Translations under genes and position numbers: made by a program
The notes under the pieces: model-generated
Databases searched by the model: none
Seen by the model: the letters and a program-made list of their open reading frames with translations, nothing else
Told to the model about the DNA's origin: nothing
Source: Buxus sempervirens
Taxonomy: Eukaryota; Streptophyta; Magnoliopsida; Buxales; Buxaceae
Direction: 5' to 3'
Assembly (NCBI GenBank): GCA_947561395.2
Contig: OX387184.1
Span: forward strand, 43,204,766 to 43,268,765
Length of the DNA stretch: 64,000 nt
Part shown: positions 1-64,000 of the stretch, one piece after another
How positions within the stretch are numbered: the stretch's first letter is position 1
How the letters are laid out: each line of letters opens with the position of its first letter

Positions 1-300
1 TTAGGTTATCTTCCCTTGTTGCCCTAGGGTAGCTAAAATAGATCAGTTAGTCCAAATCCAATCAAATAGATCAGTCTTCAAATTCATTAAGGTTCTCTTC
101 CCTTGTTACCTACGGGTAGCTAAAATAGATAAATCTTCAAGTTCATTAAGGTTCTCTTCCCTTGTTACCTACGGGTAGCTAAAATAGATCAGTTACTCCA
201 AAATCAGGTTCTCTTCTCTTGCTAAATGGCTAAAATAGATCAGTGATTTAGGGTTCTCTTCCCCAGTTGCTCAAGTACGACTAAAGTAGACCATTTAGTC
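1..300 (+). repeat. Degenerate tandem repeat in the leader of element A
   Basis: A unit containing TTCTCTTCCCTTGTTACC followed by GGGTAGCTAAAATAGATC recurs near 4, 89, 147, 207 and 252. Spacing is irregular (roughly 45-85 bp) and the later copies are degraded. It sits upstream of a pyrimidine-rich splice-acceptor-like site and the gag start, so it belongs to the untranslated leader. No coding potential is visible. Confidence 0.7.
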
Positions 301-403
301 AAAGTGTATAAAACAAAAAAAAGTAAAAAACAAAAAAAAAATCATCATCATCATCACCTCTATGTAGGCTGACATTCCATATCATGTACTCTGCCTTCTA
401 ATG

Positions 404-420
404 TTTATCTCTCCTTTCAG
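404..420 (+). promoter_or_regulatory. Candidate 3' splice site just upstream of gag (element A)
   Basis: A pyrimidine tract ending TCTCTCCTTTCAG lies 20 bases before the gag ATG at 441. Element Z has the same arrangement (acceptor at 62197, gag ATG at 62251). The LTRs of this superfamily carry an AG|GT donor downstream of the TATA box, so a leader intron is plausible. This is inferred from sequence only. Confidence 0.45.
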
Positions 421-440
421 GAACCCTGTCAGCAATCAAC

Positions 441-968
441 ATGGATAGTACTTCAGGGATAATTCATGTGGTGCGCGAGATAGTGGACCTTTTCTGTATT
501 TTATGGCAAGCAATACAGGACAAAGAAGAAGCGTGGAATAAACGCTGGGAAGCACAGAGGGAAGAAATTTTTGAGCTGCAATCTCGAATAAGGGATTTGG
601 AGAGAGAGATTAAAAGCTTGAAGATAGAAGTATTCCAGGGCAATCAGGAAGCGATCCTCCCCTCTGCCAACAATGGTGCACCCCGCCTCAGGAGGCGCCT
701 CACCAAGGAAGAAAGAAGGAACCGTGAGTTTACGCGGCTTCCATGCACCTAGGCGGAATTGTTGCCTTCCTTGTTGCAAGAAGGACACCTAAAGCAGGCT
801 CCACCAAATCCAAAGGCACCAGCAAGTCGAGGGTATGACCCGTCCAAGACATGCAGTTACCACAAAGGAGCTCCGGGGCATGATACTGAAGAATGCTAGG
901 GTCTTCGCCATGCAATCCAAGACCTTTTTGACGCTGGGGAGCTCAGGACTGATCCTCCATGGGGTTAA
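441..968 (+). pseudogene. Truncated gag relic: coiled coil plus CHHC knuckle, capsid core missing
   Basis: One frame runs from ATG 441 to TAA 968, interrupted by two TAG codons (750-752 and about 897). Residues 1-75 are charged and predicted coiled coil (a run of E, R and K heptads). The C-terminal part has the Tat gag tail: an AELLPSLL-type segment, then a CX2HX5HX4C knuckle with the same spacing as in elements H and Z, then IQDLFDAGEL. The central capsid domain of about 200 residues that is present in Z gag is absent. The first stop looks like CAG to TAG and the second like TGG to TAG. The product would be an RNA-binding mini-gag at best. It is now dead unless it is read through. Confidence 0.7.
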
Positions 969-3152
969 GAAAAATCTCTCGGGATATACAACTGAACTTC
1001 AAGAACACGGATCCACATCAGCCACCCTTTTGCACAATTGCTGTTCTGTTTTGCTTTCTTTTCTTTTAAATTCTAAACTGGATAGCATGTTTCTTTTTCT
1101 GCAAGCTTATAAAAATATTTTGGGAAATCACTGAAGCGTTGGACCACACCAAGGCATGACCATAATCTCGGGACAAACCTGAACAATCGAATTTGACGAG
1201 TGAAATGTGCCAAGAAGCACAAACCGCGCGAGTCTCAATATAGCCAAGAGGTCCCCCCAGCATCCCGTTTGGAACCCACCTTGCCAAACACAGGGGCAAG
1301 TGATGATATGAGAGAAGAAAAAGAGAGAGAGAGAGAGCAAGGTGCCCATACCGGTCTCGGGCCACTGACATGATCTAGGATCAATGAACCCAATGAAATG
1401 ATGAGAGGCCATTTTTGGCTGAGATACCTCAAATGGATGCCGCAAGTCAAACGTGTTGAGCTTGATCGTCTCATTTTTAACCCACGTTATGTCTAGCCAC
1501 CCCGAATTGGGGCAAAGTCAAAAAGCAAAGAAAAAAGCAAGCAAACAAAATGAACAAAGAAGAAAATGGTTCTTGAGCTAGTTAATCGTGCAAAAATAAT
1601 TAAGTGTTACATTCTCTGTGAAAGGACGAAAGGCCATCCTTGATCTTTTCCAAAAATCATCTGACACAAGATGAAACCCTAGCAAAACACTTTGAGCCTA
1701 ACAATTCCTTCATTGAACCTACCATGTCTTGTCTTCAAAACTGGGGCATAAAGCTTCATGCGGTCGGAGACACAAAAAGGATGAAGGTGAAGATAGGGCA
1801 AAGCGAAAAACACCCTCAGAACAAAGGGGGCAAAAAAGGAGGGATGAGGAGAACCCTAGAAAACAGAAAAGACTGGGGCAATCCCTTGAAAGAAAGGAAG
1901 AGAAGGAAAAAAGAAAAAAAGAAAAGGAAAAGTTATGGCAAACCCCGAAGGCAAGGGCCAAAAGTTGGGGCAAAAGAAAAAAGGGGGAACCTGAGACGAA
2001 AAGAAGAGAAAGAAAAAACAAAGATGGAAGAAAGAGAAAGGAACTACAAATTAAAGTTGGACACAGAGTTGGGGGAGCCGAAGACGAAGCAAGCCCTAAC
2101 AAGGAAAGTGGACAGGACATGGCCTTTAACCCGTGCATTAATTTCGAGCCTTCATATCATTTCTTCTGGACCCTTGAGCCCAGCCTACGTTTCGTCCTAC
2201 TGTGAAGCCCTTTCTGATTACAGGGAATGTAACATTTAATCTTGGACAAACTGACAATGACAGAACAAAAAAAGGGGGGGGGGGGGAAACAGAGAAGTGC
2301 TTTGGCTAGACATAATGGTCACCCATAGAGTGAAGTTATATAGGGTTTGAGCCTGTGTATTCTTCATTTCTAAACCCTGGAACCAAGGCCTACATTTCGT
2401 CCTAAGGATAAGTTCTCTCTGATCATTGTGTCACGATCCATGGAAATTGTTAGGGCCCTTGGACTGGGCAAGGCACTGAACCCGAATAAGAGAACCAATG
2501 AGAGAAAAACCATTTCACAACCCAACAATGGCAGGGAGAGAAATACAAAAAAAAGAAAGAAAATCAAAGAGAAGCCAAGATGAGGCAGTGCCAAAGAAAC
2601 CCCCCTGAACCAAAACGATTCCCCTCATTTCAACCTGGGGCATGCCCTTGAAGGCCGAAATGTTGAGACACTTGCAGGAACTGCCGAGAGGCACATTTTC
2701 CTAAGTCTAACTGAGAATGACAGGTAACCAACCCAAAGGTTACTGGTCTTGCCACGGACCCACTTCAAAGGGAAAAATCCGAGCATTCGGTGAATTCCCA
2801 AAAGACATCAACCAAAGAGAGACTGCTTGAATTCGCACATAATCTTGAAAAAAAAAATCTAGTTGACTAAATTCCACTTGGACTTTTGCAGGTACTGACA
2901 AAACCTGAGACATATAGGAAAAGTCATCACAGTGTATTCACAAATTGGTTGACAGAATCTGGTGAAGCCAAAGCCGCTGACAGATGAGTCAGAGATGGGT
3001 AGAGGCAGTTTCAGATACAACCAAGACAAAGAAAGAAATGAGCAAAGATGTAAGGGGCAAAACGTCTCCCAATACCAAGAGATAAGGTAGCCTTGGAAGC
3101 AAAGTGGCTCCACAAAATCAAATGAGATGTTTCCATCTCTGGGAAAGATAGA
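969..3152. other. Non-coding interior of element A with duplicated 3'-region modules
   Basis: No credible gene is present. Purine-rich stretches give lysine/glutamate-rich ORFs (for example 1640-2239) with no family resemblance. Blocks at about 1625-1760, 2140-2220 and 2376-2430 are diverged copies of segments found again at 3313-3430 and 3660-3760. Shared words include GGCCATCCTTGA, TTTTGAGCC and CCTACGTTTCGTCCTA. The pol region has therefore been replaced by duplicated 3' untranslated sequence. A (GA)n microsatellite lies at 1322-1337 and a run of 13 G at about 2274. Confidence 0.6.
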
Positions 3153-3293
3153 GGGAAATTCAAGCCAAACTACGAAGGGCCGTGCGTAGTCCACAAAGTT
3201 CTGTCTAGAGGAGCACTCATCTTACAAGAAATGGACGGGGCAATTTTTCCTGAGCCGATAAATGCAGACGCAGTCAAACTATACTACGCTTAA
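3153..3293 (+). pseudogene. C-terminal tail of integrase (element A)
   Basis: A 47-codon open segment ends at TAA 3291-3293. It matches the integrase tail of element H at about 41464-41577: a GKFKPNYEGP motif, then VVHKVLSRGA and INADAVKLYY. This is the small DNA-binding end of Tat integrases. The rest of the enzyme is deleted. A keeps an intact final reading frame where H has lost one T and stops early. Confidence 0.75.
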
Positions 3294-5452
3294 GATCATT
3301 CTGATTGAGAAATGAAGAGAGGCCATCCTTGACTCTCCTTAGATTGTAAATCCTTCCAAATGCCTAAATTCTCCCCCTAGTTAAACAATTTTGAGCCTTA
3401 AAATTATTTCAACCCATTGCAAGTGTTCTAAACAAAAAAAGAGGGCCTTCCTGGCAAAGCAAAAAAAGAAACAGGGCACCCTTGCCCAGAAAAACCTCAA
3501 AAAGAGAAGAAAGTGCAATAGAAAAAGAAAAGAAAAGAAAAAGAAGAGAAAGAAAAAGAGAAAATGGGAAATGTTTACCCAACAAAAATAGAGATACAAA
3601 TAAGCCAGGATGTAAGTCCCAAAAACAATAAAAGTAGCACACTTTGCAAACACAAATAATTAAGCTTTTTCGAGCCATCTATCCTTTCTTTCATAAACAA
3701 GACCCAGCCTACGTTTCGTCCTATCTCTAAGACCTCTCGGATCCCAAAAAGAATGATCAGGGCAAACAGTTAGGTCTGCGTTCATCAGCAATGACGGAAT
3801 TCGGAGCTTCCTAGAAAGGCTAGACACAGTGAAAACCCGAAAAAAGGGCGTTGTGTGGTTAGTCACCCAAAAAAAAAAAAAAACCTGAGCACATCTGGTC
3901 TAAGCAAAGCAAGGTACAGAGAAGAGCAGTGACAGTGGCAGGAAATAAACTGAGAAAGAGTAAACAGATCTAAGGGGTCCGAACCGGCAGGTTGCGCCCG
4001 AGTCGAAGACTCCACAGTGGCCTACGATGACAATGCTATGAAAAATACCAAGCACTCCAAGTCCCGTCTGACCTCGGAAAATTTCTTTGATATTGCAAAC
4101 ACAGGCACACACTGACACACCTGTTTTCTCTATAATTGTTCTGCTTAACTGTTTTGAGCTCCACATTGGGCTACTAACCTGAGTTGATAGTCTCTTAACC
4201 TTGGCAAAGGCCGCTTCTAGCTGCAATGGGCAAAATGCTCAGAGCAAGAAAAGAATAAAAGAAGTGTTTTGCATTCCCCAGCTATTCCACGGCTAACATG
4301 TTGTCTTTTCCTGCCTTCACAGGTACAGCGAAAGTGGGATGACGAACGTCTTCTCCAAAATCCCTAGTGGAGTTCTTTCAGTAAACGGAGAATAACAACC
4401 TCCAAAATCCCCAGGGGGAGGCCTTAAGCAAACCAGGGACGACACCCTTACATCCCCAGTAGAGTCCTCTCAAGCAATAAGAGAGTGATACCTAATGACA
4501 TAGACTTCTCAAGCCTCGCCCAGTCTGAAGAGGCCGGCTTTGCGAAGAAGAGCAAAAAGAAGACAAACAAGCTCGCATCAATCCCTGGTGGAGTCTCTCG
4601 CGCTCAACAAGAGCGCAGACAAGCATGAAGGACTCGCACCCAAGTGGAAGGAAATGCTTTACAAAGAAATAATCACAGCGTGAGGAATCCCCACTTATCC
4701 CCAGTGGAGCATCCTTCCCCAGGGAACTCCCACGCTTGTCACTAACAAGGCTCGACCCGAAAGAAGAGGCAATAAGAAAAGAGATTCCTACCCAATCCCC
4801 AGCAATAGTCACTCCAAGCTAGGGAGCCTCTACAAAAGGGAAAGCCAACCAGAAAGCGCTGCAGAAGAAGGAATGACAAGACATGAAGAAGAATGAGCAT
4901 AAATAAGGATATCATCGGGCAAGATGGCCCCTTTTGTAATTTTTGATTTCACACTTTTGTAAATAGAGTAGAGCAGGTGTGTGGGCTCCGTTGAGGCACT
5001 GGACAGCGCTGGAAGCACCTCCTCACCAACAGCAGCTCCTCCTCCACTCTTCCTTCCTCCTTTCTCCATTCGGTCCACATCTGAACCCAACCCTTGGCCA
5101 CCAAATCCTAATTAAAAAAAAAACGAAGAAGAGAGAAGAAGAAAAAGCAAGCAAGCTTCAAGTAAAAGACACAAAATGGATCAGAAGTCTGAAGTCACCT
5201 AAAAGCTTTAATGGAACAAACAAGAAGAAAAGAATATTGTCAAGTGTCTTGCATCAACGCCGAAACAGGTTGGCGAGCTCAAGTCCAATCTAATCTCTTT
5301 CAAACTTAAACTAAAATGCTGAAGAGTTGCCCTACAAAAACCCGAAAAGCAAAGGGTAAGGAAACTCTGAAACCAGGAAGTGACGCCACATCATTGGCCG
5401 CTTCCTCTCAAAATGAAAACTTCAAAGGACTAAGCTCGTCGACCATGTCGAC
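3294..5452 (+). other. 3' non-coding region of element A with tRNA-Arg-like motif repeats
   Basis: About 2.2 kb lie between the integrase stop and the polypurine tract, collinear with 41578-43774 of element H. An A/G-rich block (3425-3590) gives a spurious lysine-rich ORF. From 4360 to 4810 a motif close to ATCCCCAGTGGAGTC appears six times (4360, 4407, 4452, 4581, 4697, 4795) in varied context. That motif is the sequence I recall for the 3' end of plant tRNA-Arg and is complementary to the primer site of this lineage. No gene is visible. Confidence 0.65.
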
Positions 5453-5465
5453 AGAGAGGGGCAGC
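5453..5465 (+). other. Polypurine tract of element A
   Basis: AGAGAGGGGCAGC directly precedes the LTR start TGTAAGCACC. The same tract precedes the 3' LTR of element H (43775-43787). It is the plus-strand priming site expected in an LTR retrotransposon. Confidence 0.8.
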
Positions 5466-5590
5466 TGTAAGCACCTCATTTTTGCGCTCCCATAAAAACC
5501 AGAAATGCAAACCCTGGACAGAAAGTCAAACCCTAAGGGGTGAAAAGTTGACTTTTTGATCAGGTGAAAATTGGCCACCTCGCTTTATGC

Positions 5591-6185
5591 CATTGGATAG
5601 AGAATCTCGACACGGTTCCAACGCAACTGAGTTTGCAGGAATCGGAGTCCGGATGAAGGTTCTGCGGGCGGTCAAACTTGAGCAGAGCCAAGAGTTGACT
5701 TTCTGCTAAAATCCGATCCAGAGCCCTACCCCTAGGTCATTGGATAGAGAATCTCGACACGGTTCCAACGCAACTGAGTTTGCAGGAATCGGGGTCCGGA
5801 GAAAGGTTCTGCGGGCGGTCAAACTTGAGCAGAGCCAAAAGTTGACTTTCTGATAAAATCAGATCCAGAGGCCTACCCCTAGGTCATTGGACAGAGAATC
5901 TCGACACGGTTCCAACGCAACTGAGTTTGCAGGAATCGGAGTCCGGATAAAGGTTCTGCGGGAGGTCAAACTTGAGCAGAGCCAAAAGTTGACTTTCTGT
6001 TAAAATCCGATCCAGAGGCCTACCCCTAGGTCATTGGACAGAGAATCTCGACACGGTTCCAACGCAACTGAGTTTGCAGGAATCGGAGTCCGGATAAAGG
6101 TTCTGTGGGTGGTCAAACTTGAGTAGAGCCAAAAGTTGGCTTTCTGCTAAAATCCGATCCAGAGGCCTACCCCTAGGTCATGGGA
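5591..6185 (+). repeat. 147-bp tandem repeat, four units, in the LTR of A
   Basis: The anchor CATTGGATAGAGAATC begins at 5591, 5738, 5885 and 6032, with a diverged fifth start at 6179. Each step is exactly 147 bp. Units differ by a few substitutions and no indels. Other LTR copies (for example G at 27907 and 28054) hold a single unit of the same length, so A has an amplification of an ancestral 147-bp segment. Confidence 0.85.
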
Positions 6186-6530
6186 TAGAGGGCTCCGATA
6201 TGAGTCTAACGCCACTAAGTTTGCCCAGATCGGAGCCTGGATGAAGAAAATATGAGCTGACAAAATTCCCGAGTAGCAAAATCGGCAAACTGCGCACGTG
6301 GCGAGTGGCGCAGGAAAATATCTCGGGGCTCAAATCCGTAAATATCCAAAAATTCAAAAGATCCCAGGGATCAATCTGAAAATCTTTGAAAATATCTGAA
6401 TAAAATAATATTAAATCCAAATATCCCAGGGATTATATCTTAATTTCCGGATTTTTTAGACAAACGAGCGGCCGCATTAAATGTTTTTTGATCATTTGGT
6501 CGCTCTCGCAAATGTGGCAAACGGGTATGC

Positions 6531-6598
6531 GCTCAGCTCAAGCTGAGCGGATCCCATTTTTTAGGTGAGCGGATCCCCTTTTTCCTCGCCTATTTAAA
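6531..6598 (+). promoter_or_regulatory. Core promoter of A: perfect palindrome then TATA box
   Basis: GCTCAGCT-CA-AGCTGAGC (6531-6548) is an 8-bp perfect inverted repeat. It is followed by two copies of a GAGCGGATCCC word and the TATA-like TATTTAAA at 6591-6598. The splice-donor-like site at 6856/6857 lies downstream, in the presumed transcribed part. Confidence 0.55.
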
Positions 6599-7260
6599 CC
6601 GCGCGAAGCTTCATTACCGAGGGTTCAAAAAATTTTGGTTGGAGGTTTTCGAGCTTGGTTCTTTCTGGGTTGGCACGACTCTGCCGGATTTCATTTCCCT
6701 CTTCCCCACTCTACCTGGTTCGAGACCCCGCCCCTTCTCTTCCTCTTCTTCCTCATCAAACCCGAAGAAGAGCTTGCTGCGGGCGTGGAGAGGTGCTGCC
6801 CGGACAGTTGCTCGAGATCCAAGGTCCATCACACCCTGCAAAAGATTGAAACCCAGGTAATGTTCCCGACCACTCTTTTGTTCAGAATATAAGCTCATTT
6901 CAAGCATAGCATGTCACGAGGTTTTCTCTTCTACCATTTTGCTTACTAATACTGCTTGTGTGATTCGAAGGGGAGCATGTTCCTCGTGGTCATTTCATCT
7001 CGTGTACCCCATTATAAACCCCCTTTTCCCTTCTTTGTTAATTTGTTGAAGTGTGATTTTGGGGTTCGGATTCTCGCGAAGAGATTTGAGTCGCGAGCAT
7101 AAGTTAGGTTAGATTAACCTCGAAGTATGTTTAAGTGTCTCTTGGGAGTCTGGGGATCCCCAGAGAATGATTACAGAGCTTAAAAACCATTAAAAATTGA
7201 GTACAGAGCTTAAAAACCATTAAAAATGGAGTTCAGGCAAAAAAACAGAAAATCAGGGTA

Positions 7261-7452
7261 TATGCGCTCACTTCATTTTTGGATGCGCTCAGCTCGCGCT
7301 CACTTAATTTTGGATGCGCTCAGCTCGCGCTCACTTAAATTTTGGATGCGCTCAGCTCGCGCTCACTTAGTTTTGGATGCGCTCAGCTCGCACTCACTTA
7401 ATTTTTGACGCGCTCAGCTCGCACCCACTTCATTTTTGGGTGCGCCCACTTC
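7261..7452 (+). repeat. GC-rich array of about 31 bp units (GCGCTCAGCTCGCGCTCACTT)
   Basis: Five to six imperfect copies of ATGCGCTCAGCTCGCGC followed by TCACTTAATTTTGG. The GCGCTCA words are self-complementary with GTGAGCGC words elsewhere. Similar GCGC-rich words appear in unrelated LTRs in this window (X1, X2, X5) and in F. The short ORF at 7226-7408 merely reads through this repeat. Confidence 0.7.
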
Positions 7453-7562
7453 GCCCGCGGATCATTGTTTTGTGGTTTTTCGGTTCGCCCACCTCGCCGA
7501 CCTTGCGCCTAGTGTCTTAGGTCGGCGCATACCCCTAAAAAAGGCCGAATTGCCATATTTTT

Positions 7563-7897
7563 GATAAATCCCGAAAATGCCCTTTACCTTGAAAAATCCC
7601 GAAAATGCCATTTACCTTGAAAAATCCCGAAAATGCCCTTTACCTTAAAAAAATCTCGAAAATGCCATTTACCTTAAAAAAATCCCGAAAATGCCCTTTA
7701 CCTTAAAAAATTCCCTAAAATGCCCTTTACCTTAAAAAAAATCCCGAAAATGCCCTTTACCTTAAAAAAATCCCGAAAGTGCCCTTTACCTTAAAAAACC
7801 CCGAAAATGCCCTTTATCTTGAAAAATCCCGAAAATGCCCTTTATCTTGAAAAATCCCGAAAATGCCCTTTACCTTGAAAAATCCCGAAAAATCCCT
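7563..7897 (+). repeat. 27-29 bp tandem repeat, about 11 units, in the LTR of A
   Basis: Units read AAATCCCGAAAATGCC followed by CTTTACCTTGA. Length varies by one to two A residues between units. Copies are 85-100% alike by eye. The array ends at TCCCTCCCCTTGG. It has no unique spacers and no coding frame and is an LTR-internal minisatellite. Confidence 0.8.
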
Positions 7898-8079
7898 CCC
7901 CTTGGACCCAGTATAATGAGCCAGTTTCTCCTTGATAAATATCAATTTTGATATGTTTTTGTGATGTATATTCTGTAACTTTTGCTAGACATGGGTGGCA
8001 TTCCTAAACCGAACCAAATATGCCAATAGGGTTTCCGAGTCACCTGGAAACCCAACATGGGACTTGGACCCCGGTCCAA

Positions 8080-8640
8080 CTTGATTTCCAGTGGGCCTTC
8101 CAACGGGGCCCACTCGGCTCAATAAACATGTATGCATGCAACTTAATCAAGATAAGCAAAATTAATCGACTAAACCGGGCGGGCCAAACCTAAGGTGGTC
8201 CACTCGAACCGGACTTGTGAAATTGATGCATGAAATGTGTGGTTTGGCCGAGACTAAGGGCAAGGGCCCGCCAAAGCCCACGAAACAATCGAGTAAGGGT
8301 TCAAAACCCTAACCTCACATGACCTGGGCTTTCAAGCCCTAATCAAGACTACGGGCCCCAAGCCCAATGTCCCACCCATTTTTTGGAAACTTAAGAAAGA
8401 TAAATCCAATAAAAATACTTGGCCACCATGTGGGCCCACCTTAGGGGCCCACAAACCAATTCGGCCCACCTTTTCATGGAAAACACTTAAACTTCAAATC
8501 GGAACCTAAAGTAAAATCAATGCACTTAACCAAAACCCAAAGGGCCTCCTAGGATAGACCGAGGCCCACAAGGGTACATGGGCTTGCCTAAGCCCACCAA
8601 GGACACCGTGGGCCTTCCAACAGGGCCCACCCAACCAGAC
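8080..8640. promoter_or_regulatory. Dense cluster of TGGGCY / RGCCCA words in the conserved right part of the LTR
   Basis: At least ten TGGGCC, TGGGCT or reverse-complement words lie in about 550 bp (for example at 8089, 8106, 8430, 8447, 8463, 8563, 8608 and 8621). The same cluster recurs in B, C, F, G and H. TGGGCY is known as plant site II, bound by TCP factors. Whether it acts here is not shown. Its place downstream of the TATA box makes an enhancer or RNA-structure role equally possible. Confidence 0.35.
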
Positions 8641-8978
8641 TCAGATTACCGAATTAATCAAGATAAAAGCAATTAAAGGAACCCACACCACTCAGGTGGT
8701 CTCGCCAGACTTAACCAAATTGCATATCGGATTAGGAATCGGGTGAGACCAAAGTAAGCTGACTCAAACCAAGATAAACCTAAGGGACCCGTCACCCGAT
8801 GGGGTGGACCGGGGTGTCTACGGACTTCCCCGGACCGCAACCGAGACCCTACTTAGAATCTCAAAGCTGCAGACCAAAAGCCCTAATAGACAAGGTTAGG
8901 CACCCAGGTGTCCGCCTGCACCCCATCAGGCTTTGGCGACTCCGAATTTTCCCGTGCCGCGTTCCCGACGCGTGCACA

Positions 8979-11009
8979 GCTGGAGGAGGTCATACTCTGG
9001 AGTGAACACACTATGGTGCAAATCTATGATTTCTTCTTCCGTGGCCCTTCCCTTTCATTTGAGGGTCTGTGGTAATTTTGTAACCACGTCTTTCCCTTTT
9101 TCTTTCTTCTTCGCTTCTGCTTCTGCTCTCTCCTTTGGTGCAAGTGAGGGGTCTGTGTTTCCGTATCGACCGGATCGGGTGATACGGTCGATTTCTGCCT
9201 CAATGGGGGTGGTGGAGGTAGCTTGATGGTAGAAAGGTTGGGTGGGGTAAGGTGGGGGTACCGCATTGTAGGGAGGTGGTCCAAGACGGAGTTGGGAGAG
9301 GTTGAGGGTGGGTGGTTCAAAAGAAAGGGAGAAGGGGTCTTGTGGAGGCGAGTCCATGATGTCGTGGATGTTGAGGGTCGAAGGGCTAGGGTGAGAGATG
9401 GGGGTAGGGTAGAAGAAAGCTTGGTCTTTGGATGGGTTGAAGTGCACCAGAGGGAGACCTGTAGGGGAGTCACCACCATTTCCTTCAATGACGTTCACTG
9501 TTTCACTCTCTTCTGCTGACGTGTCATCTGAGTCTGTATCAGCGGACTCGTCCGAGCTCTCGTATGGATCCAGCAGGTTTACGATTTCAGGAGTGGATGG
9601 TGGTTCCTCTTCTTCCGCGGCATGAGGGGGCCCGAACCACTCATGCATATTGTATGGGAGGGGGGCGGGATTAGCGCGCTTGCGCACTAATTCCATTTCA
9701 TGTTGCAAGGCCGCATTGGCCTGCCTACTCTCCTGTTCCGAATCCACATAAGCTGAATGGATACGGGAGTGGGCCTCCTGCAGTTCGGCCACCCTGTCCC
9801 TATATGTGTTAGGGGGCAGAACTGGAATGTTGCCTGATGCGACAGGCTGAAGAGGTGGGGGGCCGTCGTGGCCGAACTCCCGAGCTATCCAATGCTCGTA
9901 GTCTCGAAAGTGCGATTCGATGAAGACGTCTTCTCGATATACGCACACCGTCTTCCACTCCATCTGTAGTTGTGTCCTTAGTCCCTTGGTGAGTGGACCA
10001 ACCAAACTACTCATGTCGTCTTTGACCGGGATTCCCTGCGGTTTCCCAAACTGTCTCAGAAACCGAATCGGATAGTACCGCACAGCATGCGTAAGGCCTA
10101 TCAGGGCAAGGACCTCTCTTTTCTTGAAAGCTATGATGGGGGTGTAGGGGATGTTGTATGTACCCCACCATCTAATGTCTGTTTCTTCCTTCAGGTGGAG
10201 AAAGTGGTTAAACCAATCCTCACAAGCGGGTAGGTCTGGTCTAATCTCTCTTTAAGCCAACCAATGGATGTTGTCACCGGCTACTTTGTAATATGCACTG
10301 ACAGGTGATGACACCATCAGGTGATCTTGCAGCCAAATGTGGAGAAGGGGAGCGCACCCTTGAAACCTCCGGGTTCCGTTTCTGGACAAAGTCAGGGAAT
10401 GGAACAGTTGAACTAGGATTAGTGGCATGATTCGGTACCCTGCCCTGAGTTGATCCACAATTTCCATGAGGGCCAAATTAATGGTGTCTCCCCCAGTTGG
10501 AAAGAAGATTTGCGACAGAACCACAAGGTTGAAGGTGTCAAACCAAGCCCCGGGTCTTTCCTGCTTTTTGTTTCTTATTTTCTCAGCTAGGAATGTTTTG
10601 GAGACCCGAGTAAATGATTTGTCACCTCCTAAGGTCTGGAATTCTCCCCTTGAGAGGCCAAAGAAAACACAAGCTTCATTCTTATAGCTTTCTTTGAGAC
10701 TTGGCCTAGAGGGTGCTCCTAAGTCGCGAAATCGGAGGAACAGGTCAAGTTCCTCAATTGTGGGAGTCAACTCATTGACCTCGAATCGAAACATTGAAAG
10801 CTGGGGATCCCAGAAAAGCAAGGCTGCTTGGATCATATCCCAGTTAATCGGCACATTTAACAGGGACAAAGTCTATCCCATATGGTACTTGTGCTCCCAT
10901 TCAATCTGCTCACTCCCTTGGAGCTGCCTTGTCCAAGAACGGATCCAGGGGGTATCCCAGGCACACTTCTCTATCCTAGGGAACGGGTTCTCTCAGATGA
11001 GGATGCCAT
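8979..11009 (-). pseudogene. ORF1 of a Tat/Ogre-type element (DUF7745-like domain), running into the pre-protease linker; broken
   Basis: A likely start is ATG at 11009 (MASSSERTRSLG). A stop and a frame change separate it from the main frame, which is open from 10869 to 10252 and from 10249 to 9055 in one phase. Only a TAA at 10250-10252 (probable CAA origin) breaks it, followed by a TGA near 9055. The 205-residue upper part resembles DUF7745: SLLNVPI...DPQLSMFRF, LTPTIEEL, FLAEK, a hydrophobic VLSQIFFPTGG segment, then LLHIWLQDHL. DUF7745 is known in plants from Ogre/Tat ORF1 proteins of unknown function. The lower part has a coiled coil (about 9700-9840), an acidic serine stretch, a proline-rich linker and a TRSGR motif typical of the region just before the protease. 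Confidence 0.7.
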
Positions 11010-12122
11010 GCCAACTATCCGATCGAAATTCCAAATCGGTTTAAGGTTCCACACCGAACTCTTAATCAGTCCTAAGACATGCATAATCTTAAACAAAAAA
11101 ACACTAGCAGTTCTAACAGGCTTCACGGGATAAGCAAAAAACAGTGCGGAATTTAACTCAGGCACACATGGTGTGTGGTCCTAAGGGTTGGCGCCAATGA
11201 AGGCGCGACTCCTAGACATACTTGTGTAGAGGAGCACATTCAAGTCCCGATTAGTTTTTCTGTCTTTCATCTGTTCTTTCATCTGCTTTCGGTGTCGAAC
11301 CACAACAAAAATTACAACTTCCCATCAAGGGCGAATTTTTACAAAATGTTTACAAAAACTGCAAAGATTTCATCCTTAAGGCTGTTGGGAGCCAAAAGGG
11401 AGGATACAAATTGCTTTCAAAAAAGGTAGGCTAAAAATCCCTAGATCTAGGGTTTAGTGCCCTTATTCTGATCTGGCGTGCTTTCATCTGTCTGTCTGAT
11501 CTGACCGGCTTTCGTCTGCTCTGAAAGACCAATCTGGACTTAAAGTGCTCCCAATGGACTCTAATGGGTCAAGACCCATAGCATACAGGACTCCATGCAT
11601 GGATCTGGGGTGGTTCCCCTGATCAAAATTAGGCGAGCTTCCTAAATTGGGGTTGAGGTCGCCCGTGATCTAGGGTTTACTCAATTTGATGCGAAAAGCG
11701 GGGGTTGCTGCCCCTAATGGACTCTGGATTTTATTCCGATTTTACTCCTCTTATATTCACCATTCACAACATTCTCACCCTCGCATGTTCAGCGCATAGT
11801 TTATTCAGAAACGTTAGGTGGGTAAGGATACCCAGCCCGAGACATAAGCCTACAAGGGTCTGGACCAGTTCATAGGAATAAGAAGGGTAGGCTGCTAGAG
11901 AGGTCTAGGTTTCAGTCAAGAAGTTGCAATATCCGATTCACTCATTCATTCGAGGTCGGATCATCCACGCAGCCTCCCTCGTGCGTGTCACCCCACGCAG
12001 TTTATCACACAAGAACGAGAAATAAAAGATCCAATCACGGTGTGGTGGTGTGCCCGTGTGTGCAGTTGGGCTGCGTGCTGTCTACAAGGGTGAGTTTTGT
12101 CTGGATTTTGTTGATAAAGGGA
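11010..12122 (-). other. Leader of element B between X1 and ORF1
   Basis: About 1.1 kb of untranslated leader. No ORF resembling gag and no RNA gene is visible. Words such as CTAGGGTTTA and TCTGATCTG recur a few times without forming an array. The TSD of X1 (TTGTT) closes it at 12123-12127. Confidence 0.5.
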
Positions 12123-12692
12123 TTGTTTGTAATGCCCCGGATCCGAGTCACGAAATAGCACCGTAACTCATCCCCGGAGGTTAATTTAAAACAAAGGATC
12201 GCAAAATCAGAGTGAAGGAAAAACATGAATACAACAATAGCTATATAACAGAGTGCGCTAAAATAGTCCCAAACTAAAATAAAACTCACATGTCAAAGTA
12301 ACTACCCGCAAGTATCGAGCTCTCCAAGAGTATCTGAAAACAAAACGAAAGCAACGGGGTGAGATACGAATATTCCAGTGAGCAGCACATGCATGCACAA
12401 ATACATTTAGTTCGGTTCTAAAACATGCCATGATTACAAACCATATACAACGATGATAACACGTATAACCCAACAAAACTTCAACGATCCAATTTACATC
12501 CGTGAGGAAAACCATCGTATAAACCAAGCAGTAAAGACGATACCAATCATGCATATAGCCGTAAAGTCACGTATAACCAGGTAGCAACATATCGAAGAAA
12601 ACATAGTTCAACAACTCAAAAGATATAACTCGGGTCCCAACCCGTATCAACAATAAAGTCACCTTATAACCAATGCCCACACCTCCCAATGT

Positions 12693-13113
12693 ATATCCGG
12701 CCTACTCAGGGTTTCGGATATTGAAATGATAGCGTCATCCAATGCCGGCCTACTCCGGGTATCGGCATTGACAACACCATACCACTCAGGGTCATGATGC
12801 TGCTCTACACTGGCGGGAGGTACAATACCCAATAATCGGTAAACAATATTCCATGAACCATAAATACCAACAAACCAGCGAATAAAACATATCACGTCAA
12901 ACAAAATCAAATACCAACATTGGTCAATGTCATGTAGTTGCTTAGATTGGTTAATCTACATGCCAGAGTGACATCCACACCTCCATGTACACAGTTCCGG
13001 CCTACTCAGGGTATCGGACACTCTGAAATGACGGCCTACTCAGGGTATCGTCATCCAATGCCGGCCTACTCCGGGTATCGGCATCGACAACCAGGCCTAC
13101 TCAGGGTTTCTGG
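12693..13113 (-). repeat. Constant-loop hairpin series in X1
   Basis: Six 15-nt loops of type GCCTACTCAGGGTTT, each enclosed by a different inverted repeat: ATATCCG/CGGATAT (12693-12721), CAATGCCG/CGGCATTG (12740-12770), TCCG/CGGA (12996-13018), ATGACG/CGTCAT (13028-13054), CAATGCCG/CGGCATCG (13056-13086) and CCAG/CTGG (13091-13113). The single mismatch in the fifth stem is a G-U pair in the sense (minus) RNA. At about 12727-12739 a GATAGCGTC remnant looks like the ATGACG hairpin with its loop lost. Confidence 0.85.
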
Positions 13114-13267
13114 CTGCTCTACAGTGGTCGTGGCAACACTCCATGGCCATGCCATTACACCAATAAAACAAAATACATCACATTACTAAGCTTAGACTCT
13201 GGATCCAGGACAAGCTAAACCAAAACCGATAAATAACCAATTAAAACTCCGCATTCAGTACACACAT

Positions 13268-13424
13268 CACAAGTTGTTCCAACCAGAACATCAACTCACA
13301 AGTGTTCCAACCAAAACAATAATTCTTCACAAGTGTTCCAACTAGAACATCATCTCACAAGTGTTCCAACCAGAACAATAATTCTTCACAAGTGTTCCAA
13401 CCAGAACAATAATTCCTCACAAGT
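13268..13424. repeat. About 32-bp tandem repeat with GTTC...GAAC inverted repeats (X1)
   Basis: Five copies of CACAAGTGTTCCAACCAGAA followed by CAATAATTCTT, with variants. Each copy contains GTTC-CAACCA-GAAC, a short hairpin. X2 lacks this array at the corresponding place, so it is an X1-specific expansion. Confidence 0.7.
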
Positions 13425-13740
13425 AAACAAGTAAATAATCTTTGCAACATAATTCAAACTTGCCATCAAGAAAACAGGGTTTATATAAAATCTCAATCAA
13501 GTACAATATTTAACCAAAAGAAACAAAATCAAATCTCCAGTGGTATCCAGAACTTCACCTACAATTTGCCCTATATTTACCCTGGAAGCTCTTAAGAATT
13601 TCCAGAATCTATATTTCAATATTTTCCTAAGAAATTCTGCCTCTAAAATCCTAAACAAGTAATTTGTTATGTACTCAAAACCTCCTAACATAAAAAACCA
13701 CATTTGTTTGCTCAATTATGTAAGTTGGTAAGAATAATGG

Positions 13741-14015
13741 ACTATGCGCTCACCTCCTGAGGTAGGCGCGAGGTGGGCGGATAGTATATTAACTAAAATC
13801 GGGGTATGCGCCTACTTGACAGTAAGTGGGCGCGAGAAGGGCGCGAAGTGGGCGCGAGAAGGGCGCGAAGTGGGTGCGAGAAGGGCGCGGGATAGGCGCG
13901 AGAAAGGCGCCGGATAGTTGAGTGCGCGCGAGCTGAGCGCCAAGTGGGCGCGAGCTCGGCCCCAAGTCTATTTTTCCATGCGCCTACTTCCTGAAGTGGG
14001 CGCCAAATGGGCGGA
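13741..14015. repeat. GCGC-rich block of GGGCGCGAGNNGGGCGC words (X1)
   Basis: Irregular repeats of GTGGGCGCGAG, AAGGGCGCGA and GTGAGCGCC, bracketed by a TATGCGCTCACCTCCTGA word at the left and a related GCGCCTACTTCCTGA word at the right. Many adjacent words are reverse complements of each other. Equivalent blocks lie in X2 (31361-31640) and X5 (52885-53155). Confidence 0.65.
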
Positions 14016-15011
14016 TACCCACTGTGTTTTTCAAGTCTCTGTTAAATCCAAATCTTCAACTCTGGCCGAAAATTTTCAATCTGTAACCACTCCTCTGGTC
14101 TCCTAATACCCCCAGAACACATTCAAACCTATTTTGAAATTAATCTAACACACTTTTCATTTATCTCCAATTTGTTATACAGAAAATCCTTCGGACTATT
14201 TCTGCCCAGAAACCCAGTGAATAATTCATTCGACAAACATATGCATTTGAATCAAAAACTACGAATAACACAAACCAGGTTTTAAAACAGTGCCACTCAC
14301 CTTTTATGCATCCAAGTCTTGGCAATAGCAACCCAGAAAATCCCCAATCACTTCGGCCGTCTGCTTGCTCTGGTCGAACAGATGTTTTCTGAAGGAAGAA
14401 AAGCCCTTCCGAACTTCTTATTAGCAAAAACTTACTGGCAGTAAGTCTTCGCCAGCTCGACTCTCCCACAGAACCTCTCCAACTCCTTCTCTCGAAGAAC
14501 CCTAAACAAAAGCCGCAGCCACAACCTTCTCAGTAGACTATACGCGTATTCAGGGCAAAAACCCAAAACCTAATTTCTTAAAGTATTTATACCTTCCGCA
14601 AATACGCTTGCTGCCCGACGACCCTTTTAACTCTGATATGGTGTGTGCTTGCCCACCAAAACCCCTACATTAGCACCTTCCAATTTATAATAAATTTCAA
14701 ACACACTATTATCAATTTCTTTAAACCAATATTTGATGCCTGTTTAACTTAATTTAAAATCTTCATAATTTAGGCTTGGGAAATTGCGAGACTACCCTCA
14801 CTTGTTCCAACACCGAACCGCCAAAATCCAAATCCATGGAAGTCCAATAACCAAAATTTCCCATTTTAATAATTCATCCTATTTAACATTTTGTAATTAA
14901 CTCTAATTAATTTCCTTTTCTCTGTTTCTAAAGTTCTCCATTAATTAAATAAGTTTTAAAAGCATAAAATCTAAATTTTAATGTTATTAAAATTCGGGAT
15001 TTTACATTGTT

Positions 15012-15266
15012 ACCGTCTCGTATAGTAAGGTGCAGAATTGGCACGCAATACGAGGCTCCAGGAGAGTCCCCAGGTAAGTGGGGGTTCACCAGGGACCACT
15101 TAAATCCCACTTGCCTTAGGCAATTATCCCGTCCCTTTGACAGGACTCCCCAGAACGTGTATTTACACGTATTCTGTATCTTACTAAACGAGGTAGTAAG
15201 AACCCTAAATATCAACTATATCCCCTTTACGCTGACTCATCTAACTAGGGTCCTATTGGGCTGAGG
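15012..15266 (-). other. Leader of element B next to its primer site
   Basis: Untranslated leader sequence between the X1 insertion and the primer site. It contains CCAGGAGAGTCCCCAGG and GGACTCCCCAGAA words related to the primer-site complement. There is no gene. Confidence 0.5.
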
Positions 15267-15286
15267 GATCCCCAGAGGAGTCACCA
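15267..15286 (-). other. Primer-binding site of element B (tRNA-Arg type)
   Basis: The minus strand reads TGGTGACTCCTCTGGGGATC, three bases after the LTR end. Its complement GATCCCCAGAGGAGTCACCA differs at two positions from GATCCCCAGTGGAGTCGCCA, the tRNA-Arg 3' end as I recall it. Ogre/Tat elements are known to be primed by tRNA-Arg. Confidence 0.75.
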
Positions 15287-16894
15287 GGCTGTGCGCGCGT
15301 CGGAAATGCGGCACGGGAAAGTTCGGAGTCGCTACCGCCTGATGGGGTGCAGGCGGACACCTGGGTGCCTAAGTTAGTCTATTTTGGGCTGTGGTCTGTG
15401 GCTTGAGATTCTAAGTCGAGTCTCGGTTGTGGTCTTGGGAAGTCCGTAGACACCCCAGTCCACCCCGCCGAATGACGGGTCCTGTGGGTTCCCTGGTTTG
15501 AGTCAGCTTGCTTTGGTTCTCACCCGATTCCTAATCCGATATGAAACTTGGTTAAGTCTGGCGGGACCACCTGAGTGGTGTGAGTCCCTTTAATTGATTT
15601 TATCTTGTTTATTTTAGGTGGTCTGAGTCTGACTAGGCGGGCCCCGTTGGAATGCCCACGGTGTCCTTGGTGGGCTTGACTAAGCCCACATGCCTCTAGT
15701 GGGCCTCTGTCTAATCCTAGGAGGCCATTTGGGCTTAGGTTTAATGAATTGCTTTTACTTAGTTTATTCAAGTTGGAGACTTAGTGACTTTCAGGCCATA
15801 AGTGGGTCGGCATTGGTTTGCGGGCCCCTGGGTGGGCCCCCATATTGGTTGCCAAAGTGTTTTAAATTTATCTTATTTAAACTTGCCAAGATGTTTTGGA
15901 CATTGGGCTTGGGGCCCCTAGTCCAGTTCCGGGCTTTTAAAGCCCGAATTCCATGAAGTTAGGGTTTAAACCCACACTTTGTTTGGTTAGTGGGCCTTGA
16001 CGGGCCCGATAGGCCCTAGCCTTGGGTCTTGGCCAAACCACACAATTTTTAGAAGACATTCAACAAGGTTGGTTCGGGCAGGCCACATTGGGTTTGGCCC
16101 ACCCAGTTCAATCGGTTCATTTTATTTAATTTACTTATTTGCATGCTTTTGGATTTATTAGGCTAGATGGGCCCCGTTGGAAGGCCCACAAATGTTTCCA
16201 ATTGGACTGGTGGTCCAGGTCCCAAGTTGGGTTTCCGGGTGATCCGGAAACCCTATTGGTTCACTTGGTTTGGTTAAAACAATCACAAAAATTCGGCAAG
16301 GAACAAAGAAACATGAAAATTGCATTTTTCCTCTGTAGCCGACCATTGTGGTCGGATATGAACAGAGCAAGGGTGATCCGACCTGAGTTGTCGAATCCCC
16401 TTAAAATTGCTCTTTTTCGGAGTTAGGCCATTGGGGTTGCCTCTGTGGGCTTCCTAAGGGCTTCTACAAGTCATGTGGGCCCCTGGGAGGGCCCACATTG
16501 GTTCAGATCATGGGGTGGCATCCCATTTTGTTGCCTTTTTGGCTTCCCCACACAAATCGGATAGCAAGGTGGGGGGCATGAAGCTGCTGCCCCTCCTATT
16601 TCTCTCAAGCAATTCCAGCAAGGTGTAGGGTTCTTTTTTGCCCCTACTTTGGTGGCCTAGCTTCACTAAACGAAGAACAATTAAAGACCCAACAGCAAGG
16701 CCTATTGTACCAAGTTGCACTAACACAAACATGCATGGTTCAATAAAAGGTTGTGCATGGGGTGGGGGCCGGGTCAGGCATGCTAAGATCAGCAAAGGTG
16801 CGGAGATGAGGGGTCATATCCATATGCATACAAACAGCAAACACATAAGGGCAAAAGAGAGCATGGGGGTACACACATCTGCTGGGAACAACAG

Positions 16895-17665
16895 TGGTAC
16901 CAAGACCTGCTGCCATTTCCAGCAGCAACCTATATGAACAACATTACAGGGGCCACAGGAGGCGGTGGGAGCATGCTTACATGGGTGGGATAACACAATT
17001 AGAACAGCAAGTTAAGGGGAAGGGGTGCATGCTTTGAAACTTAAAAAAATAGCAAATTAACAAGAGCAAAGGAGGCACACAAATTGGCAACATGCTTGGT
17101 TTTAGTAAAAAAAGCAGCTGTGCATGGGGATTTACCATTCTTATCATGCATGGAGATGGCATACCAAGGATGGGGATGCTGCTGCTGTTTCCAGCAGCAG
17201 CTCACATGTGTCACGGCAAGGGGCTGCGGGTGTGGGGAACATGCTTCTTAAACTCCCAAAACAGCGAAGGAAAGACAAGTAGACAATGGTATGCGAAGAC
17301 ACAAACAGTGGGTTACAAGGAGGGTGAGGGAACATGATTGTGCATGGAAGCCATGACAGGTTGGGGGTTCGGCAGCAAGCAATTGGGGGGAGATGGATCA
17401 TGCTAATGGGATGCATGCATGTGGGGAAGAACCTGCTGGGAACAGGAGTGACACAGGGGCTTACTGATGTTCCCAGCAGCAGCTTATGGGGGTTAATGCA
17501 AAGGGATAAGGCAGAATGCTTGGGTGGGGGGGTTGGGTCTGCTGGGAACAGCAGGTGCTACAGGGGGGCAGCATGCATTTGGGGTGACCTATTGGGGGGT
17601 GTGGCTTGGTCTTAGGCTTCTTAATGCTGCTGGGACAGCAGGTGCTACAGGGGGGCAGCATGGAC
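16895..17665. repeat. Recurrent CTGCTG-N-CAGCAG short inverted repeats (LTR of B)
   Basis: Words such as CTGCTGGGAACAGCAGG (17539), GCTGCTGTTTCCAGCAGC (17178), CTGCTGGGACAGCAGG (17629) and CTGCTGCCATTTCCAGCAG (16902) recur. Each is a small hairpin with loop GGAA or similar. Two are followed by the same GGTGCTACAGGGGGGCAGCA. A related CTGCTGTTCCAGCAG lies in the LTR of H (about 48846). Confidence 0.6.
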
Positions 17666-18640
17666 ATGAATACATGCACATTAAACCAAGCAAACGGGAA
17701 AGGGATTGGGGGGGGGGGTGAAGGAAACACATGCTTGGCATCTCTTAGCACCAGCAAAATAAGAAAAGAGAAAAAAACACCAAACAACAATCATTGCATG
17801 CAATGGATATAGATCTAACATGCATCTAAACACATCCACAGATTGGCAACCAAACTCACCCAAAAGCAAAAGCCATATGAAAGGCATGCACGTGAAAACC
17901 ATAGCAAAAAACTTAAAACAAACCCAAGAACAGCAACTAAGAAAGTAGAAAACATATGTGAAATTGGACTCCCATATTTCCTACAAAAGAAAACCTATGT
18001 GGACTTCTTTTGCTGGAGGTGGCTTCTATGCCATGACAAAGACAGTAAAACAAAAGCTCAAGTCACTGTGTAAAAGAACCCATGCAAGGGGATAAGGAAG
18101 GAGCAGAACCCATCAGTGAAAATTTTGTTTTTAACATATGTGTAATGAATCGTGGTGAGGAACCTCACCTGGTGGTGCTTGAGCACTTATGCAAGGTGGA
18201 GACCACTTCTGGAGGTGGTACAGCAGCTGGGGGTTGCTTCTTCTTGCACAAACAACAACCAGTCCCTCCTTGGTTTTGTATGAAGATGGAGAAGAAGAGG
18301 AATGCAAGAGGTGTGGTGGTCTTGAGTTATGGTGGGGGGTTGTATGGAGGCAAGAGGAGCTGGTGGCTCTCAAGTCTTGAAGCAAGCTGGAGGCACCTCT
18401 TGGAGGTGGAACAATGGCTGGAGACTTCCTCTCTAGCAGCTACAGCAAAGAAACTCCCCTTGTTGGGTTGACCATGAAGAGGAAGAAGGAGGAGAAGGGG
18501 TGGAGCTGCCTTGGGGTGGTGGTGGGAAGGTGGTGGAGGTCAATGGGTGCTGGAGAGGGAAGGTTCAGATGAGCAAAAGTCGGGCAAGGAGGTCTAAGAA
18601 AAATGGAATGAGCCAACCATCTGAAAGGGGGCTGCTACCC

Positions 18641-18880
18641 CCTTTTATAAGTAATTTTAATGTATCCAGCATTATATGCCGGATACACTAGTACTCACTC
18701 ATAGCCGGCCTCCATGGCCGACTATACACATGTTAATGCCGGATACAAAACACAATTATTTGGAATTTTAATGCCGCCGCGAATTTGTCAGGCGTTCGGC
18801 GCGAATCTTGCCGATTGATCTTCTTGTATCCGATGAATAGTGTCGGATATACACAAGGGTATGTGTATCTGACATATTTG
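18641..18880 (-). promoter_or_regulatory. Core promoter of the B LTR: TATA box with upstream GTATCC palindromes
   Basis: The sense strand has TTATAAAAGG (18650-18641). Just upstream is TGTATCCGGCA...TGCTGGATACA (18686-18661), an 11-bp stem whose only mismatch is a G-U pair in sense, then further GTATCC/GGATAC pairs up to about 18880. The LTR of H has the same words in front of its TATA box, although its pairings are perfect. Confidence 0.55.
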
Positions 18881-19471
18881 GTCGGATACAAATAAAAAAA
18901 TTACGGATTTGCTCTTCGATTCGGCCGATTCAACCGATTTGACACTTTTGGATATCTACGAATTGCCCCCTGCGAATTTTGGTTTAGTCCCTAAGATATT
19001 TGATGATTTTTGGATATTTGAGATTTAGTCCCTAAGATATTTCGCTGCATTCATCGCCATGTGCGCAGTTTCTTCGCCACGTGTGCAGTTTCCGGTTTTG
19101 CTGCGCGGAAACTTCGACAGCTCATATCTCCCTCATCCGGACTCCGATTTGAGCAAACTCAGTTGCATTTGACTCATATCAGAGCCCTCTATCCAATGAT
19201 ATAGATCTAAGCACCTGGCTCGGGGTTCGAAAAAAGTCAACTTTTAGCTCATCCTCAAGTTTGACCGGCCCACAGAACCTTCATCCGGACTCCAATTCCA
19301 GCAAACTCAGTTGCATTGGACTCGTGTCGGGATTCTCTATCCATTGAGAAAAAGCAAGGTGACCAATTATCACTTGATAAAAAGGTCAAATTTCGACCCC
19401 TCAGGATTTAACTTTCTGTTTAGGGTTTGCATTTCCGGCCCTTCCGAGAGCGCAAAAAGGAGATGCTTACA

Positions 19472-20236
19472 GCTTTCTAAATTGTGTGGTTTGGCCGAGA
19501 CCCAGGGCTAGGGCCTATCGGGCCCGCCAAAGCCCACTAACCAAACCAAGTATGGGTTTAAACCCTAACTTCATGGAATTCGAGCTTTTAAGCCCGGAAC
19601 TGGACCACGGGCCCCAAGCCCAATGTCCAAAACATCTTGGCAAATTTAAATAAAGATAAATTGAAAACACTTTGGCATCCATCATGGGGGCCCACCCAGG
19701 ACCTGCAAACCAATGCCGACCCACTTATGGCATGAAAAACACATAAGTCTCCAACTTGAATGAACTAAGCAAAATTAATTCATTTCACCCAAGTCCACAG
19801 GGCCTCCTAGGACTAGACAGAGGCTCACTAGAGGCATGTGGGCTTAGTCAAAGCCCACGAAGGACACCGTGGGCCTTCTAACAGGGCCCACCTAGTCAGA
19901 CTCAAATCACCTAAAATTAATCAAGATAAAATCAATTAAAGGGACCCACACCGCTCAGGTGGTCCCGATAGACTTAACCAAGTTGCATATCGGATTAGGA
20001 ATCAGGTGAGAAACCTAAGCAAGCTGACTCAAACCAGAGAAGCCACGGGACCTGTCATCCAACGGGGTGGTCTGGGGTGTCTACGGACTTCCCTAGACCG
20101 CAACCGAGACCCTACTTAGAATCTCAAGCCGTAGACCAGCCCAATAGACAAGATTAGGCACCCAGGTGTCCGCCTGCACCCCATCAGGCGGTGGCGACTC
20201 CGAATTTTCCCATGCCGCGTTTCCGACACGGGCACA
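19472..20236 (+). mobile_element. LTR C: right-hand fragment of a plus-strand Tat LTR
   Basis: The conserved right part of the Tat LTR, from the GTGTGGTTTGGCCGAGACCC region through TGGCGACTCC to the end GGGCACA at 20236. Gag sequence of element H follows at once (CCATC..., expected TSD). The left part lies beyond the window because element B is inserted here. Confidence 0.75.
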
Positions 20237-20520
20237 CCATCTGAGGTCTTATTTTGGCAACATGTGCCAGTATGCTATGCTAAGGAGGAACGAATCATGG
20301 TGCAGTTCTTCTAAAAGTCGCTAACTAGGGCGCCCTATTCTTGGTTCTTGAGTTTGGACAAGGCTAAGATGAAAACATGGAATGATTTGGTGGCCATCTT
20401 CATCCAACAATACCGCCTAAATAGTCAGATCGTGCAGACAAGGGCAGAACTGCAGAGGTTGGCTAAGAAGAGTCAAGAATTAGTGCGAGAGTATGCCAAG
20501 CGCTGGAAAGAATTGGTAGC
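20237..20520 (+). pseudogene. H gag fragment 1 (capsid core)
   Basis: Corresponds to residues about 165-255 of Z gag: HLR-YFGNMCQYA, VQFF-KSLTRAPYSWFLSLDKAKMKTWNDLVAIFIQQY, then REYAKRWKELVA (retrotransposon gag domain, PF03732 type). There is one frameshift near 20290 and one TAA (probable CAA origin) near 20312. An open reading starts at 20348. It is cut at 20520 by solo LTR D. Confidence 0.75.
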
Positions 20521-23500
20521 TGTGCGCATGTCGCACCGGCGAGGGTGCACGGAAAAGCACGTGCGAGCCTCCTAAAAGGAGTCGCCACTGCCTGATGGGG
20601 TGCAGGCAGACATAAAAATGGGGCCTAATTATTCTGGTCTGCGGCTTTATTAGAGATTTGAGCAAGTTCTCGGTTGCGGTCCGGGGAAGTCCGTAGACAC
20701 CCCGGTCCGCCTCGTCGGTTTGACGGGTCCCTTGGATTTCCTGGTTTGCGAGTCAACTCAATTCTAAACTCACCTGTTCCTAAACCAGCATGAACACTCG
20801 GTTAAGCCTGGTGGGATCACCTGAGTGGTGTGGATCCCTTTTATTTAATTTTATATTTTTATCAAATAATGAGGTGGGTCTGGTATGGGCCCTGTTGGAA
20901 GGCCCATTGGAATCCAAGTTTGGGCTTCAGTCAAGCCCAAGGCCCAATTCGGGTTATTGGGTAACCCTTATCGGATTTGGTTATTTTTGTTTGGGTTGGG
21001 TCGAATTGATCTGGGTCTAAAAATCGGATTTTTGAAGGGTTCAGGGAACTGACCGCATATCCTATGCGATTAAGGGACAACCGTAGATCAAGTGTGATTT
21101 CGCCTGAACCGCTCTGAGTATACGGTTTGTGCCCGAGAATCCGAAAATAGCCAAAAAGGCCACGGGAATTTGTTGGTCTTCTTTACAAGGGCATCCGTGA
21201 GCTTTTGTGGGTCTCTGAGCAAACCCACAGCAGTTTGAATATCTCATCTTAGCCCAAAGGCATGCCTTCACCCATTCATCCCCAAATACATTCGATTGAT
21301 GTAAACAAACATCTAAGCAATGTACAAGCTAAAAAAAACAGCTATGATTATCCATGGAGATGATGCTTTAAAACTCTTGACAGCAGAGGATAAGTAAAGA
21401 AGGCAACAAAAAGATCATAGACTATGCATGCATCTTAGAATGATCTGGTGCATATGTAGATGGTATAGAGAGTGGGCTTAATGTGCTGTACTTGTGGTTA
21501 CCTCTTGATATGAACAAAATGCATGCTATAGGAGGCATTACAGCAAAGATATATATACAGCCCCCTTTTACCTTGGCTCAAAACATGCTCATTCTCATAT
21601 ATATAAAATAAAAGACAACAAGAAGCAATACCTTGGGGTTTTACAACCCTTTTGAGATGTATAGGCTCCTCCTTGAATCAAGAATGGCTGCTGGAGCACC
21701 TTCTTTGGCCACCAACAACAAGCTTCTCCTCCTCTTCAAGTTCTTAGATGAGGGATGGATGAAGGAGGGAGGGGTAGGATAGAATTTTTGTGGTGTTCGA
21801 GTAGCTAAGGAGGCAAAGGAAGGTGGTCTCGTACCAGGTGCAATGGGGGAGAAGGGGTGGGAACAGACAAAAGGAAGCCCCCCTTGAAAGTGTTCGGATT
21901 TGCCTATTTATAGAACACACAGACAAAACCGCATACTCAGTGCGGTTTTGCCGAAAATGAACTGTAACCGCACATACCGTGCGGTTTTGGTAAAAATCGT
22001 AGGGTATGTACAGTTTTGTCCCTGTCTTTTTAGTAATGATTAGGGGACAAATTGGTCAGGCGCAGTTTGACGCGCCATGCAACCGTACTGTATGTGCAGT
22101 TGACTTTTCGGCTCCACTTACTCTGATTGGCTCGCGAGGGTGGTGGCCGAAAAAATCAACCACACACCATACGCGGTTGCGAATTTCTCTCCCCTTCTTT
22201 GGTTGAGTTGACTGCTGAGGCAACTCAGCCGCCCACTCGAACGAATTAGACTTCCTGTGAGACATGGGAAAAAATCAAAAATTCCCTTTTTGACTTCCTC
22301 AATCATCACACGGGATTGAATAAAACAAAGAGTCGCCACCATTCAATTTAGGCGTGAATGGACACCAAAATATTAAATAAGCACAAAAGGCAATTTTGGG
22401 GTAAAAATAACCCTCCTAATAAAACAACCAGAGATGGGTAAGGGGATTAAGTTATGAACAGGGGAAGATGTTAGGCACCCCTATTCATCCACACAAGGTG
22501 GTTGCCAGGTATTGTTCATGTTAAAATAAAGGAAAAAGCTTGCTATAAAATTCACGATAAATCACAAAAAAGACAAAATATATGGTTTTTTCATACGAAT
22601 GGTCTGATTGATCCAGAACTTTCAAATATGATCATACAATTCCTAGGGTTTCATGATCAAAATAAAATTGAGATAAAATCAAATAAAATCAATTTAAAGT
22701 GAAAAATCCAAAAATCTGGTTTCAAGTCAAATTCTAGAGATAGAAAAATATGATTTTTATAAAATATTTCAAAATTTAACTTGAATAGTCCAGGTCATAG
22801 ATATAGCCCAAATTTCACATTAAATCAGAAAATAAAAACCAAAAATACCCACGTTGATGAAGAACATCAAAAGGGGAGAACTTAGACCGTAGGGTCTTCT
22901 CTCAATAATGAAAAACGATTTAAAAACAACTTCATGAAACCCTAGAATTTACTTTCAGGCTTCTGGATCTAGATCTACCATATTGATCATGATAAATCCC
23001 AGATCTTAGCCTACAACCACAAAAATCACGAAAACAGTGCTGTAGGTGCAAATATGTGAAAAATCCAAATTTTGTCAAAAAGTGGGGATCTCATGCTATC
23101 AACATCATAGATTCATGTTATTCATTCAGATTCATCATAAAAAGCATTAAAACATGATCAAGATATCCAAAGCAGCCACATCTCACAGATTAGAGCACAT
23201 GGGGGTCTACCCTACGGATCACCTGTTCTCTTTTCCCCTAGATCTCTCTTCACGTTTTACTGCTAGAGAGGATTCTTGAGGTACTTAGAGATAGGTTTGG
23301 GTATACAAACACAATCAAAGGCTTTATTCTAGAAAAAGGGAAAAACACAGATATGGGGTTCTATTCTAGGGATCTACCTGTTCTCTTTTCCCCTAGCTCT
23401 CTCTTCACGTTTTACGGCTAGAGAGACTCTTGAGGTACTTGGAGGCAAAATTAGGAATACTAGATATAACAGTGGCCTTATTCTACAGAAATAGAGATGA

Positions 23501-24203
23501 TCCTATTACTTCTAGAATTGAAATATGAAATAAAAGGGGAAAGGGACTTACCTGGATTGAGCAAGCAAAGCAGCAGGGGTTCCTATTCTTCTCTTGGAGC
23601 TCTTGATTCTTCAAAATTTCGTGGCCCTCAGCTTGAGAATCTCACCTCTATTTATAGGCAAGCACAGGGGCAAGGCTAGTCCAGAAGGATATATCCTGGT
23701 CCTTAAGATAGAGTGAAATACAGAGATAATGCCCATCCATAGCCAACCAAGGTGGCTTCAGCGAATAAAATACGTAATTCGCTCATTTAAAGATATATTG
23801 GACTAAAGATAAAGCTTGGAAATTGAGAGAAGAATAAAACTCGCACGAGTCTTTAGTGACCGTAAATGATTTACGATCCAACGGTGACCGTATTTTCAAT
23901 ATGGGCGCGCCTGACCGTAGAGCGACCTCGGGCGCGACCGGCCCGTGAATCAAATACGGGCAAAGCCTGTTTTGTCAGTTTTTATGCATTTTTGACCTGT
24001 TTTAAGCTCTAATTACATGTTTTTATTATTTTCTCATTCTGTAGTGCGATTTGGGGTGTCTACACTTCCCCAATTTTTATTATTTCCCATTTATCTTAAT
24101 TAGTTCAATTAAGATATTTTAACTTTGCCCCTTCAAGGTTTGACCCTTCAGCTAGGTTTTTCAATTTCAGCAATTCTGGGGGTGCAAAAATGAGGTGCTG
24201 ACA
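20521..24203 (-). mobile_element. Solo LTR D in H gag, near-TSD GTAGC/GCAGC
   Basis: The sense strand starts TGTCAGCACCTCATTTTTGC (24203) and ends TGCGCACA (20521). It is a shorter Tat LTR subfamily, about 1.87 kb once the nested LTR E and its duplicated CTTCC are removed. Flanks are GTAGC (20516-20520) and GCAGC (24204-24208), one mismatch. H gag continues from VAL... on the far side. TATA-like TATAAATAGG sits at 21912-21903 on the minus strand, preceded by paired ACCGCA/TGCGGT words. A donor-like AAG|GTATTG is at 21632/21631. Confidence 0.82.
22256..24064 (-). mobile_element. Solo LTR E inside D, TSD CTTCC, same family as element Z
   Basis: The sense strand starts TGTAGACACCCCAAATCGCA (24064) and ends GTCTCACA (22256). 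Exact CTTCC duplications flank it (22251-22255 and 24065-24069). It is collinear with the 5' LTR of Z (58202-59998), including the internal 170-bp-scale duplication with GCCGTAAAACGTGAAGAGAG words. TATA-like TATAAATAG is at about 23656-23648 and the donor-like CAG|GTAAGT at 23552/23551, both on the minus strand. No internal region remains. Confidence 0.92.
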
Positions 24204-24514
24204 GCAGCGTTAGTGCAACTGCCGCTGCTGGAACAAGAGATGACGTCGTTATTTATTGCGTCATTGGGTCAGCCTTTCTTCACTTTGCTGCTGGGGCAGA
24301 GTACATCGAATTTCAATGACTTGATCTTGACCGTGGATTGAATTGAAGACGCAGTGAGGGCCAGAAAGATAGACGGTAGTGGGCAGAGTTCTGCACCCAG
24401 AAGGCTAGTAACAGGACAAGCCAGTCGAAGCCAGGGGCAGGAGCCCAGGAGGCAGGAACAGCAGGCAATCAACTATGTGTACCCTGCACAACCCCACCAT
24501 TTCTCCCAAGGACC
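24204..24514 (+). pseudogene. H gag fragment 2
   Basis: Continues fragment 1 after D: LPLLEQEM, then SLFIASLGQPFFTLLLGQSTSNF, matching residues about 264-310 of Z gag (MLEQEMISTFISTLGQ). A TGA (probable CGA origin) near 24337 is followed by IEDAVRARKIDGSGQ and a glutamine/arginine-rich stretch. It is cut by solo LTR F at 24515. Confidence 0.75.
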
Positions 24515-27354
24515 TATGCGCGCGTCGGAAATGCGGCACGGGAAAATTCAGAGTCGCCACCACATGATGGGGTGCAGGCGGACACCTGAGTACCTAATCT
24601 TGTCTATTAAGGCTTTGTTTGCGGCTTGGTCTGCGGATTGAGATTCTATGTAGGGTCTTGGTTGTGGTCTGGGGAAGTCCGTAGACGCCCCGGTCCACCC
24701 TGTTGGGTGACGGGTCCCTTAGGTTTATCCTTGTTTGAGTCAGCTCACTTATTTTCTCACCTGATTCCTAAGTTGGCATGCAAATTGGTTAAGTCCGGTG
24801 GGACCACCTGAGTTGTGTGGGCCCCTTTAATTGCCTTTATCTTGATTAAATTAGGTAATCTCAGTCTGGTTGGGTGGGCCCCGTTGGAAGGCCCACAGTG
24901 TCCTTGGTGGGCTTAGTCAAGCCCATGTACCCTTGTGGGCCTCAGTCTAGCCTCGGAGGCCCTTTGGGCTCGGTTCAAGTGAATTGATTTTACATTAGGG
25001 TTCAGATTTGAAGCTTAAGTGATTTCCATGCAAAAAGGTGGTCCTGCATTGGTTTGCGGGCCCCTGGATGGGCCCCCATGATGGTTGCCAAAAATGCTTT
25101 TTAGATTATCTTTCTTAAGTTTGCCAAAAAATGGGTTGGACATTGGGCTTGGGGCCCGCAGTCCTGATTTGGACTTGAAAGCCCAAGTTATGTGAAGTTA
25201 TGGTTTGCACCCTTCCTCGGTTCGGTTGGTGGGCTTTGGCGGGCCGGTAGGCCCTTGCCCTTGGTCTCGGCCAAACCACACATTTCATACATCAATTCAC
25301 CAACAAGTTCGTGTGGGCCGCATTGGGTTTGGCCCACTTCGATTGATTAATTTATTTATTTATCTTGATTAAGCCACATGCGTGCATTGCCTTGTGTTTG
25401 TTGGGCTTTGTGGGCCCCGTTGGAAGGGCCACTGGAAATCAAATTGGACCGGGGGTCCAAGTCCCATGTTGGGTTTCCGGGTGACCCGGAAACCCTATTG
25501 GTTCATTTGTTTCGGTTTGGAAATGCCATCCACATCCAGCAAAAATCATAGAAAAGATCACAAAGAATACAAAATTGACACTTATCAGGGGAGAAGCCCC
25601 TTGCGATACGGTAAAGGGAATTTTTGGGTTTCCAAAAAGTACAGGCAGTTCGGCATTTTTAAGAGGGTGCGCTAACCTCAGGCACTAGGCGCGAGGTCAG
25701 CGCGAGCCTGACGGAACCGGAAATCAACAAAAAAAAGGGACCCCGGCGCGCGCTCAGCGCGCGCTAGGCGCGAGCAAGGCGGTGAGCGTGAGCTCAGCGC
25801 CAGCTCGGCGAACACCCCTGAGGAACCCGATTCTCTGTTTTTTTCTTTTTCCCAGAGACTGGCTTGGGGTAACACATTCCCGGAGTCCTTTAGACTCCCA
25901 GAAGATGTTGAAACACACTTGAAATTAACCTAAAACAAACCTAAGCATGCTAGCAGACCAAGCTAAATACACTACGATGAGATTACTACAGACTTGGGGG
26001 GCGTGTGTGCGCTTCTAGCACTCAAGAAACCGAAGAAAACCGTACGAACATTTGGAGAAGGGGAAGAGAAGGGGGTTTACATGGGGTACAAGAGATGGCA
26101 GGAACCTGAGGGAACATGCTCCCTCTTTAACATAAACAAAACAGGCACGATGACAGCAGCAGAAATGGCCACAGGACATGGAAAAAATCCTCTCTCTCTT
26201 TTGGAAATATGCATGCATGCCTCTCCCTTACTTGGAGGCCTTCATGGGGTGAGATGGGAACAAATACATGCTGGAAGCATCATGGGAATGAGCTCGTGCA
26301 AAAAGAAGAAGGTAAACTTGTGAAACCCTTTAGAAAAATTTCATTTTTATATATGTGCAACCTAATGTAACTAGGAACCTCACCTGATGGTTCTTGAGCT
26401 CCGAAGCAAGGTGGAGACACCTCCTTGAAGGGTGGACAGCGGCTGGAGCCTCCACTTTTACAGCACCGACAGCAGTAGCAAGCCTTCACTTTTTGTGTGG
26501 GGATGAAGGAGAAGTAAGAAAAAGGGAGTATCGTATCAAGGTGGGGGGCTTGGCAAGGCCAAAGCGACTGAGACGAATGGGGTTCAGATGGGGAAGAAGC
26601 TTGAGCACAGCAACTGGAGCCAACGAAAATCCACCAACCCTTTGCCATGAAGTGTCACGCGGCTTTTATAGACAAGGGAAATAGGGTCCGCTGGGTTGGC
26701 GCCTAGCTGGCGCTGAGCGCGTTTTGTGCTCGCCCAGCTCGCACGAGCGGCATAATGATGGAAAAATAATTAATGCGGCCGCTAAATGGTCGGGAAATCT
26801 GATTTTTTCAGATTTAGTCCCTGTATATTTTTGATTTAATTCGATATTCTTGGATTTTTAAAAATTTAGTCCCTGGGATATTTTGTACGTTTAGATATTC
26901 ACGGATTTGATCCCTGAGATATTTTTCCTGCGCAACTCGCCACGTGTGCAGCTTTTTGCCACGTGTGCAATTTGTCGGTTTTGCCGCTTGGAAACTTTGA
27001 CAGCTCATATCTTCTCCATCTGGACTCCGATCTGGGCAAACTCAGTTGCATCGGACTCGCATCGAGATTCTCTATCCAATGACATAGGGGTAAGAATCTG
27101 GATCGGATTTTAGCAGAAAGTCAACTTTCGACTCCCCTCAAGTTTGATCGGCCTGCAGAACCTTCATCCGAACTTCGATTCCTGCAGAATCAGTTGCGTT
27201 GAAACCGTGTCGGGATTCTCTATCCATTGAGATAAAGCGAGGTGGTCAATTATCACTTGATCAAAAAGTCAACTTTTCACCCCTTAGGGTTTGACTTTCC
27301 GTCCAGGGTTTGCATTTCTGGCTTTTCCGGGAGCGCAAAAATGAGGTGCTTAAA
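24515..27354 (-). mobile_element. Solo LTR F in H gag, near-TSD GGACC/GGACT
   Basis: The sense strand starts TTTAAGCACCTCATTTTTGC (27354, first G mutated) and ends GACGCGCGCATA (24515, normally ACA). Flanks are GGACC (24510-24514) and GGACT (27355-27359). H gag resumes on the far side. TATA-like TATAAAAGCC is at 26670-26661. Just upstream in sense are GCGCTCAGCGCCAGC-type palindromic words (26697-26752), with another GCGC-rich cluster at 25668-25815. A donor-like CAG|GTGAGG is at 26384/26383. Confidence 0.8.
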
Positions 27355-27781
27355 GGACTAGAGGCAGTGGCACCCCAAGGGACTGGGCAGACCGCTTATC
27401 AAGGGGTTAGAAGCACAAGAGAAGAGATGGAGGCCAGGATGAAATAGGTTTTCACTTTACTCCTGTATGCACCATCAGAGTTACTGCCTACTTTGTTGAA
27501 AAAGGGGTACGTGCAAGTCAAACCCCCGAATCCCAGACTGGTCAACGCTAGAAGCTATAATGCAGCAGAGCAGTGCGAGTACCACTCTGGTGCTCCAGGG
27601 CACCATACCAATCGGTGTTGGAATCTAAGGCACGACATCCAGGACCTAATTGACAGTAAACGCATCACGGTCGACCCTCCGGCACCACCCGCTCAGACTC
27701 CAGCAGTCAGCGTGACCACCAATCCTCTCCCAGATCACTCAAAGGCCTCCACTAGTAAGATGGTGGATCAAGTGAGCAGTG
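27355..27781 (+). pseudogene. H gag fragment 3 with CHHC knuckle
   Basis: Contains APSELLPTLLKKGYV, then a CX2HX5HX4C knuckle (CEYHSGAPGHHTNRC) and LRHDIQDLIDSKRI. These match the C-terminal tail of Z gag (QLLPTLLQGGYI, CDYHMGAPGHPTDKC). Frame is kept except for a TAG near 27447. It is cut at 27781 by solo LTR G, and the linker resumes at 34843. Confidence 0.8.
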
Positions 27782-28555
27782 TGTAAGCACCTCATTTTTG
27801 CGCTCCCAGAAGAGCTAGAAATGCAAACCCTGGACAAAAAGTCAAACCCTGAGGGGTCAAAAGTTGACTTTTTGATCAAGTGAAAATTGGCCACCTCGCT
27901 TTATATCATTGGATATAGAATCTCGACATGGTTCCGACGCAACTGAGTTTGTAGGAATCGGAGTTCGGATGAAGATTCTGCGGGTGGTCAAACTTGAGCA
28001 GAGCCGAAAGTTGACTTTCTGCTAAAACCCGATCCAGATGCCTACCCCTGTGTCATTGGATAGAGGGCTCCAATACGATTCTAACGCAACTGAGTTTGCC
28101 CAGATTGGAGTCCGGATGAAGGATCTATGAGCCGATCAAACTTGAGGAGAGCAGAAATTGACTTTCTGCTAAACCCCAGAACAGCTGCCCAAACTTGTCC
28201 CAGTGGACAGGTCATCCTGACACGATTCCAATGCAACTGAGTTTGCTCGAATCGGAGTCCCGGATAATAAGTTATGAGCAAAACAAGAAACCCTAAAAAA
28301 CTGCCCACGTGGCAAAAACAACAGAAAAAGGTGTCTGGGGGCAAATCCGTAAATAGTCAGGACAGTCAAAAATATCTAATGGCATATCTGTAATTATCTG
28401 GGGACGAATCTATGAATATCAAGTTGAAGAGAAAATAGCCCAGGGACCAATCTGCAATTTCTAAGAAAATCACCCCACATGCTTAATTCCCCACCACATC
28501 TTTCCCTCCCTCTCTCTCCTCCATAACTCATCCCCCATTCCCCACCACATCTTTT

Positions 28556-28739
28556 TCTCTCTCTCTCTCTCCTTCATAAATCCATGTCCCCTATGATCCC
28601 CCATGCATCATATCATCATGCATTAACTCTCTCTCTCTCTCTCTCTCTCTCCCCCCCCCATGGGCATGCACCATCCTCATCCATGCATGCATCTCTCTCT
28701 CTCTCCCACATGGGCATACATAATCATCCATGCATGGAA

Positions 28740-28775
<36 letters not shown>
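28556..28775 (+). repeat. (CT)n microsatellites in solo LTR G
   Basis: CT runs lie at about 28556-28574, 28627-28652, 28691-28706 and 28741-28775. They are separated by ATGCATG-rich segments and homopolymeric C. They lie upstream of the donor-like site, so they would be in the transcribed leader. ORFs here only translate the repeat. Confidence 0.8.
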
Positions 28776-28776
<1 letters not shown>

Positions 28777-29884
28777 CCATGATTGTGCCCCCCATGCATG
28801 CATGCCCATCCCATTACCTCATGAATAAAGCCCTCCCAAGCCCCATACGTCCAAGGGTCTCTCATTTTTTGGTGGAGCACACTTTTGTCTCCCACCATTT
28901 TTCCTTCTCCACTCTCTTCTCTAACCTCTCACCCCAAACCCTTCAAGCATCACCTTGAGCTCTCCTACTTCTCTTCTTTTCTTCTTCTTCTCCATTTTTT
29001 ATCCAAGCATGGAGGAGGTTTGCTGCTGGTGTGGGGAAGAAGCAGCTCCAGCCACTAAGTTGCTTCAAGAAGCTCTCCACACTCCCTTATAGGGTTCCAA
29101 AACCCCAAGGTATTGTTCCTCGTGACCTTTTATACCACATATGTGAGAATGAATGTATTTTGTGATGCTTAGAAAGTCTTGTATTTTCCATGTTAAAATC
29201 AGTTTTTCCATATAGTTTTCGTGTGCTTTCCTTTCCATTTTTCGTAACATGAAGATCTCCCAAGGTGAGTGAGTATACGTATGGGTTGAAGGGAGGATGA
29301 GAGGGTAGTTTTGTAATGCCCCGGATCCGAGTCACGAAATAACACCGTAACTCATCCCCGGAGGTTAATTTAAAACACAGGATCGCAATATCAGAGTGAA
29401 GGAAAAACATGAATACAACAATAGCTATATAACAGAGTGCGCTAAAATATTCCCAAACTAAAATAAAACTCACATGTCCAAATAACTACCCGCAAGTATC
29501 GAGCTCTCCCAGAGTATCTGAAAACAAAACGAAAGCAATGGGGTGAGATACGAATATCCCAGTGAGCGGCACATGCATGCACAAATACATTTATTTCAAT
29601 TTTAAAACATGCCACGGTTATAAACCATATACAATGACGATAACACACATATTCCGAATAATCCGACTAAACTTCAATAATCCAATTCATATCAGTGCGG
29701 AAAACCATCAGGTAAATCAAGCAATGACAATCCGTTTCCAATCCCGAAGATATCGATAAAATAATGATTAACTGACAACAACATAGCAAATAACCATAAT
29801 TTCGTATCTCAAGATATAATTCCAGATATTCAAATGTCATATAACACAAAGTCTTCTCATAACCATGCCCACGCCTCCAAATGT

Positions 29885-30307
29885 ATATCCGGCCTACTCA
29901 GGGTTTCGGATATTGAAATGACTGCGTCATCCAATGCAGGCCTACTCCCCGGGTTTCTGCATTGACAACCAGGCCTACTCAGGGTTTCTGGCTGCTCTAC
30001 ACCGGCGGGAGGTACAATACTCAATAATCGGTAAACAATATTCCATGAACCATAATTACCAACAAACCAGCGAATAAAACATATCACGTCAAACAAAATC
30101 AAATACCAACATTGGTCAATGTCATGACTATTGTTTAGTTGATAAATTAAACATGCCAAGTAGACACTCCACACCTCCATGTACACAGTTCCGGCCTACT
30201 CAGGGTTTCGGAAACTCTGAAATGACGGCCTACTCAGGGTTTCGTCATCCAATGCAGGCCTACTCAGGGTTTCTGCATTGACAACCAGGCCTACTCAGGG
30301 TTTCTGG
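29885..30307 (-). repeat. Constant-loop hairpin series in X2
   Basis: Seven copies of the GCCTACTCAGGGTTT loop, each with its own stem: ATATCCG/CGGATAT (29885-29913), CAATGCAG/CTGCATTG (29932-29964, 17-nt loop), CCAG/CTGG (29969-29991), TTCCG/CGGAA (30189-30213), ATGACG/CGTCAT (30222-30248), CAATGCAG/CTGCATTG (30250-30280) and CCAG/CTGG (30285-30307). At about 29918-29930 ATGAC-TGC-GTCAT is the ATGACG hairpin without its loop. Compared with X1, the CAATGCCG/CGGCATTG stem has become CAATGCAG/CTGCATTG, a two-sided change that keeps pairing. Confidence 0.88.
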
Positions 30308-31360
30308 CTGCTCTACACCAGTCGTGGCAACACACAAGGCCATGCAATTCCAACAACCAACAAATAGCATTACATTACTAAGCTTAGACTCTGGAGCCAG
30401 GACGAGCTAAACCAGTAGTAAGTATAAAACTAGCAAATCAACCCAATGTATTTTCCATCATGTAAAACTGATATATATATATATAGATCAACATGTTCAA
30501 GTGCATACCATAGGTCACTCAGGACCAGCTCGCTCGCTCATGGAGTCCTCAAAGAAATTCTCAAATAATTTACCGGAACAGAATAAGATATGATTCTAAA
30601 CCAACCACCGATATAAAACAATATTCAAGTATAGCATTCCTGAAGTGCACCGTGCATTCAAAGGTGAACTAGCATAATAGTGTAGAGGTATTTCAGCAAA
30701 ACAATATGGTTTCAAAACTGACTTTTCAGAATAAAGCACATTATACAGAAATGATTTCAGCATCCAAACTTCGATTAAACATAATCCAGCAAAACAGCTC
30801 CTAGATTCTAAATTTCGTTTTCATAATCCAAATCAATCAAATGAATGTCACAAAACCCTGGAAACACATTTTGGATGAGTGGAATAGTCTTAGGATCCCC
30901 TATAAGGTCACCATACCAAAAAGCAATCAATTCTGAGACAAAAAGTTTCGGACCTCAAAATATTCTAAGTCTGGTTAAAAACGTTGACTTTTGGTATATA
31001 ATTTTTCTAGACAAATCTACAAGGAGTTTTGGGCTCAAATTTTGGTTGTAGTCTATTGAAGGGTAAACACATCTCCTAGAATTTTATGGGCTCCTGAATC
31101 ACTCATCTGGGTATTAAACCCAAACCGGGCATTTTGATAAAAACCGGGATTTAGGCATGAACTGGAAAGTTGACTTTTTATTGGCTGGGAATTAGACCTT
31201 GGAAGTATTTTTATTGGTTCCAAATGGGGGGTAAAACCTTATTTACATGTAAAGACTTAAGTAAATGGAGCAATAAATACACAGGACATTTACTTAAATG
31301 TCTTTCATGTAATTAAGGGGCTATTTTCAACAAATTCTGTAATTCGGCAAGTGTATTGGA

Positions 31361-31640
31361 CTATGCGCTCACCTCCTGAAGTGGGCGCGAGGTGAGCGCC
31401 GGTCGGCGGTAAGGAAATAGGTAAAAAATAGACCTACCGCTCACTCGACGCTAGGTGAGCGCGAGGTGAGCGCCAGACGGGCGTGAGGTGGGCGCGAGAT
31501 TCGTGCGAGATGAGCGCCGGGTTTTCTACTAAGCGAGAGCTGAGCGCCAGACGGGTGTGAGTTCGGCGGTGGGTGGTATTTAACGGGGCGCCTACCTCTT
31601 AGGTGAGCGCCGGTGAGCGCGAGGTGAGCGGATACCCCTG
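31361..31640. repeat. GCGC-rich block (X2)
   Basis: Words GTGGGCGCGAGGTGAGCGCC, GGTGAGCGCGAGGTGAGCG and relatives, bracketed by ATGCGCTCACCTCCTGA on the left and GTGAGCGGATACCC on the right. It is homologous in position to 13741-14015 of X1 but differs in word order and number. Confidence 0.65.
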
Positions 31641-33694
31641 TGATTTTCATTTCTCTGTTATTCCAAGATCAACATGACTGGCTGGTTGGTTTACCTCTGT
31701 AATTGTTCCACTACACTCCTAATACTCCCAGAAGACTTCCCAACCATATTTGGATTTAATCTAAACACTTTTAAATAAATGATAAAATTCAATCTCCGAA
31801 CTCTGTTCATGTCATTTTCAGAAAAACAGAAAACCAGAAAACTCATACATCATTTACGATACAAAACATGCATCAGAATAAGCTCACGAAAACCTCAAAC
31901 ACAAAACACAGTTGTAAATCAGTGCTACTCACCGTATGCGCTTAATCCCAGAACAACAGCATCTTCCACAACCGGCCGAGCACGACTCCGGCTGCACGCG
32001 AAGATGAAATGGTAGCCGCACGAATCCTCTGCTCACGAGAGAAATAACCCGCAGAAATCCGACTCCAATAACCTCCTAGTAGTTCTCGCGATCCTTGTTC
32101 TTCACAGGCATAACCCTAGTCGCCATTACCAGCCGCAATCGCCAAGTCGCCCAGTTCTCCAGATAACGAGACTAACGAAAGTATTTCCATAAGTATGATA
32201 CGAGTATTCGTTTAAACCCAAACCCTACTTTCCCCTTTTGGTATATTTCCCTCCACACGCTCCCATACGTATTGCCGAACGACAACCTTTTAAAAGCCTT
32301 GATCCTATGCATGCTTGCCCACTGAAAACCCTACATTTTCCTGCATCCACTTAAGCTTATTCTCTTTGACAACTCATGACCACAAATCTCCAGCAATAAA
32401 TAAATTTTGATTAAGCCTGTCCATAAATCCATGTGTTCATACTTTTGCATATATTTTATTTTACCTACTATTTTATATTGTTTATTGTTTTTATTTTTAT
32501 TTTTTTTTCTACTCAAAACTGGGGTTTTACAAGTTTGCATACTTTAATGGGGTTCTAAGGTTCAGTTTTAGCATGATTCTTGTCCTGTCTAAGTGAGGGA
32601 GTATGTTCCCTTTGATTCCCCTCTAATGTACCCTTGTAAACCCCCATTATCCCTTCTTGTGTTTTCCCTTTTTCTCACATTTCATTTCTCTTTCTTTTTT
32701 GAGTGCCCCCACGATGGGTATTTTCCTCTCTTAATATGCTTTAAAGTGAATGGAGAATGTATGCATGTGGGTAGATAAATCCTCATTACCATGCCCCCCT
32801 TTAGCCCCAATATGCTGCTGTTTTTATGCATCAACATGTACCCCCTTCACCCTACATTTCCCACCATTTCCAGCTCCTTAGTATGCTTTTACTTAGTGCT
32901 AATAACATGCCATTTTCTTTACCAATTTAGCTTGCTGTTTTGATGGTATTAGCATGACCCCTATCCCCCAAATACCCTGCTGGCCCAGCATGTTCCATCC
33001 CCCTTTTAGGTCGTACATGCAACCCACTAGTACCATGGGGGTAGGTTGCCATCCTTACCCCTTTCTAGGTTGTTTCCAACCCTTTTAGTATGACCAAATC
33101 CCCTCCAAATGGCTGCTGTCCTGCCATTTTTCAGCATGTCTCTTTCACTTATGATTGCATGGTATGCCCTCTTGCTTGCCCTTTGGATTGCATGTGTGAA
33201 CTCCCCCACCCTAGTAACATGCTAGATCACTTCCCGTTCATGCCACCCTCTCCACTTTGCATAAACTTGAGCCCAAATGTTTGCTGCCCCATGCAAGATG
33301 CACATGGAAACATGCATGTACATTTCATGTCATGGAGCATGCTTTAGGTATCTCTTGAGTTTGGGTTGCATCATCAATTATGCTTGCTGTTTGTGGAATC
33401 TAAGAGACCAAACAGGGACACCTTGGTCCCTATTTTATTGGCATATATGATCCAAAATGGATGAGGCAACTTCCCAAGCCTCCCCCCTCCTTTACTTGTC
33501 TTATAAACCATCCAAGGAGACCAAAGATGGGGGGATTCCCAGTCTCCAGAACCTGTGTGGGCCTTCCCGAGGGCCCACGCAACCTCAGTAGCCCACTAGG
33601 AAGCCCACAGAAGCATCCCCAAGGCCAAACCCTGAAAAAATGCATGTTTAGGGTGATTCGACAACTCAGGTCGGATCACCTGCAATCTATTCGT

Positions 33695-33756
33695 AGCCGA
33701 CCCATATGGTAGGCTACATTAAAAGTTGTGCGTAGCCGACCATGAGGGTCGGCTAC
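33695..33756 (+). repeat. Two GTAGCCGACC hairpins in solo LTR G
   Basis: GTAGCCGACC-ATGAG-GGTCGGCTAC (33732-33756) is a perfect 10-bp stem. The copy just upstream (about 33695-33716) has the same word with one mismatch. Equivalent words occur in B (about 16336-16358) and H (about 49412-49435) at the same relative place in the LTR. Confidence 0.75.
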
Positions 33757-34842
33757 ATGGCAGAAATGCCATTTTTGGTATTTTTCTATTTTGGTTGCAT
33801 TTCTTTTGATGTTTACAATCAAGCCAAGCAAACCTACAGGGTTTCTGGGTCACCCGGAAACCCAACTTGGGACATGGACCACCGGTCCAATTCGGTACAT
33901 TAGTGGGCCTTCCAACGGGGCCCACCAAGCCCAACAAACTCTAAAGCATGCAAATAAACAAGTTAAGTAAAATTAACTGATTAAACCGGGCGGGCCAAAC
34001 CAAATGCGGCCCACCTGAACCAAATTTGTGCAATGATGTGTTTAAATTGCGTGGTTGGGCCGAGACCCAGGGCCAAGGCCTATTGGGCCCGCCAAAGCCC
34101 ATTAACCAAACCAAGTAAGGGTGCAAATTCTAAACTTCAAGGAACTTAAGCTTTCAAGCCCAAATCTGGACTACGGGCCCCAAGCCCAATGTCCAACTCA
34201 CTTTGGCGAATTTAAATAAAGATAATCTAAAACACTTTTGGCAACCATCATGGGGGCCCACCCAGGGGCCCGCAAACCAATGCAGGCCCACCTTTTGTAT
34301 AGAAATCACTTAATCCTCAAATCTGAACCCTAAAGTAAAATCAAAACACTTAACCAAAGCCCAAAGGGCCTCCCAAGCTTAGACGGAGGCCCACCACGGA
34401 ACATGTGGGCCTAACCAAGCCCACCAAGGACACCGTGGGTCTTCCAACGAGGCCCGCCCACTCAGACTCAGATCACTTAAATTAAGCAAGATAAAAGCAA
34501 TTGAAGGGACCCACACCACTCAGGTGGTCCCACCAGACTTAACCAAATTGCATGCCGGAATAGGAATCGGGTGAGAAATCAGCGAGTTGACTCAAACTAG
34601 GAGGAACCCACGGGACCCGTCATCCGACGGGGTGGTCTGGGGTGTCTATGGACTTCCCCAGACCGCAACCGAGACCTTACTTAGAATCTCAAGCCGCAAA
34701 CCAAGCCTTAATAGACAAACTTAGGCACCCAGGTGTCCGCCTGCACCCCATCAGGCGATGGCGACTCTAAATCACCGTTTTACCCTCCCGGAGACAAGCA
34801 CGAGATTCCGTGCACCCCGCCGTGTGATTTCTGATGCGCACA

Positions 34843-35216
34843 CAGTGATTAGGGCACCGGTCAGTTCGACCCTTCAGTACTGATTGGCCAACCAGGGCAG
34901 ACAGTGAAGGTGCAGCTTAGAACAAGAACCCCATCGACAGCAATTGCAGTTGCCAGAGAGAATGAAGAGGACACTTTGTGGGAAGAACTCGAGGTTAAGG
35001 AGAATACAGATGTCTACATCTGTGCGATCGAGGATGAACCGCAAAGCAGTGAAGAAGTCACGGGGCCATGGAACCTAATGCAGTGTGGATGGATCAGCGA
35101 CTCCCCGTCCCCTCCACGAAGAGGAGGAGTGGGCAGTTCCAGCGGACTCCAGATTTGGGATAGACCTCAAATCTTAGACGCGTCAATGGGTAGTTCGAGG
35201 GTGCCTCCCTAGTTAT
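34843..35216 (+). pseudogene. H gag-protease linker
   Basis: After G the frame continues: TAG, then FDPSVLIGQPGQTVKVQL, an acidic stretch and a GPWN...CGWI segment. Z has the related FDPSQLIAPIGTTVKV at 63809-63856, after its own knuckle. The segment ends at a TAG near 35210. It probably serves as the polyprotein linker between gag and protease. The role is inferred. Confidence 0.6.
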
Positions 35217-35310
35217 CCACCAAATGGCCTCCAGAGTGCATGTCAGCGTCATTGGAGCCAAACCCCTATCTAGCATACTCCGCCGGCTCGTCATCACTTG
35301 AGTCTAATCC

Positions 35311-36117
35311 CGCCTCCTCCCATTCGACATGCATGAGTGGTTCGGCCCCCCTCGTGCCATAGAGGAAGAGGAAGCGCCATCTACTTCTGAACTTGTAAAC
35401 CTGCCTGATCCGTATGAGAGCTCGGACGAGTCCGCTGATACAGAATCGGAAGACACATCAGCAGAGGAAAGTGAGACAGTGAACGTCATTTAAGAAGATG
35501 GCGATGACTCCCCCACAGGTCTCCCCTTGGTGCACTTCCACCCAGCAAAAGACCAGGAATTTTTCTACTCAAACCCCCTCCCTAACCCCTCCACCCTCAA
35601 CATCCATGACATCATGGACTCGCCTCCACAAGACCCCTTCTCCCTTTCATTCGAACCACCTACCCTAAACCTCTCCAAGCTTAACTTGGAACCATCTTCG
35701 TACAATGTCGTACCACCACCCTACCCAACTCAATCCCCCTACCATCCATCCACCACCACCACCATTGAAGCAGAAATCGATTGTATCACCCGATCCGGTC
35801 AATACGTAAACATAGACCCCCTACCTGCACCAGAGGAGGGAGTAGAAGCAGCGGCAAAGAGGAAAGAAAAAGGGAAGGATGTGATTATAGAATTGCCACA
35901 GACCCTCAAGAGAAAGGGAAGGGCCACCAAAGAGGAAGTCATAGATTTGCACCACAACATCTACACTCCTGAGTACGACCTCCTCCAGCAGTTGAACAAA
36001 GTACCCGCCCAGATCTCCATAATGCTGCTCTTGATTGACTCAAAGAAGCACCGGGCAGTGCTGATGAAGGTCCTGGGTGATGCACACGTACCAGCAAGCA
36101 TTGATCCTGAGTAGCTA
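35311..36117 (+). pseudogene. H pre-protease linker homologous to the ORF1 tail of element B
   Basis: Reads FDMHEWFGPP, an acidic serine-rich stretch, a TAA near 35489, then HDIMDSPPQDPFSLSFEPP and ITRSGQY, and finally EYDLLQQLNKVPAQIS...HRAVLMKVLGDAHVP. It is collinear with the tail of B ORF1 (9054-9650 on the minus strand), where it directly follows the DUF7745-like domain. The last 50 residues are the conserved lead-in to Tat proteases. It ends at a TAG at about 36112 (probable CAG origin). The open part runs 35527-36114. Confidence 0.65.
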
Positions 36118-36880
36118 GGGGCAGTGGTGTCAGTAATCACGGCACCTCGAGCTATCTCCTTTTCTACAACAGACTTGCCATCCGAGGGTTGCAATCACAC
36201 TGAGCCGCTTTACATCACAGTAAAGTGCGTCGACCTCATCGTAAAATGTGTCATGATTGACAACGGGTCGGCCCTGAATATCTGCCCGATCAGGACATTT
36301 CACAGTCTACAATTGAGTCCTTCCATGATCAAACCAAGCGGGCATAATGTCCGAGGATTCGACAATGCTAGAAGAGATTCGCTAGGGGAGGTCACCTTGG
36401 TGATCGTAATTGCGGATAGGCCCTTTACCATGGAGTTTTAACTCATGGATATCAATGCCTCATTTAATTTGTTGATCAGGAGGCCTTGGCTGCATCAGGC
36501 AGGAGCAGTATCTTCCACACTGCACAGAATGGTCTGATTTATATTGGGCAACGAGTTGATCATAGTACATGCAGAGGACCACCGGGAATTGGAAAGGGTC
36601 AGAGTACCCTATGTGGACTATGAGTTGCCCACCACACTCAATTTCCAGACAATGAAGATGGTGCAGGTGAATCATATCCCTGAATCTGAAAGGGGGCAAC
36701 GGCTCTCGAAGAAGAGAAGAAAGTACATGTTTAGCGATGCTGACTGCGCAGACTGTGGTCTCAGAGCCGGTGATGGACTGGGCAAGTTTAAGCAAGGCAT
36801 CAAGGTAGCCGTCCAACCTTATGTGCAGACCACTGGGTTTGGACTAGGGTTCAAGCCGCAGCCAGAAGACTACTCCTGAC
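36118..36880 (+). pseudogene. H aspartic protease plus G-patch-like motif
   Basis: The catalytic motif is IDNGSALNICP (about 36257-36289), where most retroviral proteases have DTG/DSG. DNGS is usual in plant Tat proteases. Downstream come MDINASFNLLIRRPWLHQAGAVSSTLH, then a glycine-rich GLRAGDGLGKFKQGI...GLGFKP segment (about 36754-36861) that resembles a G-patch. Stops at about 36440 (TAA) and 36537 (TGA) fit CAA and CGA origins, and the segment ends with TGA at 36880. The enzyme would cleave the polyprotein, but this copy cannot be functional as it stands. Confidence 0.75.
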
Positions 36881-38332
36881 TCTTTGGGAACTGTGCCGAG
36901 AGGAAAAGAGCCAGAACTGAAGGAAGAGACTCCCACTGGCCCATATGTGTGCACAAGAACTTGTACCACTGCTTCACCAACATGGAGCGTAGAGCTGCCC
37001 AAGCCATCGAGAATATAGTCCTCCAAGGATGGGGAGATGAGTTTATGGACGCCCCTGCCATGGAAGGGGACTACTTGCAAGGCCTAGCTCAGATGCTCTG
37101 GGAGGAGCCACCATCCATGAAAATGATTGGAGATGCAGTGGAAGTAGACCCATTGGCTCTTGAGGGATCGCTAGATGACTTACCAGCACTAGTCGCTTTG
37201 GAATCCGTTGACGAGATCACCATAACCTTTGCTCCATCAGAGGAGCCACTCATCCCTGAAGGGATCCCGATCCACCCTGCGGCTGTGATGGAAGTTTCGT
37301 CACCTGATCCCATTGAAGAATCCAAAGAAGAAGGTCCAATCATGTATGTCTGCATGATCTGCATGATGGAAGGGCGGGACAGCTCAGGAGCGCCAACCCG
37401 CAAGCCAAGGCCGCCTACTCCACCTCCCTACATTCCGCACCCGGGAACTCATGACGCTCTGAACCGGATGTTCCGTAGCATGCCTTAGGTGCTAGGGCCA
37501 GTGCCCGAAGAAGTGTACCATATAGCTTATGGCAAATGGGCATCACCGGCTTACTTTTCTACTGTGCCCGGGATACCGACCAGAATACCCATAGCCTTTG
37601 CACCGCCCAGAGTTGACCCGACCAACGAGGTCACCATCGCCTACATGCCACCTAAGGATGAGATACCAATGGCAATTCCCCTTAGTGGATCATGGGTGAG
37701 GGTTTCATCAAACAGCGCTCCCCGATTAGAGAGAAGCTAGAACAAGCTGGCAGCAGGCGCAGAGTATGATCCCATCTACATCTCATCTGATGATAGCGCC
37801 AACATGGTGCTAGCAGGAGAACTGGAGGTGGCAGCTATCATCAATAAGGAAGACGAGGCACCATTGAAGAACTGGAGCGCCACACCTTTTGCTATCAGCA
37901 AAGCTACTATTCCAAAGGGGGTTTCCATCACCTTTGAAATTTCTGTTGTACCTACTGCTGAGATTTTCAATGAATATCTGAATGCTTCCTACTACTTGCA
38001 TCTGTTTGAAAATGAAAAAAAAACAACTTGCACATTGCAATCTTAGTGTCAATCCCAACGCACACCTGGAAGATCCGAGGCACGGGATAGATAATGAGGT
38101 CGCCATAATTAAACAAAAAGAACAAAAATAAATTGAAATGCTAGTTCAAAGGGCAATAATAAATGAAATGCATGAGCTAGTGTCCAACCCTGGAAACGGG
38201 CAAGAACTCGACAAGTCAGATTGGGGCACTAGCCCATCGTAGCAAGAAGATTCAAACATCGTCCCCTGTGAGCCTTTCGAGCATGAGGACGACGATGAAT
38301 CATGGGAGACCCCGCTGGAATTCCAACTTGCA
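36881..38332 (+). pseudogene. H spacer between protease and reverse transcriptase
   Basis: Low-conservation, acidic and proline-rich coding relic: open segments 36949-37488 (179 residues), 37489-37740 and 37804-38046 in several phases. It contains a CMICMMEGRD motif and FNEYLNASYYLH. Stops at 37486-37488 and 37738-37740 are TAG. Tat elements are known to have a long variable region here, sometimes spliced. I see no domain with an assignable function. Confidence 0.55.
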
Positions 38333-39340
38333 TTGGAAAGGCATGAAAAGGGTCCCCAGGCTAACATTGAAGAAACAGTGTCAATTGACATAGGTGAAAT
38401 AGCACAACCAAGGATCCTCCAAATTGGTAAAAAGCTGTCACCATTATTGAGAAAACAGATGTTTGATTTTCTTAAATCTTATTCTGACGTGTTTGCATGG
38501 TCATACGAGGATATGCCCAGGTTAGACATGGACTTGGTTGTGCATAAGTTACCAACAAAGTCTGAGGCCGTACCTGTGAAACAGAAGCTCAGGCGCACGA
38601 AGCCGGAATGGCCCTTGAAGATCAAGGAAGAGGTCACCAAGCAGTTGGATGCTGGATTCCTGCAAGTAACTCACTATCCGGAGTTGTTAGCCAACATCGT
38701 GCCAGTTCCCAAGAAAGACGGGAAAGTCAGGATGTGTGTTGACTATAGAGATCTGAATAGAGCAAGTCTGAAGGATGACTTCCCATTGCCACACATCGAT
38801 GTGCTAGTGGACAATACAGCAATGCATTCAATGTTCTCTTTCATGGACGGGTTCTCTGGTTACAACCAGATAAGGATGGCACCTGAGGATATGGAGAAAA
38901 CATCCTTTATCACGCATTGGGGCACTTACTGCTACCATGTGATGCCGTTCGGACTGAGGAATGTGGGTGCTACATATCAGCGTGCGATGACTGTGTTGTT
39001 CCATGACATGATGCACAAAGAGATGGAAGTGTATGTGGATGACATGATAGCAAAGTCCAAGGAAGAAGAGGACCACCTAGTGAACCTTGGAAAGATGTTT
39101 GACAGGCTCAGAGAGCACTAACTCCGACTTAACCCTAACAAGTTTGTGTTTGGAGTTACTTCAGGAAAGCTGCTCGGCTTCATAGTGGGCAAGTGGGGCA
39201 TTAAGGTCGATCTCGTCAAAGACAAGGCGATCCTGGAAATGCCTCCTCCGTCGACAGAAAAGGAAGTAAGAGGTTTCCTGAGTAGGCTGCAGTACATTAG
39301 CCGATTTATCACACAAATGACTCCTGTGTGTGTGAGCCCA
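38333..39340 (+). pseudogene. H reverse transcriptase relic
   Basis: Open from 38333 to TAA 39119-39121, and in the same phase to about 39330. Motifs in order: PVKQKLRR, NIVPVPKKDGKVRMCVDYRDLN, DDFPLPHID, FSFMDGFSGYNQIRMAPED, VMPFGLRNVGATYQRAM and the catalytic YVDDM (YVDD at 39032-39043). Then come the connection segment (LRLNPNKFVFGV) and PPPSTEKEVRGFLSRLQYISRF. The stop fits CAA to TAA. Near 39328 a TGTGTGTG run has changed length and shifts the frame. The catalytic residues are intact but the reading frame is not. Confidence 0.88.
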
Positions 39341-39850
39341 TATTCAAGCTACTAAAGAAAGATAACCCTGTGGTTTGGAATGAGGACTGTCAAGTAGCGT
39401 TTGATAAGATCAAGGCCTATCTGATGAGCCCACCGACATTGGTCCCGCCTGTCCCGGGACGACCCTTGATTATGTACCTGACAGTCTCTGAGACGGCAAT
39501 AGGATGCGTGTTAGGGCAACACGATGAGAAATGACGGAAAGAACAAGTAATCTATTACCTGAGCAAGAAATTTACCAACATCGAAGTCAGATACACTGTA
39601 CTTGAGAAGACGTGTTGTGCCTTGGCCTAGGTAGCTCAGAAGCTCCGGCACTATTTGCTAAGTCATACAGTCTTGCTGATCTCCAATCTGGATTCGTTGA
39701 AATACATCTTTGAGAAGCTGATCTCCACTGGTAGGGTTGCCCGGTGGCAAGTCCTTTTGTCTGAGTACGACATTGTCTACACGACTAGAAAGGCGATAAA
39801 AGGACAAGCTGTAGCAGATCACCTGACAGAGCATCCCCTGCTAGACTACC
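39341..39850 (+). pseudogene. H RNase H (RT-linked) relic
   Basis: CEPIFKLLKKD, FDKIKAYLMSPPTLVPP, LTVSETAIGCVLGQ, IYYLSKKF and LDSLKYIFEK follow RT as usual. Stops are TGA at 39532-39534 and TAG near 39628 (ALA-stop-VAQ, consistent with TGG to TAG). This is the ordinary Ty3/gypsy RNase H attached to RT. Confidence 0.75.
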
Positions 39851-39899
39851 AACCGCTCCTGACTCACTTCACAGAGGAAGATGTGATGTGTATCAAGGC

Positions 39900-40330
39900 C
39901 ACAGAGGACACGGAGGAAACCAAGTGGCGGATGTTCTTTGACGGGGCTGTCAATGTAAATGGAAAGCGGATCGGAGCAGTACTGATCTGCCTAGACGGCG
40001 TCCATCACCCGATAGCAACGAAACTCCTATTTGAGTGCGCTAGCAACATGGCCGAATATGAAGCATGCGTGTTAGGTTTGCGAGCAGCGATTGAGATGCC
40101 TATACAAGAGCTAAAAGTGTTTGGTGATTCAAGTATTATCATCTACCAAGTGATGAGAGATTGGAAGACCATAGATGTGAAGTTAGTGCCATACCAAGAA
40201 CTAGTCAAGGAATTAGAAGAGCAATTCGAGAGCATGACGTTCAACTACATGCCACGAGATGGGAATCGCTTTGCAGATGCACTAGCTACACTGGCATCAA
40301 TGGCCACCATCACTAATAATACTTGGGTGC
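39900..40330 (+). pseudogene. H second, archaeal-type RNase H (aRNH), catalytic residues present
   Basis: Within the open frame 39655-40908 the four acidic positions are visible: D96 (FFDGAVN), E134 (NMAEYEACVLGL), D158 (FGDSSII) and D208 (NRFADALATLAS). An additional aRNH between RNase H and integrase is a known mark of Tat/Ogre elements. The domain itself has no stop, unlike its neighbours. Confidence 0.85.
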
Positions 40331-40379
40331 AACATTTGGAGATAGAAATTCGACACTACCCTGTTTACTGCTTCAGTGT

Positions 40380-41577
40380 TGAGAAAAGCACACCCAAAGA
40401 AGAGCCTTGGTACGCAGACATTGAGAGATACATAAGAGACAGAATTTTGCCAGAAGGTGCCTCGGCCGTAGAGAAGCCAACTATTCAGAGATTGGCAAGG
40501 CAATACTTCTACAATGGGGGCAGATTGTACAAGAAGTCATACAATGACTCTCTACTGATATGTGTCAGAGAAGATGAGGTGCAGAAGTTGATTGAGGAAG
40601 TCCATGGAGGGTTGTGCGGTGCACAAATGAATGGGCATATGCTAGCAAGGAAAATTCTAAGAATGGGTTATTACTGGATGACCATGGAGGCAGACTGCTA
40701 CACTCACCTTAGGAAGTGCCAGTTGTGCCAAATTTATGTAGACAACATACATGCGCCACTGAATACGTTATATTCCATGACGTCTCCTTGGCCATTTGCC
40801 ATCTGGGGGATTTACATGATAGGTCAGGTTCATCCAAAGGCTTCGAACGGGCATAGGTTCATCTTAGTGGCGATCGATTCATTTACCAAGTGGGTAGAAG
40901 CAACATAGTCTGTCATTACGGGGTGCCAGAAACAATCATCACCGATAATGCAAAGAATCTGAATAATAAGGACATGGAAAAGCTGTGTGAAGATCTGAAG
41001 ATCAGACATCTAAACTCCAAGGCATATCGGTCCAAGATGAATGGAGCAGTAGAGGCTGCCAACAAGAATCTGAAGAGGATACTCGAGAAAATGGTAGTCA
41101 CCTATAGAGACTGGCATGAGAAGCTGCCTTATGCACTGCACGCCTACCGGACGTCGATTAGGACATTGACTGGGGCAACCCCGTTCTCCCTGGTATATGG
41201 AATGGAAGCAGTCCTCCCTGTGGAAGCACAGATTCTATCACTCAGAATTCTGAAGGAAGATGAGATTAGTGATGTCGAGTGGGAAGAATCCAGATTTGAC
41301 CAATTGCAGCTATTGGATGAGAAAAGAATCAAGGCTTTGTGTCATGGCCAACTCTATCAATAGAGAGTGGCGTGAGCCTACAACAAGAAAGTAAAGCCAC
41401 GACATTTCGAGGTGGGAGATCTAGTGTTGAAGAGAATTTTTCCCCATCAAGAAGACAACAAAGGGAAATTCAAGCCGAACTACGAAGGGCCATTCGTAGT
41501 CCACAAGGTTCTGTCCAGAGGAGCACCTATCCTGCAAGAAATGGACGGGGCAATTTTCCTGAGCCAATAAATGCAGA
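40380..41577 (+). pseudogene. H integrase relic with first catalytic D lost and an internal deletion
   Basis: The zinc-binding HHCC residues are H317 and H328, C355 and C358 of the 39655-40908 frame. The first catalytic Asp, expected in WGxD, is Tyr (WGIY, 40813-40815). After FTKWVEA (about 40905) the sequence jumps to NIVCHYGVPE, losing roughly 15-20 codons and changing phase. Asp and Glu of the second frame (40890-41363) keep the DX35E spacing (TDN, GAVEAANKN). A TAG at 41361-41363, a TGA near 41374 and a lost T near 41562 break the C-terminus. Confidence 0.82.
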
Positions 41578-43774
41578 CGCAGTCAAACTATACTACACCT
41601 ACGATCATTCTGATTGAGAAATGAAGAGAGGCCATCCTTGACTCTCCATTAGGTGTAAAGCCTTCCAAATACCTTAAGTTCTCCCCTAGTTAAACAATTT
41701 TGAGCCTTAAAATTCTTTCAACCCATTGCAAGTGTTCTACGCATCAAAAAAGGTCATTCCTAGCAAAGCAAGAAAGAGAAACAAGGCATCCTTGCCCAGA
41801 AAAACCTCAAAAAGAGAAGAAAATGTAAAAGAAAAAAAAGAGAAAGAAGGAGACAAAGAAAATGGGGAAATGTTCACCCCACCAAAAAATACATAGATAC
41901 AAATGAGCCAGGATGTAAGTCCCACCAAGAAAAAAAGCAGCACAGTTTGCAAACCCAAATAAATAAGCTTTTTTGAGCCACTTATCCTTTCTTTCATAAC
42001 CGAGACCAAGCCTACATTTTGTCCTATCTCTAAGACCTCTCGGATCCCAAAAGGAATGATCAAGGCAAACGGTTAAGTCTGCATTCATCAACAATGACGG
42101 AATTCAGAGTTTCCCCAGAAAGTTTGGACACAACGAAAACTCGAAGAAAGGGCATTGTGAGTTTAGTGGCAAAAAAAAAAAAGAGAGCTAGTCACATCTG
42201 GAATTGAACAGAACAAGATACAGAAAGAGCAGTGACAGGGGCAAACAGTAAACTGAGAAAGAATGGACAGATCTAAAGGGTCCAGACCAGCAGGTTGCGT
42301 CCGAGTCAAAAACTTCACAGTGGCCTGTGATGACAATGCTACTGAAAATACCAAGCACTCCAAGTCCTGTCTGACCTTGGAAATTTCTTTGATATTGCAA
42401 ACACAGGCACACACTAACACGCCTGCTTTCTCTATAATTGTTCTGCTTAACTATTTTTAAGCTCCACATTGTGCTATTAACCTCAGTTGATAATCTCTTA
42501 ACCTTGGCAGAGGCCGCTTATAGCTGCAATGGGCAAAAGGCTCAGAGCGAGGAAAGAATAAGAAGGATATTCTGCATTCCCCCAGCTAGTTCATGACTAA
42601 CATGCTTTCTCACCTTTACAGGCACGGCAAAAATGAGATGGTGGACATCCCTCCCAAATCCCCAGTGGAGTTCCTTCAACAAACAGAGGGCGAGATCCTC
42701 TAATCCCTAGTGGAGTTCTCTCCAACAATAAGAGAAAGTGAGGCCCGACGATGTAATCTTCCCAAGCCTCGCCCAGTCTGAAGAGGCCGGCTCTATGAGG
42801 AAGAGCAGAAAGAAGACGAAGCATGCTCACACCAACCCTTGGTGAAGTTTCTTGCACTCAATAGGAGCTTAGACAAGCACAAGAAACCCACATCGGAGCA
42901 GAAAGAAAAGGCCTCATAAAGAGAAGTGATAGCGCGAGGGACCCCACTCATCCCCAGTAGAGCACCCTTCCCAAGGGAACTCCCACGCCTGTCAAAAACA
43001 AGGCCAGACCCAAGAGAAAGGGTAAGGAGGAAGAGATCTCGAATAATCCCCAGTGGTAGTCACTCCAAACTAGGAGGCCGTTACCTCACCCCAGAAGGGA
43101 AAGCCAACCAGATAGCGTTGCAGAAGAAGGAATGGCAAGACATAATGGAAAAATGAGCATAAATGAAGATATCATCGGGCATGATGGCCTTTTTGTAATT
43201 TTTGATTTCACACTTTTGTAAATAGAATAGGGCAGGTGTGTGTGCTCCCTTGAGGCACCGGACAGCGTTGGAAGCACCTCCTCACTAGCAGTACCTCCTC
43301 CTTCTCTTCTCTTCCTCCCTTCGTTCCTCATCCTTTCCACCCTCTAACCAACTCTCGGTCATAAAAATGAAAAAAAAAAAGAAAAGAAAAAGAAAAAAAA
43401 CTGTTAAAAGCCTCAGGTAAAAGACATGAAATGGATCAGAAGTCTGAAGTCACCTAAAAGCTTTAATGGAACAAATAAGAAGAAAAGAATATTGTCAAGT
43501 GTCTGGCATCAATGCCAAAACAGGTTGGCGAGCTCAAGTCCAATCTAATCTCTTTCAAACTTAAATCGAAAGCTGAAGAGTTGCCCTACAAAAACCTGAA
43601 AAGCAAAGGGTAAGGAAACTTTGAAGCCAGGAAGTGACTCCACATCATTTGGATGCTTCCCTTTTAATGAAAACTTCAAAGGACTAAAGTTCGTCAACCA
43701 TTTCGACAGAAATGTCAAGTGCAAAAACAAGTTTCTTTTTTCTCTTTGCCGTTCATCTGCAAGGTGACTCCGGC
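41578..43774 (+). other. 3' non-coding region of element H with tRNA-Arg-like motif repeats
   Basis: Collinear with 3294-5452 of A. Motifs close to ATCCCCAGTGGAGTC lie at 42658, 42703, 42835, 42950 and 43046. An A-rich block (43371-43400) precedes the segment ending at the polypurine tract. No gene is visible. The short ORFs here have no family resemblance. Confidence 0.65.
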
Positions 43775-43787
43775 AAAGAGGGGCAGC
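43775..43787 (+). other. Polypurine tract of element H
   Basis: AAAGAGGGGCAGC immediately before the LTR start TGTAAGCACC at 43788, as in element A. Confidence 0.8.
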
Positions 43788-43905
43788 TGTAAGCACCTCA
43801 TTTTTGCGCTTCCGGAAGAGCTGGAAATGCAAACCCCCAGCAGAAAGTCAAACCCTAAGGAGTGAAAAATTGACTTTTTGATCAAGTGAAAATTGGCCAC
43901 CCTGC

Positions 43906-46264
43906 TGTAAAATCCCGAATTTTCCTTAAATAATATAATAAATTAATAAATAATATCCTAGAGAATCATAATTGATGGAAATATTTTATTAATGTGGGGG
44001 ATGATATAATTAGTGGAGATCCAGAGTTGGACGCAGATCCGACCGTTCGATCATGAGATATCAAGGTATGATTAACACTTTAATTTTAAGAGCTATGATT
44101 GGGCATGTGTATGGAGTCTTTTGTATGTGAGATACATGGGATCGAGGAGTATATATAATAGTTTAATAACCTAAAAACATACGATTGGTATTCTCGCTTG
44201 TATTCTATAGCCGCAAGCGACAAACCAAGCCGTGAGTGATTGATTGAGGAAGAAGAGAAGAAGAGGAAGAAGGAACGGTGTTGGGTTGTGTTTTTCATCA
44301 CCTAGGGAGTACCTCGCGCCTGTGAGAATCATTGTTTAGAGAAGAGAAGGAGAAGCAATCGTAGAAAGAGGTAGGTGACACTGTTTTCGTTCGTTTTTGG
44401 TATTTACGTTCGTTTAATTGCCAAAGCATGTTTTTACATGATATATTGATGTATTTAGTTTAATATCAATGTTATATGTATGATAGAATGATATTGGATG
44501 ACAAAAATCACGTTTTTAAAGTGTTTCTGTTTGTTTTTGGGGGACCGCCGAACTCGAATGTGCTTGGCGCTCTTAGGCGCTAGTTATAATTCTTAGAACG
44601 CTGAAGATCGCGAGATGACTTATCGTCGGTGATCGAAATTGCACTTCCGCGGACCTTTGACCACCGAGGCGATCCTAGGTGCTCTGTGCAGAAATTCCCG
44701 ATTTTCATAATTTCGAACCTGATTCAATTCCAAACTATTTTTAGACAATTTTAATGATTAATTAAGATGTTTTAAGACCAAAATAAATTATCTAATTCCC
44801 TGTTTTACAGAAAAATAAATTAGGAAGATATTTAGGACATTAGTTGCAAAACTTTGAAAGTAATTGAGAAATCTAACCTTTGGAAAACTTGACTACTATT
44901 TGATTATCAGAACAAGTTCAAATGACACTATAAACCAGAAAATTACATAAAGAGAATTCAGAACCCAAATGACCCAAATATTCAAGTAATTGACAGATTT
45001 AACCTTTATATGCCACTAGGCACCAACCCTTATAGAAATATTATATTTTAGGGAATTTTGGAGTCTAGTGGGTATAGCTGGTTATGGATCCATAGTTGTA
45101 GCTAGATAGCTGAGGGATATGTCATTTGGGTTGAGTTTCTCCCTTGTGCGACGCGCTTCCTTTGCAAGTTAGTTTGTCTGGGAAGGTCCTATGTTTGGAG
45201 GGACACCCCGGTGAGCTGTTGGTGATTCCTTGTACATGTGGATAAGTGACCACCTCCATATATTGATTCTGGTGCTGCATGCTGGTGGTACATGCCAATT
45301 CTGATGGGTACGTGTGCAATAAGTCAGTGACTACGGCTCTTATCTAAGCTGCGCTACATGGGATTTGAGTACCATTAGTAGCATTGCTCCTAAGCGGCAC
45401 GGTGGTATAACGATTGGTTGAGAATCATCTCAAAAGGTTTATCTATCTTTGTGAGTCCTAAAATGACACTGAAATCACAAACACTTGTTATTATTATTGT
45501 ATACATGCTGAAGGCATGTGATTGAGATATTGATTGGATGTGACTGTTTAATGCATCCTAGCAAAGTATGAATTATGATATTAATTCTGATATTGGATTC
45601 TTATAATAGAACTTGCTGAAATTCATCTCTAGAACTGTTTATCATACTGTTTTGTAATCATGATTAATACAAATTATTATACAAGCCTAATTAGTCGATA
45701 TTGCTTAATCATGCATGAACTGTTGTTTTACTTTTATTAACTATTTAATCATGCATGTGTTACCTATTGGGATAGTAGTATCTCACCCTACTTTTATTTC
45801 ATTTTTTAGCTGATACACGAGAGGGGGATCATGGTGATTTCCAGGGAGAGGTAGTTGAGTATTCAACGGAGGATTACTTTTACCCGGATATTGTCTGAGG
45901 TGGATGATTGATATAGACTTAGTTTTTTTTATTAGACTATTATTCATTTGGTTTGATGTATTAGAGAGTTGAGAAAGATAGTGACCCTTTATTTTACCAG
46001 ACTTAATGATTGATTTTGATGGTTAACTATAATGATGTTTTGAGGATTTTAGACTACACCTCCGCACATATTTGTTCCACACTTTGATAGTTAATAAATT
46101 GAATGGATTATTTAATTCTTTATTCTGGTATATTCTTGATGTATATTTGATATGGGCTAGTAACACTTCGGATTTGGTTGTTGAACTGAATTCAGGATGT
46201 TACAGTAGCGAACTGGGTTCGGGTCGGGTGCCGGTTTGCACTAACCTGGGTTTGGGGCATTACA
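43906..46264 (+). mobile_element. X3: chromovirus-type solo LTR (2.4 kb) in the H LTR
   Basis: Starts TGTAAAATCCCGAATTTTCC and ends GGGGCATTACA. The left flank CCTGC and right flank ATGCT/(A)ATGC match only in part, so the TSD is decayed. It is close to X4 over its whole length and to the LTR of Y. A 5' splice-like AGAG|GTAGGTGA lies at about 44371. Confidence 0.8.
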
Positions 46265-46718
46265 ATGCTTTATCTCAATGGATATAGAATTCCGATATGG
46301 TTCCAACACAACTGAGTTTGCAGGAATCGAAGTCCAGATGAAGGTTCTGCATGCCGGTCAAACTTAAGGGGGAGCTGAAAGTTGACTTTTTGCCGAACCC
46401 CGTGCCAGGTGCTTAGCCCTATGTCATTGGATAGAGGGCTCCGACACGGTCCTAACGCAACTGAGTTTGCCCAAATTGGAGTCCGGATGAAGGAGATATG
46501 AGCTGTTGAAGTTTTCGAGCAACAAAACCGAAAATTGCACACGTGGCGACAAACGCAGCAAAATATCTCAAGGGGCAATATTTAAATATCCAAAACTTTC
46601 CAAATATCTCAGGGACTAAACCAAAATTCGCAGGGGGCAATCCGCAGATATCTAAAAGTGTCAAATCGGTCAAGTCAAGGGGCAAATCTGTAATTTTTTT
46701 ATTTTTATCCTACCAAAT

Positions 46719-46930
46719 ATGTCGGATACACGTACTTTTGTGTGTATCTGACACTATTCATCGGATACAAAGAGATCCGCCAGCGAGATTCGCGCCGATT
46801 CCTCGACAAATTCGCGGCGGCATTAAATTTCAAAATTATTATGTCTTGTATCCGATATTTCATATCGGATACAAGTAGCACTTAGTGTATCCGACCTAAA
46901 TGGTCGGATACATTTTTTTTAATATAAATA
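46719..46930 (+). promoter_or_regulatory. Core promoter of the H LTR: three palindromes and TATA box
   Basis: CTTGTATCCGATAT-TTC-ATATCGGATACAAG (46845-46875) is a perfect 14-bp stem with a 3-nt loop. TGTATCCGACC-TAAAT-GGTCGGATACA (46886-46912) is a perfect 11-bp stem. An imperfect one lies at about 46719-46752. TATAAATA at 46923-46930 follows directly. All three use the GTATCC word. Confidence 0.7.
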
Positions 46931-48476
46931 AGGCCGGCAACCCCCGGCAGCAATCCCCTGGCCGAGGGTTGCTGGCCTTAGACCATTTTCCCCTTCCCTT
47001 ATTCACCTGAATCCCTTCCTCTCCAGCTCCCTTTGTCTCCCATTGCCTTCCCACTCTCTTCCAAGACCATCCCACCCTTGTTTCTTTCTTCTTCTTCACT
47101 TTCTTAATCAAACTAAAGGAGTCTAGTTGCTGTTAGAGTGGAGCTTGAGCATCAAAGGGCTTTCAGCTGCTGGTTTGGCCTCAAGGAGGCATCTCCACCT
47201 TGCACAAGAGCCCAAGAAGCTCAGGTATTGTGTCTCACCAACTTTTACCTTATATATATAAAAATGGGAGTACTTTAAGCATGTTCATGAGCTGGGTTTT
47301 CCTCCCTGCTGCAAGTTTGTTCAAGTGTCTAGAATGCATGCATTTTCTTCCATTCTTAGTGACATGAGGGTCTCCAGGGTAAGATGAGCATTACTTTGGG
47401 TTTCATGGGAGCATGAGGGTCAAGTTTTTTACATACTTTTAAGCCACACAAGTTGCTGTTATGGGGTTGTTTTAATGATTTGTGGGGGAGCATATTCCCC
47501 TAGCATGAAGATCCAATGTATCACCATATAAACCCCCTTCTCTCCCTTTCTCTTTGATTTGGTTTCCCATCTAAAAAGTTACTGCTTGAGGGTGTTCGGC
47601 TGTTGTGGAAAATGCATGTGAGTTGTAGCTTAGCTTACCACCTTTCGGAATGATTGGCATGCTCCTTGGTTTGTCTTCTAACCTACTGTTTCTTTTTGTT
47701 TGATAATACCCTGTTCTTTTTACTACTGTTCCCTTATCTACAGCAGGTTATTTTGTACTTATCCCTTGCTTGTATGCCAGGTTCTTTGCTTGGTTGTTGT
47801 TGAAGGCATATGTATGCACATGTGAACCCCTTGCATGATCCCATCACCCCTTTAACCCATTGTTGTGGCCAACACAAGTTGCTGCTGGGTGCTACAGCAG
47901 CAGCACCTTCATCCCCTAGTAGGCAACCTCCAGGCATGCCAAGCATGATCCCTTCCCCATGAACTTGCTGTGTGCCCTTAGGTGTCAATGCATGCCCCCA
48001 ATCCCTTCACTATTTGCTGTATTTTTTTTTAAATGCATGTGAGCATGTTCTTGCTCCCCCCTCAACCTACTATTTTAGCATCTCCGAGTGCACCCCAACC
48101 CACCTCAAGGCTGCCTCACCAGCATGTTGTAGTACCGTCTCACACCCTTTAAGCATGAAGGAACCCTTCGCTGTTGCTATCCCAGCAGATTTATAAACCC
48201 AAGACTACTTCTAGCCTTGATTAGCATGTTTAAACTTTTTTCTTGGATTGTAGTCCTGTGCATTTGCAGCAAGGGACCTTGGTTGTTTTTACTGGTGTGT
48301 CCATAACTTGCTTGGTGATTTGTTTGCTTTAAGTGCATGCCTACATGTATGCCATCCTCATGAGCATGCCCCCCTCTTATCTCTTTAATTTTGCGGTCCA
48401 AGCCTTGAGATCCATGCAAAATTGCTGCCAAGGACAGCAATGAAACCTGGCTGCCCATTGCTGTTCCAAAACCCCC

Positions 48477-48856
48477 GGCAGGCAACCAAGGGTACAGCAA
48501 ACTCCCCCTTCCCCCCTAACATAGCATGCCAACCCATGAATGCAGGCTCCTACAATCCCCATAAGCTTACTGTTTGGACCACCTTAAACCTGCTGGAACC
48601 GGCAGGCAACCAAGGGTACAGCAAACCCCCCCTTTCCCCCCCTAACATAGCACGCCAACCCATGAATGCAGGCTCCTACAATCCCCATAAGCTTACTGTT
48701 TGGACCACCTTAAACCTGCTGGAACCGGCAGGCAACCAAGGGTACAGCAAACCCCCCCCCCTTTCCCCCCCTAACATAGCACGCCAACCCATGAATGCAG
48801 GCTCCTACAATCCCCATAAGCTTACTGTTTGGACCACCTTAAACCTGCTGTTCCAG
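48477..48856 (+). repeat. About 125-bp tandem triplication in the H LTR
   Basis: GGCAGGCAACCAAGGGTACA starts at 48477, 48601 and 48727, giving periods of 124 and 126 bp. Differences lie mainly in the length of C runs. The 185-codon ORF at 48422-48979 only translates this repeat. Confidence 0.85.
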
Positions 48857-49572
48857 CAGGTGGGCCCATGCCCCAACACCTCTAGGACTGCCCCCCGCCC
48901 AAGTCCAGGCTTGAAGGCAATTCCCCCCCCCCCCCCCCCCCAACAACCTCTCTCACTCAGCTCACTCAGCATGTTTTAATTTGTGCATTAGCTACTATCT
49001 TTTTAGTTCTTTTATTGTTGCTGTCCCATGGCAATATGGCTTGTGTGTTCATGTCAGAATGGTACAGCATGAGTGTTTAATTGTTAAACATGAATCGTTT
49101 GCTTGTTGGTAGTATAGAACCATGGAGGTTGGGGTGCCAAGGCCCCTACCTCACTGCTGAAATTACCGAAGAGAAGAAGGAGGGTAGCACCTCCATGCAC
49201 CATGGCTAGCCCCTTACCCTAGCTAGGAAACCCCAAAGGAGACAAAAGGGGGTGCCCCCCCAAAACCTGAACCAAGGTGGGCCCTCCCAGGGGCCCACAT
49301 GACTTGTAGAAGCCCCCTAGGAACCCCTGGAAGGCACCCCATGGTGAAACCCCAAAAAAGGGTCATTTCATAGTGATCCAACAACTTAGGTCGGATCACT
49401 TGGGATTTGTGGTTAGCCGACACTTATGGTCGGCTACATGGAGAAAATGCCGATTTTGGTTTTCTCCGGTTCTTGTTGAATTTGAATGGTATTTTCAACA
49501 AAACCAAATGAACCAATAGGGTTTCCGGGTCACCCAGAAACCCAACATGGGACTTGGACAACTGGTCCAACC

Positions 49573-51911
49573 TGTAAAACCCGAATTTTCCTTAAATAAT
49601 AAATTAAATCAATAAATAATATTATTGAGAGTTATAATTGATGGAAATATTTTTTTTATTGTAGGGGATGATCTAATTAGTGGAGATCTAGAATTAGACG
49701 CAGATCTAATCGTTCGATCTTGAGATATCGAGGTATGTATTCTGATTGGGCGTGTGTATGGAGTTTTGTGTATGTGAGATACATGGGATCAGAGAGTATA
49801 TATATCAATTAAAATAACCTAAAACGTATTCGTGTATTCTCGCTTGTATTCATCAACTTCAGCCGCAAGCGACAAGCGACCGAATGTCTGAGGGAGAAGA
49901 AGGAGGAAGAAAAGTCTAGTTTTTGGTGTTCTTCATCATCCAGGGTATTGCTGGGTGATAAAGAATCATTGTTTAGAGAAGAGAGGAAGAGGAACGTTCG
50001 TTCAAGAGGTAGGTGATACCGTTTTACCTTCGTGTTTGGATTTACATTCCTTTAATTGCAAAAGCATGTTTTTATGATATGTAATGATGTATTTAGTTAG
50101 ATAATCATGTTATAAATATGTTAGAATGAGTTTAGAGAGAAAAATCATGTTTTGGAACTGATTCTGTTCGTTTTTGAACGACTGCCAACCTCGACTGTGC
50201 TCGGCGATCGTCGGCACTAGTTAAAAATATTAGACCGCCGAAGACCGCTGGAAGACATACCGTCAGCATTCGATTTTGAACTACCGCCGACCACAGACCG
50301 CCGGGGCGATCCTGAGCGATCCTAGGCGCTCTGTTCAGATTTTGCAGATTTTCGAAATTTCAAACCCTGATTCAATTCCAAACTATTTTTAGACAATTTT
50401 AATGATTAAATAAGATGTTTTAAAACCAAAATAAATTATCTAATTACTTGTTTTATAGAAAAATAAATTAGAAAGATATTTAGGACATTAGTTGCCAAAA
50501 TTTGAAAGAAATGGAGAAACCTAGTTTTTTGAAAACCTAACTAGTATTTAACTACTAGAACATCTTCTAAATGACACTATAAACCAAAAAAGTTCATAAA
50601 GAGAATTCAGAACTCAGATGACCCGAATACTGAAGTAATTGATAGATTTAACCTTTATATGCCGCTAGGAACCAACCCTTATAGAAATATTATATTTTAG
50701 GGAATTTTGGAGTCTAGTGGGCATAGCTGGTTATGGATCCATAGTTGTTGCTAGATAGCTGAGGGATATGTCATTTGGGTTAAGTTACTCCTATATGTGA
50801 CGCGCTTCCTTTGCGAGTTAGTTTGTCTAGAAAGGTCCTATGTTTGGAGGGACACCCCGGTGAGCCGCTGGTGATTCCCTGTACATGTGGATAAGCAACC
50901 ATCTCCATGTATTGATTCTGGTGCTGTATGCTGGTGGTATATGTCAACTCTGATGGGTATGTGTGCAATAAGTCAGTGACTATGGCTCTTGTCTAAGTTG
51001 CGCTGCATGGGACTTGAGTATCATTAGTAGCATTGCTCCTAAGCCGCACAGTGGTATAGCAATTGGTTGAGAATCATCTCAAAGGTTTATCTATCTTTGT
51101 GAGTCCTACAATGACACTGAAATCAACACTTGTTATTATTATTGTATACATGCTGGAAGCATGTGATTGAGATTGGTTGGATGTGACTGTTGAGTGCATC
51201 TTAGCAATGTATGAATTATGTCATTGATTTTGATATTGGATTCTTATAATAGAACTTGCTGAAATTCATCTTTAGAACTGTTTATCATACTGTTTTGTAT
51301 TCATGAATGATACGAATGATTATACGAGCCTACTTAGTCGATATTGCTTAATCGTGCATGAACTGTTATTTTACTTATATGAATTGTTTAATCATGCATG
51401 TGTTACCTACTGGGATATTCGTATCTCACCCTACTTTTATTTCATTTTTCAGCTGATACGCGAGAGGGGGATCCTAGTGATTTCCAGGGAGAGATAGCTG
51501 AGTATACACCGGAGGATTACTTTTATCCGAATCTTGTTTGAGGTGGATGATTGATTTCAACTTAGTCATATTTGATAGACTATTATTCATTTGGATTTGA
51601 TGTACTAGAGAGATGAGAGAGATAGTAACCATTTTATTTTACCAGACTTTGATATTAATGATTGATGATTAACTTTAATGTTTATTTGAAGATTTTAGAC
51701 TACACTTCCGCACATACTTGTTTCCGCACTCTGATAGTTTAATTAATTGAATGGATTTTTAATTCTTTAGTCTGGTATATTATTGATTTATATTTGATAT
51801 GGGCCAGTAACACCTCAAATTTGGTTGTTGAACTGAATTCGGGTTGTTACAGTAACGAATCGGGTTCGGGTCGGGTGCCGGTTTGCACTGACCCTGGTTC
51901 GGGGCGTTACA
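49573..51911 (+). mobile_element. X4: chromovirus-type solo LTR (2.3 kb), TSD CAACC
   Basis: Starts TGTAAAACCCGAATTTTCC and ends GGGGCGTTACA. Exact CAACC duplications are at 49568-49572 and 51912-51916. It is the same family as X3 and the LTR of Y. It shares no constant-loop hairpins with X1, X2 and X5. Confidence 0.93.
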
Positions 51912-52884
51912 CAACCGGACGCATATGTGGGCCTTCCAACGGGGCCCATCAAGCCCAAAAAATCCTAAAGCATGCAAAATAAACAAGTTAAGCGAAAATC
52001 AATTGATCGAACCGGAAGGGCCAAACCCAATGCGGCCCACCGGAAACTTGCTTTGTGGAATGATGTGTGTAAATTGCATGGTTTGGCCAACACCCTGGGT
52101 TAGGGCCTATGTAAGACCCTGATTTTTTTTTGTAAGGTTTTTCTTTTATTATTTAAATATAGTTTGTGTGCTTGTTAACTTAAGTGGATGCGGGAATATG
52201 TAGGGTTTCCAGTGGGCGAGCATGCACAGGATCAAGGACTTTAAAAGGTTGTCGATCGGCAATACGTATGGGAGCGTACGAAGGTAAATATACAAAAAGG
52301 GAAATTTAGGTCTTTGGTTTTGAGAATACTCGCAGCAATACTTTTGGCAATACTTTCGTTAGCTGAATAACTTGGGCGATTTGGCGATTCGCGGCTACTG
52401 GTGTGGCGATTAGGGTTTTGCTGAGAAGGAACGAACGAGAACTGCAAGAGCTACGACCGGATTAGTGGAGTCGGAGATACCGATTTCAGTGGGTTATTCC
52501 TCTCGCGAACAGGGGATCATTTCGGCTACCTTCGCATCCACGCGCGCAGTCGAAGTCGTGATCGGCCGTGGTTGTGGAATAAGCTGTTATTCTGGGATAA
52601 GCGTATAAGTGTGAGTAGCATTGATTTACAACTGAGTTTTTAGTTTATTCATGATAGCATTCTGATTGCATGGTTGTATTCTGAGTTTTCTGGGTTTTTT
52701 GAATATCATGAGTCCGAGCATGAGAGGGAATTACAACTTGAAATAAAATGTGTTTAGATTAAATCCAAAACTGGTTGGGAAGTATTCTGGGAATATTAGG
52801 AGTGTATTGGAACAATTACAGACCGAAAAAGATCGGCCAGAGATGGAGATCTCGAAATAACAGAGAGTAAAAAATCGCAGTGAG

Positions 52885-53155
52885 TATCCGCCGACTTGGC
52901 GCTCACTTGCGCTCACTTAGGAAGTAGGCGCCCGTTAAAATCACACTATCCGCCGAGCTGGCGCCCACTTGGCGCTCAGCTTGCGCTCACTTAAAAGTAT
53001 GCGTGAATCTCGCGCGAAGGCGGCACCCATCTCGCGCCTATTCCCCGCCCATCTCGCGCTCACTTAGTATCAAGTGAGCGCATAGTCTAAAGTTTACCTG
53101 ATTCCTATCCGCCGACTAGCGCTCACCTGGCGCTCACTTCAGGAAATGAGCGCAT
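52885..53155. repeat. GCGC-rich block (X5)
   Basis: Words TTGGCGCTCACTTGCGCTCA, GGCGCCCACTTGGCGCTCAG and CATCTCGCGCCTATTCC, the reverse-complement type of the X1 and X2 blocks, as expected for the opposite orientation. Word order differs from both. Confidence 0.6.
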
Positions 53156-53770
53156 ACCAAATTATACTTGCCGAATTTGATTCGTGACTGAACCAAGGGG
53201 ATTTTGATGACTTGAGGTTTATACCACTTAACCAATCACTTGTTTGGGAACCTTGGAACCTGCATTACCTATTCAATTACTAGAGGAAAATCTAGTGTCA
53301 AATTCTTAAAGACTTCTAAGGTTGAGTTTAGGTTATTTGTATGTGTTGTGCTGGATACCAAAACAATGGGAGTTCCTAATTAGTTTTCCCTTAAATTTAT
53401 ACACTGTTTTGATTGAGAAATTATTAACTTCTGGTTTCACTTGTTTGGAAAATTCTGAATGTATTGTAAGGTTTTTCTTGGTATGAATAACTGTGTTTTG
53501 TATTCAAATGGCATGTGTTGCGGAAATGAGAAAATACTGAAAGTATTTGAGATACTGTTTGGTCCAGAGGGACAGGTGATGAACTGTGATGAGTTATACA
53601 TGATGTGGAATGAATGGTTTTATTTTGATGTTGAAATTGAGATTATACGATGATTTACTGTTTTGGTTTAGCTTGTCCTGGATCCAGATGCTTAAGCTTA
53701 GTAATGTAATGTTATTGTTGGTTGTTGAAATTGCATGGCCTTGTGTGTTGCCACGACCGGTGTAGAGCAG

Positions 53771-53891
53771 CCAAAAACCTTGAGTAGGCCTGGTTGTCAA
53801 TGCAGAAACCCAGGGAGTAGGCTTGCATTGGATGACGAAACCCTGAGTAGGCCGTCATTTCAGAGTTTCTGAAACCCTGAGTAGGCCGGAA
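53771..53891 (+). repeat. Constant-loop hairpin series in X5
   Basis: The loop is the complement, AAACCCTGAGTAGGC. Stems: CCA/TGG (53771-53793, decayed), CAATGCA/TGCATTG (53798-53830), ATGACG/CGTCAT (53832-53858) and TTCTG/CGGAA (53867-53891). In the last, C has become T, which still pairs as U-G in the sense RNA of this copy. Stem order mirrors X2. Confidence 0.85.
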
Positions 53892-55192
53892 CTGTGTACA
53901 TGGAGGTGTGGAGTGTCTACTTGGCATGTTTAATTTATCAACTAAACAATAGTCATGACATTGACCAATCGATGTGTTGCCGTACTTAACTGAGATGTGA
54001 TTTGACTGATGAAATTGGTTTTGGTCTGAACTTGAAATTGATGTTAATTGTTTAATCATACGGAATGTTTATCGATGCATAGTTTTGAACTGTGGTTAAC
54101 TATTTCTGCATGCATGTGCTACTCGCTGAGATATTCGTATCTCACTCTGTTGTTTTTGTTTTGTGTTCAGATACTCGTGGTGAGGCGACTATTGGGGTAG
54201 ATCCGTCTGAGGCTTATAGGGAGGAAGACTACTATTATCTTGTTTCGAATTTGAGTAATTTGAATGTTGAGGTGTATTAAAGTCTATTGGGGTTGAACCA
54301 TATGATTTCTAGTTAAGTTCTAAATGTTACATTCTTGGATTAATGAAATTGTGCACTCTGACAGGTTATAGTTAGATGATTATCCAGCAATCATAAACCA
54401 TTAACGATCCTTACCTAACCTCCGTGAGACGTGTTATATCTTTATTGAACAACACGGATCCGGGGCGTTACAGCCTATCGGGCCCGCCAAAGCCCATTAA
54501 CTAAACCAAAGAAGGGTGCAAACCCTAAACCTCAAGGAACTTAGGCTTTCAAGCCCAAATTTGGACCACGGGCCCCAAGCCCAGTGCCCAACTCACCTTG
54601 GAAAAGATAAACAAGATAATCCAAAGCACTTTTGGCAACCATCATGAGGGCCCACCCAGGGGCCTGCAAACCAATACAGACCCACCTTTCGCATGAAAAT
54701 CACTTAAACCACAACTTGAACAGATAATAAAATCAATTCATTTAACTCAAGCCCAAAGGGCCTCCTAGAACTAGGCAGAGGCCCACCAAGGGTACATGGG
54801 CTTGACTAAAGCCTACCAGGGACACCATGGGCCTCCCTACAGGGCCCACCCTATCAGACTCAGATCATTTAAATAAACAAGATGAAAGAAATTAAAGGGA
54901 CTCACACCACTTAGGTGGTCCCGCCAAACTCAACCAAATGGCATGCTAGATTAGGAATCAGGTGAGAACCAAAGTGAGTTGACTCAAACCAGGAGAACCC
55001 GCGGGACCCGTCATCCGACAGGGTGGTCTGGGGTGTCTACGGACTTCCCTAGACTACAACCGAGACCCTACTTAGAATCTCAAAGCTGCAGACCAAGCCC
55101 AATTGACAAGATTAGGCACCCAGGTGTCCGCCTGTACCCCATCAGGTGGTGGCGACTCCGAATTTCCCCGTGCGGCGTTTCTGACGTGCACA

Positions 55193-55310
55193 CACATGCA
55201 CCTTACTACTTGTTGAGATTTATTCTCACTCCGGTTTCTCCCATTTTTCAGGTACTCTTGGCAAGGACATCAAGTTGTGGGCTAGTTGTAGCTAGGTAGT
55301 CTATATAGAT
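55193..55310 (+). other. Right flank of H: unresolved fragment with chromovirus-LTR-like sequence
   Basis: CATGCACC...TTGAGATTTATTCTCACTCC...TTTTTCAGGTACTC resembles, in plus orientation, the part of X4/X5 before the end of the LTR (for example 54110-54180). The neighbouring Y LTR reads in minus orientation, so an inversion or a separate truncated LTR lies at this junction. Confidence 0.4.
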
Positions 55311-57214
55311 GTAGGTTGCTCATATATACAAAAATATATGTTCATGCACGAGTAAGCAGTCTCGAGTAAACAGGCTCATATAAACATTCATCACGATCAT
55401 GAAATACAAAACAACATATAAAACAATTTAAGTATCCGTGAACAGTATCATGTATATCAAAGATCATGATTCATAAATCAATAATAGAATCCAATATAAA
55501 ATCGTGATGTACTAAACAGTCACACCCAACCATAGTATCAAATATATGCCTCCAGCATGTGAACAGTATCAATAGTAAGTGTTTGTGATCTCAGTATCAT
55601 TGTAGGACGCACAAAGAAAAGATACATCCTTGAGATGACTCTCAACCATATGCTATATCACCGTGCGGCATAAGGGCGACGCTACTAATGATACTCAAAC
55701 CCGAGACATCTCCTTAGATAATAGCCGTAGTCATCGACTTATTGCACACGACTCAACAGAGTTGGTGTGAACCACCAGCATGCACCACCGAAATCAATAC
55801 ATGGAGTTGGTCGCTTATCCACGTGTACAAGGAATCACCAGTGGAGCACCGGGGTGTCCCTCCAGATATAAGACCTTCCAGAGCAACCTAACTTGCAAAG
55901 GAAGCGCGTTCGCACAAGGGAGTAGCTCAACCCAAATGAAATATCCCTTAGCTATCTAGCCAAAACTATGGATCCATAACCAGCTATGTCCACTAGACAC
56001 CAAAAATCCCTAAGGACTAATATTTTTGTAAATAATAGTGCCTAGCAGCATAAAAAGGTTAAATTTGTAAATTCTCTCCATACCGGGTTAACTGTGTTTG
56101 AAATTCTGATCTGGAAATCCTTTACATAATAATGTGGTTGGTAATATAAATTTACATGTCTCTTAGTTATTTATTCCAAATTTATCAGTCTATTTATCAT
56201 AAAACTGTGATTTTCTCATTAATTGCAAAACTTGGCAACTAATACCCTAGATATTTCCCTATTTTTATTTTTCTATAAAACAAATATTTTGTAATTTATT
56301 TTGGTCTTAAAACATCTTAATTATTAATTAAAATTGGTTTAAAATGGTTTAGAATTGAATCAGGGATCAAATTTGCAAAAATTGGATTTTTCTGCACTGA
56401 GCGCTCAGGATCGCTCAGGCGGTCTAGATCAGTGGTAGTTTAAAAATCAGCATTGATGACAAATGAGTTATCATCCAATGGTGGTCAAGCTCTTTGTACT
56501 AGCGCCTAGGAGCGCTGAGGATCGTCGAGCACAGAGAGGTCGGCGGTCTCCCAAAATCGGCCATACAGTGTGTAAAAACTCGATTTTCCACGTTCTAATT
56601 AGTACTAACATACATATAAGATCTCTATCATGCTAAATACATATAAACACAATACAAAACATTCGACATGAATCGATTAATCCTAAGAACAGAAACAAAC
56701 ATAAAATCGGTGCTACCTACCTCTTGAACATGTGTTCCTCTTCTTCTCTTCTGAACAGCAACACTCACACCTCCATACGATTGCAAAACAAGTCTCAGAG
56801 CAAGAAGAAACCTGGTCTTCCTCTCTTCTTCTTCTTCTTCTCTTCTCCCAGTCGCTGGTCGCTCTTGGTCTCTCTCTCTCTCTTGGTGGTTGTGGCTGAC
56901 GAATATGAGAAAAATACGTTTAGGTATTTCCCTTGTATTCCATTAGGGTATTTAACATGTATATATATACTCTTTGATCCCACGCAACTTACGCACAACA
57001 ATTTCGATGCATATCGCCCAATTAAAATATATTTAGATTAAAATATCGATCTTACCACGATAATTCCCAATCAGACGGTTGAATCTGCTCTAGACTCCTG
57101 ATCTCCACTAATAATGATATCACCTACATTAATAAATTATTCCCATCAATTAAAAACCTCAATAATATTAATTATTAATTTATTTATTAATTCGGAAAAA
57201 TTCGGGGTCTTAAA
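55311..57214 (-). mobile_element. 3' LTR of Y, truncated
   Basis: About 1.9 kb of LTR ending abruptly near 55311 instead of at GTTACA. A TATA-like TATATATAC word lies at about 56960-56968. The segment from 55600 to 56000 matches X3/X4 almost word for word in reverse complement. Confidence 0.75.
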
Positions 57215-58201
57215 TACTCCCCTCCTAAAAGAAAAATTTCGCCCTCGAAATTTATCTTGCAACACTGGAAATAGATGAGGATACTTCCTCTGCATCTCCA
57301 ACTCCAACTCCCAAGTGGCCTCTTCAATTGTGTGGTTCTGCCAAAGCACTTTCACAAGTGGGATTAAATTGGTACGTAGGACTTGTTCTCGCCTGTCCAA
57401 GATCTCAACTGGGTGTTCCTCGTATGTCAAATCCTCACGCACTACCAATGACTCATGCTGGATAATGTGTGTAGAGTCATGCACATACTTCCTCAACATA
57501 GAAACATGGAATACGTCATCAACTCCCTCCAGCTGTGCTGGAAATGCCAATTTGTATGCCACCGGTCCCACCGTATCTACAATCTCAAATGGACCTGTAT
57601 ATCTCAAAGCCAACTTGCCTTTCTTGCCAAATTTCTTAATCCCACGAGATGGAGACACCTTCAAAAACACCAAATCACCAATCTAGAAATGTATATCTCT
57701 CCTTCTAGTGTTAGCGTAGCTCTTTTGACGACTCTGGGCTGTAAGCATATTCTGCTTAATCTGGTTTATCTTCTCAACACTTTCATGTACAATCTGTGGC
57801 CCAATAAGCTATCTTTCTCCAACTTCCACCTAGCACACTGGGGATCTACAAGCTCTGCCATATAGTGCCTCAAATGGTGCCATCTGAATACTCACCTGAT
57901 ACCTATTATTATAGGCAAACTCCACAAATGGTAGGTGCTGATTCCAACTGCCTCCTAAATCCATAACACAACATCTCAGCATATCTTCCAACGTCTGAAT
58001 GGTATACTTAGACTGTCCATCTATCTGAGGATGATAACTGGTACTGAAACTAAGCTTCATGCCCATGGCTGCCTTAAATGCAGACCAAAAGTGTGACGTA
58101 AATCATGCATCTCTGTCAAACACTATGGAAATTGGCACTCCATGAAGTCTCACTATCTCCCTGACATACAACTCAGCTAGAGACTTCAACTGCTGTGTAG
58201 T
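57215..58201 (-). pseudogene. Y integrase with chromodomain-like C-terminus, broken by stops
   Basis: Sense order: YVREIVRLHGVPISIVFDRDA-stop-F (second catalytic Asp region), SYHPQIDGQSKYTIQTLEDMLR (catalytic Glu position replaced: normally QSER), FAYNNRYQ, FEALYGR-CRSP, then after stops GDLVFLKVSPSRG, LRYTGPFEIV, VFHVSMLRKY, and the chromodomain-like YEEHPVEILDRREQVLR...VLWQNH-IEEATWELE-EMQRKYPHLF. The last module is typical of Tekay/Del. Stops fit CGA to TGA and TGG to TAG. The open part 57146-57673 reads on into the LTR. Z interrupts the gene at 58202. Confidence 0.82.
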
Positions 58202-59998
58202 TGTAGACACCCCAAATTGCACTGCCAAATGAGAAAATAATAAAAACATGTAATTAGAGCTTAAAACAGGTCAAAAAAGCATAAAAATTGAATAAACAGG
58301 CTTTGCCCGTATTTCCTTCACGGGCCCATCGCGCCCGAAAATTATCTACGGACAGGCGCGCCCGTAGTAACAATACGGTCTCCGTTGGACCGTAAATCAT
58401 TTACGGGCATTAAAGACACGTGCGAGTTTTGTCCTTCTCTCGATTTCTGAGCTTTATTTGAAGTCCAATATATCTTTAAACGAGCGAATTAAGTATTTTA
58501 TTCGCTGAAGCTACCTTGGTTGGCTATGGATGGGCATTATCTCTGTATTTTACTCTATCTTAAAGACCAGGCTATATCCTTCTGGACCAACCATGCCCCT
58601 GGGTGTGTCTATAAATAGAGGCTCTTTCCTCTAGCTAAAGGCCACGAAATTTTGAAGAATCAAAAGCTCCAAGAGAAGGAAAAGAATCCCTGCTGCTCTG
58701 CCTGCTCAATCCAGGTAAGTCCCCTATCCTTTTTTATTTTCTGTCTTCAATTCTAGAAGTAATAGGATCATCTCTATTGCTGTAGAATAAGGCCATATCT
58801 ATTTTGTATCCCTAAACTTGTCTCCAAGTACCTCAAGGGTCTCTCTAGCCGTAAAACGTAAAGAGAGAACTAGGGGAAAAGGGAACAGGTGGATCCCTAG
58901 AATAGAACCCCATATCTGTTTTTTTCCTTTTTCTAGAATAAAGCCTGTGATTGTGTTTGTGTACCCAAACCTAACTCTAAGTACCTCAAGAGTTTCTCTA
59001 GCCGTAAAACGTGAAGAGAGAACTAGGGAAAAAGGGAACAGGTGGATCCGTAGGGTAGACCCCCATGTGCTCTAATCTGTGAGATGTGGCTATTTTAAAT
59101 ATCCTGATCATGTTTTAATGCTTTTTATGATATATCTGAATGAATAACATGAATCTATGATGTTTATAGCATGAGATCCCCACTTTTTGCCAAAATTTGG
59201 ATTTTTGCCACTTTTGCACCTACAGCACTGTTTTCGTGATTTTTGTGATTTTAGGCTAGGATCTTGGATCTATCATGATCAATATGGTAGATCTGAATCC
59301 AGAAGCCTGAAAATAAATTCTAGGGTTTCATGATATGGTTTTTAAATTGTTTTTCATTATTGAGAGAAGACCCTACGGTCTAAGTTCTCCCCTTTTGATG
59401 TTCTTCATCAACGTGGGTATTTTTGGTTTTTATTTTCTGATTTAATGTGAAATTTGAGCTTTATCCATGTCCTGGACTATTCAAGTTCAATTTTGAAATA
59501 TTTTACAAAAATCATATTTTTCTAGATTTCTAGAATTTGACTTGAAGCCAGATTTTTGGATTTTTCACTTTAAATTGATTTTATTTGATTTTATCTCAAT
59601 TTTATTTTGATCATGAAACCCTAGGAATGATATGATCATATTTGAAAGTTCTGGATCAATCAGAATATTCGTATGAAAAAACCATACAATTTCATCTTTT
59701 TTTTTCCTGATTTTCATAGCAAGCTTTTTCCTTTATTTAAACATGAACAATACCTGGCAACCACCTTGTGTGGATGAATAGGGGTGCCTAACACCTTCCC
59801 CTGTTCATAACCTAATCCCCTTACCCATCTCTGGTTGTTTTTTTAGGAGGGTTATTTTTACCCTAACTTTGCCTTTTGTGCTTATTTAATATTTTGGTGT
59901 CCATTCACACCTAAATTGAATGGTGGCGACTCTTTGTTTTATTTAATCCCGTGTGATGATTGAGGAAATCATTAAATTGATTTTTCCCATGTCTCACA
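58202..59998 (+). mobile_element. 5' LTR of Z (1.8 kb)
   Basis: Starts TGTAGACACCCCAAATTGCA and ends CATGTCTCACA, two bases before the primer site. It contains TACGGGC/GCCCGTA words (58300-58420), TATAAATAG at 58610-58618 and CAG|GTAAGT at 58714/58715. An internal duplication of the CTAGCCGTAAAACGT...GAGAGAACTAGGG segment lies at about 58840-58900 and 58998-59060. TGGCGACTCT occurs at 59924-59933, a partial copy of the primer site within the LTR. Confidence 0.92.
58610..58714 (+). promoter_or_regulatory. TATA box and splice-donor-like site of Z
   Basis: TATAAATAG (58610-58618) is followed 96 bases on by the consensus donor AATCCAG|GTAAGT (58714/58715). Solo LTR E has the same pair. With the acceptor at 62197 this would remove a 3483-base leader intron including the primer site and hairpin arrays. 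Confidence 0.55.
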
Positions 59999-60000
59999 AC

Positions 60001-60019
60001 TGGCGACTCTGCTGGGGAC
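60001..60019 (+). other. Primer-binding site of Z (tRNA-Arg type)
   Basis: TGGCGACTCTGCTGGGGAC starts two bases after the LTR. Its complement is close to the plant tRNA-Arg 3' end GATCCCCAGTGGAGTCGCCA (recalled), and tRNA-Arg priming is known for Ogre/Tat elements. Confidence 0.82.
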
Positions 60020-61150
60020 TTATGGATTTGAGCCTTTTGGTGTTTTAGTTCATGTTTTTGATTTTTGGATCTGCTTGCTATTTTGTGTTCTTAAGCATGT
60101 TGAGTATGTTCTAAATCTGAATTATTGCTTAAGAATTCATGGGGGTAGAAACATGCTTAATTTTGATTTGTGGGATTGTTTCTACAAACATGCGTAGGGG
60201 AGGTTCGTTTTGCTGAACCATGCTTATTTCTTGCTATATTTTTATGATAGCATGTTTTAATTTTTAGCATGATCTCCATGATGATTTTGGGTGTATAACA
60301 TGATCATTTGTTTGCATGATAGATGATTTTTTATGAGCATGTTGTTTTGGGTGCTATAGGATTGCCTTATTTACTTGTTTATTTTAAATATGCTTTCCTA
60401 TTATGCCTTGGTTTGTTTATGCATGGCTGCGAAAAGAGTGGCAAGGGTTTGGGACGTTGTGAATGCACCCTATTTTTTACAATGCACTGTGCACCTTTTA
60501 TTTTTTACACAGCCTACCCTTAGAACTTTGAGCTAATGACGTGATGATAATGTGGATCTGGGATTCTGGTCATCACTAGGCTTGAGTGCTAAGTTGCCAT
60601 TAAGCCAAAACCCAAAACCACTACGCTTGAAGGTGGAGTTACACGTTTTTGGCCAAATTACACAATTACGTGGGAATATGGGGTTGTATGATTGTGGGAA
60701 GGCCGTGTGCATGGCTTACAAACCAGGGCATAATGCGGATGCCATATTGAAGGTAAACAAGGTAACAAGGTAATCCTATTGTTTTGCATTATTTTCATGT
60801 CATACGGGTGTCATGGTACCCATTGGTTCGGGATAAAATTGGTCCCAAAATTTACATGTTTTTAAAATTGGTGCAGCCCATAGGAAGAGTCTCTAACTAT
60901 GTTTAGAATCAATCCTACCCTATGTTCATACAAGAGGCAACAAAAGGGTACCAAATTCTTGAGTATGGTGTCAATTTGGAGGGTGCATGTGCCTTCCTAA
61001 GCATGTGTTTTAGCAAAAAGGCCAAGGTCCACTTTGGGACAGTTTAGAAGCTCTGCAAGGGGTGAATCGTACGTTTGGATGAACAATGAAAGTGATCAGA
61101 CCATGTAAAAACTGGAAAAACATAACAGGGTTCCGTAAAACCGCATTTAG
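60020..61150 (+). other. Untranslated leader of Z, first part
   Basis: A T-rich stretch with GCATGATT and TAGCATGTT words (60040-60330), then a mixed region. ORFs at 60323-60523 and 60552-60773 have no recognisable domain and lie inside the presumed leader intron. No DUF7745-like ORF1 is visible here. Confidence 0.5.
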
Positions 61151-61151
61151 T

Positions 61152-61270
61152 ACACGGGCTGGGCTTGCCCGTATCAGTTATACGGGCTAGGCTCGCCCGT
61201 GTTTTCCATACGGTCACGGCTTGCTCGTAATTTGAATACGGGCAGGGCTGGACCGTACTGTGTATACGGT
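61152..61270 (+). repeat. Series of TACGGGC...GCCCGTA hairpins in the Z leader
   Basis: Four successive imperfect hairpins: ACGGGC...GCCCGT (61153-61172), TACGGGC...GCCCGT (61180-61200), TACGGTC...CTCGTA (61209-61229) and TACGGGC...GACCGTA (61236-61257). Loops of 5-9 nt are GC-rich. The same word pairs occur in the LTR of Z and in E. Confidence 0.65.
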
Positions 61271-61416
61271 TTTCTCGGAATATTCAACTTTAATCAGTTT
61301 TTTCCACTAAAATCTTCCTTTAACCCTTAAATAATGATAAAGGGAAACAAGTTTGAATAAAATGCTTCAAAAAAAATTTAATTAAAAGAAAGAAAATGTG
61401 AGAGAAAGGTTCCTTG

Positions 61417-62022
61417 GGCTTCTGAAAGCCTTTGAATTTCAGATTTTTCAAAAAAAAAATCCTGGGCTTCTGAAAGCCTTTGAATTTCAGATTTTTCAAA
61501 AAATTCATCGGGCCTCTGAAAGCCTTTGAATTTCAGACTTTTTCTCAAAAAACTGTTGGGCCTCTGAAAGCCTTTGAATTTCAGATCTTTTGGGCCTCTG
61601 AAAGCCTTTGAATTTCAGAACTTTTGGGCCTCTGAAAGCCTTTGAATTTCAGACCTTTTTCTTTTGGGCCTCTGAAAGCCTTTGAATTTCAGATCTTTTG
61701 GGCCTCTGAAAGCCTTTGAATTTCAGAACTTCTGGGCCTCTAAAAGCCTTTGAATTTCAGACCTTTTCCTTTTGGGCCTCTGAAAGCCTTTGAATTTCAG
61801 AACTTTTGGGCCTCTGAAAGCCTTTGAATTTCAGAATTTTTTCAAAATATCCCTGGGCCTCTGAAAGCCTTTGAATTTCAGACTTTCATCAAAAATCCCC
61901 GGCCTCTGAAAGCCTTTGAATTTCAGACCTTTTCCAAAAATATCCCTGGGCCTCTGAAAGCCTTTGAATTTCAGACCTTTTTCAAAAACCCCCGGGCCTC
62001 TGAAAGCCTTTGAATTTCAGAT
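61417..62022 (+). repeat. Fifteen-copy array of a TCTGAAA...TTTCAGA hairpin in the Z leader
   Basis: The core GCCTCTGAAAGCCTTTGAA followed by TTTCAGA is repeated 15 times; the first two copies have GCTTCTGAAA. Inside each core, TCTGAAA-GCCTTTGAA-TTTCAGA is a perfect 7-bp stem with a 9-nt loop. Only one copy (about 61737) has a stem change (TCTAAAA). Spacers vary from 7 to about 20 nt and are U/C- or A-rich, so the hairpin is far better conserved than the spacer. A degenerate GGAAGCCCTAGAATATTCC hairpin follows at about 62048. Confidence 0.92.
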
Positions 62023-62180
62023 CTTTCTCTCTTTTGTGGGACCTGTTGGAAGCCCTAGAATATTCCAACAATTCAAAAAAAAAAAAGAAGCAAATAAAAA
62101 AAAAAATCCAAACTCGTGTTCACCCAGCTTGCACATAGGCATTCCTAGACATGTGAATGAGATTAAATTGGCACTGATAT

Positions 62181-62197
62181 TTTCTTTATTTATCCAG
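62181..62197 (+). promoter_or_regulatory. Candidate 3' splice site upstream of Z gag
   Basis: TTTCTTTATTTATCCAG ends at 62197, 53 bases before the gag ATG. A pyrimidine tract plus CAG is the plant acceptor consensus. It would pair with the donor at 58714/58715. Confidence 0.5.
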
Positions 62198-62250
62198 GTA
62201 CTAATACACTTGCAATCATAGCTCTTGTAACCAGATCAAGAGTTCGAGCC

Positions 62251-63780
62251 ATGAATCCCATTGAAGATGAAGTTGATGCTCTTCATCCAGATGTTGTTCT
62301 ACTCCAAGAACAAGTGGCAAGACTAGCCCGAATGCTAGAGAACATACTGTCAGTACAGGCCCAACAAGTGCAGGCCCAACAAATGCAAGCCCAGAACCAG
62401 GCATCCACATCCAACCCTGCACCTCCACCCCCAGTCAACATTCCACCTCCAGTGCAACCAACTCCTGAACCCGTCTATGAACACACCCCTGAACCTATAC
62501 TGACCAGGGATGAGACAGCTGAGTCAAACAAGGCTAAGGAAAAGGAAAGGATAAGGGAAGAGGTTGAAAGAAAGTTCATGCATAAGCTAGAAATGATTCA
62601 AGATGAACTAAGGGAAGTCAAAGGGGTAAACAACTTTGGAGGCACCAATTTTGAAGACCTGTGCCTATACCCCAATGTTAACCTGCCGGTTAAGTTTAAG
62701 TGCCTAGACTTGGACAAGTATGATGGCACTGGTTGCCCCATGAGCCACCTAAAGTTGTATTGCGGTGCCCTATGTCAGTTCGGGCAGGATGAGGGTATCT
62801 TGATCCAACTTTTCCAAAGGAGCCTGACTGGAACCGCATTAAGATGGTTCGCCACTCTGGACCATGGAAAGATCAAAAGATGGAAGGACCTAGCCGATGC
62901 CTTCCTGGCTCAATACCGGTTCAATTCAGAGATCATGCCAGATAGGTACGACGTCATGAGAATGAGCAAAGGAAGGGAAGAGACTGTAAGGCAATATGCC
63001 AAGAGGTGGAGGGAGACGGCCTCCCAGGTCAGGCCACCCATGCTAGAACAGGAAATGATTTCTACTTTCATAAGCACTTTGGGTCAATCATTCTATAGCC
63101 ACTTGGTGGGTCAGACCACCACTAATTTTGCAGCTTTGGTTCGAGTGGCCGACCGAATTGAGGACGGAATAAGATCAGGTAAAATAATTGACCACTCTGC
63201 CATGGTTAGCCAGCAGAACCCCAACCTAAAGAAAGGAGGCGGGATAAAAAAGAATGGGAACAAGAAGGAGGGTGAGGTGAACATGGTGCAGCCACCATCT
63301 GGCCCTAACAAGCCCATACAAATCAACATACCTGCCCATTTTCCTACCCCACCGGCTTCATCATCCCAAGTCCCCATGAGGGTTAATGTTCCAGCAGCAC
63401 CTTCAGACCAAAAAAGGGTTTTTACCAAAGAGGAAAAGGATGCCTATTTTGCAGCAAGGAGAAATAGGGTTTTCACCCCTATTCCAATGACTCCCTCTCA
63501 ATTGCTGCCCACTTTATTGCAAGGAGGGTATATCACCTTAAGAGAACCTAATCCGAATGCATCTAAGGGGAGAAATTTTGACCCCTCCACCACTTGTGAT
63601 TACCATATGGGTGCACCTGGGCACCCTACCGACAAGTGCTGGCCTTTGAAACATCCATTCAGGATTTACTGGACCAGAATACCCTTTCTTTCAATACAGG
63701 GGCTCCCAATCCTCCAAGAACCGATATTGGACAAAACCCACTGCCTCAGCATCACGGGGCAGGCCCATCTAATGTCATAG
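62251..63780 (+). CDS. gag: Gag polyprotein of Z, intact through the knuckle, then frameshifted
   Basis: The start is ATG 62251. Residues 1-35 are a short coiled coil, 36-48 a QAQQ repeat, 50-80 proline-rich and 90-125 charged helix. Residues 150-310 are the retrotransposon gag capsid-like domain: KYDGTGCPMSHLKLYCGAL, LIQLFQRSLTGTALRWF, WKDLADAFLAQYRFN, RQYAKRWRETASQV and FISTLGQSFYSHLVGQ. Residues 320-400 are basic and proline-rich. A CHHC knuckle (C449, H452, H458, C463) would bind RNA. At about residue 467 (near 63652) a one-base indel shifts the frame, so the last 40 residues before the stop at 63780 are spurious. It forms the virus-like particle of the element. Confidence 0.88.
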   Translation: MNPIEDEVDALHPDVVLLQEQVARLARMLENILSVQAQQVQAQQMQAQNQASTSNPAPPPPVNIPPPVQPTPEPVYEHTPEPILTRDETAESNKAKEKERIREEVERKFMHKLEMIQDELREVKGVNNFGGTNFEDLCLYPNVNLPVKFKCLDLDKYDGTGCPMSHLKLYCGALCQFGQDEGILIQLFQRSLTGTALRWFATLDHGKIKRWKDLADAFLAQYRFNSEIMPDRYDVMRMSKGREETVRQYAKRWRETASQVRPPMLEQEMISTFISTLGQSFYSHLVGQTTTNFAALVRVADRIEDGIRSGKIIDHSAMVSQQNPNLKKGGGIKKNGNKKEGEVNMVQPPSGPNKPIQINIPAHFPTPPASSSQVPMRVNVPAAPSDQKRVFTKEEKDAYFAARRNRVFTPIPMTPSQLLPTLLQGGYITLREPNPNASKGRNFDPSTTCDYHMGAPGHPTDKCWPLKHPFRIYWTRIPFLSIQGLPILQEPILDKTHCLSITGQAHLMS

Positions 63781-64000
63781 GAGTCATCTCTTCTGACAAA
63801 ATAACCTTTGACCCATCTCAATTAATTGCCCCCATAGGGACAACGGTCAAAGTATATTTTGACAGGAGAAGTGAAGGCAAAGAAATAAATATGATTTCAA
63901 AGGGGAATGATAGTGCTGCAAAGAACATTAGCTCATCTTTGGACCGGGTCTCATCCCTCATGGCCCAGATGAACATCGCCAAGCCACCTTTGGTCATTAA
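63653..64000 (+). pseudogene. Continuation of Z gag toward protease in another phase
   Basis: Past the indel another phase is open to the window end. It begins with an IQDLLDQN segment that matches the post-knuckle IQDLIDSKRI of H, then FDPSQLIAPIGTTVKVYF, the linker that precedes protease. The frameshift therefore lies within one polyprotein. Whether it is a mutation or programmed cannot be told from one copy, although no obvious slippery heptamer is seen. Confidence 0.7.

Follow-up and report, generated by a model that had tools for sequence, protein, structure and literature searches.

Among plant LTR retrotransposons, EVADE and Ogre carry internal introns. In these elements, as in BARE1, where the splice falls close to the gag end, RNA for translation is set apart from RNA for replication by splicing (PMC12786077, PMC3735527), and the export of plant LTR-retrotransposon RNA lacks direct study according to the accessible sections of a 2025 review (PMC12786077). 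Retroviral constitutive transport elements (CTE) and the RTE and MTE of mouse IAP and MusD are structured cis-acting RNAs serving the unspliced genomic RNA (PMC3856414, PMC12786077), and retroviral packaging and dimerisation leaders, together with the BARE signals for these two steps, are built of hairpins within the leader of the RNA that is replicated (PMC3735527). Sireviruses (Ty1/copia) carry palindromes that resemble the array described here in being multi-copy inverted repeats in plant LTRs, conserved amid diverged LTR sequence, with a CGG/CCG-type core; in the available part of that description, each element keeps its symmetric arms constant, with a short spacer or none, and the repeats lie upstream of the TATA box (PMC2829016).

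The window, the whole 64,000-nucleotide stretch of Buxus sempervirens DNA analyzed here (C4:43204766-43268765 of the 676 Mb host assembly, G000), holds three LTRs, X1, X2, and X5, in which one loop recurs. The sense loop, AAACCCTGAGTAGGC, is 15 nt long and has 11,578 exact copies in 676,531,615 bases (5,801 forward, 5,777 reverse), with the reversed control pattern giving 0. Scanned with up to 3 mismatches, the window shows the loop on the + strand at 12 places in X1 (12700-13109) and X2 (29892-30303) and on the - strand at 3 places in X5 (53775-53886), with one further 3-mismatch match at 27844, outside all arrays. The first-pass annotation called the loop nearly invariant at 15 nt; its length is not strictly so, as hairpin P3 often has 17 nt, carrying CCCCGGG or CCCTGGG in the antisense reading, and T/G and A/T variants occur. 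The consensus in sense RNA is AAACCC(U/G/GGG)GAGUAGGC. In the carrier L032/L033, where gag-pol lies on the + strand, the coding-strand reading of the array is AAACCC...GAGTAGGC, so GCCTACTCAGGGTTT is antisense. Within single arrays (L021, L027, L048, and window 12980-13121), a change from AAACCC to ATACCC is common to P1, P2, and P3 while P4 stays AAACCC, as if the loops co-evolve. Elsewhere in the assembly, loop triplets on contig C1 (8882524, 8943551, and 9004579) lie ~61.03 kb apart with identical inner spacing, a periodicity that suggests a large tandem duplication. A search of viral contigs for loop pairs returned 0.

The carriers are Ty3/gypsy LTR retrotransposons by both domain set and LTR structure. 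In the one element examined, a gypsy-type gag-pol on the + strand lies between two LTRs (L032 and L033) that are 98.4% identical over 2,505 aligned bases, and its pieces match the Pfam families Retrotrans_gag, zf-CCHC, RVP_2, RVT_1, RT_RNaseH, and Integrase_H2C2. A chromodomain scan of these pieces up to L033:2503 gave an SH3_Tf2-1 match and no chromodomain match; the clade is putatively chromovirus (Del/Tekay-like). A protein search listed 15 proteins, 11 bearing angiosperm names, two bacterial labels (one flagged as contamination), and two no name, the best-scoring being 32% identical and the highest identity 36%; from this a plant host is deduced. The LTR ends are TGTAARACCC...TTACA, and a tRNA-type primer site, TGGTATCA, is present 3' of two LTRs (L032, L034). 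For comparison across the family, 36 candidate LTR intervals were reduced to 27 by dropping alternative starts and L013, L015, and L048, with L022 trimmed. An exact 5-bp target duplication flanks 22 of the 27 (a count that does not include the trimmed L022), four of five bases match in L019, L020, and L041, and the duplication is out of register in L026.

X2 is a solo LTR on the - strand (29312..32531, starting at 32531 and ending at 29312; TGTAAAACCC...GCATTACA) with the target-site duplication AAACT on both sides. Its main hairpin array, located by loop scan and covariance model at 30174..30315 (-), runs P4-P3-P2-P1 in sense order and scores 184.9 bits with a covariance model whose input included the identical array of L036. 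P4 (CAGCCAG-loop-CTGGTTG) occupies 30282..30310, P3 (AATGCAG-loop-CTGCATT, 8 bp including the flanking C-G) 30251..30279, P2 (GATGACG-loop-CGTCATT) 30221..30249, and P1 (a TTCCG/CGGAA core, taken together with AGT/ACT and a 1-nt bulge) 30187..30215, all on the - strand. A second, partial module (29870..30005, -; 118.8 bits) comprises copies of P4 (29966-29994) and of P3 with a 17-nt loop (29932-29964), a loop-less P2, ATGACTGCGTCAT (29918-29930), and an additional hairpin, P0, ATATCCG/CGGATAT (29885-29913). X1, also a solo LTR (12128..15006, -; target-site duplication AACAA), contains a main P4-P1 array at 12980..13121 (-), whose loops are partly ATACCC, and a second, partial module at 12682..12807 (-; 90.7 bits). 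The solo LTR X5 (52110..54472, +; target-site duplication GCCTA) has its sense on the window + strand and a main P4-P1 array at 53763..53906 (+). The five stems on which the first-pass annotation had seen one loop, ATATCCG, CAATGCMG, CCAG, TTCCG, and ATGACG, are all located in the window. Elsewhere in the window, a satellite-like 147-base tandem repeat with scattered relatives occupies 5466-6284, 27782-28159, and 46372-46530, and remnants of other retroelements at 38243-40905 (+) and 62167-63777 (+) show matches to RT, to RNase H, and, weakly, to the integrase zinc finger, along with a gag reading frame.

Across the family, the sense stems are P4 CAGCCAG/CTGGTTG, P3 CAATGCMG/CKGCATTG, P2 GGATGACG/CGTCATTT, and P1 AGT-bulge-TCCG/CGGAACT, the last best read with its 1-nt bulge, and almost no spacer separates the hairpins. 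Counting sense G·U pairs makes P4 and P2 longer than first annotated. Four hairpins in fixed order are present in 23 of the 27 aligned LTRs; three hairpins remain in L009, L016, and L028, and L025 has a tandem-repeat form. From 44 matched stretches, three loop-less ones and one duplicate (the X2 main array, identical to L036) were dropped to give 40 arrays; 36 of these were aligned, leaving out the four with three hairpins, and throughout the 36 the hairpins occupy orthologous places in identical order. The four shorter arrays (L009, L013, L016, and L028) have chimeric arms at the join, one hairpin combining the arms of two stems, as if recombination between loops had deleted part of the array; such deletions continue to occur.

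Some LTRs carry the second, partial module with P0. Its P2 lacks the loop in 7 of the 9 modules seen and retains it in L020 and L058; the loop-less ATGACTGCGTCAT of X2 is the P2 place of this module. The same loop also occurs in a tandem-repeat context, in the 64- and 117/118-nt repeats of L065 and L025, on the stems CATTCCG/CGGAATT, CGTTCCG/TGGAACG, and TGTTTCG/CGAAACG. These repeats (L025:3745-4320 and L065) belong to a more distant LTR and lie beside GGTC-CTGAGT-GACC mini-hairpins, which we dropped as a candidate structure: at least four flanking pairs accompany only 6 of 110 CTGAGT, 4 of 30 CGGAGT, and 13 of 67 TTGAGT sites in the 27 LTRs. P0, P1, P2, and the tandem-repeat hairpins all have an inner CG/CG, as do P3 in its CCG form and one variant of P4 (CAATCCG/CGGGTTG, in L014). 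With this inner core in most stems, we read the hairpins as duplicates of one that diverged under a pairing constraint, and duplication followed by compensatory drift explains how one loop comes to sit on many stems.

Stem pairing was assessed on loci from a single genome, the unselected ones all coming from contig C1 and the window; L009-L048 were picked from the first matches listed on C1, and the examined loci make up a minor fraction of all 11,578 copies. The 60 distinct hairpins among 160, a set that includes two L065 units, pair far more often than their shuffled arms, in 84.8% of cells against 59.9% shuffled and 19.0-50.7% slid. Contrary to the first-pass annotation, the arms are not always complementary; P4 of X5 (53768-53796), for instance, has A·C at its loop-closing pair. 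Covariation in this set is 0.618 against 0.214 shuffled, a value reached by 0 of 500 shuffles, with 87 double-change cells against 34.0; double changes at all 7 stem pairs, against 6.5 shuffled, are not telling alone. The 36 orthologous arrays, drawn from the unselected set only, show 97.4% paired cells (95.6% shuffled, 16.1-41.4% slid). None of 500 shuffles attains their 16 double-change cells (5.5 shuffled), but 40 of the 500 attain the 4 doubly changed pairs (2.2 shuffled) and 60 the 22 further pair types (20.3 shuffled).

Compensatory double changes are present in P0-P4 and in the separate tandem-repeat context, and the one noted earlier between X1 and X2, CAATGCCG/CGGCATTG versus CAATGCAG/CTGCATTG, is real. 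Doubly changed cells remain paired in 46 of 49 cases, corresponding to 11 of 14 types, in a sample partly picked by stem pattern; L025/L065 hairpins were entered under P1, and L049-L068 were selected for stem changes, so the count is not unbiased. Without L049-L068, 5 of 7 types remain paired. These 20 loci come from the 31 exact loops genome-wide with G/T at -3 plus A/C at +3, all of which are T..A; 20 of the 31 have all three inner pairs Watson-Crick, and since transition bias alone favors T..A, the uniform outcome supports compensation without proving it. On a tree built from flanking sequence of the unselected set, internal-branch stem changes keep pairing in 9 of 10 cases and tip changes in 37 of 63 (Fisher one-sided p 0.054), with events that are few and not fully independent and ancestral states that are parsimony guesses. 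Pairing is broken in the other 26 of 63 tip changes, as broken stems in many copies are expected of dead copies.

The pairing shows a moderate bias toward the sense strand. Four sense G·U pairs are nearly fixed, at P4 bp5 (51 of 54), P4 bp8 (52 of 54), P2 bp7 (55 of 56), and P2 bp8 (52 of 56), again with L025/L065 hairpins entered under P1, which favors sense RNA and argues against a DNA cruciform and against copying from arm to arm. On the tree, Watson-Crick pairs turned into sense G·U in 38 steps and into A·C in 22 (p 0.026), events that are again not fully independent, and both tree results lend thin support. Two single changes in the window, reported earlier as G·U in the sense RNA only, are G·U in the coding strand, that reading AAACCC...GAGTAGGC (X1 13057-13085 and X5 53865-53893). 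The designated stem is more stable in sense for P4 (35 of 36 arrays) and P2 (31 of 36) but in only 13 of 36 for P3 and 11 of 36 for P1; designated P4 reaches -7.4 kcal/mol in sense versus -2.9 in antisense, with 7-8 versus 4 bp next to the loop, and free-folded antisense P1-P3 hairpins are more stable on average. Minimum free energy was set aside as evidence, the X2 array having unremarkable z values of -1.30 (sense) and -1.92 (antisense) and the L025 stretch -0.61. In the X2 sense fold, the centroid shows the four hairpins and the minimum-energy fold differs. RNAalifold prefers another consensus fold with 98.1% of cells paired, but it explains 2 double-change pairs versus 4. We prefer the four hairpins, as the double changes of P4 and P1 pair columns only there and the hairpin recurs in P0 and the L025/L065 repeats, which lack the partners that the RNAalifold fold needs.

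Few parts of the LTR are conserved as well as the array block. Median pairwise identity of the 27 LTRs is 0.61 (range 0.45-0.97), and conservation, taken in steps of 25 bases, goes from 0.02-0.06 at positions 26-150 (U3) through 0.13-0.74 in most of the body to 0.74-0.92 at 1676-1950, the array being at about 1780-1915; the final 15 bases reach 0.94. In many LTRs of the 27, the conserved block 5' of the array, at about 1685-1730 in L047 numbering, contains two decamers, CTGGATCCAG and CTAAGCTTAG, each complementary to itself; the first is altered in X2 (near window 30390). Adjoining the hairpins, these decamers form a candidate dimerisation site.

Conserved splice-like sites enclose the array. 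In one alignment, a donor-like GTGAGTRGCAY (step value 0.69), which comes after diverged sequence, has GT in 25 and GC in 2 of 27 LTRs, and an acceptor-like stretch, composed of a TGAGATA-TTCG-TATCTCA hairpin, a pyrimidine-rich tract, and CAG, has AG in 25 and AA in 2, with conservation of 0.71-0.89, level with the array. In the window, the donor-like sites are CGCATACG|GTGAGTAGCAC in X2 (31922..31940, -; putative intron base 1 at 31932) and GTATAAGT|GTGAGTAGCAT in X5 (52603..52621, +), the former assigned by family pattern. The acceptor-like site of X2, assigned likewise, is TGGGATA-TTCG-TATCTCA with pyrimidine-rich tract and CAG (29518..29561, -; last putative intron base 29518); that of X5 has the TGAGATA-TTCG-TATCTCA form with the same two features (54127..54170, +). 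The predicted intron, GTGAGTAGCAY...TTTTCAG, measures 1,384-2,318 bases and contains the array; in base composition it is not clearly distinct from its flanks. Both sites being conserved, the LTR has a putative intron, and the array, lying between them, may be kept only in unspliced RNA. Separately, A-to-G changes in the 5' arm of the acceptor-side hairpin (TGGGATA) retain sense G·U (X5 54127-54170 and aligned LTRs), and the loop segment GAGUAG is complementary, by eye and over a short stretch, to a conserved CURCUY before that hairpin.

Loop insertion with inverted duplication of short target words, one of two mechanisms first suggested for the locus, would account for the loop-less P2 of the second module (29918-29930), which resembles an empty site; but L020 and L058 have the loop at that place, and recombination that removes or adds a loop is explanation enough. 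The orthologous hairpins in fixed order in 36 arrays, most with common inner pairs, speak against the mechanism, and among the examined loci no intact loop was seen at a fresh target outside P0-P4 and the tandem-repeat context (12 of 197 loop matches are unclassified, being weak matches, offset loops, or a truncated array). We regard such insertion as highly improbable. Correction of quasi-palindromes is an established mutational process, and a reverse transcriptase or DNA polymerase that switches template within the strand could correct one arm from the other with no function involved; the frequency of pairing-preserving double changes (46 of 49 cells) is in its favor. Such switching should nevertheless erase lasting G·U pairs, yet four of them are close to fixation in families that have diverged, and it leaves the constancy of the 15-nt loop across families unexplained, making it a quite unlikely source of the pattern.

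The array might instead work as DNA, its inverted arms serving dimeric binding at transcription-factor or chromatin sites as in Sirevirus LTRs. Palindromic LTR repeat arrays have been described as regulatory (in the available text of PMC2829016 and PMC10760457), and CCG/CGG cores are present in the stems of most hairpin classes. Here, however, the loop is constant and the arms are not, a DNA cruciform would leave the conserved sense G·T mismatched, and the array lies downstream of the donor-like site, at ~1.8 kb from the LTR start (L047 numbering); a DNA-level role seems unlikely. A structure acting in the antisense transcript, as a small-RNA source or antisense regulator, would accord with loops that can form an inner helix, with the better average free folding of antisense P1-P3, and with the excess of small RNAs mapped to maize Sirevirus palindrome clusters (PMC10760457, in its available part). 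The short, weak antisense P4 (4 bp versus 7-8, -2.9 versus -7.4 kcal/mol) and the nearly fixed non-Watson-Crick pairs, which are sense G·U, leave us little confidence in it.

Where a loop stays constant while its stems covary, a protein usually reads the RNA hairpin through that loop. Our preferred reading, which we judge evenly balanced between right and wrong, is that the array is a conserved cis-acting sense-RNA element of a chromovirus-type Ty3/gypsy LTR family: four hairpins, intronic and protein-bound, acting in packaging or export. Its sense transcript would fold into four consecutive hairpins presenting one recognition loop, with stems held by pairing, not by sequence, the hairpins having probably arisen by tandem duplication of one, as the common inner CG/CG suggests, and their stems having then drifted by compensatory change. 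The array would lie inside an intron of the LTR leader (~1.4-2.3 kb) and hence occur only in unspliced genomic RNA, where the four loop copies suggest cooperative binding by one protein, perhaps a CCHC zinc-knuckle Gag or a host factor; the Gag piece has a CCHC knuckle and is thus one candidate partner. The bound protein would mark the unspliced RNA for packaging or nuclear export. Selection on RNA structure, the other mechanism suggested at first, gains support from the compensatory double changes, the sense-only G·U pairs, the conservation peak, and the internal-branch excess (9/10 versus 37/63 at tips). Loop conservation, stem complementarity with compensation, the moderate sense bias, and the place between splice-like sites are supported; transcription, splicing, binding, and function of the array we infer.

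Rfam 15 gave 0 matches in the window at the curated threshold, self-cleaving ribozymes included, and three sub-threshold matches (E 1.6-2) within 29000-31000, none on the array. The 11-mer loop core, searched in the literature in both orientations, matched texts that, judged by title and opening of the abstract, are on other topics, mostly animal cell biology; we take them to be primer matches. Searches on chromovirus, LTR, stem-loop, packaging, intron, and splicing, mostly within literature open without subscription, retrieved nothing that by title or opening of the abstract describes such an array, and one on introns within LTRs found nothing beyond the review. Nor is such an array described in the accessible parts of PMC12786077, PMC3735527, PMC3856414, PMC2829016, PMC10760457, and PMC3601003. 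The opening claim that no described element is like this one is nearly right, needing qualification by the related Sirevirus LTR arrays, in which constant and variable parts are swapped (PMC2829016, in part). Identity with the Sirevirus LTR motif is rejected, as the arms vary, the loop is constant, and the domain set is gypsy, not Ty1/copia.

Unlike the Sirevirus palindromes, the array keeps a 15-17 nt loop constant while its arms vary and covary, and it sits in a Ty3/gypsy host, far downstream, between splice-like sites. It resembles the transport elements in being putatively intronic, a likeness from sequence position only. To our knowledge, no sequence is common to the array and the CTE, RTE, or MTE. 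The putative intron lies wholly within the LTR, unlike BARE1 splicing near the gag end; if it is real, the array marks unspliced RNA, like retroviral packaging and transport elements (PMC3856414, in its accessible part). As in packaging leaders, the hairpins adjoin palindromes that might pair two RNAs, and the Gag has a zinc knuckle; four repeats of one large loop are in no packaging signal described in the available text of PMC3735527, and a packaging role for the array is putative. That the array founds a new class of RNA element in plant retrotransposons, with same-loop hairpins lined up as a multivalent row inside an LTR intron and so marking only unspliced genomic RNA, is a tentative and rather doubtful extension. 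If true, it would be a plant counterpart of retroviral packaging and transport elements, whose stems drift while a protein partner freezes the loop, and it would show that LTR non-coding sequence can hold a structured RNA domain under long-term selection of a kind that family-level annotation misses. The means by which plant LTR retrotransposons distinguish genomic RNA from mRNA and export their unspliced RNA are a largely open field, with direct export studies lacking according to the accessible part of the review (PMC12786077), and a same-loop array with thousands of loop copies between splice-like sites offers a concrete, cheap test of that question.
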